Assembly: GCA_034387635.1 (NCBI GenBank)
Contig: JAOANU010000002.1
Span: forward strand, 1,612,001-1,676,000
Direction: 5' to 3'
DNA length: 64,000 bases
Source: Rhodosporidiobolus odoratus
Taxonomy: Eukaryota > Basidiomycota > Microbotryomycetes > Sporidiobolales > Sporidiobolaceae
A program made the position numbers and the translations under genes. This document shows, one piece after another, positions 1 through 64,000 of the stretch (position 1 is its first letter; each line of letters opens with the position of its first letter). The notes beneath the pieces were generated by a model, which was not told where the DNA came from, did not search any database, and saw only the letters and a program-made list of their open reading frames with translations.

Positions 1-3000
1 TCGCTCACGATCACGGGCGATATCCCGTCCACGTTCGAGACCAGCGAGCTTCCCATCCCCCTCACCTTCGTCGATCAGTACAACTCCAGCCTCCAAACCA
101 ACCTAACCCTCTCCATCACTCCCTCAATCTTCGATGCGTCCCTCTTCCCCCAAACCATCAACGTTCAACAAGGGAAACCTTTCTCTCAATCCCTCATCCC
201 GTTTTTCGACGAGTCCACCTCTCCCTCCTCGTCGCGCTCTCGTCGTTCTCGCTTAAAACGCGCCTCCAACCGTCCTGACGCCGCGTTCACGGCATCGATC
301 TCTCCCTCAGAAGCCTCTCAATGGCTTAGCTTCTCGCCGACCGATCTTACCCTCTCCGGAACTGCCCCTTCTAGCATCCCTTCTTACGAAAACGCCACCG
401 TTGAAATCCTCGCGGCCCCCCTCTCTTCTTCTTCCTCCTCCGCGATCAGTCGCGCACAATTCATCTTTGCCGTCGTCTCTTCGGCTACCAATACGACTAC
501 GACGCACCCTCACCATCCGGGTTCACATCAGGGTCTTTCGCACTCTGCTCAACTGGGCCTCGGGCTCGGGTTGGGCCTTGGAGGTGGATGGATCCTTTTG
601 GGGTTGTTGGTGTTCTGCTGTCTGAAGAAGAGGAAGGAACGGAATGCGGGTCAGGGGGAGAAGGAGAGGAAGATGAGGCGGGATACGAGTCAACAGCTTG
701 GGGCTTATTCGCCTAACCCGGCGACGGAGGTGAGTACGCTCGTAGCGTCTCAGGGTGGGTCATCAGGCGGACAGGGTGGGGAGAAGATGGAGAAAGAGGC
801 GACGGGGAGCAGCAGTGGAGGAGGAGGTGGAGGACTCGCTCCCCCGATTCCGGGTTCAGAGGGAATGGCCCTTCCTTTCCACCTGCGTCAACAGAATCAG
901 CAGCACCAACAGTCCAAGCCCCCTGCGAGTAGGTTCGGGATGATGGGCGCGTTGTTCCGCTCTGAATCGGGATGGTCGACCAAGTTGATGGGGAAGGCCA
1001 AGACGCAACAGGGAGCAGGGGGAGCGAGGAAGGAAGACGTTTCTTACCCTCGTCCTGCTCTGCCCGCCGACTCGAGTCTCTTTGGACTTGGGATCGACGG
1101 CGAGGACCAAGGGGATCAACCTCAGAGGGTGGTGATTATCTCTGGCGGCGACGACACCGACGGACGACGAACCACCTACCGTGAGAACTCAGACGGTTCA
1201 AGAGGTGGCGCTCAAACACCTAGCAGCAGCGAAGGCGCAGCAAGCGGTAGTCGACGAGGACCAGCTGTGGGCCGGAACGGTCGCGTCTCGAGTTGGCAAT
1301 CGGGCGGTTCCTCCTCCCTCTTTTACAGTGACCGGTCCGGCTCCGCCGCTTCCCCCGCACCTTCTTCGCCTCACTCTCGCGCTTCTCCAGCTCCGTCTAG
1401 CCGGAATGGTCAGAATCGCCCGCCGAGCATTCCGTATAGGAGGCGAGATTTCCTTCCCCTCCCCATCAGATCTCCCAACGCTTCGCCCAATTCGAGCCCG
1501 GTCCCGAGTCCAACGAGGGATACGTACGATATCACTGAGGCGGAGATGGAGATGGAGGAGCCGTTTTATAGGCATGAGGCGAGTTTGAAGAGGGATGTTA
1601 GTGGAGGAAGCGGGAGTGGAAGTGGGAGTGGGGCGAGTGGGGGGATTAGGATTGTAGGGAGTCATAGTGGCTCGAGTGGTGCAGCGAGTGGACCGTACGA
1701 GGAAGATGGGGTGGGCGAGCTGCCTCACGTTGGGAGTTTCCAGCAATATTCTTCGGTGCGTTTTGGTTTTTCCCCTTCCTCGCCTCTTCGCGCGTAGTTG
1801 GCATGGGACATCTTCATGGCCGCCTTTTCTGACCTCTCGTTCGTCCTTCGCTACAGCCCTCTCATTCTGGCTCTTACCCCTCAACCACCGCCTCCGCTGC
1901 TTCTCTCGCTCCGCGTCTCGTCCCCTTCACCAACAGGCGCCAACCTCCTCCTTTCACTCGTCACATGACTTCACAGTCTTCTCTTCGTGCCCGTGGGCTG
2001 GACCCAGCTGCCGTCGAGGACGCCGAGAACGACTTCTCCGTTGCCGATGAAGGGGACTGGCATTACGAGGAAGGGCCCAGCGGGGTAAGCGCGGTGAGCA
2101 GTAACCGCCGAGCGACCGGCATTCGACCTGGCAGCGGAGTCTACCATGGCGAGGGTGAACGCGAGACGAGCGTGGTGTACTACGGCTCGGATGCCGGGAA
2201 GGATGTCGAGGGCTACTCCATCGGCGAGCTGGATCAGCCGAGGGAGACTTGGCGATCGCCCTCTGGGTTTGCCGACTCGCTCTACTCGTACGATGGCGAG
2301 CCCGGCGAGCTGCTAGGAGAAGAAGGCGGCATGCGGTATGTCGGTAGCGTGGCGAGCACTTCTGCAGGACCTAGTCCTTTCCTCCCCACCGGATCGGCTT
2401 CGCCTCAAGCTCTTCCGCCAACACCAAGAAGCGACGTTTTCTCCCGTCACTCGAACGCGTCTCAGACCACCGCTCCCACGCCCACCTCTGCTGCTTTCTC
2501 TAACGCTCCCTTCCGCACTTCGACCTCCTCCGCCGCTACCCGTCCCTCCTTCCAGCACAAACGACAATCTTCCTACCGTCGATCTCAACAACCCATCACG
2601 GTCCCCATAAACGTCAACGTTCCGTTCCGCTTCACACCCAAACTCGCCTCGCCCCCCTTCGTGGCTCTCAGTTCCTCCCCCGGCCGCGGCGGTCCGCCTC
2701 GAGCGACGTATCACGCCTTTGTCGAGTACCCCGCCGGACCGGAACAGGAAGAAGATGAGCGAGAGTACGAGGAGTTGCCCGATTGGTTACATTTCTCAGG
2801 GGAAGCGATGGAAATGTTCGGGTTGGCCCGGAGGGGGGACGTTGGAGTTTGGACGGTCGCTGTCGTTGAGCGTAAGGCGCTCCGGACGCCCGGGAGCCCG
2901 ACGAGAAGTGGGAATGGGAGATTGAGTCCGGAGAAGGAGAAGGAGGAGTGGGAGGATGGAACCGAGATGGTTGTGGGGAGGTTTGAGTTGGTCGTTGATT

Positions 3001-3065
3001 TTCCGGTGGGGATTGAAGGGGGCGGGTCGGAAGAGAGTGGGGAGTTGAGGGTCGTGACTTACTGA
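1..3065 (+). CDS. Axl2-like cadherin-fold transmembrane protein (5' partial)
   Basis: Two exons are visible, 1-1755 and 1857-3065, joined in phase 0 across a GTGCGT...CTACAG intron. The visible N-terminal part (about residues 1-140) reads like a dystroglycan/cadherin-like (CADG) beta-sandwich repeat, with LTITGDIPSTFETSELPIPL followed by Ser/Thr-rich strands. A Gly/Leu-rich hydrophobic stretch and a single membrane span follow (about residues 188-206, ending FCCLKKRK). A very long Ser/Pro/Gly-rich cytoplasmic tail makes up the rest and contains PRLVPFTNRRQPPPF early in exon 2. This layout is that of the fungal bud-site/septin-associated protein Axl2, a type I plasma-membrane protein used in polarity and axial budding. 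The extracellular N-terminus and signal peptide lie outside the window. The family call rests on architecture and a few motifs. Confidence 0.72.
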
Positions 3066-3401
3066 GTGATGAATCGGGTTTTTTCTTCCTCTCTTTCTCT
3101 CTGGTCTGTTGTGCTGTAGCCTTACTACCCCCCCTTCCCTTCTCTGTACACTACGCGAGTCGTTGTCTCCCTAATTCGCCTTTTTGGGTTATTAGAGTGC
3201 ATCTGCTATTCAACGCATGGACGTTTGACTGTCTTAGACTGGTGGCTGTCGGTGCGAGAGGTTGAGATGAGAAGGTCAAGTTGGACTAGGCGAGCAGTTG
3301 TAATGTAACCATTTGAGCAGTTGTAAGGTGGATTAATTTCGCCCTCGTTGACCTCGCTCTCGTCTCGGTAGGACTGCTCGGTAGACGCTAGACCAGTCAC
3401 C

Positions 3402-4908
3402 ATGGCTGCTACATTCAACGTGGAGTCGCTGCGTCCTGCTATTGTACGTAATCCTGATCTTGGTCTCCTCCCCACTCGTCCCACCTTGAACTCATCCCGC
3501 TCCCACACAGACTTCACTCCTGCAAGGTCAGGACCGCGCTTCAGTCAGTGCAAAGAGGATTAGGAAGGCTCTGGCTGTAAGTAGATCTTCCCAAATTGCG
3601 GTCGAGGTGTGCAGGACGAGTCTCTCCCACTCGCTTCGTTTCCTTACTATCTTTTGCTCTTCAACAGGTGCAGTACCCGACACTCGACATCAAACGCTAT
3701 AAAGAACAGATCGACGAGCTCATCATCGAAATTTACACAGCCAGCGTGCGTTTTCGTCTCCTGCTCTTCTCCGCCTCGAGCCATCTTTCCCAGCTTACCT
3801 CTCACGTCTCCCCCACCCTTACAGGCTCCCCCTCCCGACGAAAAAGCGACATCTGACGACTACGAAGAAGAAGAAGATCAGAAGCCTTCCCTGTCGCCTC
3901 CTTCAAAACCCGTCAAACCCAAACTCCCCTCTTTCAAGAAAACCAAGCAGGCCTCTCCAGACGGCTTCCCCGATACGTCGCCTTCTTATCCGCTCGCCAC
4001 TCGTGGACCTGGGGATACAGATGCAGATTACGCTCGTCGTCTTCAGGAAGCTTACAATAACCCTTCGCGCGAGACTAGGAATGGAGGGGTATCGACGTCC
4101 AAGGTAGCCAAGAGGGGTAAGAAGAGTAAGAAGAGCGCGAGAACGTATGACAGTGACTCTGAGGTGGTGGACTCGGACGATGAGGAAGGAGGAGGAGGAG
4201 GGAAACCGAAGAAGAAGAAGGCCAAGAAAGAAAAGGATCCAACGAAGGACACGGCGGCTTACAGGATAGCTAATTCGAAGGGGTTCAACCAGCTCTGGGT
4301 TGTGAGTCCGGAGATGGCTGCCGTTACTGGCCATCAAGTGTTGAGCAGGCCGGGGTGTACAAAGTTGCTGTGGAGGTACGCTTGTATCCGTCGCGATTTT
4401 TTTCTCCCATTCCCAGACATGTCTGATTCCATCCTTTCCCATTCTACTGCCTCCAGGTATGCCAAGAGGAATGGGTATGCCTACTTCAGTCAGCTAGGCT
4501 GTCTACGCACCGATTGATGTTCTTGTCGTTGTCGATCTCCAGCCTCCAGAATCCGAACAACGGCAACGAGATCATGACCGACGATCTCTTCAAGGGAATT
4601 GTAGGAGACATCAAGACTATCCAGTCCGTGGACTTTGTCCCTACTTTGTCAGGCGGACTAGCTAATCTCTGACTGCGTTCCCTTCCCCTAACTCGTTCCA
4701 CACTCGTGCGCCTGTCCGTCTTGCCCGAGCAGCTCTTTCACCCTCGCCAAGCACATCTCGTACGCTCCGCCTCTCTGGTCCTCGCCTAGCTTTCGTCTCA
4801 GCGATCCTTATGTGTACCCCTTGCAGCAAACACCTCATCGCCAAGTGGAACGAGGACGAACACGGCGACATCGTGCTAGACTACTCCGACTTTGAAGAGA
4901 ACAAGTAG
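3402..4908 (+). CDS. DEK_C + SWIB/MDM2 domain chromatin protein (Uaf30/Tri1-like)
   Basis: Exons run 3402-3443, 3511-3576, 3668-3745, 3825-4375, 4457-4474, 4543-about 4600, about 4732-4757 and a last exon ending in TAG at 4906-4908; the junction after 4600 is uncertain. The first three exons encode a DEK C-terminal-type helical module (RASVSAKRIRKALAVQYPTL followed by IDELIIEIY). An acidic/Lys-rich linker follows, then a SWIB fold (FNQLWVVSPEMAAV, LSRPGCTKLLWRYAKRNG, LQNPNNGNEI, LFKGI, SFTLAKHI). DEK_C plus SWIB is the layout of fungal Uaf30/Tri1 proteins, which act in RNA polymerase I upstream activating factor or chromatin remodelling. A nuclear role is inferred from the family and the Lys-rich linker (residues about 185-195 of the joined protein). 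ATG 3402 is the first in-frame start before the conserved helices. Confidence 0.8.
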
Positions 4909-5365
4909 TCAACTCCGACTCCTTCTTTCCCCTAGCCACCTTGTCGGTTAATCGCTTGTCGACCATGTCCCCCATCCACCATTCTCTCCCGCCCTTCTCT
5001 CCCGCCCTACTCTCTTACACTTGATCGCTTGCTTGCTTGCTCGTTTTCTTCCACTCATACTTGTCGTGCTTGTAGCTATACCCTCCCTCGTAGTCAATTC
5101 TACGTAGCCTCCTTCGAAGAGGAACGTCAAACCAAAACCCCATTCACCCGCTTGAATCTCGATACCCACGTCCCCTCATCCCAAGCCATCCTTCCTTTCC
5201 TCGTACTCGACCTTCTCCCGCCCCTTGACTAGCCCATACCCACTCCGCGTGCAATTCAGCTTGGTAGCACTCGGAACTGCAGATTTTTCCTCAACGCCGA
5301 CGCAACACGCTGGCCGAACCTTGGTGAAAAGTTCGCCTTGCCGTGACTCGAGTGAAGAGCGAGGA

Positions 5366-8300
5366 CTACATACTCAAGCTCCCGAGCCCCTTGCCTAAAC
5401 CCTCGAGATCCTCTTCCACCTCTCCTCTTCGTTCCCGTTCCCGTTCCCGTTCCAGTTCCTGTTCGAGGCCAAGACTGTCGTTTTCGGCTGCAGCTGCTGG
5501 TACGACCTTGGCAACCTTCCATTTCTCGGCCACGAGTTTGAGAATCTCGCATTGAGGTAAGGAGGGGTTCGAGGCGCGTATGATCGGAGATTGGGTCTGC
5601 GTCGACAAAGGGAGTACGAGGACCAAGGATCCGAGAGAAGGATCGGAGGTCAGGTCAGCCCGAATGGAGTCCGAGCGGGAGCGGAGGAGCAGGGGAGGGC
5701 GAAAACTGGGACACTCTAGAAAGAAAGAAAGAAAGCAAGAGATAGAGGGGGAGAATCAGAAAAAGAACGCACGACCATGAACTCCTGCCACTTGCTCTTC
5801 TTCCTTTGTGGCGTTTCCATCCCACCCGCTCCCGCCGACCCTGCATGACTACCACCGCTCGCGGCGGAGGGTCTGACGTTGCCGTCTTTGTCGATGGCTA
5901 CCAGTCTTGAACCGCATGGACAACCATGCGTGGCGGGATTGATCGAGTTGGAATGTCGGCCGAAACTGATGATCGATTCCCACCAGACTGAGCGTGAGTT
6001 GGATGCAATTGCCGCAGAGGCAGGCGTAGGTGTAAAGAAGCGGGCGACGGGGGGGGGGGGGGGGGGGAAGAAGACGAAAAGACAAGTAAGAAGAAGACGT
6101 ACATTTTCCCACAAACCCCACTCAAGCACTTCCATCGATACTTGTACACAATCTCGTACGAATGTGTCGTCGTGATGGAGATATCCGGTCGTACTTTCAT
6201 GATCCTTGCTGCCCTGAAAAAGAGTGTTTCCACACGCCCGTTCACCAAGTCTCAAAGTGTCAGCGTACGCCATTAAAAGGGGAAACAGAGCGAGACGGAT
6301 TGAGAGCAGCGCAGAACACACCATAGTTTGAACGCCCTCCCGTGAGGGGGTTTCATCTCGCCCTCGATAGCCCATGCGGCGAGATGACACAACTCGTGTG
6401 AGAGGGTATGTTTGAGTTTCTCCTCGGTATCCGTCACCTTGGTTGCGAGTTCGATCGAGGCAAGGTGTCGGGTCGTGGTGAGCGATTTGGACGGAGAGTG
6501 ATGCTTGATCCTGCGAAGCGAGTCGAATCGAGTGGAGTCGGGTCAGAAAAGATTAGGTTGCATGGCTTGAGGTCAACGAAAGGGAGGCAGGAAGGAAGGA
6601 AGGACAGAAGGATACCAATCGAGGACTTACGTTTTCCAACTAGCTCTTCCAGCCGTATTCCTCAACCTCTTATTCCAGACTACTTCAATCCCATCCGGTA
6701 ACCCTGTCCCCCCACCAACCCCTTCGATCACTCTGGTCCCCTCCCACGTCTTCCGAAATACGGTTCGGTCCAGTTCTCGGATTAGGGCGAGGGGAAGGGA
6801 GGATCGGGTGGAGGGGGTGAGGAGGGAGGACGGGTTGGGGGCAGTACGAGAGGTGGTGGTAGAATTTTTCGTTGGTGGGGCAGGACGAGGTCGGGTCCGA
6901 GGAGTGGTGGATTTGGTGGAGGGAGTTGGAGGGAATAGCTTTGTGTAAGGCGGAACGAGCTACGTAGCCCCAAAAGGCGGTCAGCGATTAGACTTGACAT
7001 CAGTTCAAGTCAGAATGAATGATAACGTACGGGAGAGCGCACCCGTTCACCCTGTTTACTCTCTGCTTCGCTTGAACTGCTACTCGCAGTCAAATCAATC
7101 TCTTCTCCCAGTCCGCTCTTCCCTCCACCATGTCCACCTCTCTTCGGTTTGGCAGTCCGTGCGCCCTTACCAGCGAGCGAGGGCGTGCTGCCTGCTGGTG
7201 GAGTAATGCTAGGTGACGAAGGATTGGAAGGAAATACCGAGGGTCGGCTGGTGGAGAAAAGGGAGATCTTGACTGGGCGTTTCTTCGGCGTGGGGTCGCT
7301 GCACCGCAAAGCAGTGGAGCATAGTCAGTGTACTGCCTGAGAGATGAGGGAGGGGATGGGCATGAGCGAGAGATATTGACGTACTAGACGAAGACCCCAT
7401 CTTGGGTTCGTACCACATCATCCGGGAAAGGCCTTTCCTCCTTCTTGTCCGGAGCCCTTTCTTCGTCTTCTTCGTCCGTGCAAGCAGCCAGAACCTCTTC
7501 CTCTTCTTCCACCATGATTGCCTTTCCCTTTCCCTTGCCCTTGTCCTTGCCCTGATTCCTTCGAGTAGCCGGCATGTCGTCTTCGCTGGTCGACGAAGAC
7601 GCGGAGGAAGAAGAGAGGACAGAGATAGTGATCCGTCTCTTCTCCCTCCGAGTCTTTGCGTTGTGAAGAGGACCGGCGAGACGGGTCGGAGAGGGTGGGG
7701 ACGAATTGGACGGGATGGGCGCGTAGAATGAGGTTGAAACGAGGGGGGCGGCGGGTTGGGGCTTGGGCTTGGGCTTGGACTCGGGAGGCAAGAGCGAGCT
7801 GTATACCGAGCAGGGTATAGTCAGCGTTGTTCAGTGACCATGTATATTGAGCAAACATCGGTTTTGCGCAATAAGCATTAAGGAGGACGCGGCGTACCCG
7901 GTGTCTCTCACGCTCAGCTTGTTCATACCCTCCGTGAGGCGACTGTCTACCTTCCGACTTCCATCCAGTTTTCTGGCCGAGGAAGAGAAGGTGGGCAATG
8001 CCCACTTGTCGTTCAGTCCTTCATCATCGTCGTCGGAAGACGACAAGGAGAGGTCAGAGGTCAAAGTGCTGGACCGCGGTTTCAGGGGTTCCTTCTTGCT
8101 GACTCGACGCGTCGACGGGGTCGGTTCCGGTCTCGGTCTCGGTGTGGAGGCAAAGACGGCCTTGCCTTTATTTCCTTCCCCTTCCTTCTCCCTCACTCTC
8201 TCCTCTTCTGAATCGCTGATCACTGTCCCGCTATCGCTCGGTCTTGCACCTTGCCTGCCTTTTCCTCCGCCATTTTCTTGTGGCTGCAGAAAGATTTGAG

Positions 8301-8754
8301 CGGACGAGGTGGAAGCGGCGGCAGGAGCCGGAGATGAAGGAGGAAAAAGAATGGCGGCGAGGCCGGCGTGTTCTGCTGCTTCAGTGGCGTGAACGGGTGG
8401 GTAAATCGGAGGCGGGGAGTTCATTGAGGATAGATTGGAGGCTGGGAGAGACTGAAAGTCGGGGATCAAGGCGTCTCGTTCGGTATTGAGGTTGACCTTG
8501 TCCCGCTCGACTCGGCGAGGACTTCTCCTCCGCTCCAGTCCACCTGCTCGCACCGAGGCTCCACCGCTTTGCGGTTGCTCTACGTCTAGTTGGTCTGAGC
8601 CTTTCACTGCCCCCCCTTGCTGCCGTGATGGCCCAGGCTGTCTCTGAGTTGAATGAGTCGGTTGAGGTCGAGTAGGTTTCTTGGTTCGAGGGGTAGCAAG
8701 TCGAGCGAACAAGGCAGAAGGTGCTATGAGGTTGTCGTCAGAGTCGCTAGACAT
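5366..8754 (-). CDS. SprT-like zinc metalloprotease, GCNA/ACRC type
   Basis: This is a multi-exon gene read right to left. The N-terminal half is long, acidic and Ser-rich (MSSDSDDNLIAPSALFARL and later Asp/Glu/Ser blocks), probably disordered. The C-terminal half is a SprT domain: ELDRTVFRKTWEG, LPDGIEVVWNKRLRNTAGRA, then the catalytic zinc motif HELCHLAAW at about 6350-6377. A zinc-ribbon follows with four Cys (WKCLSGVCGKM, FGRHSNSINPATHGCPCGSR) and a conserved tail (KWQEFM, EILKLVAEKWK). Exons 5366-5596, 5776-5965, 6103-6213, 6322-6510 and 6631-about 6962 cover the domain. The family includes SPRTN and GCNA, which cut DNA-protein crosslinks; an acidic disordered N-terminus with C-terminal SprT matches GCNA. 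The start is the ATG at 8752-8754; an in-frame GTG two codons upstream was not used because this is a eukaryotic gene. The gene diverges from the 9041 gene. Confidence 0.87.
6049..6067. repeat. G19 homopolymer (C19 on the coding strand) in a SprT gene intron
   Basis: There are nineteen consecutive G on the plus strand. The run lies in the intron 5966-6102 of the minus-strand SprT gene, where it reads as a C19 run after the GTACGT donor. It may add to the polypyrimidine content of the intron, and it is a likely length-variable or assembly-sensitive site. Confidence 0.95.
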
Positions 8755-9040
8755 GGCCACGACGATCGAGGTGCGTGTGGGAGACTTTGCCAGGAGGGCG
8801 GATGCAAGGCGGATGGGATATAGTCAAGCAAAGTGTGGCGTTGAAACGACAGGGGGGCAGGGGGCTTCTCTCCGGAACTCGGAACTCGGAACTGGGTCGG
8901 ACCGCGGCCCGACAGGAGCGCGCGCTCGTGGTCCGGGCGATTCCGCTTCTCCTGCTTCGCTCTCCTCCCGTATGCTGCCGTTCGTTACACTCACCACCTG
9001 ATCGCTCGACACCACTTCGCGACTCTTGTCGATCCTCCAC

Positions 9041-9553
9041 ATGATGGCCACCTACTTCTCTTCTTGCTCCTCCTCCTCACGAACAAACGAGACCAACGAC
9101 CTAAACAATCTCACCACCCTCTCCCCAACTCTCCACCGCCTCCTAACCCGCGGTCGACTCGCCCCCTCCCGTGCCACCCAACTCGTCGAAATCGCTCGTG
9201 GAAGAAAAGCTCCGAAAGAACCTGAACCTTGGGAATGTTGTGGGAGTAGTTGTAGGCCGTGTGTTAGGGAGGAGTGGAGGATTGAGAGGAGGGTTTGGGG
9301 AGAGTGTCATCCGGATGGGGAGGAAGGGGGGGAGGACGAGGAAGAAGAGGAGGAAGCAATCGGGAATGAGGAGCAAGGGAAAGAAAGTGAAGTCGTGGAT
9401 GGGGAGAAGGATATGGGTTCACCGGACATTGAGATTGGCTTGGAGGAGATGGGGCTAGATGACCAGAAGCAAGCTGGGAATGGTACAACAGTCCCAGGCG
9501 AAGCGAAGGAGGAGTACAAAGCTAAGCGAGAAACAGAACACCACACAAGGTGA
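9041..9553 (+). CDS. Small oxidoreductase-like domain protein
   Basis: A single uninterrupted frame of about 170 codons. Residues about 55-90 hold EPEPWECCGSSCRPCVREEW, the Cys-rich signature of the fungal Oxidored-like N-terminal family (PF09791), with the CC...C..C spacing expected for metal or redox use. The rest is a Ser/Thr-rich leader and a very acidic C-terminal tail (runs of Glu). ATG 9041 is the first true ATG; the next codon but one is also compatible. The family's biochemical role is not well defined, and small mitochondrial proteins belong to it; no localisation can be proved here. The gene is transcribed away from the SprT gene with about 290 bp between starts, and is convergent with the 10001-10726 gene. 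Confidence 0.68.
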   Translation: MMATYFSSCSSSSRTNETNDLNNLTTLSPTLHRLLTRGRLAPSRATQLVEIARGRKAPKEPEPWECCGSSCRPCVREEWRIERRVWGECHPDGEEGGEDEEEEEEAIGNEEQGKESEVVDGEKDMGSPDIEIGLEEMGLDDQKQAGNGTTVPGEAKEEYKAKRETEHHTR

Positions 9554-10000
9554 GAACCAGGTGCGTTTGCAATTGCCGCCAGCTCGCCCGGCCGTAGACT
9601 CACCATGTTACCAACGTCTCCAGCTCGTCCTTCCGGCGTGCAGTCAGCCCGACATGCTTCAGGCCACGACCAAGGGCCCAAGCTCTCCCGTCTTTCTCCG
9701 TCTGACCTGCCAGGGCTCCTACTGTTCTCCTGTGACAAGGCTACCCGCCCGTCTCCGCCCTCCAGCAACACGACGTCCTTCCTCTTCCTCACTCGGGTAG
9801 AGCTGCAGACGTGGAGGGGTTTGAGACGGCTCGAAGGGCGTGCGGCGGCAGCAAGGATCCCTGCTTCCCAGGTGAAAGTAGACGATATGGGTGTGGCCCG
9901 TTCGAGCTGCGCCGTAACTGGCGTACATCAGTACGACAGCACTGCACCAGGACGAGCCTTCGTGGACAGAATCCTCCCTCCCTCGCTTTGTCCTTTCCAC

Positions 10001-10726
10001 CTATTCCACGAACAAGCTCAAAACCCTCCACTTTGCCTCGGCCCCTTTCTCCCAAGCCTGCAACCCCGCACTCGCCCACTCGACCATGATCTTGACTTTC
10101 CTCTTCTCTTCATCTTCTTTCCCGTCTTGCCCACCCCGACTTTCCACTTCGACCTCGACCTCCATCTCCCATTCCGTCCAGATTCCCACGCCCGGCGTCG
10201 CATTACTCCCCCCTCCCTTGCGTTGGGGTTCTCCGAGTAACTCGACGAGTTGTTTGCCGGTCGTCTCGGGTCTTAGGTCGACTAGAGCTGAGGAGGAGGA
10301 GGAGGAGGAAGGGGAAGGAAGGAGGATGGGAAACCCGGGAAAAGCCGAGTATCGAGGTTCTTTTGGCTGTCTTTTCTCTCGTCCATCTTGTGTGTTGGTG
10401 CTAGGGAGGGGAGCGGCTGTGTGGTTGTAGATGTCTAGTCCGGTGAGAAGTAGTTGACCTTGGGTAGAGGCGGAGAGGACGTCGGTTGGAGAGGTGGAAT
10501 AGGTGGGTTTGAAAGGTGGTACTGGGTTGTAGGAGAGGGAAAGGCCGAGGGCTAGGTAGGAGAAGTAGATTATGTCGGGATAGGACTTGATTTCGGGTTC
10601 GGGGAGGGACGGAGTGAGCGAGGTGAGGAAGTTGCGAATGGAGGGGGAGGAAGAGGGGAGGGAAAGGAGCGGGTGAAGGGCGGTGCCGGTAGCTTGCTGG
10701 GGTGTATTTCCAGTCTCTTGTGCCAT
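10001..10726 (-). CDS. Conserved fungal protein of unknown function
   Basis: One open frame of 241 codons from ATG (10724-10726) to TAG. Visible blocks are IIYFSYLALGLSLSYNPV, LLLTGLDIYNH, FPGFPILLP, TGKQLVELLGEPQRKGGG, GIWTEW and a closing Trp-rich segment (AKWRVLSLF). The GEP.RKGGG...GIW.EW pattern is one I associate with an uncharacterised family found across fungi; no enzymatic motif is recognised. A splice donor-like GTGGAA sits just before the stop, so a further 3' exon is possible but not supported by anything downstream. The gene is convergent with the Oxidored-like gene. Confidence 0.6.
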   Translation of the reverse strand: MAQETGNTPQQATGTALHPLLSLPSSSPSIRNFLTSLTPSLPEPEIKSYPDIIYFSYLALGLSLSYNPVPPFKPTYSTSPTDVLSASTQGQLLLTGLDIYNHTAAPLPSTNTQDGREKRQPKEPRYSAFPGFPILLPSPSSSSSSSALVDLRPETTGKQLVELLGEPQRKGGGSNATPGVGIWTEWEMEVEVEVESRGGQDGKEDEEKRKVKIMVEWASAGLQAWEKGAEAKWRVLSLFVE

Positions 10727-10849
10727 GACTGACTCTGTCAGGGCTGATCAAGTGTAAGGGGGAGAAGCTGAAGTGATTTCCTGTCATCGCCTTTTTCTAA
10801 TCTGGTTTCCCACGTTGACGACTGCTGGTACAAGACAACCAGCTAGTCA

Positions 10850-11953
10850 ATGCCTCTCTTCAACACTAGCAATCCATGGCGCACTTCTTCTTCCTCGAGC
10901 TCATCCCGTCAACCCAAACGTCCTCCTCCCCCTCGTCAACCTCCCTCCGCATCTCCAAAACACCCCCGAGCAGATCCACCTCCACCTCCTCCGCCTTCCG
11001 AACCACTAGACCAACGCACAGCCAGCCTGACCCAGCTCGACTCCTTACTTGTTAAGCTTACTTCCCTCATCTCCTCTTTCCATCCTCCTCCTCTCTCCGC
11101 CCTCGAATTCGCCCCAATAGCCTCACTTCAAAACCCTAAACTCGCTTTCAGTCCTCCGAATGCACCTGTACATGCTTATGAGGAGGAATTGACTAGGTTG
11201 ATGACGGAACTGGATGGGGTCGACAGTGGGGGAGATGAGCAAGTTAGGGGCAAGAGGAAGCAGTTGGTGGTTGAGGTTCAGGAGGAATTGACGAGGGTTG
11301 AGGAGGAGGTTAGGAAGGAGGGTTGGAGGCTACAGCGAGAAGATGAGGGGGGTAAAGTGCAAGGTAAGTTTTTCGTTCTTCTCCAGATTCCGTTTTACCC
11401 CATTACGACCAGTCGTCCCGCGAGTACGCGAGGAAAGACTGTGTACAGATGACTGAATCAAGCTCGCGCAGCTCCCTCAGTCGCCGCCGCTTCAGCTCAC
11501 CCCGCCCCTCCTCGTCCCATCCCACCCGTTTCTTCCTCTTCCTCCTCCTCTACGACTGCACCTCTACCCGGCCACTTCAGTCACCCTTCTATGGTTCACT
11601 CGTCGCCGCGATACGCCCCACCTTCCGCTCCCTCTTACGCCAACTCTACCTGTCGATCAGACGAACACGACGGCTGGTCTCGCTCCTCTCGGCAAGGTCA
11701 CGCGGGAGCCAGTTCCCGTCTCCCACCCCCACCTCCACCGTCAAGCACTATCAGAAGAGAGGGGTGGATAGACCCGCCGTCGCCAAGACGGGATCCCTGG
11801 CCCTCATCAACTTCCTCGGCGGAGAGAACGCAGCGACGTAGAGGGGAAGAGGGACCGAGGTATGGAGATAGGATATCGGAGGGGTATGCAGCTAGACATG
11901 GGCATGGGTCCTATGGGTATGGAGCTAGGACGAGGGATGTTGGGAGGGAATAG
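10850..11953 (+). CDS. BAG-domain protein (Hsp70 nucleotide-exchange co-chaperone)
   Basis: Two exons, 10850-11363 and 11472-11953, join after one base of a codon (intron GTAAGT...GCGCAG). Residues about 60-165 are a helical region whose last helices read YEEELTRLMTELDGVD then EQVRGKRKQLVVEVQEEL. This matches the BAG consensus of helix 2 (L..LL..LD.I), a short acidic turn, and helix 3 (R..RK.LV..VQ..L), with the Arg/Lys positions that contact the Hsp70 ATPase domain. The N-terminus is Pro-rich and the C-terminus is a Ser/Pro then Gly/Arg/Tyr-rich low-complexity tail. BAG proteins release ADP from Hsp70; the N-terminus lacks any ubiquitin-like domain. Family assignment is by pattern only. Confidence 0.6.
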
Positions 11954-12128
11954 AGGGGAAGAGTTGGTTGGTAGACTAGCCTTACAACGCGACGGAACAC
12001 ACTGTATAGCGGCGTAGAGATGGGTACTCTCCTTTCCTTTGGGAGGATTGAAAGATGTATAGCACCGTGTCCTCGCCAAGTCTCCAGCTTTTCAGGAACT
12101 GACCAGCTTTTTTCACTTACTTACTCCT

Positions 12129-12172
<44 letters not shown>
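12129..12172. repeat. (CCG)n microsatellite
   Basis: About 44 bases of uninterrupted CCG triplets (nearly 15 units) in the gap between the BAG gene and the His-rich gene. No long open frame uses it; it probably lies in a promoter or untranslated region. Confidence 0.95.
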
Positions 12173-12775
12173 TGGTAAGGTGACGCGTTTTCCGGTGCTG
12201 ACTCGCAGTCAGTCAGACCCAAGTCAGACCTCTCATATGTGCGCAGCGTCAATACTGCGACACCCGCGAGAGTCAACTTTGAGGCAGGCAGTTTGTTCCA
12301 TTCAGCGCCACCGTACTGCGCGCCTGCGAACGGATCGAGCGTTCAACTTGACGCAGATGCTGAACAGCTGAACAGCATTGTCAGCGTCTCCCGCTGATGA
12401 ACAGGCTGCCCAGCATGCAGCCCAAAGCCAAGTTGCCGAATTGAGAAGGTCAAAGTTGCCCGCCGTTCTTGCTCGTCGTCATTCCGGCCTGGACTCTTGT
12501 TTTCTGTTCGGTCTTTCGTCACCGGTTCGACGTTCCATCTTTTGACGTCCTTGTCGATCACCACCTGACACGCAGCTGCCAAGGTCCTGCCTCCTCTGCA
12601 TTGCCTTCCCACCTCACAGAACCGCACCGCACCGCAGCCCGACCTCGCTACTTTCTGTCTCTCTCTCTTTCACTTTCCTGCTCCCGCGCAAACCCGCACC
12701 CACCCTGCTCGGCCCTCTCGCAGCCCACGTGCACCAGCCTACCTCCAACGCTTCATCAAGACGTAACAACGAGAA

Positions 12776-14704
12776 ATGGGTCTCTTCCACAAGAACAAGA
12801 CCACCTCCCCCTCCGGTTTCTTCACCGCTGACTCCTCCGACGAAGAGTCCGCCAACCGTCGTACTTCCACCTCTTCTTCCGCCAGGAGGTCTTCGAGCAG
12901 ACCGAGGAAGAGTGTTGATTCCACTTCCGCTGCTGCGAGACGCAGCGTCGATACTCCTTCTTCGCCCACTACCGCCAGCACTGGCGACGGGAATGGGAAG
13001 ACGGGCGCAGCTGCTGCGGCCGCAGGAGCGGTAGCTGGCAAGGTTGAAGAGAGGAGGGAGGAGAAGCGCGAGAACAACACCGCTGGTACCGGCTCTGGCA
13101 TCACCGGTGCAGGGAGCAGGAGCGTCGATCAATCTAGGTCGCAGGTGCCTCTCCCCGCCGCTGGCGCCAACCCGTCGACAAACGAACCGCGTGACTTCAA
13201 CCTCAACGTCGACAAGTCTGGCGTGGCTGGACCGAGGAACTCTTCCCTCGCCTCCTCCGCTGCAGGTACAGCTGTCGGTGGTCAGACTTTCCATGAGCAT
13301 GCCCGTCCTCCCGCGGCCGGCACTGGTAGTGGACACGGTCACAAGCTGGCAAAGGATGCGATTCTGAACGTCGAAGAGGCAAAGAGGGCGGAGCATGATC
13401 ACCAATATTTGGAGGCGGTTGTTCGTGCGTTTATTTCTCTCTCGCTCTTTGATTTCTTTCCTGGAGTCTTACCCTCCCGAGTATGGAAGTTGACATTGTC
13501 TCCGATTGCTTTCTCGCAGATGAACGCCACCACATTCACGAGGTTGAGGAGATTGAGCGTCACAGAGTGGTCGACCGTCACGGTGCGTTTTCTCCCCGTC
13601 TCGCTCCTTAATCTTCTTGCCAGATTACAGTAAGCTAACGATTCCGTGCCGACAGTTCACCACGTTCAGCACCACGTCCAGCCTCTCCTCGATGAGCGCC
13701 ACCTCGAGGTCGTGCACTCTTACCGCGAAGTGCCCGTCAGCCATATCGAGGGTGCGTTTCCCTGTCTCGATCAGCTTACAGCTTAGGAGCTAACGCGCAT
13801 TATGATATCTTTGAGCAGAGTCGCACGCTGCGACCGGCGCCGACCGCGCTCTTCTCGCTCGCCTTAACGCTCAGTCCGCTAGTACCTACACTGTTGTCCC
13901 GCACGAGCGTGTCAGGCTCGACAAGGGCGAGACTCAAGTTCACGAGAACGTGATTCACCACTACGTGAGTAAACCCTGATTTTTCTCCGAAACTCCCGCT
14001 ATCAGTCTGACTGACGATTTGTCGCTTGCTCGCTCCATGCAGCACACGATCGTCATGCCCGTCTGGCAACGCGACCTTCACGAATTCTACCGCCTCAACA
14101 GTGATTTCTCCCCCTCCACCGTCATTCCCTCGGCCGGTGCCACCCCCGCTCCTTACGGCGGCGCAGCGGTTCAACCGGGTGGTCCGTCCATGGTTAAGCC
14201 TCCCCAGGCGAGGGAGGGATACAAGTATGTTCCGGATGAGAGGGGCGCGACGTATGAGGTTGAGTTTGTTAACAGGGAACCGGTTGGAGCTGAGAAGGTT
14301 GCGTGAGTTGGGGGTTTCCCCTTTCTCTCTTTGTGGCCCTCCCCTCTTTCTTTCTGTCTTTTCCGCATCGCTCTCAGCATCTTCTGACCCCGTTTACGTT
14401 CGATCTATGCGCACTGACACCTTGCTTTCTTTCTCTCTATACTCTCTGTAGCCACCACCACCACCAACACCACTCGACCCATTCCTCCCAATCTCGCCAG
14501 CCTCACCAATTTGCTTCGTCCTCTATCGTCTCAGGCGACGCTCCCTCGGCTCACGAGCACTACCCCTCAGGAGCACATGGACTTCCGATCCGCGAGGCAA
14601 CTGGGTTGAAGGGCGCTTCGGGCGTTGCTGCGGCCGCACAAGACGAAGATGAGCGTTTGAACGGAATCGACAGAGGTGTGCAGGAGCTTGGCGTGGCTCG
14701 TTAA
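12776..14704 (+). CDS. His-rich conserved fungal protein (allergen-like/stress-type)
   Basis: Six exons: 12776-13424, 13520-13582, 13656-13751, 13819-13964, 14043-14302 and 14452-14704, all with clean GT/AG sites and continuous phase. The first 200 residues are Ser/Ala/Gly-rich with basic patches. The conserved core is dense in His and charged residues: HERHHIHEVEEIERHR, VHHVQHHVQPLLDERHLEVV, SYREVPVSHIEE and later HENVIHHYHTIVMPVWQRDL. The HH.VQ..VQP...ER motif is typical of a fungal family sometimes labelled allergen or LEA-like; its function is unknown. The C-terminal exon opens with a His run (AHHHHQHH) and ends in TAA. There is no signal peptide and no membrane span. A soluble, stress-related role is inference. 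Confidence 0.72.
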
Positions 14705-16374
14705 AGAAGAGGATCCCCGTCTCTCTAGCCAACGATGTAGGGGAAAAGACCCTTCCCGCTTCTCGTTTCGCCTAATGATCTTCCTCTTATTTTGTTCAAT
14801 ATGTGTCCACACCAGTTCTTGCCTCTTTGGCGTCTTCCTCCTTATCGATTGTGTCGGTAGTTCTTCCCTTGTTAGTCTGTAGCGAACCAAACAAATCGGA
14901 AATTCATATGCAAGTCAGTCGGACTTTTCAAGGTGATGTTGTGCTACGGCGTCGCATCGAGAGTACATATCGTCTAGGAGCGAGTCTGAGCCATAAGACG
15001 ATCTGATTAGTCAGGTTCTCGTTCTTCTGCCTTGTGTATGGGGGGCCTGCCTCATCAGGACATGTGAGAAAGGATTGACAAGGTGGGCGTTCCGACTGGA
15101 CGGGAAAATTGATTGCAGTACGAGCAGAGATGAGCACACTGAGGTTCATGCCGATATTGAGCTTTCACCCCACTCCTTCCTATTCAGCCTCGGCCAAGGT
15201 ACATCCACTGCCGAGCGCCCTTGGCAAAGTCTCCAGCCTAACCTGTACCGGGCCCCTCTGGTATGTTTTCTTCGCCGACGTCTGGAGAAGGATTTGCGAG
15301 GTAGCTTGCTGGGAGCCCGTACTTCTTGGAGACTACTTCGAAGAGCGAGGCGGCGGCGGGAAATGATGCAGAGGGGTGTAGGAAGCACAGGATGGTGGAG
15401 AAGAAGAGGAGGACGGTGCGAAGAGATGGTAATAGCTGGCAATGTAGCCAGTAGAGGGCGCCTGGACCAATCCGAAAGCAGGTAGATGAGAAGGAGAAGA
15501 TATGGAACCTGCTGCATAGCCCATCCTGCAAAGACTTCCTGACTCAGTTGATTCCTCCAGTGTAGTCTAGGTCTAGGTCAGCTGGGTTTTCCCTTGACCA
15601 CATAGGAAGTACGGCACTCACAACGTGTCGTTCCGTCGCAGTTCAATCCTCCGTAGCCGCTACCGCCGCCTCATCAGAAGAGGAAGACGATCGTCCGAAC
15701 GCCGGAGAAGATATAGCGAAATGGGACGAGTTGGAGGCGAAAAAGCGGGCGATATTACAGACACGCGCGAAGAGCCGAGCAAATCGTAGGTATATGAGAG
15801 AGGTGCTTAAGCGGAAGCGGCGGGAGCCGAGTAAGTTGGAGGAGGAGGGAAAGGAGGTGAGGAAAGGAGGTGAGGAAAGGAGGTGAGGAAAGGCGGTCGA
15901 GGCGCTCAGAGGAGGAAGAAGCGGTCAAATGGTGACAGGTCGGGTGGGGAGACATTGTATCAAGTTTAGCAACTGTAAATTTGTCGAGTCAAAGTATGAG
16001 AACGATGGAAGAAAGCGGTGAGCGAACGATGGTGACGCGTCACCGTTGACGACTTGCCGACGAGGAATTTAAAATGGCCAAGTCGAGATGCCTTACAGAT
16101 AAGAGACTACAAACTGCTGATATTACCAAAGGTTATCCATTCTCATCGAGAGAGGTCCCAGTTTACGCTGATTCCACTGCACACACAGTAACTAGTGCTG
16201 CTGAGGTCTCGCTCAGAGCTCTCGCTGTTCCCGCATCGTGCACCTATTCAATCTCGCGCTGCCTCCAATCCCGATTTGCCCACCTCGCTCAATCCTCCGA
16301 GTCCTTCACCAAACATCTCGAGTCTTCCCTCTCTCGGCTCAAGCTACCTTCAAGAGTCTCACGGCAGCGCAGTG
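14705..16374. other. Interval without a resolved gene; one candidate terminal exon
   Basis: On the plus strand a splice acceptor (CCGTCGCAG at 15633-15641) is followed by an open stretch 15642-15886, ending in TGA, that encodes an acidic then Lys/Arg-rich tail (ASSEEEDDRPNAGED, AKKRAILQTRAKSRANRR). It looks like a real last exon, but no convincing upstream exon was found. On the minus strand 15150-15525 has an acceptor and a Ser/Pro-rich frame (including KYGLPASYLANPSPDVGEEN) that could be an exon of a small unknown gene. The two overlap the same locus and neither is secure. A short 13-base tandem (AAAGGAGGTGAGG, three copies) lies at about 15850-15890. Confidence 0.35.
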
Positions 16375-18881
16375 ATGGGAGAACCAGAACCGGTGCGTGT
16401 CACTCGCAGCCGCCTTACCTCACTTGCTCATCCTTTCTCTTCACTTCAGATCGAGCCGCAGCGAGGTACCAAGCGTCGAGCAGAAGACAACGTAGAAGAG
16501 GAACAGGCCTCGCGTAGGGTCTTTGCGGTGGGTTTGGGATACTCACTCCATCTAGTTCGACTCGCTGACCCGGTAGCATTGTCACTCAACAGCCGGAATC
16601 CCCCTCGAGAAGCAGCCCGCCTACTGCAACCGAATCACGTATAACTATCGCCGAAGTAAACCGTATCCGCGACATTGTCAAAGCCAAGATACCCCCTCTC
16701 CCGTACAGAGCCGTTCCAACTCTCGCAGAGAAACGGGCTAACAAACCCGCCGGTTCCTCCTTCTCCACCCGGTCCATCAAAGCCGCCGACATCCGCACAG
16801 GGTCCTGGCGCCTTTCGTCGACGCGCCGTCTTCCTGAAGGAGTTATTCCTGCCGTTCTCTCTGCCAGCGACAAGTTGCTGGCCCGGCTCGCCGCGGCAGC
16901 AGGAGACGCTATCGTCGGGGGAAATCACATACCCGGCGTTTACAGACATCTCAACTCCGACTACAGCGACGAGAAAGGATTGGAGCGCAACTTGATCTAC
17001 GCCTTGGAGCCTCTCGGGACGGCTCTGAACGGCGTGGCCGCGCTGCACCCACGCCTTGGCACGACTTGGGAAGTTCGCACCGACCTTGTCGCGTGGGAGA
17101 CCACGGAGACCGATATCACAATCTCTCCTTCCATAACTGAACCAGATTGTTACACGGGGGTTCTCATGGAGCTGAAGAAGAAGAAGGTTAAGGAGCTTCA
17201 CAAGGAGCTGTACGCCGACAAAGCGTTCCCGTATGTTGGATTTCCCGGTGGAGATGTTAAGACCGCTCAAGCGTATAACGGGACGGGCTGGGAACCACTG
17301 GGGCTGAAAAGAACAGCTATTTTCCAGGTGCGTTCCTCGTCGTCGTTTCTCTGCTTCCCCCTACGTTCCCGAATCAGTCACGGAGCTAGCTGTGCGGGCA
17401 GCGACCTCGCGCTGAACTATCTTACTGCAGATTCACTCCATCCTCTCCACAAAGAAAGCTCGTCTCCTTCGCGTCCACGAGTCTCGCTCCGCTGCATCGG
17501 TCTCTCTGGTCGTCGCAGACGGATCAGACTTCTTTGTCGTCTTCTCCTGGTCGACAACAGGCAGCAAAGGTACTCTACATCACCTGGCAACGTCGGAGCT
17601 CTACCACCTGTCCGACAACCCCAAGTCCGACAATGTTTCCCTGCGCGAGATCTGCTTCGCACTCGCTCTCTTCAATACGCGCGAGGATTTCTTGCCTGAA
17701 GGTATCAACCTCGAAGAGCACTACGGAACGCTTCCGCCATCACCGAAATCGCCTTCACGCAAGGAAGGTGAGGGCAGAGGGGAGGAAGGGACGGGAGGAT
17801 CCGAGGATCCGGAAGCGCCCGGCGGCGGAGATCTGGCGGAACCGAACAATCAGGGCAGGAGGATCACGCGAGGGTCTTCGGGGAAGAGAGGCGGACAGAC
17901 GAGGCAGATGTCAGAGTGGTCCGACGAGGACACATCACCCGATAAGGTGCGTGTTCTGTTTTTCTTTGGTGCCTGATCTTGTCCTGACTACATCTCCGTC
18001 TTTCGCAATGTTTTTGCTGATTCTCAAGCAGGCCCACTCGACTTTGAAGATCAGGGTCGTGATGCCGGGGACACTCGGCCCCATTCTGGCGCTCCGTGCT
18101 CTCTACCTGGTATGTCCTCTCCCCTCATTGGAGCGAGCTCATATCTCATCTCGCTGTGAATCGGCAGAGTCCAGAAACGACCCCTCCGCTTCGATCCGCC
18201 GCAGTCTTTGGCCATTCCACCAGCTACCCCTCGCCGCCCGACTCCTGCGGACCTCCTTCTCCTACCACCCTTCTCGAACTACGACACGAGCTTCACAAGA
18301 ACGAAGCGATTTCCGTCTACGCCGATGCGTCCTACAAGTACGCTGTGAAGATTGGCTGTGAGGTATGGGACAAGGAGGAGGACCGGAGCCTCGAGTTTGA
18401 CAACGAGGTGAAGCTCTACCCCGAAATTCATCGGAAGCAGGGTGCGGATCTTTGTCTTGTCAGGTGTCACGGGGTCTATGTGGGTAAGCATGTGTGTCTC
18501 GATTGGTTCGTGATTATTACGGAGTTTGGCGAGTCTTGCAAGTCCTGGCAGGAAGCGAAAGAGTACGCCCTTTCCCCCTTTGTTCTGTCTCGTTGTTTCG
18601 TCTCTTCTGCCTTGTGCTAACCTCGACTGTTGCTCTTGTCTTGAACCCGCAGACGCGACATTATCTCTCTCCTCCACCGCTTCCACGCCCTCGGATATTG
18701 CCACGGCGATGTTCACCCACGAAACCTCGTCATCACCCGCAAAGGCGAACTCCGGTTCATCGACCTCGGGAGGACGTTTGAGGCTACTGAGAAAGAGAGG
18801 GAGTCGGAGCTCGAGCGCCTCCTCAAGCGGCTCGATCAGGGGGACGAGGCGGAGGAAGATGAGGATGAGGATGGTTGGTGA
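16375..18881 (+). CDS. Divergent protein-kinase-like protein
   Basis: Seven exons: 16375-16392, 16450-16527, 16593-17327, 17431-17946, 18032-18109, 18168-18562 and 18653-18881. The N-terminal two thirds is unrecognised. From about residue 500 the frame carries kinase-like features: KNEAISVYADASYKYAVKIG (possible VAVK-type lysine strand), LYPEIHRKQGADLCLVRCHG, VIITEFGESC (hinge-like), then the catalytic loop CHGDVHPRNLVI with Asp and Asn in place and LRFIDLGR in the metal-binding position. The HGD..P.N + IDLG form is seen in fungal FunK1-like and small-molecule kinases rather than classical HRD/DFG kinases. The chain ends soon after in an acidic tail, so the C-lobe is short or absent. It may be active or a pseudokinase. 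The first exon is 18 nt, chosen because ATG 16375 feeds a good GTGCGT donor. Confidence 0.66.
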
Positions 18882-19873
18882 AACGGTACCTTTCCTCCTC
18901 TCTCTCGAGTCCGTCGTGTCTACTTGCCCTGTGCGCCGGGACATTTTTTGCTGACCGCTGCTGCGATTGTCCTGACGCTACCGTTGCCTTTTGCAGCCAC
19001 CTTCACACTCCCAGCCGGGAACGCGGTACCCTCCTTGCTCCATTCTGTTGCTTGTTCTCTTCTTGCATTCGCATTTTTCCCCTTCCGTTGATAGCAATCT
19101 GATTCTGTTTCTGCTTGTCTTGAGCGATTCACCTCTGTGCCCTTTCACCATCCAGCATCCTCTTTGCAATCCAGGATCCAGGATTTTCTCCCATCTTCAT
19201 TCTCATCCTCCTCGATCAGAGTGTCATTCCGGTCATTTGCGCGCAGACGGGAGCGTGGACGGGGGACCAGTACCCTCACTGAGGTCCGGTCTCGCTGGCT
19301 ACCCCCAGAGAGAAGTGCTGCAGGACCAAGCAATCCTGTTGACCCCATAGGTCGGAAGAGGCTTTCTCTCGACTTGAGCTTACACAATGTACTCGACCAT
19401 CTTGACAAGCAAGTACCCCAAGTTCAGCTCATAAGTCACGAGCTGTGTTGCAATGACATTGAACATGGGTCAAGGCTTTGCATTCCCTTCGGGAGCTTCT
19501 CAATTTCCCGTGTTGCCTTTGGCTTTCCCCTTCTCCTCGCAGGTTCGTTTCAAAGGGCCATCGCGACGTACCTCGCATGAGGAAACAAGCAGGCACGCAA
19601 ATTTTCAACAAAGTAGCTCCCGCGGCCTCGAGCACAACATGTGGAGGACGCCCTTTGATAACAGCTCAACGGACCCAAAAGAGGTAAGAGATCATGGAGG
19701 AAGATGATAGTAGTAGGATATGAGAGTTCAGTGTTTTCACCGAAATCAGGAAGGTGAGAGACGATGAAAGGGGGCGAGAGGGTAACTACTGCACGAGAAG
19801 AAAGCGAAGGAAGACGGGGCGGAGGGATCTACGACTGGGGTGTAAGAGCGAGAGGCAGGTGAAGAGGAGGTAT
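18882..19873. other. Interval with no supported gene
   Basis: Only short frames without family resemblance or consistent splice structure are seen. It contains the 3' flank of the kinase-like gene on the left and, on the right, the downstream flank of the minus-strand IDH1-like 3' fragment. Confidence 0.5.
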
Positions 19874-20023
19874 TTAAGGGATGGCTGTTGACATCGTGAA
19901 GAAGGAGTCAGCAGCTGGATCAGCCCAGGGCAAAGCTCCGAAGAGAAGTGGACACATACCTTTGATGATGGCCTGGGTGAAGTCGGTGGTCTTGGAGTTA
20001 CCGCCCATGTCAGGAGTGCGGAT
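19874..20023 (-). pseudogene. Detached 3' terminus of an IDH1-type NAD-isocitrate dehydrogenase gene
   Basis: Two joined pieces read right to left: 20023-19960 encodes [19 protein letters not shown] and two further residues, and 19884-19874 supplies the last residues and TAA after a GTATGT...CAACAG intron. A proper acceptor (GTCCGCAG) precedes the first piece at exactly the same codon as the last exon of the intact IDH1 gene (28992-29065). Protein similarity to that exon is high (about 16 of the first 20 residues) but DNA has diverged, and the intact gene lacks the extra intron. No other isocitrate dehydrogenase exon was found between 20.0 and 29.0 kb. It is therefore a terminal-exon fragment without a 5' gene, in the same orientation as IDH1 and about 9 kb downstream of it. 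Confidence 0.8.
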
Positions 20024-21481
20024 CTGCGGACAGATGGACCCGTCAGTGTACTACTCAGCAGCGTTTGAGGAAGGGAGAGGGAGAAAGGGGGAGAGAGCAG
20101 AGGGAAAACGAGGAGAAAGGGAAACTTTGCGCACATTGCGCCACGCCTTGGCACAGGCGCAGCAGGCCGCCGCCGTGCAAGGTCGCCAGGGAAAGGATGG
20201 GCGGCCAGCGAAAGTGATGAATTGAACCCCGACTCCGGGCAATCCGCGCCCTCGAGGGGAGTCAGTAGACTGTGAAGAAGCTCGGAATGCGGCACCGCAG
20301 GACACGGCGGCGAAAAGTTGGGCAGGATGTTGTAGTGAGTGGTGTGGCGGCGGTGAAAAGGCAGCTGTCGCCAACCATCGGGAACTCCTGCGACTTCTAC
20401 ACCTTGCCGTTGTCCATCGAGGCAATCGAGAACGGCTAGACGACGGCTGGGTAGGTATCGCTCAGGCCGGAGGAGTCGTTGCCGAGTTGCGATAGGTAAG
20501 GCCCGATACGCTGAAGAAGCGGTCTGAAAATTACCGCCACGGCGTACGAGGAGATAATCAGAGATGCAGCAAGCAAGAGCAACCGATTTGAGGTGAAGGG
20601 CGAGGCGGGCAGGATGCGGAGAGGGGGGGAGGTAGAGAAGGAGGGCTGCACCTCGCCCTCGAGACCTCAAACGCTGCTGCTTGCACCCGCACCACCATGC
20701 GAACCCTCCTCTCTACCTTTCCAGCCCGGCGCGCGGAAGGTTCACCCCCCTGCGGCCGCGGTAACTCCCCATCTCCTCTCTTCGTTCAACGCACCTCGTC
20801 CGGCAGTGCCTACCTCGCGCGAAGCGCGCGCGCATCCTCCTTACGCTCTTCATCACCCTTAGTACCCAGCCTCGTCCCTCAGCGGTCCGTCATCTGAGGT
20901 TCTCCCGTCGTCGGCAGACCCGCCCGACTCGCCCAAGTATGCGGGCGCAAATGGCGGGCTTTCGAACCGCGCAAGCAAGCAGCGACTTGGCGAGTGCCTG
21001 TTCAGCAGGGTGCTGCTGCGTGCAGCCCTGTACGTTGGCCTCCTGTGCGGTCGTGATGGCGTGCAGGAGGCGGTGTCGAGGACGAGGAGGGCGAGCGGAA
21101 GGTGTAACGGACAGCTCGCCGGGGCAGTCAAGGGGTCGCAGCAGGCTGTACGAGCATGTACTGGCGGGATAAAGTGCGAGCGAGTGCAGAGTCGGAACGA
21201 GAAAGGTGATTTTCTCGCCTCACCTTCCGCTCGTCGAAGCAAAGTTGACCTCTTCCTCGTTTCTCATTGCCGTTAGCCTCGTAACCCGCTACAAGTGGTT
21301 GAAATGATCACTGCAGCGGCGCACGACTCACTCGCTGCTCCGCTTGTTCTTCCATCCCGACCCTTCCCCATCCCACTCCTCCGTCTCCCTCCCAACCTCG
21401 CCAAACCTCCCTCCCGCCTCTCCCACGCCCTTTGCCGCATCGCAGGAGGGCTCGATCGGTTCCCACATCACCCAGCTGCCG
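20024..21481. other. GC-rich interval between the IDH1 3' fragment and the ubiquitin-like giant gene
   Basis: No recognised gene. A plus-strand frame about 20864-21276, opening after an AG, looks weakly coding (SPKYAGANGGLSNRASKQRL, later RVLLRAALYVGLLCGRDGV). It could be a 5' exon of the giant gene or a separate small gene, but no start codon or donor was established. A minus-strand frame at 20436-20560 has a hydrophobic run without family resemblance. Confidence 0.3.
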
Positions 21482-24400
21482 ATGCAGACCGTGCCGACGG
21501 AGTCAGCGGCGGCTGCGGCGCCAAACGAGGTGCACCTTGGGACGGAGGGGGGTGGCGCGAGCGGAGGCGCAAGGGTCGACGCGCAGGAGGAGGGATCGGC
21601 TGGAGACGTGCAGGGCAGCGCGAAGGAGGTGTCTGGGCAGGAGCAGGTCGTCAGCGAGGAGGAAAAGCAGGAGGAGGACGGCCCGCAGGAGCAGGATGAA
21701 AAGGCGGGGGATTCTGCAGCGCAGACCCCGGGTGCGTCTGCTTGCTTTCTTCTGCTCTCCCAAAGCCTGATGAAGTCTGTCTGCCTCCGCAGAGAATGCT
21801 CCCATCATCCCGCCGTCGTCTGCTCCCTCTTCATCTTCCTCCTCACCCGCCACATCCCCTCGTTCTACCTCGCACCGCGCGCCGCCCAGGTTCCGCGTAC
21901 TGAAGAAGAACACCAAGGCGCCTTCGAGCTGGTACGACCACCGGCCGGGCATCTCGTTCAGCGATAAGAACCCCCTCTCCCTTCCCGTCTACCCTCCCAT
22001 GTCGCCCTTCATCCGTCCTCCTCGCCAGCAGCGCGCGTCGAAGCAGGCGACGCCGGCGGAAGAGCTCCAGTCCACGGGCGAGGCTACTGCGGCGGCGGAG
22101 GACTTGCCGGATCGCTCGGCGTGTCCGGTGGGGAAGGACGATGAGGGGAAGGTCGAGGAGGACAAGGTCGAGGAGGTCAACGGGGCGACGGAGCAGGTCT
22201 GCGACGGGCAGGAAGTCAGTATCATGGCGGTCAAGGACGATGAGTGGACGACCGCCGCGCTTGAGGAGACCGGCGAGGAGGAGAAGGACGAGCAGATGGA
22301 GGAGCCGGAGGAAAGGGTCTCGAGCGTCGCTGCGGAGGAGCCGTCGCCGCAGAGGACGGAGGATGACGGAAGGACGAATGAGGAAGCGAGCAGCGCGATT
22401 GAGGAGGAGGACGTCACCCAGCGTGCGCTTCTTTCTTTCGCCCCTCTCGCCGCTGTACTCACGCGCGTCTTCACAGAACCGTGCTCCGTACCTGCTTCGC
22501 AACCTCACGCTCACCTCGACTTGTCTACTCCTCATCGCCGCAAGACCGCTCGTCATTGGCGAACGAAAACGCGGGAAGAGCGACGTCGTCAAGGACATGA
22601 TCAGCGCCGGCGTCAGCGCCACCGTCGGCGCGAGGAGAGGGATCTTCAGGAGCGGAGTGCGGGAGCGAAGCACGCTCGTGAGGGGCTCATCGAGATGCGG
22701 AAGGGCGAGGTGCATAGTGAGGAAGGAACGGTTTGCGAGGCAGGTGCGCGTGCTTCCTTCTTTCGCTTAGCGGCTTCCATACTGACCTCTGATGCGTCGG
22801 CTCCACAGCTGCCGACGAAGGGTATGCTGGCATTTTCGTCGTCACTTTCCCACCAGGACTCGCTCACTCACTCGCCTACTCTTACAGCTCCTCCGACCCC
22901 ACCTTCCTCCGCCAGCCAGCACCACAGATGTCGCATCACCGGACCAAGAGTCGTAAGCAACGGCAAGCCAGGGTCAAGAGGCGGCGGGACCTGCAGGCTT
23001 TTGATGGTGCGTTCCGAACAACTCCTCCTTTTTCGGATGTGAAGACTGATCCCCCATCTCTTGCTCTGGCGCAGAGCTGCTTCAGAAGATCACTACTGAG
23101 CTCGACGCGCCGAAGGCGTGCCCGCGCCCCCACTCGCCAACTCCACCCCGCTCCGCCCTTCCCTCAGCCGCTTCCGGAGGTCGCAGCCGGTCGTCAGCTC
23201 TCGCTTCTGCCGCCTCTTCTATCACCATCGGCGACTTCTCCTCGGTCTCCACCCGCTGTACCACCCCTTCACCTCGTCCTTGCAGCCCGTACGAGGACGA
23301 CGCACCGGCACTTGCTCCTGAGAAGGCCGAGGCGAGCACGTCGGGCAAGGTGACGGAGCTTGCGGAGGAGGTTGACGCAGGACACGTGGAAGATGCTTTG
23401 GAAGAGCGTGAGGAGGGCGTGTGCGAGCGCATGGGCGAGATGCAGCTGTTGATCAAGGCGGACAAGTATGTACGTTGCTTTCTTCCTTCTCTTCCTTCTT
23501 CGCAGGAGATCTGATAGACCCTGGCATGCAGAGCGCTATCTTCGTCTCGCGCTCCGCTACCGTCGGCGACCTCAAGGACAAGCTCTCGTTGGAGCGCGGC
23601 TACCCACGCGGAGAGATGAAGCTGACCTTTGGCAGGTCCATCCTCTGGGTACGCTTCTCCTCCTCTGCCTACCTCTGAAGCTCGCTGACGAACTTCTGCG
23701 CGCAGGACGATCAAGCTCCGCTCTCCTCCTGCGGCCTTACCGACTCGTCGCCTGCACCTCTCCTTCCGCGGTTGCGGCGGTACGCGGCACTACTTCAGCA
23801 GCATTGGCATTGCCGGCGCGCGCCAGACCGTCTCCGCGCGCAAACCGAGCAAGCCCAGCGGCACCGCTGTCATTGACGCGTTCGGCGTTTTCTACCGTTC
23901 GATGCTGCGCTCCCAGACCCTCCGCGGGTGTGCTCGCATCTTGCAGGAGAAAACTGAAGCTCTCCTCGGCTGGTTCCACGAGGTCGTCGCTGGGCTTCAG
24001 GACACGCAGAAACCCGGGAAGGAGGACCGCGCCGTCGAAGGCCCGCCCGTCAAGCAAGCTCACCGAGACGGCGGCATCACTCTCCCGCTCCTCGACAAGC
24101 CGATGTACGCAGCTCAGTACGTCGGCTACATGCCGCTGCTCAAGGATGGAGAGCGAAGCGAGGAACGGCGTTTCGAGACGGTCTGCAGTGGTGGCGACGG
24201 CGAGCTCTCGAGCTCGATAGCGTACGATGCGAAGCTTGCGGCGGGATTGGAGGAAACTGAACTCCGCACCAAGGCTACCGGTATGCCACATTATCTGCAC
24301 TCTCCTTTGTGAGCGGAACTGACATCTTCGTGCCCTCCAGTCGACGCCCATCCGCTCGTCCCCGTCGGTCTCGTCGAAGCCCCAGTTTCACCTGAGGAGG

Positions 24401-27400
24401 CCGCTGAGATCGTCCGCAAGCGTGACAAGCGCGAAGCCGACGGGACAAACCTCCTGCAAGAGCTTCTTGACGCGCTCGACGCAGAGGAGCTTGACGAGTG
24501 GGATTTCGTCAACAAGCTCGTCGAGATTATCAGCAACGGCGACATGCTCAGCGGCGCCAACACCCCCGACCGCGACGTTATCGAGCGCTTTTACATCAAG
24601 AAGGGCGTCCTGACAGCGACCATCGTCAACCTGCAGCTTGCGATTGAGCTCGCAGGCCGAGCTGCTCGCACCAAGATCCTCGAGGTCGACCCTTCCGCCA
24701 AGGACAAGCCCCTCCACTTCTTCGTCGACGCGGCCATGGCCACCGAGTGCCTCTGGGGTGACTACGGGTCGAATCAGACGGGCGGCGGAGTCGGCGAGAT
24801 CAGCTTCGCGCGCCTCTTCAACGAAGCCGACGGCGATCTCAACGCTCTCTTCACCTTAGCCACCGCTCGCGGCGGCGACTACAAGGGCCGGATCGCTTTC
24901 CTCCGCGGCGTGTGGAAGCACTACGTTCACCTCCCTGGCGTGGAGAAGGGCGTCGACATCTTCTCGGAGGAGCTCACCGACAAGCAGACATCGTCGGCGA
25001 GGTACGGCATGTGGTTCTGCCACTTCCCTCACGCCGTTCGCCTTCTCAACCGCGTTCTCACCGCGCTCGACTATCCAAAAAAGAACATTCTCGATCTCTC
25101 CGACGACGAGCAGTGGGGAGTCACGACGCGCTGGCTCCACAACAACCCTCCTGAAGGCCTTCACCACTGCGAGCCGAGTACGCCCTCTTCCTTCCCCCTC
25201 ACGGCTTTGCCATCTCCTTGGAGTTCCTGCTCATGCGACTTCCCTTCACAGCGACCCGCGCCCTCACATCCTCTTCCGGCAACTCCCTCCTTACCTCATC
25301 TTCCGCCCCCACCTCTACAACCCTCTCCCTTAGCGACTGGACCGGGACTGCCAAGCCGAACGACTTTCGCCGCCTCCCCCTCATCGGCTCGAACTTGCGT
25401 CCTCTCCACCTCGACCTTCGCGGAGTCACCACCCTCCTCGAGCGCGATCATGCGGACGACTACGACGAGGCAGTCGGCGCACCGGTTCTCGCAGCTGCCC
25501 TCGATCGCAGTGATTTCCTCCGCGGTCAGCGGGAGCAGGAGGAGAAAGAGGAAGCTGCGATCGAGGCGGCAGAGCTTGAGGCGTGGTGGGAGGAGCAGGA
25601 AGAAGTCGACTATTAGGCCGGCGAGCTTCAGAAAGGCAGCGACGAGCAGAGGCGTCGCAACGTCGGCAACGCCGTTCGCCGTCGCCAGGACGCAGCCCGT
25701 GACGTCGACAGCGACTGAGCCATCACCCTGATCTCCCTCTTAGACAACGCCCTCGCGCACTTCTGGCCAGAGCAGTACGCCAACAGCAGCACCCCCTCGC
25801 TCCGCGTCGCCGTCGAGCTGCGGAAGCGCAGCCAGGGGGGCCATCTTCCCTCGTTCCTTCACTTTCTCTCCCGCGACGGGAAGGAGCTCGCCACCACCAT
25901 CATCGTCGACTTCCGCCCCTGCGTCGACTTTGTCCGCACCCTCACGAGCCAGCAGCAGCGGGACGCCTTTGGCGGAGAGAACATTCTCCCGTCAGACCTC
26001 ATTCGTCACTTCCAGCGCTCCTCGCCGGCAGGCGCTGCCCGGTATCCGAGCGAGCAGATGCAGGCTATCTTCCGAGCCGTTCTAACGGACCGCAAGATCC
26101 CGACGCGCTCGGCCCGCTCGCAGCTTGCCAGCGAAGCCCTCGCCGCCAATCTCGACTGGCTCCTCCACCCCTCCCGCCTCACGGTCGCACTCTCGCTCCC
26201 GTCTGCTGACGAGTTCAAGACGGGTCAAAAGCGAGCGCACACGCGCAAGTCGGTGCGATACTTCGTGGACTTTGCAAAGCAGGTGAAGGACGACGGTTGG
26301 GACGCCGGTTCGTTCAATCCGTTTGCATTCTGGTCAGTGAGTGGCTCATTCAATTCGAGCTTGCAGTCACCGACAATCTCGCCGATCTCGATGCCTCTCC
26401 CGCCTTCTCCTCCCTTGCCCCCGCCCAGCGCCTTCTCTCCCACCAGCATCTCAGCCGCACCGAAGCCTGCCCGAGCTTCCGCTTTGAGCGGTACAACCTG
26501 TCGTGCTTTGTTCGCGTTCTCCTGAGGTGGATGAGCCTCCTCCCACTCGACGAGGCACACAAGCCGCCCAGAGTCACGCGAATGGCGGTCCTTCTGGGAT
26601 TCGCGACTCTCCCCGAGATTGATGCGGAGGTCGCGCGGCAGCGTAACCCCGAGATGACGCCCGCTCGCCGCCAGAAGCTGCGCGACTGGTTTTCTCAGCT
26701 GCAGCACCTCGACCACGTTGGTCAGTCCGCTGTGGCAAAGGCGTTCGCCCTCACCGAGCAAGTCCGCCCCGCACAGAACTCTATCATGGACAACCTCGTC
26801 CTCCTCGCCGACCTCGCTCTTCCTTCCGACGACCCCACCCATTCCTCCATCTCTCTCCGCTCTTCCGCTCCCTCCCGCTCAGATGCTCACTCCGAAGATG
26901 CCGACGGAAGCGCGGTCTGGTCCGCCGCCCGCACCGCCCAGCTCGGCGGCAAACCCCTCAGCGAGGTCTACCCGACCGGCGAGACCCGCTGGTGGTGGTG
27001 CGCCATTGGCGGCGAGGAGGTCGGGCTGCTCGAGCTCGAGCGCCGCAAAGTCGAGGATGGGCTCGATGACGAGCGCAGGCGAGTCGCGCAGGAGCTGTGG
27101 AAGTGGCCGGACGCGCTGAATCTTCCGGCGGAGACGCTTGTTGGCTGGGCGGAAGCGGTCGAGCCAGAAGTCGACCGCACCTGGCTGCGAGGATCGACCC
27201 TGAGCGAGGCTTACCAGATCGTGTACAACAAGGTTCTCGAACTTCGCCGCCGCGAGCACAAGATTGAGGCGGATGAGCCGCTGGACGAAGACAAGGTCGC
27301 CGCCCTTCTCGGTGGTCGGACAGTCTGCGAGAAGCGCGCCAAGGCGTTCAAAGGGCAGGTCTGTCTGTGGTGGATATCGGAGGATCCGATGACTTATCCT

Positions 27401-28873
27401 GAGAGCGTTGTGCTTTCCCCCGCCTCCCGCTTTTCCGTCCTCCGCCTTCCACCTTTGCCTTCCCCAAGCTGACGCACATTGCGCATGCCTGCTTGTACAG
27501 ACCCGCGCACGACGACCCTCGCTCCCCATACCGCCCTCCCGCTCGCAAGGGCACTGGCAAACGTCGCCAACCAACCGTCCCGAGCCAGCGCACCCTTCGC
27601 AGCGGCGGCCTGCCCGCTTCCTCCGCGCCTTCCGCTGTTGCGCCCGCAACCTGGACTTCCGCAAAGGCAAGGGAAAAGCGGTGGAGCCGTCGTCGAGCAG
27701 GAGGAAGACGAGGCGGGGCGACCCGGAGAGCGCTTGGGAGAATGACGAGGACGCCATGATGAGGATGGCCGGTGTGTTCCCTCTCGTTCGCTCTACTCGC
27801 GCTCTTGCTGACGACTCAATTACCGCCAGTCGAGCTGAGCAATGAGACATTCGCGGAAGAAGAGCAGTTGAGGCCGCCCGCCGAAGGTTCGAGTAGCAGG
27901 ACTACAGTGCGTGCTTCTTCCCTTTCGCATCACTATCCCCTCTTCGCTTGCTGCCCCGGGTTGCGACGCGTGCGCAGACTAACGATCGCCTTTCCGCAGT
28001 GGTCTGCATCCGGCGCATCCTCCTCCACCGCATCTTCCTCCTCCTCCTCCTCCTCCGCGCTCGACCGCTCGACCTCGGCCTCTTCTCCCTCGTCTGCACC
28101 GCGTTCGAAACGCCTTCCCTCGATCGCAGACCGCCTCGGTCACAGCGAGGTTTACTGCGAAGAGGACGATACCTACATGATGTCGGAGGCCGCCGCGGGC
28201 GTCGCGCAGACCAGTGAGTTCCGCCTACTCTTCGCGTATCGTTTGCTTACGTCCTACTCCACTTGCAGCCCTGTCGCAACGGCCAAAGAAGGTCAAGAGG
28301 AAAAGGGCAGTACCGGCAGAGAGCGAAGACGACGAACCGGTGCGTCGCAGTTTCGTCCTTTGCTCCGTCCATTGCGCCATCATGCTCCGTTCGCAATCTC
28401 GACGCGCCGCGCTGCCGACAAGGCTTTTGCCTCTCGCCGACTCGACTCGCCTCCATTCTCACAGCACACTAATGTCCGCCCTTTCTTCGCTTCCAGTCCC
28501 CTGCCTCGTCTTCCACCAAGCTCAAGCGTCCGCCGAAGGCGACTTCGAAGTCCACCGCGAGCTGTACGTCCGGTTTGTCCCCGTTCATGCTTCCCCGTCT
28601 TCCGGCTGACCGCCAAGTTTCACAGCATCCGCAACGGCACGAAAAGAGCAGCTCGACAACAGGCGACGCGAGGATGCATCGCGCTGGGCGTGCTCTGACG
28701 ACGAGGAGCACTACAATGTGCAACCATTCCTCCGGCTGAAACACAGCTCACGATCTCGTCTCATGCCTTTGTTTTGCTTCGCACGGAGAAAGGAGGGCCC
28801 GTGGAATGAGAGCGGAAGAAAGCGAGAATGCCTCGCGAAAGGACAGCGAGAAGGGCCTGAACAGCGCGGATAG
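21482..28873 (+). pseudogene. Giant gene with ubiquitin-like domain, disrupted by stops and frameshifts
   Basis: A series of long GC3-rich frames joined by GTGCGT/GTACGT...CAG introns. From the N-terminus: an acidic Glu/Gln/Ala-rich region (21482-22420, ATG 21482 is the first in that frame), a charged region, a Ser/Pro-rich region, then a ubiquitin-like beta-grasp fold (about 23436-23790: MQLLIKADKY, SATVGDLKDKL, GEMKLTFGRSILWDDQAPL, LHLSFRGCGG). A long mostly helical part follows, with LLQELLDALDAEELDEWDFV, PLHFFVDAAMATECLWGDYG and RYNLSCFVRVLLRWMSLLP, then a basic/Ser-rich tail ending near TAG 28871-28873. In-frame TAG (25614) and TGA (25718) interrupt an otherwise continuous frame. One-base frame changes occur near 23748 (inside the ubiquitin fold) and near 25330. 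I do not recognise the long C-terminal region. Recent inactivation, or sequencing error at several sites, would both give this picture. Confidence 0.6.
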
Positions 28874-28991
28874 ACCGGCTATGGTTTGTACAAGAGAGAC
28901 GGACTACGCACTACAGAAGCACCCTCATTCTACGCCTGCAAGCCCCCGCGCCGGCTCGCACACCCGCAACTTGCCAACAACGACCCATCTT

Positions 28992-31495
28992 TTAGACGGA
29001 GATCTTCTTCATGACCTCGTGCGTGAAGTCGGTAGTCTTGCTCGAGCCACCCATGTCCGGCGTACGGATCTGTATGAGGCGAGGGAGGTCAGTGTGATGG
29101 AGAGATAGGAGGAAAACCGCAACTCTGCGATTTTCAGGTCGATTTACCTTGCCCTCTCGGATAACCTCGTAGGTTGCCGACGCCACAGCGTTCGCCTTAT
29201 CCGTAATGCCCAAGTGGCGCAACATCATGGCGGACGACAAGATCATAGCCGCCGGGTTGGCCACGTCTTGACCTGCGGGAGTGATAGAGCGTCAGCGGAA
29301 AGCGCTGTGCAAACACTGAATGGAACGGGGGCGCGAAGGGAGAAAAACCGCCCTGCGAGCGATCTTCCTCCCCGCCGTGAACGGCTCTCGCTCTCGCCCC
29401 TGCTCCTTCTGCCGCGCATGGCATACGCAGCTCACCGCATCGCTGAGAGCAGCGAGCTGGCGAGCCAGGGGCAGGATAACGAACGAAGAAAGACCGCCCT
29501 TCGGACGACCTTCTCAACATCCCTTCCGCCCCGACAGCGCCCGCGCGCCGCAGCTCGCCCATCCGGCCTTGCGCGCACATGGACACAAGCGTCCGACCAC
29601 CCTGCCCCGGCCGCCGAGCGACCCGCGAGGAAAATCGCCCTCGCCACCCTCCTCTCTTCGTCCTTCGCCGCTCTCACTAGCCTCAACAGCATCCATAAGC
29701 TCACCCTGAATGTCCTTGGCCACATGCCTACATCCCGGCTCGAACAAGGCAAACTCCCTGCCAATGTTGGCACCTGGAACAATACCAGGGCCACCCACAA
29801 GAGCGGCACCAATGTTGGAAACAATGGATCCCTGCAAGCACGCAATCAATGGTCAGCCACTCTTCTGACTCGTCCAGCTCGTACAGGCTTTTCGAGTTGG
29901 GGGTAATGGAGAAGACGAGGAAGAAAACGCACGTAAAGGTTGGGCATGACCATGACATCGAATTGTTGCGGGCGGTTGACGAGCTGCATAGAGGTGTTGT
30001 CGACACTACCGGCGTGGCGTGCAAGATCGGTCATCGAATCAGAGGGGGATATCGAGGCGAGAAGGCGGAGAGCGGAAACGAGGGAAGAGATAATGCGCGA
30101 AATAGGGTCAAATCGCACCGTCAGTAAGAGCCAGATGAGACAAGGAGAAGATGGCAGACAACGCACATCATGTCGGAGAAGGTGATGCCCGAGTCCTTGT
30201 ACTCCTCAGCGACCTTGCGGCAGGTGTTGAGGAAGAGACCGTCTCCGAGCTTCATGATGTTGGCCTTGTGGACGGCGGTGACGTGCTGCAAAGTGACAAG
30301 CGTCAGCAAGGAGAGCGGAGAGGCGCGAGTCGGAAGAACAGAATAGGCGCTGAGGACAACGCAGGTGGAGGTGAAACGACGGCCAAAGAGACGCACCTTC
30401 CTGCCGTTCTTGACAGCAAAGTCAAACGCAAACCGAGCGATCCGCTCACTCTTCTTCCTGGTCATGATCTTGAGACTCTCGACCACACCGGGGTAAGACT
30501 GGTGCTCGAGGCCCGAGTACTCTCCCTCGGTGTTCTCACGGATGATGGCAAAGTCGACGTCGCGGTGGCGGGTAGGGAAGCCCGGAACGGACTTGCAGAG
30601 GACGACAGAGGCGTAGATGTCGAGCTGTTGACGCATGGCGACGTTCCAGGAGGTGTGGCCGGAGCGCTCGAGGGGAGTGTAAAGGATACCTGAGAAAGAA
30701 AGGCGGATAAGGTCGATCGTAGTCATAAGACTATGACTGCCACTCGAGCAGAAGGCGGAGAGGAAGCAGGAAACGTACCCTTGAGTCCAACCTTGTTCCT
30801 CCTCAGCGAGTCCATGGCCCTCTTGAAAAGCGCCGCATCATCACTGGTCTCCCCCGAGATGTTGAACTTTTCGAACTCGACGGGGACGTTGAGGTGCTCG
30901 AAGATCTCCTCGACGGATTGAGTGATCTCGCGACCGACACCGTCACCGGGGATGAGGGTAACCTGAAAAGATGTAGCCGCCGAGAGGGAAAGTTGCCGTG
31001 CGAAGTGGAGACGCGCCGAGGCGAGTCCGGAGACGTATTGGACAGGTTACAATGCGGCGAGGCAAGGCAAGGAAAGCAAAGGAAAGAAGGGGATTGACGA
31101 AGGTTGAAGCAAGAATAGGGAAAGGCGAGGGAAATGCGGGTCATGTCGGGAAGCAGTATGGAGGCATGGGGGGCAGGCAGGCGTCAGCGCAGTGTATCCG
31201 TAGCGGAGGAAAGGAAGGCCTGACGGAGTAGACGCCTCCGTACTTGGTAGGCGTGACCGGGCTGGCGACGGGCCTGGAGATACCGACGCCGAGGGTGGTA
31301 GCGAGGCGAGCCTGGCCGGCCTGTTGCGACGAGGTCCCAGGTTTCAGGTTAGGCGTTGAGAGAATGACCGGCGGGATCGGATGAGCGAGATGAACGAGTT
31401 GATCAGTTCAAGGTGACGAGCGGAAAGAGGACGGAAGGGAGACGTACAAGGGCCTGGCGGGCAGTCGGAATGAGAGTCGAGGGCTTGGGGAACAT
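28992..31495 (-). CDS. IDH1: NAD-dependent isocitrate dehydrogenase, IDH1-type (regulatory) subunit
   Basis: Multi-exon gene read right to left. ATG 31495 opens a short mitochondrial-type leader ([16 protein letters not shown]). The dehydrogenase fold follows: [134 protein letters not shown] and the last exon [20 protein letters not shown]...ISV, stop 28992-28994. With IDH2 it forms the mitochondrial NAD-IDH that makes 2-oxoglutarate in the TCA cycle. The IDH1-type call is from the SGLEHQ..PGVVES variant and the C-terminus. The intron between IQG and QDVANP (about 29280-29704) is far longer than its others. It is divergent from IDH2; its 3' end abuts the giant-gene block. Confidence 0.93.
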
Positions 31496-31670
31496 GACTG
31501 GTGTGCTTGACCCTTGATAGACCCGGTAGGAATGGACACAGAGACGAGCGAGATCAGATTTGAGAGCTTCAAACGAATTCCAAGTCGGCGACTGGTTCCG
31601 CTGGTTCCGCTGGATTAATTCTTCCGCTGTACTCCCGTGCTGCTCCCTCAGAGTCACAAGCAGACCTGTC
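31496..31670. promoter_or_regulatory. Bidirectional IDH1/IDH2 promoter region
   Basis: Only 175 bp separate the ATG of IDH1 (minus) from the ATG of IDH2 (plus). Both encode subunits of one hetero-octameric enzyme, so a shared promoter giving balanced expression is likely. No TATA box is evident. The assignment is positional. Confidence 0.6.
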
Positions 31671-33762
<2,092 letters not shown>

Positions 33763-34420
33763 TATGGTTGGTTGGTTCACCGAGTCAGGGGTGCGTTACT
33801 TACTTTGAGCTTCGACGTTGCCTGCACTCGAGGGGCTGACTGTCACTCTCCATCGCTTACTCCAACATTGTCATTCGCTCTACCGCCATCGTCGGCTGCA
33901 GATCATGCTACTGGATCTGATTAGATTTGCTTTCGTCCCCGTAGCATGCTCCGCAAATTATTTCTTCAATCTGTTCGCTTGCTTCTCCGCGCTGCACGCT
34001 TCATCGCTGCGCGAGCTCGTGCGGACAGACAATGCTACAACTTGGATTGCGGGGACGGGGAGGGCACACTATGGGAAAGGGAGAACAGACAGAAAAGGCG
34101 AGAGTCCCGACACAACTCATGAAAAGCGAACAACTACCCCTTCTTCTTCCCCTCTTTGCCTCCCGTGCCCAGAAGAAGGCGTGTCTCATCTCCATCCGAA
34201 CCTCCTGTTATCGCTCTGACCTTCTCCTTCGGACTCCTGCTGTTGCTTCGGCTCTGACGCTTCTTCACTGCGCTGGTTCTGCCTCGCTGACGGCCGCTAT
34301 GAGCCTCATTTGGTGCGTTCCTCACTCTTCCCCGTTGATTTGCTTCATTCCACTCATTCATCGGCACCGCAGAAACCGCCGTTTCCTCCTCTCGGTAGCC
34401 TTCGAATCGAGCTCCAACGC
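33763..34420. other. Interval with no supported gene
   Basis: 3' flank of IDH2 and 5' flank of the Ser-rich gene. An ATG at 34299 followed by a GTGCGT donor (34312) and a CGCAG acceptor (34372) suggests an upstream untranslated or leader exon for the next gene, but splicing it directly would create a stop, so it was not used as the start. Confidence 0.4.
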
Positions 34421-36271
34421 ATGGATACCCTTGCCTCGAGCCGCTTCGACGACACGGCGACCCTGGACAGTGTCGGGGACACGCTGGAAAGACTTCAAGG
34501 ATCGGGCAGACAAGGTGGGGAGGGTCGAAATGGTTCAACGGGTGGAGGCGAGGTACAAGCCAAGCTTCGTTTCGAGCTGCGCGACGTACCAGTACCGGGA
34601 AAAGGCAAAGCGTCTACCTCTTCCTCCGTCAAACACCGCAACTCCACCTTGTCCCTCGCCGAAACGCTTTCTCCACCTCCCGCCTATGAAGCAGCCGAGT
34701 CTGCCCCTAAGTCCTCGTCTTCGATACATGCAGCGACACCTCGAGTCCTGGACGATGACGCGGCTTCGACGCATTCCTCCCTTTCCGACCCGACTTCGGA
34801 TAGTGAAGATCCTCTGAACGACCTTCTTCGACTTAGCACCACTCTACTTGCAACCTCTACCTCTATCCTCGCTAGCTCGACAGCACTACAGGGTAGCTTG
34901 TCCAAGCTCCTGACCAGCAACGCCGCCCGCTCACCTCCTTCCAGTTCCGCCGCAATACCAACCTCCCACGCCGAGGCAGAGGCACCTGATATAGACGACG
35001 AAGTCGAGCCACCCCTCCAAGACACGTCAGCAATGACTGTCGAACAGGACCTTCGCTCCGAACTCGCCCTCGCAGGCGACGCCGAAGATCGACTGTCTCG
35101 CCTCTCCCGCGATGCAGAGCGGTTCGACCTGCGTCGTCGAGCCAGAGATCCGAGCACGCTCTTTGCTGGTACTGCGGGGAGGGCGGGTAGGGCAGAGAGG
35201 GGGAGGACATTGTATGTCACGGCGGAAGCTGCAGGGCAAGAAGATTCGAGGAGGCAGAGGTCGGACGCTGCGGTGCCTGGTGGTGGAGGAGGGATGAGAA
35301 GTAGTCCTTCGGCGGCTGCGGAGCTCTTGGGAAAGCTGGCGGCGAGTCCGAAGCAGAGTGGAGCGGGAAAGATGAAGCGGTCGACGAGCAATGCGACGGG
35401 AACTTGGTCGAGCTTCCTTGCGGCTACTCCGTCGGCCTCGGCGACGCTGGAACAGACGTCGAAAGGACCTGTGGCCTCGAGCTCAAAGGTCACTTTCGAT
35501 GATACATTCCTGCCGCGTTCGATGTCACGCTCGGCAACTGTACCTTCCCTTGCTTTGACGGGCGCCTCCTCCGGATCGACTCCCTCGCCTTTTTCATCTT
35601 CGACTCCTCTCGCACCACTGTCACCTACCCGCGCTGTCTATACTCTTCCGTCTCGTCTTAGTCCTGCTCGACCCGATAAACCAAATCCTCGTCTTCCCTC
35701 TTCAGTTTCGACCGCCAAACCCTTCCCTCCCACCACGCCTTCCCCAGTGCACCTGCCTCGACCCTCTCTCCGCCGCTCCCCCTCTTCGCGGGACCTCCTC
35801 GTCCCCGCCCCAGCGTCCCCTTCACTCTCTTTATCAACTTCACATTCCCTCTCCCCCTCGACCAGTTTTTCCTCTCTCGCTCCCTCGACTCCCGGCCTTG
35901 CCGCCACCTCGACTTGCAGCTCAACGCCACACTCGCCCTCTGCCTCTTTATGGTCCTCTTCTCTCAACATGAATCGCAAGTCCCCCTCGTCCCAGCACCG
36001 TCGAACACCCAACTCAGCCAGCAACGGCCATGGAAAACCCCTTTCCATCTCGCTCCCCCGATCCGGTCTGGCGGCGGCCACCGCAGACCCTTTCTCACCC
36101 TCTTCGCTGGACGGATTGGCGGAACTGGGATTGTCGCTGTCACGAGAACCGGCGGATTCTGTCAGGAGCAGCGCTGCGAGGGATAGGCTGAGAGCATTAG
36201 CTGAGACGCGAGAGGTGAAAGGGGGGAAAGAAGAAGAGTCGGGGAAGGGGAGTTGGTGGGGCTGGGGATGA
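34421..36271 (+). CDS. Large Ser/Pro-rich protein of unknown function
   Basis: One uninterrupted frame of about 616 codons from ATG 34421 to TGA 36269-36271; the frame is also open for about 110 bases upstream. There is no recognised domain. Features: MDTLASSRFDDTATLDSVGD near the start, a PPPAYE motif (residues about 85-90) that could bind WW or arrestin-type partners, a Leu/Ser/Thr helix-like segment (about residues 130-165, DPLNDLLRLSTTLLATSTSI), an Arg-rich helix (ELALAGDAEDRLSRLSRDAE) and then several hundred residues of Ser/Pro/Thr. The protein ends KGSWWGWG, unusually Trp-rich. Likely an intrinsically disordered cytoplasmic regulator; this is inference. Confidence 0.65.
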   Translation: MDTLASSRFDDTATLDSVGDTLERLQGSGRQGGEGRNGSTGGGEVQAKLRFELRDVPVPGKGKASTSSSVKHRNSTLSLAETLSPPPAYEAAESAPKSSSSIHAATPRVLDDDAASTHSSLSDPTSDSEDPLNDLLRLSTTLLATSTSILASSTALQGSLSKLLTSNAARSPPSSSAAIPTSHAEAEAPDIDDEVEPPLQDTSAMTVEQDLRSELALAGDAEDRLSRLSRDAERFDLRRRARDPSTLFAGTAGRAGRAERGRTLYVTAEAAGQEDSRRQRSDAAVPGGGGGMRSSPSAAAELLGKLAASPKQSGAGKMKRSTSNATGTWSSFLAATPSASATLEQTSKGPVASSSKVTFDDTFLPRSMSRSATVPSLALTGASSGSTPSPFSSSTPLAPLSPTRAVYTLPSRLSPARPDKPNPRLPSSVSTAKPFPPTTPSPVHLPRPSLRRSPSSRDLLVPAPASPSLSLSTSHSLSPSTSFSSLAPSTPGLAATSTCSSTPHSPSASLWSSSLNMNRKSPSSQHRRTPNSASNGHGKPLSISLPRSGLAAATADPFSPSSLDGLAELGLSLSREPADSVRSSAARDRLRALAETREVKGGKEEESGKGSWWGWG

Positions 36272-36749
36272 GGAGGGAGACGCTGACGAGGTTCGCGAGA
36301 CGAGTTGACCTGTGGCGCGCGCCGTCGAGTTCCGGTCCTTCCTTTTCTTCTTTTTTCTGTCCTTCTTCTTCGCTTTTTTTTTCTTCTTGGGGCTTGGGTC
36401 TTGGGTAATCCTCTTTCGTGCTTTGTTCGTTGTAGTCATACTCGCTTGATCACCTACGCAATAATCGTTTTCTTGATTGCCGGATACGAGAAGCAGCCGC
36501 TTTCTTGTTTCTTTCTTCCCCTTGCTCTACCGATTATGTACTTTAGAGCCCCTCGCGTGGTCACTTGGACTCGTCCGGTCGCCTTCGCCCTGATCGACTC
36601 TACGCCACGCTTGTGCCAGTGCGTCGAGCCGCTGTGGCCGTCACCTTTCGCCGGAACAAACACATCGACTCTTGCTCAGACACTCACACGGCTCGTCCTA
36701 TCGCTAGACCTTCGCTGTCACGGACGGACCCTATTCAGGACGCCTCTGC

Positions 36750-37598
36750 ATGCTCTCACTTCTTCCTCAACGCCGCGCACTGCACCATCTCCTCCCCCGT
36801 CGCCTGCTCAAAGCCATTGACCTCGCTCCCCTGCCCCGACATGCGGTCATCTGCTCTACACCACCTGTGATGGAGAAGAAGAGCATCTTCGTGGGTCATG
36901 CTGTAAGAGTCAAGAGTGTGGACGAGGTGAGCTACTGCTTCTCCCCCTTTATTATACTTCCTCGTATAAGAAAATGAAGGTCGAGTTGACGTTCGAGGCT
37001 TTATGTACAGGCTACACTGGCATTGAAGCATGTCTTGACGGGGAAGAAGGTGGCAAAGGCGACGTATGCTCACTTACCAGGCCATTTTTGTAACATGCCA
37101 AACTGACCTTTGCCTTGGTTTCCTTTTTGTCTGTCTTCTCGCGCTTCATCCCTTGGAATTGCCTCCTCAAGCCATAACATCCTCGCCTATCGCATCGCCT
37201 CTCCAGCTTCCACATCGATAGAAGCAGGTAGCGATTGTAACGGCGAACCTCCCGCCGGGAAGAACTTGTTGGCACTGCTGGACAAATTGGTTAGTCTCGG
37301 TTCTTCTCTCTCTGTTGAGCCCTGGTCGAAAGGGTCAGAAGGACTGACGAAACAATCTTTCTGCGGTTGTTGCAGGGCATAGAAGATGTTTTACTTGTGG
37401 TGACGAGGTGGTATGGGGGAGTACCGATGGGAGGGGCACGCTTTCAGGTCATCAACCAGGTGGGCTCTTTGACTTGACCGCTTCTACCTTGTCGGGCATA
37501 CTCACGTCCAGCTTTATCGTTGTCAGGTCGGACGCGAGGCCTTGCGTCTGGGCGGCTTCATCGACGCTGTCAAGAGTCGGGAGAATGGGAAAGGCTAG
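36750..37598 (+). CDS. IMPACT/YIH1-type UPF0029 protein
   Basis: Exons 36750-36926, 37011-37063, 37172-37289, 37376-37459 and 37527-37598 with consistent phases. The encoded UPF0029 fold is complete: KKSIFVGHAVRVKSVDEATL, ALKHVLTGKKVAKATHNILA, YRI, a NGEPPAGKNLLALLDKLGIE segment, DVLLVVTRWYGGVPMGGARF and VINQVGREALRLGGFIDAVK. TRWYGG and the HN.LAYR motif define the family. YIH1/IMPACT proteins bind Gcn1 and restrain Gcn2 kinase, but they carry an N-terminal RWD domain. Here only about 40 Leu/Arg-rich residues precede the fold, so the RWD is missing. It may instead be one of the short UPF0029 proteins. Start ATG 36750 is the first in frame. Confidence 0.85.
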
Positions 37599-38404
37599 CA
37601 GGAAGATTCGTGCCCTTTCACAAAGGTATCTCGATTCTCGTCTAGCCCTCAATATCCCTCAGATCTTACCCTTCTCACCAGTAGAAGCTCTCGGCCTACA
37701 GCCCACTCAACCCTTGAGCACCTATCGCCAACCTGTCTTTGACGGCACTCTTTCAATCCACTGAACAGGTAGCACGGTCCGCTCTACAGCTCGCGCGTCA
37801 AGTCAAAAGGAAGGTCTTGACAGCTCTGTTTCTCGACATGACAATGGTGAGGGTGGCCTGAGTGCAGAATATCCAGGAGGCTCAGAAGGAGCAAGTCAGC
37901 GAGACTGACAAGACCTGGGGTCGGCGCCTTGGGAGCACAACGGGAATGCTTGCTGCAAACTGGCAGCGGGGTTGTGCTAGCCAGAGCCACGGTGGGTGTT
38001 CCGGTAGGCTGCGAACGGGGTAGAAAAGCGAGAATAGAAGAATTGGCCTTTTCTTTCTAGAGCGAGAGAGGATGTGACTGGTATTCCTGCGGCATGTGCC
38101 TCGCCGTTGCGGACTGCGCATTCATCGGCTGTCTCTGGTGTGTACAAGATTCGGAAAGCAGCATGTTGAAGCTTGAAGGCTGGAAGGTTTCGGCTCTTCC
38201 TCGACCTTTGCTCGTGCTGCTTCGAATTCTGCGAAGATATCTCTGCATCAACTTCGACTCCTCGACTCGTGTCTGGGTAACCGCCAGACGACTTTACTGC
38301 TACACACGTCCCTCCTGCAGCTCGTAGCCTCGTTTGACTACCAACTTGTCATTTCCACCCCACCTCGACAACCTCCTTCGTTCACCCAAAAATACTACAC
38401 AAGG
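37599..38404. other. Interval with no supported gene
   Basis: 3' flank of the UPF0029 gene and promoter of calcineurin B. Only short overlapping frames with no family resemblance are present. Confidence 0.5.
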
Positions 38405-39806
38405 ATGGGAGCAGGACAATCACAGATCTTGGAGGACATGGAGAAGAACACCAACTGTGCGCTCTCTTCCTTACATGTCTGCTTGTTGACGAGGTGTTCG
38501 TGCCGGCTGACGCTCACGGTCATCCCCTCCTCCTCGCCTCTACACCTCTGCCGGTACACCTTGCGCTCGCGCTTCCGAACCATCTCTGTACCCTACACCG
38601 TCTCGCTTCGCATCGCCTGTTCCCGGCCCATTCTCGCCAATCTCGTTTCGTTCCCTCCTCTTTTCGACTGTCATGCGATTTCACCTTCTGCCTACGCCTT
38701 GCCACGCCGGGCCCCGCCCTCTCCACTCGCACTGTCGCCTGACTTGATCTCCCTGCGCCGGTCTCTCGCCCTCCTGTTCCCGTGATCAACTCCCCGCGTC
38801 GCCTTTTTTCTTTCTTCCTTTTACCCTTCTCCGTCCTTCTACTCTTCCTTTCCCTCCCCTGCCTTCGACTGGCACATCCATCCGAATCAGTCTCCGCCGC
38901 GGAAATCCAACGCCTAAAAAAACGATTCATGAAACTCGACAAAGACGGGTCCGGAACCATTGACAAAGACGAGTTTTTGCAAATTCCTCAGATCGCCACA
39001 AACCCTTTGGCTCATCGCATGATTGCCATCTTTGATGAAGATGGAGGAGGCACGGTCGATTTTCAGGAGTTTGTGGCGGGGTTGAGTGCGTTTTCGAGTA
39101 GGGGGGAGAGGGATGAGAAGTTGAAGTGTAAGTTTTCCTTCTCGGCGCTCGGCGGGGGATCATGCCGTACGAACCTGACTTTGTGGCGATGCCGATGCGA
39201 TGGCTGGACAGTCGCGTTCAAGGTGTACGACATGGACCGGGACGGATTCATCTCGAATGGTGAATTGTTTCTGGTACTGAAGATGATGGTGGGGAACAAC
39301 CTCAAGGTGCGTGACCTTGTTAACTGCTTAGATCTCTAGCCCCGTTTCTCCGTCATACGAGAAGGGAGTACTGATTGCGATTGGCTTGGTGCATGACAGG
39401 ACCAGCAATTACAGCAGATCGTCGACAAGAGTACGTCCCATCTCCCCGCTGTTGCGGTACTGCATCAAAGCAGAGGTTGCGTTATCGGCGTCTGAGTAAG
39501 GCCGCGGTCCCTGACAATAAGCTTTGCTATCGCAGCCATGATGGAAGCAGACCAAGATGGTGACGGTAAACTGAGTTTCGACGAGTTTAAACACATGGTC
39601 GCAGAAACGGATATTGCCAAGCAGATGGTGCGTTACAGTCTGGTTCCTCCCGTGACCGCATTTATCTTCAAGTCGGTACAGCGCTTGCTGATGTACTCTT
39701 GTTCTGCTCCCCGCTTACGAGTAGACGCTGGAAGGTTCGCCGTGTTCCGTGCTTCGCCTGGTAGAACATGCACTGACGACACCTCTTGCTCGCAGATATG
39801 TGGTAA
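38405..39806 (+). CDS. CNB1: Calcineurin regulatory subunit B
   Basis: Seven exons: 38405-38456, 38891-39127, 39212-39306, 39400-39430, 39536-39627, a 10-nt microexon 39725-39734 and 39796-39806. The start [12 protein letters not shown] has the N-myristoylation glycine. Four EF-hands follow: [42 protein letters not shown] and [14 protein letters not shown], each with Asp at position 1 and Glu at 12 except as typical of the family. The tail ends in TLEDMW, encoded across the microexon. With the catalytic A subunit it forms the Ca2+/calmodulin-activated phosphatase acting on Crz1-type factors. Length (about 170 residues) fits the family. The first intron (38457-38890) is long for this genome. 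Confidence 0.95.
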
Positions 39807-40077
39807 TGTATCGTGGCAGTCCGCCGTCGCCGTTGTGCTTCTTTGCAAGGGCTGTTTGTCTTCGTCATTTTTCTCCTGTTCTAGACTAGTCGCTCGTTCT
39901 TTTGTCGCGTTCTTTGCCGTGTGCTACCCCCAACCCCGATGTATGGCAATGCTAAGAGTATACCCTATATCAATCGAACGCTCGGAGAGAGAGAGCCTGC
40001 TCGTCGCTTGCCCTTCTCGCTCAACTTTGATCTTATCGTCTCCTTGTCACATCGTCTAGCTCGCCTGTCTCGAAAGC

Positions 40078-41830
40078 ATGTCACTGTTTGGAGGAGCAAG
40101 TACATCTGCGGCTCCGTATGTTCCCACCTCCCTCCGCCCGCTAGTTATTGTCACTAATCCCCATCCTCCGATCAACCCAGCTCCTTCTCATTCGGCTCAG
40201 CTTCGACCGCACCGGCTTCATCAGCACCCGCAGCTCCTTCACTATTCGGTAACACTCAGGCCGCCCCCGCTGCAACGGGAGGAGGAGGGTTGTTCGGAGC
40301 CAAACCGGCGACACCTGCTCCAGCCGGAGGAGGTCTCTTTGGAGGCAGCGCCGCAGCACCTGCAACGGGAGGAGGAGGTCTCTTCGGACAACCGGCAGCA
40401 GGTGGTGCGACCGCGCCAAAACCGGCATTCTCGTTCGGTACCCCCGCCGCCTCGACTTCGACTCCAGCTTCTGCGCCTTCGTTGTTCGGCGCTACTCCAG
40501 CGCCAGCATCAGCACCAACGGCGGGAGGAGGGCTCTTTGGGAGTACGACATCTGCGCCGACTCCGGCGGCAGGTGGGGGGTTGTTTGGAGCTAAACCGGC
40601 GACATCAATGGGAGGAGGATTGTTTGGAGCTGCGGCTGCTGCGTATGTCTCGGGGGTTACCTCTCCCTCTTCGTATCACCACCAGCTCTCCCAACTCCTG
40701 CCCGCACAACCTCGTGCTTCGTACCTCAGGCGGTCCGCTGATGAATCTGTTCGTCTGATTTGGCACGCAGACCCGCCGCTCCTTCTTTCGGTGCTCCGGC
40801 TGCCGCTGCTTCTCAAGCACCAGTGGGAGGGATTACGAAGAACACCAAGTTTCAAGACTTACCCGATCAGGCGAGGAATGTGGTCGAGGAGATGGAGTGC
40901 GTTCTCCTTTTACTCTTGCTCTACGGCGTCCGCTATCGAAGTACCTCAATTGTGGTATGCGAAAGAAGTGGACGCGAGCGAGCATGGTACTAACGCTGCG
41001 ATCTTGCTGCAGCAAATTCATCCGACAACAATCTCAGCTTGCGGATGAGCTGAAGAAGAAGGATTTGGGTAGTGAGATTACTCAGGCGCAGAGGATGTTT
41101 GAGCAGTATGCAGCTGTACGTCCCTGGATTTCCTTTGCCTCGTGCTTTCCGCTTTACACTCTGATCACCCTTTTCACACCTCCGCTCCGGCCCGTCCTAA
41201 ACCCCTCTCTCGCAGGAATCTGCAACCGTAACGAGTCTCCTGACAGCCGACGCTCGACTCCTCTCCACCCTCCGAACCGAATTGGAACAAGCCCTCTCGG
41301 ATCTCAACAAGACCACCACTTTGATTGATGGGTTCAAGGGGGGACCTGGAGGACCGAAAGCGGCGGAGGCGAAGGCGGTTGCGACGTTCCCTTATGAGTA
41401 CTTTAAGGGGAAGACGGAGGAGATGGAGGAGAGGGTGGGGAGGTATAGGGGGATTATGGAGGTGTGCTTGTTGTTTTCTCTCTTTCGTTTCCTTTATTTG
41501 GCCTGATCGAACTCACCACTCTTTGTGCACCTTGTCCGCTCCGATGAAATCGTACCTCAGCAAATCACCTCACAACTTACCTCCTCGTCAACCCTCTCCC
41601 CTTCGTCCATCCCCCCTACTTTGAAAGCTCAACACGCCTCGCTCGTCTCTCTCGCTTCTTCCATCTCAGCTATGGATCTCGAACTGAAAGGGCTGAAGGA
41701 CGAGTATAGGTGGATCTGGAGGGAAAAGACGGGGAGGCAGGGAGGGGATCCGTTTAGAGGGAATGGGGGAAATGGAGTGGGTGGAGTGGGTGGGGTGGAG
41801 CGAGGGGTAGGGGGGATGGCGATCAGGTGA
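40078..41830 (+). CDS. FG nucleoporin, Nup49/Nup58 (p58/p45) type
   Basis: Exons 40078-40115, 40181-40642, 40771-40896, 41013-41115, 41215-41461 and 41561-41830, all phase-consistent. The N-terminal half has many FG repeats of the form GGGLFG with Ala/Pro/Thr spacers (SFSFGSAS, PSLFGNTQ, GGGLFGAKPAT). The second half is a coiled-coil: ITKNTKFQDLPDQARNVVEE, DKFIRQQSQLADELKKKDLG, AQRMFEQYAAESATVTSLL, ELEQALSDLNKTTTLIDGF and YRGIMEQITSQL. That layout is the central-channel nucleoporin of the Nsp1-Nup57-Nup49 complex, and KFI..Q..LA.EL...D matches the Nup49/p58 branch. It acts in nuclear transport at the pore. The C-terminus is Gly-rich, ending VGGMAIR. Confidence 0.85.
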
Positions 41831-42181
41831 GGCTATGGAACGTGTAGGGGACCGGGAGAGGGGAGCATACATATGGAATGCCTCTTACTTCACAGTAGAC
41901 AGGTGTCGGATGTTCCGGAGAATCATAGGGCTCCTCTTTTCAGGGTTTTGTCGGCATGGTACTTTGTTCTTTCTTTCCTCTCTCTGTCTTGATCTCCCCC
42001 ATTCTTGAGTCGCTGCAACGGTCTTCGGTGGGATGCTGGTTGATGGTTCGCGAGAATCCATTGCGGGAGGTCAACTCGTTTCTTTCTGTACGTCTCGCCT
42101 TCTCTTTTCACCTCTTCTTCTTCCGCGGCAGACATCCACTTTTAATGGTGCACTACTGACGCATGCTTCGCAGGGCGCGAC

Positions 42182-43689
42182 ATGGACAATCCTTTATCAG
42201 CTAAGGAAGAACCGCCAGTAGCGTCTTTTCTGGACAGACTCCCGCCCGAGTTGCTGAGGAGATATGTTTAGAAGTCTGACGTGCTGGACCAGCCGATCTC
42301 AGATGGGGAGAACAGGGTCGGCAGCATGCGGGTGGATCAACGCATTCTTTGCCGTCGCCCTCCCGCCTTTTCTCGTCGAGTGTTTTTGCGATTCACCAAA
42401 CATCCTCATTTGCTTTTACTGCAGGTCGCGTCACCCGTACGCTTTACGCCGTCGCCCTCACCCGCCGCAGCTTCCTTGACCCGGCCCGCGAAGCTCTCTG
42501 ATACCAACCCTACCTCGTCCCCTCCCTCTCCCGTAACCGTCTACGGCAATTCTATCTCCTGCGCACCCTTCGCACCTCACCCGCTCTCGCATCCTCGAAC
42601 GCCTCCCCCAGGACGTTGATCAGCTCACGGATGATCCACCCGCGTTCTGAGAATCTGCCACGGCCAAGTCAATGAGAAATTCTTGAGATTGGCAGGAGGA
42701 ATTGCTCTGACTTTGTACTAGGGTCGTGCGGGTTAGTGTACAGCTTGGAGGCGATGGGGTTTGTAGGAGGGCGCAGAGGGTGGGGAGAGTGTTGTGTGCG
42801 CCGGGTCGAGCGAAGGTGGAGCGGCTTACGGTTGGGGCGTCGAAGATCAATCCAGGGAGCCAGGCCGCGTTGATCCCGTTTGCAGATGCCCTTAAGGATA
42901 GGGCGCTTGTGAGTATCAAGCTGATGCAGGTCGAAGCGGGAGGTGACGTTGGCGACTTGGAAGGACTATCAGCACCTCGTTTTCCGACTCGCGACCTCAC
43001 CCTCGCTTTCGAGAGGTTGCACGGACCCGCCCTCGCCATTCTTCCTGCGGACTTGGACTACCTTATTGCCTTTCACCTGGCCTTGTAAAGCGTCACTCCC
43101 CGTCCTACATCAAACGATCTTTCCTCGCGCCTTTCTCGCTTCATGCCTGCCAACTCTCTCACGTATTTCCACTTCAATGAGCACGAGATCTACCCCGCCT
43201 CCACTTCCCCCTCCTCCTCGTCGCTGGATGGGACTCTGAGCGAGACTTTCCCCGACCTCGACGAATCGCAAGAAGTTCCCGCGAGCCTTTTCGCTTCGTA
43301 CCCCGCCCTACACACCCTAAACCTCACCGGCGTGTCTGGACTCAGTCTTTCCCACCCACGCATTCTCGCCTCCACATCTTCTACACTGGGGAACCTCCTC
43401 TTCTCCACCTGGGCCTCACCCCCGCCGATTTTCGCCCTATCAATCCCTCTTCTTCCCTCGTCCACCTCTTCCTAAACCGCCCTACCTGGTCACTCGAATG
43501 TTTCAAGCAGAGCAAGACCTCTCACGCGCCTTGATTCGCTTCTCGACCCTCCAACGAGTGGATCTGGGAATCCTCCCCGTCGTTTTCGGGGGGAGAGGGA
43601 GAGGGGAACAGAGGTCCCCACTGAGCGAACTTGAGAGGGCTTGCGAGCGACTTGGGGTGAACTTTAGCTGGATGGCGGCGGTTGGATGA
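42182..43689 (+). pseudogene. F-box protein gene, disrupted
   Basis: ATG 42182 opens a classic F-box entry (SFLDRLPPELLRRY) that meets TAG at 42269-42271. Further on, the segment LYAVALTRRSFLDPAREAL is followed immediately by an in-frame TGA and then YQPYLVPSLSRNRLRQF, RTLRTSPAL, a pattern common in basidiomycete F-box/LRR proteins. Later frames (42726-43088, 43143-43475, 43498-43689) look like repeat segments of the same type but lie in different phases without convincing introns. Two stops plus frame changes indicate decay. If intact, such proteins recruit substrates to SCF ubiquitin ligases. A spliced functional model cannot be excluded for the 3' part. Confidence 0.55.
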
Positions 43690-44064
43690 GGTTGTGAGGT
43701 AGCACAGTGAGGACTGATCGAGAGTTGGTTAGGGTGCAAGAGGAAGAGGCGGGTGCGAGAGGGAGGCGCAGATGCAGTACTCGAGGTGGATGTGTCTGGG
43801 CGAGGCCTGCATCGAAGGCATGAGAGGGTTCGGTTGTACGCGTCGCAACTACTAGATTGGTCTTTTTCCGGGTTTCCTGGGCAAGAGAACGGTGACAGAC
43901 TACGCGCCCTGCGCGGCTCGCAACCTCCTCTGCGGATGATACTGCTCCGACCTTCTGGCTGCGCAATAATATCAGACGAGGCATACGATGAGTCCGGCTT
44001 CGAGAGAGTTGGATGAAAACGGGTTGAATCCGATGTCACTTCGCTTGCTACGACGTAGTCTGTC

Positions 44065-45645
44065 ATGGCTGGCGGCGTCACCTCTTCGACCTCTGCGCAA
44101 CCAGCGGCCACCACTTCCGAGGCCTGCGGCAGGGTTCAACCGCCTTCAGATTCTCATCAGTCGGCGACCAAACAACCCGCTCATGTGGATGTCGAACGAG
44201 CTGAAGAGACCGGGGCGGATGGAGACGGAGATCGCGAAGAGTGGGAGAGAGCGCAGGAGGTCCTTGGCGAGGCTGCCTTGGTCGAGGAGGAAAATCGAAA
44301 ATTGCGGGAACAGTTGAAGGAGGTGCGAGGGACTTCAGTCTCCTCCTCTAGGTATTCAAGCTGATCCCCAGTGTCTCTTCAAGCTCGAGGACGAACTTGA
44401 AGCAACACCAGATCCGAGGACGGCCGTTGCTGATGGGAGCAAAGTGCACTTCTTCTTCCTTTCCTCGCTGTTTGCACCGTTACTGACTGTCGCTCCTGCC
44501 AAGTGCAGCGCCTCGCAAGTCTCGAGCAGTCTCTTTCGAGTCTAGAAGCTATCCTTTCCGTTCTTCGGGAAGGTAAGTAGCTTCTCGTCCTTCTCTTCTC
44601 TTTCTTCCCTCCCCCTCAGCCAAGTTGACCCCCTTGAACGCTCTCGCAGATGCTTCCTCCGCAACTCCAGACCCGATTCTGCATCGCTCCGAGCTAGTTG
44701 CGGAAGAAATGGCTTGCAACAGCATCGAAAGCACCGTGGAGGAGCTGGAGAGAACGCTCGAATGGGAGGGGAAGAGAAAGGAAGAGGAGGAGAGGAAGAT
44801 GGAGCGGTACGTCCCCCTTCTCCCTCTTCTCCCTCTCGTTACGCAGAAGCACATTTTGATTGACAGGCTCCTCCGCCCTACAGCGACAAGGTGTATCTTG
44901 CAGATGCTGAGCAGCTAAATACCTCGCTGTCGAAGCGTGTGCAGCAAGCTCGGCAAGATGAGCAGCAACCGGATGGCGAGGTGCTCGTTCTGTGAGTTCT
45001 ACTTGGCTAGTTCGTGCAGTCATGCTGGCAATAATGTTGCGGTTCTGACAGCCTTTTCTAACGCAGCCGCGCCCAAGCGCGCCTCTCAGCGCTCGATGAG
45101 CAGTTCGGCGTTCTGCAAAGAGCGCTAGTCCAATTTGTAGACGAGAAGCTGGTTGAAGAAGAGCCTGAGGAGAATGCGATAGAAGGGCAAGGCAAGAGGA
45201 AGAGACGTAAGATCGAGGTGCGTCCGTTTCTCACATTACCGCCTTTCGCTGTTTTCGCTTTGGCCTCCACGTTGCTGAGCAAGTACACGTGCCTCGCCGA
45301 TAGGCCTTCAACCTACACCGTTATATTCACGCCGCTGGAAAAGAGCAAGCCGAACCCCGCGCTTTTCAACTCAAAAAGCTGATTGAGGTTAGCTCTACAT
45401 GCTCCTGCCTTGCCAGTACTGGCGTACTCAACTAAAACCCATCTTGTTCACCATGACAGCACCTCATGAACATGGCCGTAACCTCACCGCTGGACCCCTA
45501 TTTAACCCTTTCCTCCCTCGACCCTGAACCACCGACTGAACTCGTCACTTTTCTGTTGAGGTCGAGGATCGCCAGGGAACATCCTAGAGATACAGGGCGG
45601 GTAGGGCTGATGGATTTCGCAGCGATTGGGGGCGCAGGTAAGTAG
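44065..45645 (+). CDS. CENP-K/Sim4-like kinetochore protein
   Basis: About seven exons. The N-terminus is acidic, then a coiled-coil dominates: REEWERAQEVLGEAALVEEE, NRKLREQLKE, CLFKLEDELEATPDPR, RLASLEQSLSSLEAILSVLR, EEMACNSIESTVEELERTLE and LNTSLSKRVQQARQDEQQPD. The C-terminus reads HLMNMAVTSPLDPYLTLSS then TELVTFLLRSRIAREHPRDT and GRVGLMDFAA, which resembles the conserved end of fungal CENP-K (Sim4/Mcm22): DPY..L, LLLR.GIA..HP.D..R..L.DF. Such proteins sit in the constitutive centromere-associated network. The stop is TAG 45643-45645; that frame runs through a GTAAGT, so a further small exon is possible. The call is by C-terminal pattern only. Confidence 0.62.
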
Positions 45646-47796
45646 GTTGGCTTCTGTATTGAAACTGATGACATTTCGCGAACCTTTGCGTTAAACTCGA
45701 TTCATTCATTGTCTACCGAGACCTGCTTTTGCTCTACTTGAGCCCAACATGCCATACCACTCATCTTTGCTCGGCCGATATCCGTTGCTCTCGCCGTTTG
45801 CTGTCTTCCATCTCACCTCACCGTTTTCTCCTCTAGTCGCGCCTCTGTTTTCTTATGTAGCCCGCTTCCTATCTTGCCTCTGTACAGATTACGAGCATAC
45901 AATCAAGAAAGGAGTATCGCGATACAAGCTCTCAGTTGACCACTGCTGTACAATGTATGAGACTGGCATGAATTCCCTTTCACCGCAGCTTCATCCAATG
46001 GTGAGCCGTGCAGGCTTGTACATCGGCTCCGAGGCACTATCCCGGAGGGCCAACAGGGGAGCGCTTTTCCAGCAGCATTCTCCCTCGCTCGCCGACCTCA
46101 TTCCCCACTTCGCACTCGACCGTCTCATCACAGTCCCTCACTCGCTATTCCTGATGCTGCTTTGCGCGCCTGTCTCCTTCCTCCGATGGTCCTCAAGTCG
46201 GCCTGACGATGCGCCCTGCCACCATAGAGCCGCTACCCGTCGAGTTCGAGGGAGGGTACACATGCTTGAGATTGTTCCTCGACATCTCCTGGTCGTCAGC
46301 GGCAGATGCTGAGATGAGGACGCCGTGCATATGCTATTGAGGTAGCTTTTCGTCGATCTGCAGCTGAAACGCGGCGCTCGAGCGGTGAAGAAGAGATCTT
46401 GGTGTCGGGGATGGTCGAGGACGAAGTGGAAGTCGGAAAATTGGCGACGGTGCGCAAATGCCCTGCTTCAGCGTGGAGTCCTTCAAGATACTCACGCTGA
46501 GTACCCGAGTATAGTCAGACAAGCCATAAGATGCCAGAGGTGACCGGAACAACCTGCTTTCACCTCGTCCGCCATAATCTGCTCATGAAAGGTTTCATGC
46601 TTCAACTCACGCTCAATGAGCATGAAACCTTGACCTTCCGCTGCACCTGACTTCGCCAACCTGCGCTACACGGTGTCTCCGCCTTTCCTTCCTTCTCATG
46701 ACATCAATACTGCTGTGCCTTGTCACCGTTTCTTCACCCGCTCTCAGCTTTCCATCCTTCGACCCTGCGCCTTATAAGTCGACGTACAGGTCAAGCACAC
46801 GCTTCGATTCCTTCCGTCACCTCACTTTCGCTACTTTGAGCCTTCCCCCTTGCTTTCCCTCTCGACTCGCATTATGTTCCCCCAACTCTGCTCTTACGAC
46901 CGATACTCGCCTCTACGCATCACTGCGGCGCTTTCGTATGACAGCATCACCCACTGCATTACTCAACGACTCCCGGTGAGGTCCCGTACCCGAGGCAAGG
47001 CTGGCAATGCAGCTGGAGAAACCGGATGGTGGGGTTGGACCTGCACACAGTGACCTGGTCAGCTATGGAGCTTGGGCGTAGCAGTGAGATACATCCATGC
47101 TGTCATATCATCCCTATCCCAGACCCTACGGCTGCGTCGATGCTGAGAGAGGACGAAGGACCCGGACCTTCTCAGGAAGGTCGGGTGGAAAACCTCGTTC
47201 TACACAAACAGCTTCATGGCAAAGCACTCTTCGACTTCTTCCACAGGTCCTCAAATCACCCTGAACACGATCGCAGATTACAGAAGATCGGCGAGACGAA
47301 GAATGCACAACCATCTTCCCCCATTTTTTTCGACAATCGATTTTGACATCGCAAGCTGACGAGCAACCCGGCTACTTCCTTCCTCGCGAGCTTCCAGACA
47401 GGGTCCCACGGAGTATGGCGAAAGGCTGAGGAACAGTCGTCGCCCGGCCACTCGTACATATTTTCCCGTTTCCCGCTCGTTATTCTCTGACTTGCTTTGA
47501 CGCCGGTGAGGCCATTGACCACGCAGCACTCTCGAACGATAGATCCTTCCTATCGAGTGCATCAGCATCATCTGTACGGCTCGTTAGGCCGATCTAGACT
47601 TGGCTTCCTCGATCAGGCTGATTCGACATTCCCAAGTTCACTCCCTCATCTCCGCTCCTGATCTCCTCTACCTGCTTCATCCCCCTGTAGAAAATGCGCT
47701 GTACCCACACTACGAGTATACCTGCACCCACTCAGTCTCAGAGTCTACTCCACTCTCGCTTCTCTCGACTTCATCCTCCCGTTCCCTTCCTCTACC
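45646..47796. other. 2.1-kb interval with no supported gene
   Basis: Only scattered short frames with no splice logic or family resemblance. Lower GC than the flanking genes. It contains a perfect 13-bp inverted repeat at 46589-46631. Confidence 0.5.
46589..46631. repeat. 13-bp perfect inverted repeat, 17-nt loop
   Basis: The arms AAGGTTTCATGCT (46589-46601) and AGCATGAAACCTT (46619-46631) are exact reverse complements. They could form a hairpin in RNA or DNA. There is no adjacent gene to assign it to as a terminator. Confidence 0.9.
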
Positions 47797-48492
47797 ATGA
47801 TCACTACTCGGTCGTCCGCCGCACGCCTCGAAGCTGCGCGCGTTGAAGATCAAGCCCTCGATGACGGGGTTCAGTCGCTCGTCTCGCTTCGTCACACCGC
47901 CGTCGCACGAGTGAGTCCCCCACCTCTGACTCCCTCTGACCATCTCGCGCTGTACTCGAACGTGAAGCTGACATACGCGTGCACTTTGCGAAAGGCTCCT
48001 ACTCGGCAAGCCTCCGTCGTCCTCACCGCGTCCCTCACCGACAGTCGCGAAATCACTCCCACCAATTCGTCCCCCTCCAACCTCGACAAGGTCGCTCTTC
48101 TTGCCCCGGCTCCCGCGCCGCGCATGCTCATTCGCGCCTCCGAGGCTTCCCACGCCCTTGAATTCGTCCCTACCCAGGCTGCAGTCAAGTCGGCGAAAAA
48201 GGCCCGCACTGCCGCTACCGGCAAAGCCAAGATCGCCGGCAAGGGTAGAGGGAAGAAGGCGATCAGCTCGGTCGAGGTCACGAAGGATACCAGCCCGGTC
48301 GAGATCCGTCTCTCCGCGTCCGCTCATGTTACCGCCAACCGGTTCGACCTCTTGTCAGCGGCAGCATCGCAAGTCGAGGCTGAGCGAGTCGAAGTAGAGA
48401 TGGCAGCCTTCCTTCTCGTGACTCAGTTTTCATCAACGTCTCGCAAGCGTAGCGCTGAACACGCCGAGATCGAAGAGGCCTCCCGTGAGTGA
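47797..48492 (+). CDS. Hypothetical basic protein, possibly truncated by frameshift
   Basis: Open frame of 231 codons starting MITTRSSAARLEAARVEDQA and ending TGA 48490-48492. The middle is Ala/Ser/Val-rich with a Lys/Gly patch (AVKSAKKARTAATGKAKIAG), then HVTANRFDLLSAAASQVEAE. A GTGAGT within the frame at 47911 could start an intron. Directly after the stop another phase continues for about 35 codons with coding character (VPARRYSARLRRPTTKAAST, then TAA near 48606). That suggests a one-base slip or unrecognised splicing at the 3' end. No domain is recognised. Confidence 0.45.
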   Translation: MITTRSSAARLEAARVEDQALDDGVQSLVSLRHTAVARVSPPPLTPSDHLALYSNVKLTYACTLRKAPTRQASVVLTASLTDSREITPTNSSPSNLDKVALLAPAPAPRMLIRASEASHALEFVPTQAAVKSAKKARTAATGKAKIAGKGRGKKAISSVEVTKDTSPVEIRLSASAHVTANRFDLLSAAASQVEAERVEVEMAAFLLVTQFSSTSRKRSAEHAEIEEASRE

Positions 48493-48609
48493 AGAACGCT
48501 AGGGAGAGCGCCTCGGTTGAGACCACCTCTCAGGTCGCCGATGTTCCGGCTCGTCGTTACTCGGCTCGCTTGAGGCGCCCTACTACCAAGGCTGCTTCGA
48601 CAGCTTAAA

Positions 48610-49495
48610 CAGCTCGAGCTGCAAGCCTCCAAGGTCACCAAGCCCGATCCTTCGCGCGCATATTTTTTGCCTTTCTCCTTTCCCTACTTTTGCAGTTTCC
48701 TCCCGTTTCCATTCCCTTCGACTCTCGACTTGGGCTACCTTCCTGCCGTCCCACATTGTCCCTGTCTTCACTTCACTACACCACTCTCTTCCGTCTACCC
48801 ATCCTGGTTTACCCCCTCTTCCCCATCCACATTCACCCATCCCACAGACTCTCGCCCTATCTTTATCCCAAGAACACTGTCTCCTTTCCTTACTTCGTCT
48901 TTCTCCCTAATTCGCTCTTGCAGTGCCTCCTTCCACCGCTGCCGTCGCCGTTGTTCATGTACTTGTGCGACCACTGACACAACCACCACATCTTATTCCA
49001 CAGCACCGCTTATTCCCCTGCATAATCCCATTCCCCTCAGTCCCTCGTTCCCCTTCTTGTAGCCTCGACTTCTCACTCTCACATGCATATGCATGCATTT
49101 GCAAGTATATCTCGTTGCCCATCTTGGGTCGCGGTCCTAATATTCTTCGTATTTCCTGCTTCTCAGCTCCTTGTCGTTGCAGCCCGAAACGAGCTACCTA
49201 TTCCTCAACCTTTCTTATCTTCTGTGAGAGGAGAGAGATTTGACCAGCGGCTCCTATACAAACGAGGAAGAATCTCGGGGCTGCATGCAACTGCGGGCGA
49301 GACGAGAGTGAACCGAAGACAGCTTACTTGAAGCACTTGGCAGGCAAGCCATCAATCCTTCTCCTCGTCTTCCTCCTGGCCTTGCCAACTTTCTGAACCG
49401 CAAGTCACGTTTGATCCTCATGCACAAAGAGTCAACAGGCAAAAAGAGGAAGGAAAGGAAAGATGCAGGATTGTTGCCCGGTTTCAGATTATACA

Positions 49496-49527
<32 letters not shown>

Positions 49528-49629
49528 CTATACGCTATACGCAAATCGCGCACATGAATGGATGTAGAGAAGAAAAAGGAAGGGAAAGAAACAGCGTAAC
49601 GTAACGTAACCACCCCTCCGTTTCAAGCC
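48610..49629. other. Interval with no supported gene, containing a microsatellite
   Basis: Pyrimidine-rich on the plus strand from 48660 to about 49070. It includes an (ACGC)n microsatellite at about 49494-49528 (roughly eight units) and a short GTAAC triplet repeat at about 49594-49608. The right part is the 3' flank of eIF3m. Confidence 0.6.
49494..49528. repeat. (ACGC)n microsatellite
   Basis: About eight uninterrupted ACGC tetranucleotides, followed by CTATACGCTATACGC. Located in the 3' flank of the eIF3m gene. Confidence 0.93.
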
Positions 49630-51402
49630 TCAAGCCTCAACCTCCCCAACAACCCCGTTCCCACCCCCAACAGCCCTGTCGGCCGCCCCCCTAACCTTCT
49701 CCAACCCCTCCTTCCAACCCTTCAACCTCTCCAGCACAAGCTCCCAGTGTTTCTTTTCCATTCCTCCCGAGTTGGATGACGAGGACGAGGTGGAGGGGGG
49801 CAGAGCTCGGGTGATTGAGAGGGATTGGGTGGGTTGGGAGAGGCGGCCGTGGAGGAGGGAGGCGCGGATGGCTGGTAGTCGGGTGGGGTGGAGTGGATGA
49901 ATGCGGGAGAGGATGGGAGGAGACGCGGGAAGGGAGAGGGGAGGCGGCGGCGAGAGGCGAGAGGGATGGGGAGACAGATGGGGAGGAAGAAAGGGGGATG
50001 ATGGATATGAGGGAAGGAGGCAGGTAGGGGAGGGAAGAGGTCAGTTTTTCGCAAAGATGATTCGAGGATTGAGACAGAGTAGGGCGAATCAAGAAGTCCT
50101 TGAGAAGGAGAAAAACGCGGTAAAGTGGGAAAGGAGGGGAGGGAAGAAAAAAATGAAAAGAGTGCAAAAACGTACCATCGATGACCCACCTCTCAACCTC
50201 CTCTCCACTCTCCTCTCCATCCTCGCCACCCTTGGAGTCCAGTCCCAGCTTAGTCGCAATCTCCTCGTAAGCGACCGTCTCCCCTACCCTCTCTGAGCAG
50301 AGTTCAGCCAACTGAATCAGCTTGAGTTTGCGTTCGAGTTGCTCCTTGTCGAGAGTGACCGAGTCGAAGCCTTCGAGTGTCGGGAGAGACGCAGGTAGAG
50401 AGGCAGAAGAGGAAGAGGAGAAGAAGACGGAAAGGAGGTCGGCGAAGGGCGAGGAAGGTTTCAAGCTTGCCAGCGGGGAAAGGTCGAACACTTCCGAGCT
50501 AGCGAGGGTCAAAAGAACCTGCACGTCGGCCAACCGACCCTCCTTACTTCCATACGACTCGAGGACAGATCGAGCCTCTTTTTCGGCGCCTTCGCGAACG
50601 AGAGCTTGAACGATGGATTCGACGGTTTGGTCTTTGGTTGATCTGGGGACAGAGATGGGAGAGAGGAGGGTGGGGAGATTGGCGAGAACGGGGGAGAGGA
50701 TGGCGAGGTCGTCATTTTGGGCGGTAAAGGCGACGAGGCGTTGCAGGACTAGAAGCTTGGAAGACGATGAGGAAGAGGAAGGGAGAGCGTTGAAGAGGGT
50801 CTGGAGGGCCGAGTAACGCGCCGTGGACGAAGGGGCGGCAGTTGAAGGCTTGGAAGTGACGGCATAAGCGTTGACGAGCGTCTCGACCGCCTGGTCAACC
50901 TCGTCCTGTCCCTCCTTCTCGTTGTTGCCGCTCAGGTGGGCGAGAACGAGCTGGACCAAGAGGTTGGACACGGCTTCAAACTCGCGATCGTCCTTGGTCT
51001 TGAGGTTGTCCGTCTCTTGGACGGCCTTGATCAATCGACGGACGACGTCGGTTTTGGCCGACAGGGTTTGAGGGGTTTCGACGGGTTTGGCGGGTTCTTC
51101 CTGTTGGGTTTCGTCGTTGAAGACGAGGCCTTCGGGGGTGGGAGGGGTGGCATCTTGGGCTGCTTGTACGAGGTTGGAGATGAACGAGTCGCGGTCGGTT
51201 GAGGCGGGGAGGGTGCGCGAGAGGATGGTGGCAGCTTCAGTTACCTGTAGAGTGACAGCGTGAGTAGGTAAAGGAAGGTGAATAGGGAGTGAGTTGGTTT
51301 GGTGGTGCGTACTTGAGTTGAGAAGTTGGGGTCGAGGGTGATAAAGTAGCATTCTCCACCGTGGTTGTGAGTAAAGGTGTTTGTGAACACTTGATCAGCC
51401 AT
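49630..51402 (-). CDS. Translation initiation factor eIF3 subunit M (PCI domain)
   Basis: Read right to left from ATG 51402 (MADQVFTNTFTHNHGGECYF). A first intron follows LDPNFSTQ, then a long exon with helical repeats: VTEAATILSRTLPA, VVRRLIKAVQETDNLKTKDD, AVSNLLVQLVLAHLSGN, YSALQTLFNALP, KLLVLQRLVAFTAQNDDLA and VESIVQALVREGAEKEARSV. A PCI winged-helix end follows: KEQLERKLKLIQLAELCSER, VAYEEIATKLGL and VERWVIDG, interrupted by a GTACGT intron. The tail encodes HWELVLERLKGWKEGLEKVR and stops at 49630-49632. eIF3m is a core PCI subunit of eIF3 in translation initiation; the Leu/Ala TPR-like helices before the PCI match. Internal 3' junctions between 49.8 and 50.17 kb were not fully resolved. 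It is divergent from eIF3f. Confidence 0.82.
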
Positions 51403-51586
51403 GGCTGCAGTCGACTCTAGTCTAGTCTAGTCTGGGTAGTTGTGGGTTCTGAGGTGGAGTGGGTCTCGAGGAGCAAGTCGAGCTCATCTCGAATCTCCCC
51501 CTTTGTTGACCACCGACTGGCTAGAGTGGATTACAGTACACCCGCAGTACACCCACTCAGTTACACCCACCCACCCACCCGCTGCC
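51403..51586. promoter_or_regulatory. Bidirectional eIF3m/eIF3f promoter region
   Basis: 184 bp lie between the ATG of eIF3m (minus) and the ATG of eIF3f (plus). It contains a short CTAGT tandem (about 51414-51431) and a CCCA repeat directly upstream of the eIF3f ATG. Both products are stoichiometric subunits of eIF3, so shared control is plausible. The assignment is positional. Confidence 0.6.
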
Positions 51587-53289
51587 ATGTCACTCTCACT
51601 CGCACTTCCTCCCGCTCTCCCCTCGTCCACCTCGCGTCCCATCTCCACCGTACAAGCCCACCCTCTGGTCCTCGCCACTCTCCTAGACGCCCACCTGAGG
51701 AGACCCGCCAACCAAGACCGCGTCTTTGGTACCCTCCTCGGTCAACGCTCTCAAGATGGCACCCTGCACCTCCAAAACGCCTTCCCCGTCCCTTACGAGG
51801 TTCAGCAGCAGGCTCGCGTCACCATCGACTTTGATCACCACAAGGCCCTGACCGAGCTGCATGCCCGCGTCAGCCCCAAAGAAACGGTCGTGGGATGGTG
51901 GGTTTCTTTTTGCTTTTCTCGGCGCCAGCGTCGTCGAGCGCGAGGAGCCCTCGATGAGCTTTCTCCGAGCAAAGCGCGAGCGAGCGAGGCAGGGTTGGCG
52001 CTGTATACAGTCCGCGAGCATATCGCCAGCGAGCGAGCATGGCACTACCCCGCCGGTCCAGGCCGGCGATTGGAGTCGCGGCAAGACCATCCTCTGGCGC
52101 TGGCGGTAGCATCTTACTGCAGCGCGCTTTTACGAGCGAGCCAGCGGTGCAGGAGCGAGGAGCAAGCGAGCGAATCTCTCCTCGCTTAGGACTCGGCGCG
52201 GTATGAAGACCTGGCACATCGTCGTGGGCGACAAACGCAAGCTCGACGGAGTGCAGGCCTGTGGAGTAGAGCGAGCGACGTCATAGGAGCGAGGTTGGAT
52301 GGCCTCACTTTCAGTTGGCCACTTGGGATTCTCACTTGCGAAGGTCGCCTCGCTCTTGCACGGCAGGCCTCGTTGGGCGACCTTCGAGGTCACTGCCCGC
52401 GACGACACCAGGCGGCTTTCTAAGTCCCGTTGGTCCAGTGTCGCTGACTTTGTTCCTCTTCTTTCCCGTTATCCTATTGCACCCGTTGCAGGTTCGCCAC
52501 ATCCGCCTCGCTCAACTCCTACACCCCCTTGATCCACTCCTTCTACTCCTCCGAAACCTCCTCCTCTTCCCCTGCCGCCTCGCAATCCTCGGCGGTCCAC
52601 CTCACCTTGGACCCAGAAACTCTCGCCATTCAAGCGTACCTCGCCACTCCCATCTCTGGGGGAGGTTCCGCCTTCTCCCCGATCAAAGTAGAGGTTAGCG
52701 TTCAAGAACAAGACCGAGCCGGGTTGGACCTCCTCACTTCGAACCTCACTCAGCCTCAACCCTCGACTTCTTCGTCTTCCGGGGGCGGCGAAGTAGACGC
52801 CGACGTTCCCGTCCAGACCCCTCTCGCTCAGCTCTCCTCTCTCCTCTCTCACGTCGCTCAAATGCTCGACCAAACCATCGCTTACGTGCAGGACGTCGTC
52901 GATGGTAAGCGCGAGGGAAACGCTCAGGTCGGAAGGAGGTTGTTGGAGACGGTCGGGTCGGTGCCCAAGGTCAACACTGGTGGAAAGGTTGGAAGAGGAG
53001 AAAAGAAGAAGGCTGAGGGAGAGCTGGATGGGTTCGAGGAAGAATTCAATGGGCATTTGGCCGATGTGTTGATGGTGCGTGTCTCTCTCTCTCGCGCCCG
53101 TATATCCTGCCAAAAAGCGGTCGGCCCACGCTGCCGCCGGCATCAATTCAGCTTCCGCAACCTGACTCGACATCCTTCTCCCTCGCCTGCCTTCTCCCGC
53201 TTCATTGCGTCCTCACCCAGGTCTCCTACCTCTCCAACGTGATCAAGACCCAATCCGAACTCGCAGGCCGTCTTGGTCTCTTGCTGTAG
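51587..53289 (+). CDS. Translation initiation factor eIF3 subunit F (MPN domain)
   Basis: Three exons: 51587-51897, 52492-53074 and 53221-53289. The MPN fold is clear: TVQAHPLVLATLLDAHLRRP, DRVFGTLLGQRSQDGTLHLQ, NAFPVPYE, DFDHHKALTELHARVSPKET, VVGW joined to FATSASLNSYTPLIHSFY, VHLTLDPETLAIQAYLATPI. The JAMM zinc ligands of active MPN+ proteases are absent, as expected for eIF3f. The C-terminal helices include LAQLSSLLSHVAQMLDQTIA and FNGHLADVLM, and the last exon encodes VSYLSNVIKTQSELAGRL plus four residues. The first intron (594 bp) is unusually long and rich in CGAGCGAG motifs. The last exon is repeated twice downstream (55373 and 60125). Confidence 0.94.
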
Positions 53290-55364
53290 CCGCCTCGTCG
53301 TCCCACTTCATCTGTTTCTCCCCTATTTTCTTTGTTCCCATCCCATCCCGGCTCATCTCATCTTCCGCCCTCCCAGCCGCGCGCGGCTTAGACTCGACCG
53401 TCCACTCTCTCGGAGGCCCGCGGTAGGCAGCTGGGCTGGCAAAGACCGATAGATTTGCAGGCGATTTGGCAAAGCACTGCAGAGTCTGGGTGCATTGCAG
53501 ACTCTTCCCCTCCTTGTCTCGGAGATCGCGGTGGGAGAGAGAGAGTGACTTGATATGCAGAGGCGCGGAACAACATGTATAGTACTAGCAAATCAGAGAC
53601 AGGGCAGCAACGTCAGCGTACTGAGGGAATCGACAAAATTGGAAAAGGCAAATGCGGAAAGTGAGATGCGAAGGAGGCGGCAGGAGATACTAAAAGGATG
53701 CAAAGAAGGGAGAGAAGGATGACGCAGAAGTGTTGAGAAAGGGCCGATATGGCTTCAGACGAAGAGGAAGAAGAATGGCAGGAAATGACGCTACAAGCCC
53801 AGGAAGATCGAGTACAGTCAGTAAGGGAGTTGTGGGCCGATCATCAAGGCTGGGTTATAGAGAACGGGAGCGGCGAAAACCCACAGGTAGAGTCCGCAGA
53901 TTGTCAAAACTCCTATACACGTGATCATTTCCACCAAAAGCATGTTTAGTGCGGTCTGCCCTCCCCTGCCCCCTTTCCAGCGTCCATATGTAACCCGAAC
54001 AAACATCAACACCCAAGTTAACCCAAGTATACCTAGAACAACCAGATGCCCTTCGGCCAGAGACATTCCAAGGCCGGACAGGATGGCAGCGGAGGCGATT
54101 GCACCGGCATTCACGTCGACGAAGAGGAGGTCCAGTGCACTTCGGCGACGGTGGGTGTTTGGCCTTTGAAGAACTGCACTTGATGTTGGTCTTCGGCAAA
54201 AGCGATAGCCTCTGTACGAGGGATAAGAAGGCGTTGTTAACATGGTGAACTGCAGAGATAGGAGTGTGACAAGAGCGCTTACGAATGTGAACCAGTAAAC
54301 TTAGCAAAGGCGTGATATATGAACGCGCAAACAGTGCGAGATATGCGACGATAAAACCCCCTTGCCAGGCGACCCAGATTGGGTTCCGATGCCAGGGGTC
54401 GAAGACTCTGGGGGTTTGTGGAGTATGAGAACTGTGAGACATTGGAGGGGCGCGTCGGACAACTTCTGTGTTGTGGAGGTTGGGCAAGGTGGCGTTGGTC
54501 GGAAAGAATAGGACGCATTCTAGTTTTTCGGTGTGGCAGAATCCGGTAATGTTGGTAGTTGCCAAAGAGGAACCAGGAACGAGAAGGGTGAGGTTTACGG
54601 ATCTTAGCGGGTTGTCCTGTTTTGTTGTGCGGCTGTCAGCGTTGTTGAGGAATACAGTCACCAGGAAAAGGAAAAAGACGGACCTCGCCTCCCAATACCG
54701 TCAAGTCCTTCTTAACGACCTCACAAACATAAAGACCCAAACCTACGCAGACAATGGATGCAATGAGAGAGAGCAGGAAGAAGTACACTGTGTAGTGTGC
54801 ATGTGAGTGCTGTGACTATCCGGCGAGAAGGACAGCCTCGTACCAGATTTGCGGCCGCGAGAAATGGTGTTCCTTCGTCTCGCAGGTTGATTAGTGGACA
54901 GAGAGGACGTGTGATCTTTGGTGAGTACCACATGAGCGACATTGAGGACGTTTTCTTCGACGGTCTGCAGTTTGCACAGGTTTACGATCAGCGAACTCCG
55001 AAATCTGAGGCTCAGTCGGAAGATCAGCGCCGAGGCGCCGTTCAACGAATGACATGACACGTACTACTGGCAGATCCGGTGATCCCTATTGCGAGTCCGC
55101 CGCACCTCCTGCGCCAGTCATCAAATCTGCCATCTCCATGACAGAATGGTCGGAGATGTTGGACGTGCCGGAACCGGGCGCGCGCTTTGCTGGAGGGCTG
55201 CTGGCCTGAGCTTGATGTCTGGGTTCGTCTATGCTCATGTTTCGTGCAAGACAGGGAGCGAAAGAGTGATGTGTCGAAGCGGGTGGAGAAGTCGGTGTGG
55301 GTTTACGGAGCAGGCAGGAGCTGGAGAAGAGAGAATGAGTGTGAAGAGAATCAGCGTGAAGAGA
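53213..55364. repeat. Tandem unit 1 of a threefold repeat starting at the eIF3f last exon
   Basis: The unit starts at TCACCCAG in the last eIF3f intron and runs through the last exon, 3' flank and a convergent membrane-protein gene to GCGTGAAGAGA. The next copy begins immediately (55365), 2,152 bp on. Identity between units is very high, differing by scattered substitutions and small indels, so duplication is recent. Confidence 0.9.
53818..54942 (-). pseudogene. Membrane-protein gene, unit 1 copy (one-base frameshift)
   Basis: Read right to left from ATG 54942 (MSLMWYSPKITRPLCPLINL). Introns separate a first membrane span (VYFFLLSLIASIVCVGLGLY), a lumenal-type loop with NLT and NAT glycosylation sites, two Cys and Pro (SVNLTLLVPGSSLATTN, CHTEKLECVLFFPTNATLPN), a second span (WVAWQGGFIVAYLALFAR), an AIAFAEDQHQVQFFKGQ segment and two C-terminal spans (AIASAAILSGLGMSLAEGHL, ALNMLLVEMITCIGVLTICG). 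Compared with units 2 and 3 one base is missing at about 54131, breaking the frame before the third span; the rest is full length to the stop at 53818. The protein is not recognised; four spans and N-glycosylation sites suggest a surface or endomembrane protein. Confidence 0.6.
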
Positions 55365-55372
55365 TCACCCAG

Positions 55373-55441
55373 GTCTCCTACCTCTCCAACGTGATCAAGA
55401 CCCAATCCAAACTCGCAGGCCGTCTTGGTCTCTTGCTGTAG
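55373..55441 (+). pseudogene. Duplicate of the eIF3f terminal exon (copy 2)
   Basis: 69 bases with the same acceptor (TCACCCAG) and stop as the real last exon. One substitution changes Glu to Lys (TQSKLAG for TQSELAG). There is no upstream eIF3f exon in this unit, so it is stranded unless used by long-range splicing from eIF3f, which would have to skip the proximal exon. Confidence 0.9.
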
Positions 55442-55880
55442 CCGCCTCGTCGTCCCACTTCATCTGTTTCTCCCCTATTTTCTTTGTTCCCATCCCATCC
55501 CGGCTCATCTCATCTTCCGCCCTCCCAGCCGCGCGCGGCTTAGACTCGACCGTCCACTCTCTCGGAGGCCCGCGGTAGGCAGCTGGGCTGGCAAAGACCG
55601 ATAGATTTGCAGGCGATTTGGCAAAGCACTGCAGAGTCTGGGTGCATTGCAGACTCTTCCCCTCCTTGTCTCGGAGATCGCGGTGGGAGAGAGAAAGTGA
55701 CTTGATATGCAGAGGCGCGGAACAACACGTATAGTACTAGCAAATCAGAGACAGGGCAGCGACGTCGGCGTACTGAGGGAATCGACAAAATTGGAAAAGG
55801 CAAATGCGGAAAGTGAGATGCGAAGGAGGCGGCAGGAGATACTAAAAGGATGCAAAGAAGGGAGAGAAGGATGATGCAGA

Positions 55881-58510
55881 TGTCAGGAAAACGTGAAGGA
55901 GCTACTAATCACATATCTGGCCATATATGGTCGACGACCTGGGATGCCCTAATTTGCTCTACTTTGCTACCCCTTTGAGCCAAATTGGCTCGCTGCGGCG
56001 CGACATGGACATATTTGCTCCGGCCGACTCCATTTGCTCGTTGCGAGCATATATGGTTATATTTGACCATATATGTCCATTTAGGCTCGGGTTACTCCGG
56101 CCAGATGCGGCGCTGTCGCTAGTAGCGAGCGTAGCTGTCTATTACAGCTGTGCGATGCCAGGACCACAGCTCGCAAGGATGCGGAGAAGAGAGGAGAGAA
56201 GCGTCGAAAGCAAGATAAGGAACGATTAGATTTGCTCCTTAATCACGGGACTTAGCGCATTCGGCTCGCTCTCCTCTCTTTCTCCTCAACTCGCTACTCT
56301 CACCGCTAATGCCTACCCTTGTCTGTACGCTATGTGCTTTGTCAATACTCAGCAAGGCCAATTCCAGGTCGGGCGCTCGTACGCGCAACACGTCGCTCAA
56401 TGCCACGCTGCTCTCGACGCTCACGCTTCCCTGGCCGGCCCACCCCCTCCTACTGCTTCTGCACCGCCTATCCGTATCCTGAACGACTTAGATCCACCCC
56501 GTAAACGCCCCCGCGCTGCCTCGCCACCGCCGCAGGCCTCACCCTCCTCTTCGCGCTCGCTTCAAATATCCCCCACTTCTTCCGAAATTAACCTTCGCCG
56601 TCCTTTCGGTGCGATCGCCCAAGGAGACGCGCAGGGCGGACATGTGGAGCTCGACCGGGATGCTGTAGGGGACGACGCTGCGACAGCGATGAACGACGAT
56701 TCCGAGAACAACCTTGGCGGTATGGATCCGGCGGATTTCGGGGACTTTGAGGAGGAGCAGTACCGTTTCGATGCTGAGGGGGCACAGGGTAACACGCAAA
56801 ACGAACAGCGGGATGGGGAAAAGGGTATGTTCCTTTTCTAGCCCTCTTCGTTCGTACTCCTCACTGACCAGTTTCCTCACTGCAGCGCCTTCAATCCCTC
56901 CGTCACGCCCTCGTTCCCCTCTCCCTCTCCCCGACAAGACTATGATCGTGCGCTATCAGCCCAAGACCGGTTTTCCAGACGCCATCGTTCCCGCCACGGA
57001 CAGCAATCGCATTCCGTCTCCCTTCTCTATCGTCCCTACCCTTGCTTCCTCGACAGCTTCCCAACAGCCTCAACGACCTCAACAATCCTGCTCCAAACCA
57101 ACCCAACACCGGCCGCAAGTACAGGGCGAAAGGCCAGTCGAACGATCCCCGAGTTCAGCGCGACCCGTTACGGCAATTACTACTCCGTGCACGAGAAGGA
57201 CTACGTCGACCTCGCCAAGAGGAAGGTGGGAAAGGCGGTCTGGGCTAGGTACGCCTTTCTGTGCATCTCACTCTCGCTCGCTAAACACCGTTCTTTCTCA
57301 GGCTCACCAAAGACATCATCAAAGTCGCCCGCTCCGCCGAAGAGGACTACGAGGACGAGAACCCGACCTCAATATCGACTGCGCTGGCCGAGATGGGTGA
57401 GCTGGAGGGTTCCGATGAGGAGGAGCCGCTTGGGGGCAGAGGGCAGAAGAAAGGCGAGAAGAGCGATGGCGAGGAGGACGAGGGCTCGTATTCCGAAGGG
57501 GATGCCGACGACGAGGACAAGGAGGACGACGACGAGGAGGAGGATGACGAGGACTCGGAAGACTCGGAGGACAAGGGGCGGAAGAAGAAGAAGAAGAAGA
57601 GGAAGACGGACGACCCGAAGGGGAAGAAGGGCAAAGAGAAGGAGAAGGAGAAGAACAAGAAGAAGAAGGTACGCCTCGTTCTGCTGTTCTAGGCACCTTC
57701 AAGACCTCGTGGTGTGCACATGGTAGCCGCTGACCCGCTTTCCCCTCGTGTGTTTGCAGGCCGCGGCGAAAAAGAAATAAGGTTCGTCTTCTTTCCCCTT
57801 TGGATCTCTCGCGGGCATGCAGCGGGTGCGCACGGCTTACGTATTCGTCTCGCTGTCTACCTCCACCTATAGCTCGCGCCGATCAAGCTTCTAGCCGTCG
57901 TGAGGAGGATGGGGTGTGAAAGGAGGGTGTGGTGAGCTTTTTCTTTATCTTCCTGCCTATTGGCGGTCTCCGCGAGCCGGCGCTGACCTGCGTCACTGTT
58001 ACACGGCAGCTTGCATGTCGCTGGATTCCGATAGGGTCGTAGGAGGGAGGAAAAGGAGGGGGAGGGGGTCGGGGCGGAGGAGATGGTAAGGCGTATATAA
58101 CGGTCGGGCGACTGGCACTGAGGCAATCAGACACTTTCGTACCCATTCTGGACAGTCCAGAGGTCCGTCGAGCCGTTGTAAGCAAGCGAACAAGCAAGCG
58201 TCGTCGACGGAAAATTACCTGATTTGCTCGGATTTGCTCTGTTTTGTCCTTCTCAACCTGCTTTGCTCGAGAAGGCATCTTTGCTCGACTCGCCCTCATG
58301 TGGTCTTATATGAGGAAAAATGAGCAAATGTGCTCTAGCAAGGGCAAATAAGCTCGCGGCGTCCAAGTATGGCCAAGTTGGATGACCCCTCGAACAAGTT
58401 TGTCGCGAGAAACTATATTTGATTATATCAAGCCTTATATGCTCAATTGACTTCGTGGTGGTCAATTTGCCCATATAATACAATATATGATCAGTCGAGG
58501 TTTCCTGACA
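55881..58510. mobile_element. 2.63-kb DNA transposon with terminal inverted repeats
   Basis: The left end TGTCAGGAAA (55881-55890) is the exact reverse complement of the right end TTTCCTGACA (58501-58510). Comparison with unit 1 (GCAGAAGTG uninterrupted) shows a clean insertion with a 2-bp target duplication, GA (55879-55880 and 58511-58512). Both subterminal regions carry many TTTGCTC and CATATATGG motifs (about 55918-56075 and 58220-58490), likely transposase-binding arrays. Inside is a plus-strand gene without a recognised transposase catalytic domain. It is therefore either non-autonomous or of an unrecognised superfamily. Confidence 0.85.
56332..57780 (+). CDS. Transposon-borne gene: zinc-finger-like N-terminus, acidic then Lys-rich tail
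   Basis: The best start is ATG 56332 or an upstream ATG (56310) in another phase. A Cys/His cluster is visible (MCFVNTQQG, GRSYAQHVAQCHAAL), resembling the N-terminal zinc finger seen in many fungal transposon proteins. An intron GTATGT...CTGCAG (56826-56885) leads to APSIPPSRPRSPLPLPDK and VRYQPKTGFPDAIVPATDSN. A later segment in another phase has YYSVHEKDYVDLAKRKVGKA then LTKDIIKVARSAEEDYEDEN, after which comes a long Asp/Glu run, a Lys run and, after a last intron, AAAKKK with TAA 57778-57780. One frame change near 57.1 kb is not explained by an obvious intron. No DDE or recombinase motif is seen. The gene may be decayed or cargo. Confidence 0.45.
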
Positions 58511-58638
58511 GAAGTGTTGAGAAAGGGCCGATATGGCTTCAGACGAAGAGGAAGAAGAATGGCAGGGAATGACGCTACGAGCCCAGGAAGATCGAGTACA
58601 GTCAGTAAGGGAGTTGTGGGCCGATCATCGAGGCTGGG

Positions 58639-59698
58639 TTATAGAGAACAGGAGAGGCGAAAACCCACAATTAGAGTGATCATTTCCACCAAAAGCATGT
58701 TTAGTGCGGTCTGCCCTCCCCTGCCCCCTTTCCAGCGTCCATATGTAACCCGAACAAACATCAACACCCAACTTAACCCAAGTATACCTAGAACAACCAG
58801 ATGCCCTTCGGCCAGAGACGTTCCAAGGCCGGACAGGATGGCAGCGGAGGCGATTGCACCGGCATTGACGTCAACAAAGAGGAGGTACCAGTGCACTTTG
58901 GCGACGGTGGGTGTTTGGCCTTTGAAGAACTGCACTTGATGTTGGTCTTCGGCAAAAGCGATAGCCTCTGTACGACGGATAAGAAAGCGTTGTTAACATG
59001 GTGAACTGCAGAGATAGGAGTGTGACAAGAGCGCTTACGAATGTGAACCAGTAAACTTAGCAAAGGCGTGATATACGAACGCGCAAAGAGTGCGAGATAT
59101 GCGACGATAAAACCCCCTTGCCAGGCGACCCAGATTGGGTTCCGATGCCAGGGGTCAAAGACTCTGGGGGTTTGTGGAGTATGAGAACTGTGAGACATTG
59201 GAGGGGCGCGTCGGACAACTTCTGTGTTGTGGAGGTTGGGCAAGGTGGCGTTGGTCGGAAAGAATAGGATGCATTCTAGTTTTTCGGTGTCGCAGAATCC
59301 GGTAATGTTGGTAGTTGCCAAAGAGGAACCAGGAACGAGAAGGGTGAGGTTTACGGATCTTAGCGGGTTGTCCTGTTTTGTTGTGCGGCTGTCAGCGTTG
59401 TTGAGGAATACAGTCACCAGGAAAAGGAAAAAGACGGACCTCGCCTCCCAATACCGTCAAGTCCTTCTTAACGACCTCACAAACATAAAGACCCAAACCT
59501 ACGCAGACAATGGATGCAATGAGAGAGAGCAGGAAGAAGTACACTGTGTAGTGTGCATGTGAGTGCTGTGACTATCCGGCGAGAAGGACAGCCTCGTACC
59601 AGATTTGCGGCCGCGAGAAATGGTGTTCCTTCGTCTCGCAGGTTGATTAGTGGACAGAGAGGACGTGTGATCTTTGGTGAGTACCACATGAGCGACAT
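58639..59698 (-). pseudogene. Membrane-protein gene, unit 2 copy (truncated C-terminus)
   Basis: Same structure as the unit 1 copy, and here the frame is intact through VHWYLLFVDVNAGAIASAAI. A 29-base deletion near 58677 removes part of the last membrane span and shifts the end to ITLIVGFRLSCSL with stop at 58639. Of the three copies this one has the longest continuous frame and might still give a protein lacking its last span. Confidence 0.6.
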
Positions 59699-60124
59699 TG
59701 AGGACGTTTTCTTCGACGGTCTGCAGTTTGCACAGGTTTACGATCAGCGAACTCCGAAATCTGAGGCTCAGTCGGAAGATCAGCGCCGAGGCGCCGTTCA
59801 ACGAATGACATGACACGTACTACTGGCAGATCCGGTGATCCCTATTGCGAGTCCGCCGCACCTCCTGCGCCAGTCATCAAATCTGCCATCTCCATGACAG
59901 AATGGTCGGAGATGTTGGACGTGCCGGAACCGGGCGCGCGCTTTGCTGGAGGGCTGCTGGCCTGAGCTTGATGTCTGGGTTCGTCTATGCTCATGTTTCG
60001 TGCAAGACAGGGAGCGAAAGAGTGATGTGTCGAAGCGGGTGGAGAAGTCGGTGTGGGTTTACGGAGCAGGAGCTGGAGAAGAGAGAATGAGTGTGAAGAG
60101 AATCAGCGTGAAGAGATCACCCAG

Positions 60125-60193
60125 GTCTCCTACCTCTCCAACGTGATCAAGACCCAATCCAAACTCGCAGGCCGTCTTGGTCTCTTGCTGTAG
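60125..60193 (+). pseudogene. Duplicate of the eIF3f terminal exon (copy 3)
   Basis: Identical in sequence to copy 2 (TQSKLAG variant), with an intact acceptor and TAG. No other eIF3f exon is attached. Confidence 0.9.
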
Positions 60194-60658
60194 CCGCCTC
60201 GTCGTCCCACTTCATCTGTTTCTCCCCTATTTTCTTTGTTCCCATCCCATCCCGGCTCATCTCATCTTCCGCCCTCCCAGCCGCGCGCGGCTTAGACTCG
60301 ACCGTCCACTCTCTCGGAGGCCCGCGGTAGGCAGCTGGGCTGGCAAAGACCGATAGATTTGCAGGCGATTTGGCAAAGCACTGCAGAGTCTGGGTGCATT
60401 GCAGACTCTTCCCCTCCTTGTCTCGGAGATCGCGGTGGGAGAGAGAAAGTGACTTGATATGCAGAGGCGCGGAACAACACGTATAGTACTAGCAAATCAG
60501 AGACAGGGCAGCAACGTCGGCGTACTGAGGGAATCGACAAAATTGGAAAAGGCAAATGCGGAAAGTGAGATGCAAAGGAGGCGGCAGGAGTTACTAAAAG
60601 GATGCAAAGAAGGGAGAGAAGGATGACGCAGAAGTGTTGAGAAAGGGCCGATATGGCT

Positions 60659-61596
60659 TCAGACGAAGAGGAAGAAGAATGGCAGGGAATTTAACCCAAG
60701 TATACCTAGAACAACCAGATGCCCTTCGGCCAGAGGCATTCCAAGGCCGGACAGGATGGCAGCGGAGGCGATTGCACCGGCATTGACGTCGGCAAAGAGG
60801 AGGTACCAGTGCACTTCGGCGACGGTGAGTGTTTGGCCTTTGAAGAACTGCACTTGATGTTGGTCTTCGGCAAAAGCGATAGCCTCTGTACGACGGATAA
60901 GAAAGCGTTGTTAACATGGTGAACTGCAGAGATAGGAGTGTGACAAGAGCGCTTACGAATGTGAACCAGTAAACTTAGCAAAGGCGTGATCTACGAACGC
61001 GCAAAGAGTGCGAGATATGCAACGATAAAACCCCCTTGCCAGGCGACCCAGATTGGGTTCCGATGCCAGGGGTCGAAGACTCTGGGGGTTTGTGGAGTAT
61101 GAGAACTGTGAGACATTGGAGGGGCGCGTCGGACAACTTCTGTGTTGTGGAGGTTGGGCAAGGTGGCGTTGGTCGGAAAGAATAGGACGCATTCTAGTTT
61201 TTCGGTGTGGCAGAATCCGGTAATGTTGGTAGTTGCCGAAGAGGAACCAGGAACGAGAAGGGTGAGGTTTACGGATCTTAGCGGGTTGTCCTGTTTTGTT
61301 GTGCGGCTGTCAGCGTTGTTGAGGAATACAGTCACCAGGAAAAGGAAAAAGACGGACCTCGCCTCCCAATACCGTCAAGTCCTTCTTAACGACTTCACAA
61401 ACATCCTACGCAGACAATGGATGCAATGAGAGAGAGCAGGAAAAGGTACACTGTGTAGTGTGCATGTGAGTGCTGTAACTATCCGGCGAGAAGGACAGCC
61501 TCGTACCAGATTTGCGGCCGCGAGAAATGGTGTTCCTTCGTCTCGCAGGTTGATTAGTGGACAGAGAGGACGCGTGATCTTCGGTGAGTACCACAT
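60659..61596 (-). pseudogene. Membrane-protein gene, unit 3 copy (start lost, two deletions)
   Basis: The ATG used in units 1 and 2 is changed to ACG here; the next ATG (61596) is three codons on. An 11-base deletion near 61404 shifts frame in the first membrane span. A deletion of about 230 bases (between GGCAGGGAAT and TTAACCCAAG, 60690/60691) removes the last two spans and replaces the end with LNSLPFFFLFV. Confidence 0.65.
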
Positions 61597-62020
61597 GAGC
61601 GACGTTGAGGACGTTCTCCTCGACGGTCTGCAGTTTGCACAGGTTTACGATCAGCGAACTCCGAAATCTGAGGCTCAGTCGGAAGATCAGCGCCGAGGCG
61701 CCGTTCAACGAATGACATGACACGTACTACTGGCAGATCCGGTGATCCCTATTGCGAGTCCGCCGCACCTCCTGCGCCAGTCATCAAATCTGCCATCTCC
61801 ATGACAGAATGGTCGGAGATGTTGGGCGTGCCGGAACCGGGCGCGCGCTTTGCTCGAGGGCTGCTGGCCTGAGCTTGATGTCTGGGTTCGTCTATGCTCA
61901 TGTTTCGTGCAAGACAGGGAGCGAAAGAGTGATGTGTCGAAGCGGGTGGAGAAGTTGGAGTGGGTTGCGGAGCAGGAGCTGGAGAAGAGGAGCGAATGAG
62001 CGTGAAGAGAATGAGCGTGA

Positions 62021-63099
62021 AAAGAAGGGATTAGGAAAAGGTGGTAATGAGATTAGGAATGCGATGTAGACTTTTGCCGGCGGGTGCGGAGCGCGAAACC
62101 GGCAAGCTTCAAATACACAGATCCTTCTGCCTTGGAACGCTATGCTTCGACGTGTGCGCCTGTCCCGGGCAATCACATGCTCGCTTTCTCTGCTCTCTGA
62201 CTGTCGTACCTTGCTCTGCCTTCGCGCTACCCCACCTCGCCCTCCTCTCGCTATCCTCCCTTCGTCTTTGTATCGTCCAGTCATGCCGAAAGCTGTGGTG
62301 TAACTGGCGGTTTCCTTCCTTTTCTTGTCCGAAGCGAGAGTAAGAGAGATCATTCCAAGTCCAAGCGCGCTGTAACGACCGGAGCTAACTCGCGTTCCTC
62401 CGCTCGCACAGGACGCTCTCTGACGACGAAGACGATGCGCCCGCCTCCAAGGTCAAGGTCGAGCGCGCCTAAAGGTGCTGTCTCTCCGTGTCCGATTTCC
62501 TAAGACACATTTCCTTTCTTCTCTCGTTTCCCTTTGTTCCACCTCGTAGCCGTAGCTTCCCCGCTCCCCTTCCTCTTCTTTTCTCTTTATCTTATTCTCG
62601 TCTGTTCGCTCGCTAGCAAGCTCTCTCACACCTGTTGGTTCTACCGCAATTCAGAGACTATTACTGCTATTCTTGTGCATTCTCTCTACTTCTCTACCCA
62701 ATTTCCCGTGTCGCCTGCTTCGATCGCCCGCCGCGCTCGTCTGGGCGTCTCAGTTTTTTAGCACACAGTCTCTTTCAACTGCGTTGATCGTAGTTATAGT
62801 TACCCGACAGTAACTCGATTGAAACCGTGGCTAGAGACCCGGAGAGAAACCTTGAACTGCAATAACAGTTTCCGTTTTCTCTTTTACCTCTCTCAGACAA
62901 ACAAACTTATCTGCTTTCGTTGTTAGCGCTTGTCCCCCGCTACCAAGTCTTTACTTTACGCTCGGAATTAGCTACTCCGACCGTCTGCTATCCCCTCGAG
63001 TCTTGATCACCTCGAGTTTCCTCACCTACTCAAACTCGTCTCTTCGCTTGAGAGTTACCTTTACCTACCCCTCCGTGTACTTCGTTTCAGTTTGAAACG
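62021..63099. other. Interval without a complete gene; isolated terminal exon
   Basis: After the acceptor CGCTCGCACAG a short open stretch 62412-62472 encodes an acidic/basic end (TLSDDEDDAPASKVKVERA, then TAA). It looks like a genuine last exon of a plus-strand gene whose upstream exons are not seen; the tandem array lies where they would be expected. The rest (62480-63090) is pyrimidine-rich and AT-richer than its surroundings, possibly the leader of the 63100 frame. Confidence 0.4.
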
Positions 63100-63429
63100 A
63101 TGTCATCCGTTACCATGCATGAAGTTGAAGACGTTTCCGTACGCGAGGCGAGAGAGAAGCAGTCTCCCTCTTCCTCAGCGCTACTGGAAAGCGTTTCTGA
63201 CGATCCGTTTCTTACTCCTGCGCAACAAAGCCGAAGGAGCCGCCTGCAAGACGATAAGCTCGCTGCCTCTGAGAAAGAGGAGCAAGAAGAGCCTACAGAT
63301 GACAGTGTGAAGAAGCTTTTGTGCAAGGCGTATCCACTTCGAGCTGAATGCGAGGCGGATTGTCGAGCAGGCGGATGGATGGAACGTCAAGCAAGATCTT
63401 TCTCTCCCCGCTACGAGAGTGAAAGATAG
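63100..63429 (+). CDS. Small hypothetical acidic protein, possibly a truncated gag-like frame
   Basis: 110 codons from ATG 63100 (MSSVTMHEVEDVSVREAREK) to TAG 63427-63429. Contains LLESVSDDPFLTPAQQSRRS and CKAYPLRAECEADCRAGG with four Cys. There is no recognised domain. It lies next to retrotransposon sequence on the other strand and follows a long untranslated-looking leader, so it may derive from an LTR element, but that is only suggested by position. Confidence 0.35.
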   Translation: MSSVTMHEVEDVSVREAREKQSPSSSALLESVSDDPFLTPAQQSRRSRLQDDKLAASEKEEQEEPTDDSVKKLLCKAYPLRAECEADCRAGGWMERQARSFSPRYESER

Positions 63430-63702
63430 TGATTCGAGCTTAATTCCGATATAGAGAGGGGAGGAAGTGTCGCGGTGAAGAAGGAGAGGAATTCTACAAG
63501 TCCCGCCAGCTTCCACCCGTCGACCGATCACTCAACATCTGTCTCATCACTTCTTGAGGGTCCGTCTGCAGGCCACACGAGAGAAGTCAAGAGGGTATCT
63601 GATGGAAGAGTGTACAGGTCACGGGTGAAGATGCGGGAAGGTGAAAAGGGAAAAAGGACTTAACGGGGAAAACGAGAGTGGTGCAAGAGACTCCTCGTAG
63701 CA
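63430..63702 (-). repeat. Probable LTR of a chromovirus retrotransposon
   Basis: On the minus strand the polypurine tract AGGGGGGAAGAG (63714-63703) follows the integrase stop and is directly followed by TGCTACGAGG, the expected TG start of a 3' LTR. The inner end is certain to a few bases. The outer end is not; TGATTCGAGC at 63430 would give a 273-bp LTR with matching TG...CA termini. The partner LTR is outside the window. Confidence 0.4.
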
Positions 63703-63727
63703 CTCTTCCCCCCTGAGAACGAAGCGT

Positions 63728-64000
63728 TCAGCTTCGACCAAAAGTAGCCATATCCGGCGCCTTCTTTCGGCCAGCGGGCTTAGCCACCCGCTTCCTCGCT
63801 GCCGTCAGCGCCAAATAAGCGTCCAACGACTCCTTCGCCGTCGCCCGTAATTCCGCTTCCGGCCGCCACTGATCCTCCGACGCCGAATACCCCAGGTAAC
63901 GGACGAGGAAGACCCGTTTCCCGCGAACCACTCGATCCGATACAATCTTCTCGATGAGATACTCCGCTTCGGCGGCGTCTGTGGCGGGGACGACGGGAGG
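63728..64000 (-). CDS. Chromovirus integrase C-terminus with chromodomain (partial)
   Basis: The frame is open from the window edge to TGA 63728-63730. It encodes AEYLIEKIVSDRVVRGKRVF then LVRYLGYSASEDQWRPEAEL and ESLDAYLAL, a chromodomain: Tyr near the start, YLV+Y.GY...D.W.PE.L and a closing helix. A chromodomain at the very end of a reading frame, followed by a basic tail, a polypurine tract and an LTR-like start, is the hallmark of Ty3/gypsy chromoviruses, where it guides integration to chromatin. The rest of pol lies to the right of the window. Confidence 0.75.
   Translation of the reverse strand, partial: PPVVPATDAAEAEYLIEKIVSDRVVRGKRVFLVRYLGYSASEDQWRPEAELRATAKESLDAYLALTAARKRVAKPAGRKKAPDMATFGRS

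Follow-up and report, generated by a model that had tools for sequence, protein, structure and literature searches.

How did IDH1 come to possess two 3' ends with another gene lying between them? Within the window, i.e. the whole stretch of 64,000 nucleotides of Rhodosporidiobolus odoratus DNA that was analysed, IDH1 is intact on the minus strand from 31495 to 28992. Its nine exons (31495-31448, 31320-31225, 30962-30779, 30689-30397, 30285-30167, 30005-29933, 29831-29705, 29272-29148 and 29069-28992) give a spliced translation of 380 residues without internal stops, with a C-terminal end of 25 residues read from the last exon, and 120 listed homologues are 70-95% identical to the product. A distal last exon was identified on the same strand 9,046 bp downstream of IDH1's own. 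It follows a CAG acceptor and extends from 20023 to 19959 (21 residues); a GT..AG intron of 75 nt separates it from a final small exon of 11 nt at 19884-19874, reading AIP and the stop, and the complete distal copy translates into 24 residues. Over their initial 63 nt, the two last exons align without gaps, with 45 identical positions. By blastn they are 78.6% identical over 56 nt (E 1e-5), and the repeat search reported them as a repeat of 74% over 65 nt with a spacing of 9046. Besides the distal last exon, no further IDH1 exons were found in positions 1-28990 of the window, and when the IDH1 protein was searched against the whole genome the matches were IDH1 itself, the one distal exon and, at 34-51% identity, exons of paralogues. 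The sequence-only reading had already described an intact gene ending at 28992 and, about 9 kb away, a terminal exon with its own acceptor, intron and stop and no upstream exons, all of which was verified; a former full second IDH1 gene at 20 kb, which it had named as counter-evidence, was found neither in the window nor in the genome by these searches.

The two parts of the IDH1 protein were then compared with those of related species. Residues 1-313 are identical to the R. odoratus protein at 312 of 313 positions, whereas residues 314-380 share 47 of 66 positions with R. odoratus versus 57 of 67 with R. nylandii (Fisher p 6e-15 for the 5' versus 3' contrast in identity to R. odoratus). The proximal last exon encodes a protein end identical to that of R. 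nylandii at 24 of 25 positions, and the displaced exon one identical to that of R. odoratus at 23 of 24, which agrees with the tree of last exons predicted from the sequence alone, here tested on proteins. Nine other sequences (P0003-P0011, including Sporobolomyces and Rhodotorula) each resemble the displaced type more closely than the proximal one, in some of them by a margin of one residue only. On these identities, the 3' end of IDH1 has been replaced and its native end pushed outward. Consistently, in trees of 15 sequences the window IDH1 groups with R. odoratus for the 5' part (ultrafast bootstrap 98) and with R. nylandii for the 3' part (ultrafast bootstrap 96). On these affinities the full-length IDH1 proves to be a chimera, its last two exons originating from another lineage. 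The ratio of divergence between the 3' part and the rest of IDH1 reaches 7.3 within Rhodosporidiobolus and Rhodotorula taken together, versus 1.6-1.7 in the comparison groups. The empty site at IDH1 is seen through the R. odoratus protein only.

The replaced part corresponds to exons 8 and 9 (28992-29272, minus strand, residues 314-380), its R. nylandii-like character being plainest in exon 9. Since the relationship switches at about residue 313/314, its 5' border presumably lies within intron 7 or next to it. This intron (29273-29704, minus strand) measures 432 nt with 66% GC, versus 78-262 nt and 50-59% GC for the other seven. The sequence-only reading placed the integration near the last exon; the replaced part starts earlier, near the border of exons 7 and 8.

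The DNA separating the two ends consists mainly of a single intron-rich gene on the plus strand (21482-28740), tail-to-tail with IDH1, recognised by a phase-matched exon chain, coding-type GC at codon positions and similarity to two genes on the contigs C1 and C15 described below. Its modelled exons, whose borders are deduced, are 21482-21731, 21793-22422, 22477-22743, 22809-22821, 22888-23006, 23075-23469, 23532-23648, 23706-24280, 24341-25177, 25252-26336 and 26429-27409. Apparent low-complexity exons continue beyond this chain to about 28740. The block is indeed richer in GC, as first noticed (62-64% per kb in 20001-28000 versus 51-62% elsewhere), but this does not mark it as foreign, because GC3, at 0.77-0.81 in four exonic stretches of the block, resembles that of IDH1 exons 1-7 (0.77).

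Judged from its reading frame, the block gene looks broken. Two in-frame stops, TAG at 25614-25616 and TGA at 25716-25718, fall in a region paired with C15 coding sequence in a MAFFT alignment of low confidence, and a frame break near 23750 is likely. Another candidate break near 26337 was dropped, as an intron with a GTGAGT donor fits instead; a shift of frame occurs at a broadly corresponding position in the C15 gene, and the two introns deduced there differ in phase. A ubiquitin-like domain ending in GG (PF00240, 23440-23781, plus strand) lies just N-terminal of the region alignable to the proteins of C1 and C15. It scored 29.8 bits, for a curated cutoff of 25.4, when read through one frame break, and 16.9-17.3 bits otherwise.

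Apart from this domain, no Pfam match above the curated cutoff was obtained in the pieces that were searched, so that no nuclease domain was recognised in them; the best lead below threshold was a Myb-like DNA-binding stretch (15.5 bits for a cutoff of 27). LAGLIDADG, HNH, C2H2 and PD-ExK patterns were absent from the gene models of all three family members. Isolated GVY and YIG triplets occur in the models, in the wrong order in C1. The WHO proteins of budding yeasts carry LAGLIDADG; in the pieces and models searched with Pfam and the patterns, no WHO-type intein-like (LAGLIDADG) endonuclease with a zinc finger, related to HO or VDE, was found, although divergence may hide one. The AlphaFold model of the C1 open frame (alignment of 7 rows, 6 of them fragments) had a pLDDT of 41 and no usable fold. 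Searches of the protein database, which reach only relatives sharing exact five-residue words and would let distant ones escape, scored 7996 and 7993 candidates and returned no homologue of the element proteins at E 0.01; about 30 residues now read as intron were included in one of these queries. In PHROGs the one match was a family without assigned function (E 0.059), and one piece of the gene had no match at E 1 in the PDB.

Two relatives of the block gene were identified within the genome. On C15, KGD2 has a complete 3' end reaching C15:315734, and a gene distantly related to the block gene runs on the opposite strand from 320296 to about 316000. Beyond it, at C15:321536-321784, lies a second KGD2 3' end, displaced by its arrangement, with 128 of 183 nt and 51 of 61 positions identical; the usual KGD2 C-terminus was looked up in the PDB, and intron positions differ between the two ends. 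Thus, the arrangement seen at IDH1 recurs at KGD2, with a relative of the block gene between two 3' ends. A further KGD2 remnant at C15:323224-323488 is not accounted for by the simple model. The third member, on C1, is intact-looking and follows CPA2, near which a displaced CPA2 end was looked for and not found. The local score exceeded those of all 400 window shuffles for C1 against C15 (Gumbel p 6e-9; 22% identity, E 0.0015) and for C1 against the block gene, which is on C2 (Gumbel p 2e-7). The direct link between C15 and C2 is weak, 1 of 400 shuffles reaching its score (p 0.006), and C1 bridges the two. Likewise, a genome search with the whole C2 model recovered C1 and not C15, and searches with pieces of C15 returned no match beyond C15 itself. 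No relics of more elements were detected at E 0.5 in the rest of the window or in the flanks examined on C1 and C15.

We consider it probable that the block is a degenerate homing-type element living beside its target gene, and the best reading of the three loci is an independent family of such elements in the nuclear genome. An unlikely alternative is that recombination or introgression between species swapped the 3' end of IDH1 with the neighbouring gene as a passenger, a single illegitimate insertion displacing the native exon without any dedicated homing. A donor from a related lineage would suffice to produce the chimera, and this account sits well with the lack of a recognised nuclease domain, but the three-part layout is repeated at KGD2 around a related gene, and the acceleration of the 3' end spans a clade rather than reflecting one event. 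Nor does a local tandem duplication of the 3' end, with one copy diverging fast and a gene born or captured in between, fit readily: both ends are recognisably IDH1, still open and spliced, yet divergence in place does not produce one end at 24/25 to R. nylandii and another at 23/24 to R. odoratus, and the displaced copy yielded no exon 8. This explanation, already disfavoured, appears very improbable.

Starships are tyrosine recombinase elements, and Crypton and KDZ are among similar transposons; no Pfam match above cutoff to a recombinase or transposase domain of these types was found in the block pieces searched. That a transposon, for instance one transducing flanking sequence, landed close to IDH1 with a 3' end accidentally in tow is in keeping with a large single gene bearing a ubiquitin-like domain and having few distant relatives elsewhere. 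We regard it as quite improbable: none of the 25 longest of 98 inverted-repeat pairs in 18500-31600 has arms at both block borders, a genome search with the block DNA recovered no further copy (there were just two short, repeat-like C17 matches to a TCC-rich stretch), and two of the three family members, rather than sitting in random DNA, are flanked by a neighbouring gene on one side and the displaced end of that gene on the other. Regulated splicing to alternative 3' ends is scarcely credible; the two acceptors share the same phase, but a 9-kb splice over a whole gene would be extraordinary where IDH1 introns measure 78-432 nt, and the proteins of relatives have one end or the other.

Under the homing interpretation, the protein of the element would have broken both strands close to where the IDH1 last exon begins, on a chromosome devoid of the element, and a chromosome bearing the element would have served as template for repair, so that the element was copied along with its diverged 3' end. 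The new 3' end would keep the essential gene functional and, differing in sequence, would escape re-cutting, while the old one would remain as a fragment usable as a homology arm in the next round; the element gene would decay afterwards, as it seems to have done at IDH1. Against homing stand the two stops and the probable frame break in a gene whose insertion looks recent, and the fact that no nuclease domain was recognised in the pieces searched.

We also lean, with less assurance, towards a wider proposal: a second, independently evolved nuclear family settled beside host genes in Sporidiobolales, of a new protein kind fused in one member to a ubiquitin-like domain, which would target the 3' ends of the consecutive TCA-cycle genes IDH1 and KGD2 and would have replaced the IDH1 3' end repeatedly across Rhodotorula and Rhodosporidiobolus. 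Such repeated replacement would explain why IDH1 divergence rises so abruptly near residue 313 in this clade. If so, a second, unrelated family in basidiomycetes would make the replacement of host 3' ends a repeatable lifestyle for selfish genes, a new kind of nuclease might be added, and the C-terminus of an essential enzyme would owe its separate history to the element; IDH1 trees in red yeasts may then mix two histories. The intact-looking C1 gene makes the central claim directly testable.

The sequence-only reading had compared an integrated element bringing a replacement 3' end to phages at tRNA genes. The exon affinities and the second case at KGD2 favour such an element; its nearer parallels are the WHO homing elements found at FBA1 in the budding yeasts Torulaspora and Lachancea (Coughlan et al. 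2020, PMC7282813) and the mORFs of fungal mitochondria (PLoS One 2013, PMC3630166), so that the strategy, called unusual, is rare but has precedents. As described in PMC7282813, WHO elements share with the present one a free-standing gene placed immediately 3' of an essential gene of metabolism, a host 3' end replaced and its predecessor pushed outward as a fragment, a chimeric host gene with discordant trees and a fast 3' end, pseudogenes (frequent in WHO) and some members at other loci. A gene between a full-length host gene and its displaced 3' fragment was found at IDH1 and KGD2 and not at CPA2, a host chimera with a 3' end of different history at IDH1, and the full structure of replacement 3' end, gene and displaced native end at IDH1, with KGD2 agreeing by arrangement only. 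WHO proteins derive from inteins and bear a zinc finger, and one has been shown to cut FBA1, their chief published target (PMC7282813). The present protein has no visible relationship to them; one member has a ubiquitin-like domain, IDH1 and KGD2 serve as hosts, and the elements live in a basidiomycete. The listings from our literature searches, comprising the WHO paper, a review of organellar introns and papers on mitochondrial introns or mitogenomes, showed no side-by-side homing elements in basidiomycete nuclear genomes. Since a relative of the block gene is arranged likewise at another metabolic gene, elements of this kind may not be confined to budding yeasts, where they were described.

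Inteins such as VDE and intron-encoded homing endonucleases also home into host genes, but they interrupt the gene and need splicing (PMC7282813), whereas the present element adjoins it. The mORFs, reported in atp6, atp9, cox2 and nad3 of a Glomus species and in atp6 of Allomyces, likewise replace the native carboxy-terminus with a foreign one, the native end lying downstream of the endonuclease gene and being closer to near relatives than the inserted end (PMC3630166). They are organellar, encode LAGLIDADG or GIY-YIG endonucleases and in some cases are in phase with the host gene, unlike the element described here, which is nuclear (contigs of 1.9 and 0.65 Mb), contains GT..AG introns, lies on the strand opposite the host gene and shows no such domain in the pieces and models searched. 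Finally, one WHO12 gene stands beside its host gene without fragments (PMC7282813), as the C1 member appears to do at CPA2.

The genome holding the window comprises 24.8 Mb in 45 contigs, the window being part of contig C2. IDH1 is encoded on the minus strand by nine exons, giving an intact 380-residue product whose last exon (the proximal one) lies at 29069-28992. The sequence-only reading had claimed a second IDH1 terminal exon devoid of upstream exons, and this was borne out: at 20023-19874, with a spacing of 9,046 bp between the two last exons, we found a terminal exon that follows an acceptor, is interrupted by a 75-nt intron and ends in a stop. One intron distinguishes the two ends. Chance does not account for the similarity of this displaced exon to IDH1 (tblastn with the Rhodosporidiobolus odoratus protein, E 1e-8), and no other IDH1 exon was found in window positions 1-28990. 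A full second IDH1 gene at 20 kb, which would speak against a displaced end, was looked for across the genome; outside IDH1 the search returned the displaced exon and paralogue exons at 34-51% identity, and no others. A further NAD-IDH-like gene, probably IDH2, begins on the plus strand with an ATG at 31671, head-to-head with IDH1, and its exons match IDH1 at 34-51%. A common promoter for the two, at most 175 bp long, may lie between them (31495-31671).

IDH1 proteins of the database were compared: of 7994 proteins scored, 1280 passed E 1e-120, the best 120 of the 1280 were considered and 26 of these were aligned. The nearest among the matches listed were R. odoratus (95%) and R. nylandii (93%). 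Residues 1-313 (exons 1-7) were identical to R. odoratus at 312/313 positions and to R. nylandii at 296/310, residues 314-380 at 47/66 and 57/67, and the proximal last exon alone at 17/24 and 24/25, respectively. IDH1 is thus a chimera. The last exons grouped as predicted, the displaced one with R. odoratus (23/24, as against 17/24 for R. nylandii) and the proximal one with another lineage, that of R. nylandii. Consistently, in trees of 15 sequences the window joined R. odoratus when the 5' part was used (ultrafast bootstrap 98) and R. nylandii when the 3' part was used (96). Alignment rows P0003-P0011 (Sporobolomyces, Rhodotorula and one other) were all nine closer to the displaced type, though for some the margin was a single residue. 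Of the 26 aligned relatives, R. nylandii alone has the [12 protein letters not shown] end (P0037 is mis-modelled, and P0016 is cut short at this point).

The database R. odoratus state might have arisen from that of the window by simple deletion. No exon 8 was found beside the displaced copy, so that this derivation does not work; it was the window's lineage in which the IDH1 3' end was replaced. Exon 8 gives a less clear match than the last exon (R. nylandii 33/42, R. odoratus 30/42), so the donor was a lineage related to R. nylandii in this part and not that species itself. Intron 7 (29273-29704), at the border between the gene's two histories, has an unusual length (432 nt) and a high GC content (66%).

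A single plus-strand gene oriented towards IDH1 makes up most of the block between the two ends; the stretch 20026-21481 yielded no recognisable gene. The exons of the plus-strand gene form a phase-consistent chain from 21482 to 27409 (borders inferred), with low-complexity exons further on, and the long exons display the codon-position GC pattern of a real gene (four stretches: GC1 0.65-0.69, GC2 0.39-0.49, GC3 0.77-0.81). Two in-frame stops, at 25614 and 25716, fall in a stretch aligned by MAFFT, with low confidence, to the coding sequence of a homologue on contig C15. There is also likely a frame break near 23750: a ubiquitin match scores 17 bits with the frame as it stands and 29.8 bits when the break is read through (Pfam cutoff 25.4). 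Given the stops and the likely break, this copy is probably dead. The ubiquitin-like domain (23440-23781) ends in GG and precedes the conserved part of the protein; cleavage of the fusion after GG would be novel for an element of this kind. No other searched piece of the gene reached its Pfam cutoff, the best lead coming from the last large exon, where a stretch resembles the Myb-like DNA-binding type (15.5 bits vs 27, E 0.019).

With a block exon as query, the genome search hit a gene of contig C1 (E 3.6e-4, 30% identity over 94 residues), whose protein in turn detected the C15 gene (22%, E 0.0015). The C1, C15 and C2 proteins align colinearly with 23-33% identity in the main stretches. When local windows were shuffled 400 times, the C1-C15 and C1-C2 scores exceeded all shuffles (Gumbel p 6e-9 and 2e-7); the C15-C2 link is weak alone, its score being reached by 1/400 shuffles (p 0.006). 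The full C2 model found C1 and not C15, and searches with C15 found only C15 itself. By inspection, C1 and C2 have one intron in common at an equivalent place, after C1 residue 162, where C15 has none; C15 and C2 each apparently have an intron shortly past the DDWEDGAF/DDGWDAGSF motif, in differing modelled phases. The ubiquitin-like domain was not seen in the C1 and C15 models. The C1 gene (C1:1377317-1380963) looks intact, the stop-to-stop frame that contains it spanning 1150 codons. CPA2 is its immediate upstream neighbour, in the same orientation; a search for a displaced CPA2 tail found none. The protein database returned no family match, a weak negative since that search requires shared exact words.

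The arrangement seen at IDH1 recurs around the C15 gene, which is on the minus strand. The model of this gene needs one frame break, and the gene is flanked by two parts of KGD2 (dihydrolipoamide succinyltransferase): the complete gene, extending to C15:315734, and a second, presumably displaced 3' end at C15:321536-321784. The two ends are identical at 128/183 nt and 51/61 positions, with different modelled intron positions (after GREA in the proximal copy; before VVALTYDH in the displaced one, where the donor is GC). The family gene is tail to tail with its host gene at KGD2 as at IDH1. KGD2-tail matches in the genome comprised both ends, a C6 paralogue at 40% and a small remnant at 323429-323488. 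Together with C15:323224-323284 (86.7% over 60 nt), the latter represents exon stretches preceding the start of the displaced end. This remnant (C15:323224-323488) sits beyond the displaced 3' end, runs up to GTPILDSPR and stops where that end begins; it possibly stems from an older round.

By analogy with the WHO homing elements at yeast FBA1, as outlined in PMC7282813, the element protein would cut an element-free allele near the start of the last exon, and repair from an element-bearing chromosome would copy in the diverged 3' end with the gene, leaving the old 3' end outside. For the integration proposed earlier, with a replacement 3' end and the native one displaced, the analysis shows the chimera, the displaced end, the family gene and the recurrence of the arrangement at KGD2; cutting, the repair path, resistance of the new end and mobility we infer. 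We consider it rather likely that the block belongs to a homing system, and file the element as a candidate side-by-side homing element with a replacement 3' end. It resembles WHO in its mode of working, but is not a WHO element by the tests made here: its hosts are different, and the searches gave neither a LAGLIDADG nor a zinc-finger signature. It also resembles mitochondrial mobile ORFs (mORFs; PMC3630166), in which, as here, the native carboxy-terminus is closer to near relatives than the inserted one.

If replacement recurs, the IDH1 3' part should diverge unusually fast where such elements live. The 10 pairs formed by five species of Rhodosporidiobolus and Rhodotorula diverged by 0.039 over residues 45-313 and by 0.283 over 314-376, a 3'/5' ratio of 7.3 (single pairs 5.1-19.9). 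The comparison groups gave lower ratios: 1.74 for five Sporobolomyces species (0-8.5 in single pairs, where differences are few), 1.62 for seven outgroups, and 1.59 when Sporobolomyces was set against the outgroups. These groups cover 17 of the 26 aligned relatives, nine truncated, mis-modelled, unnamed or ungrouped ones being left out; pairs are not independent, and the IDH1 C-terminus is less conserved in all groups. The jump is sharp, from 0.02 (residues 276-308) to 0.22 (309-341), vs 0.06 to 0.14 for Sporobolomyces against outgroups: about tenfold near residue 309 in the five species and far less in the comparison group. This pattern suggests repeated 3'-end replacement in Rhodotorula and Rhodosporidiobolus species; at FBA1 too, according to PMC7282813, a more diverse 3' part is a main trace.
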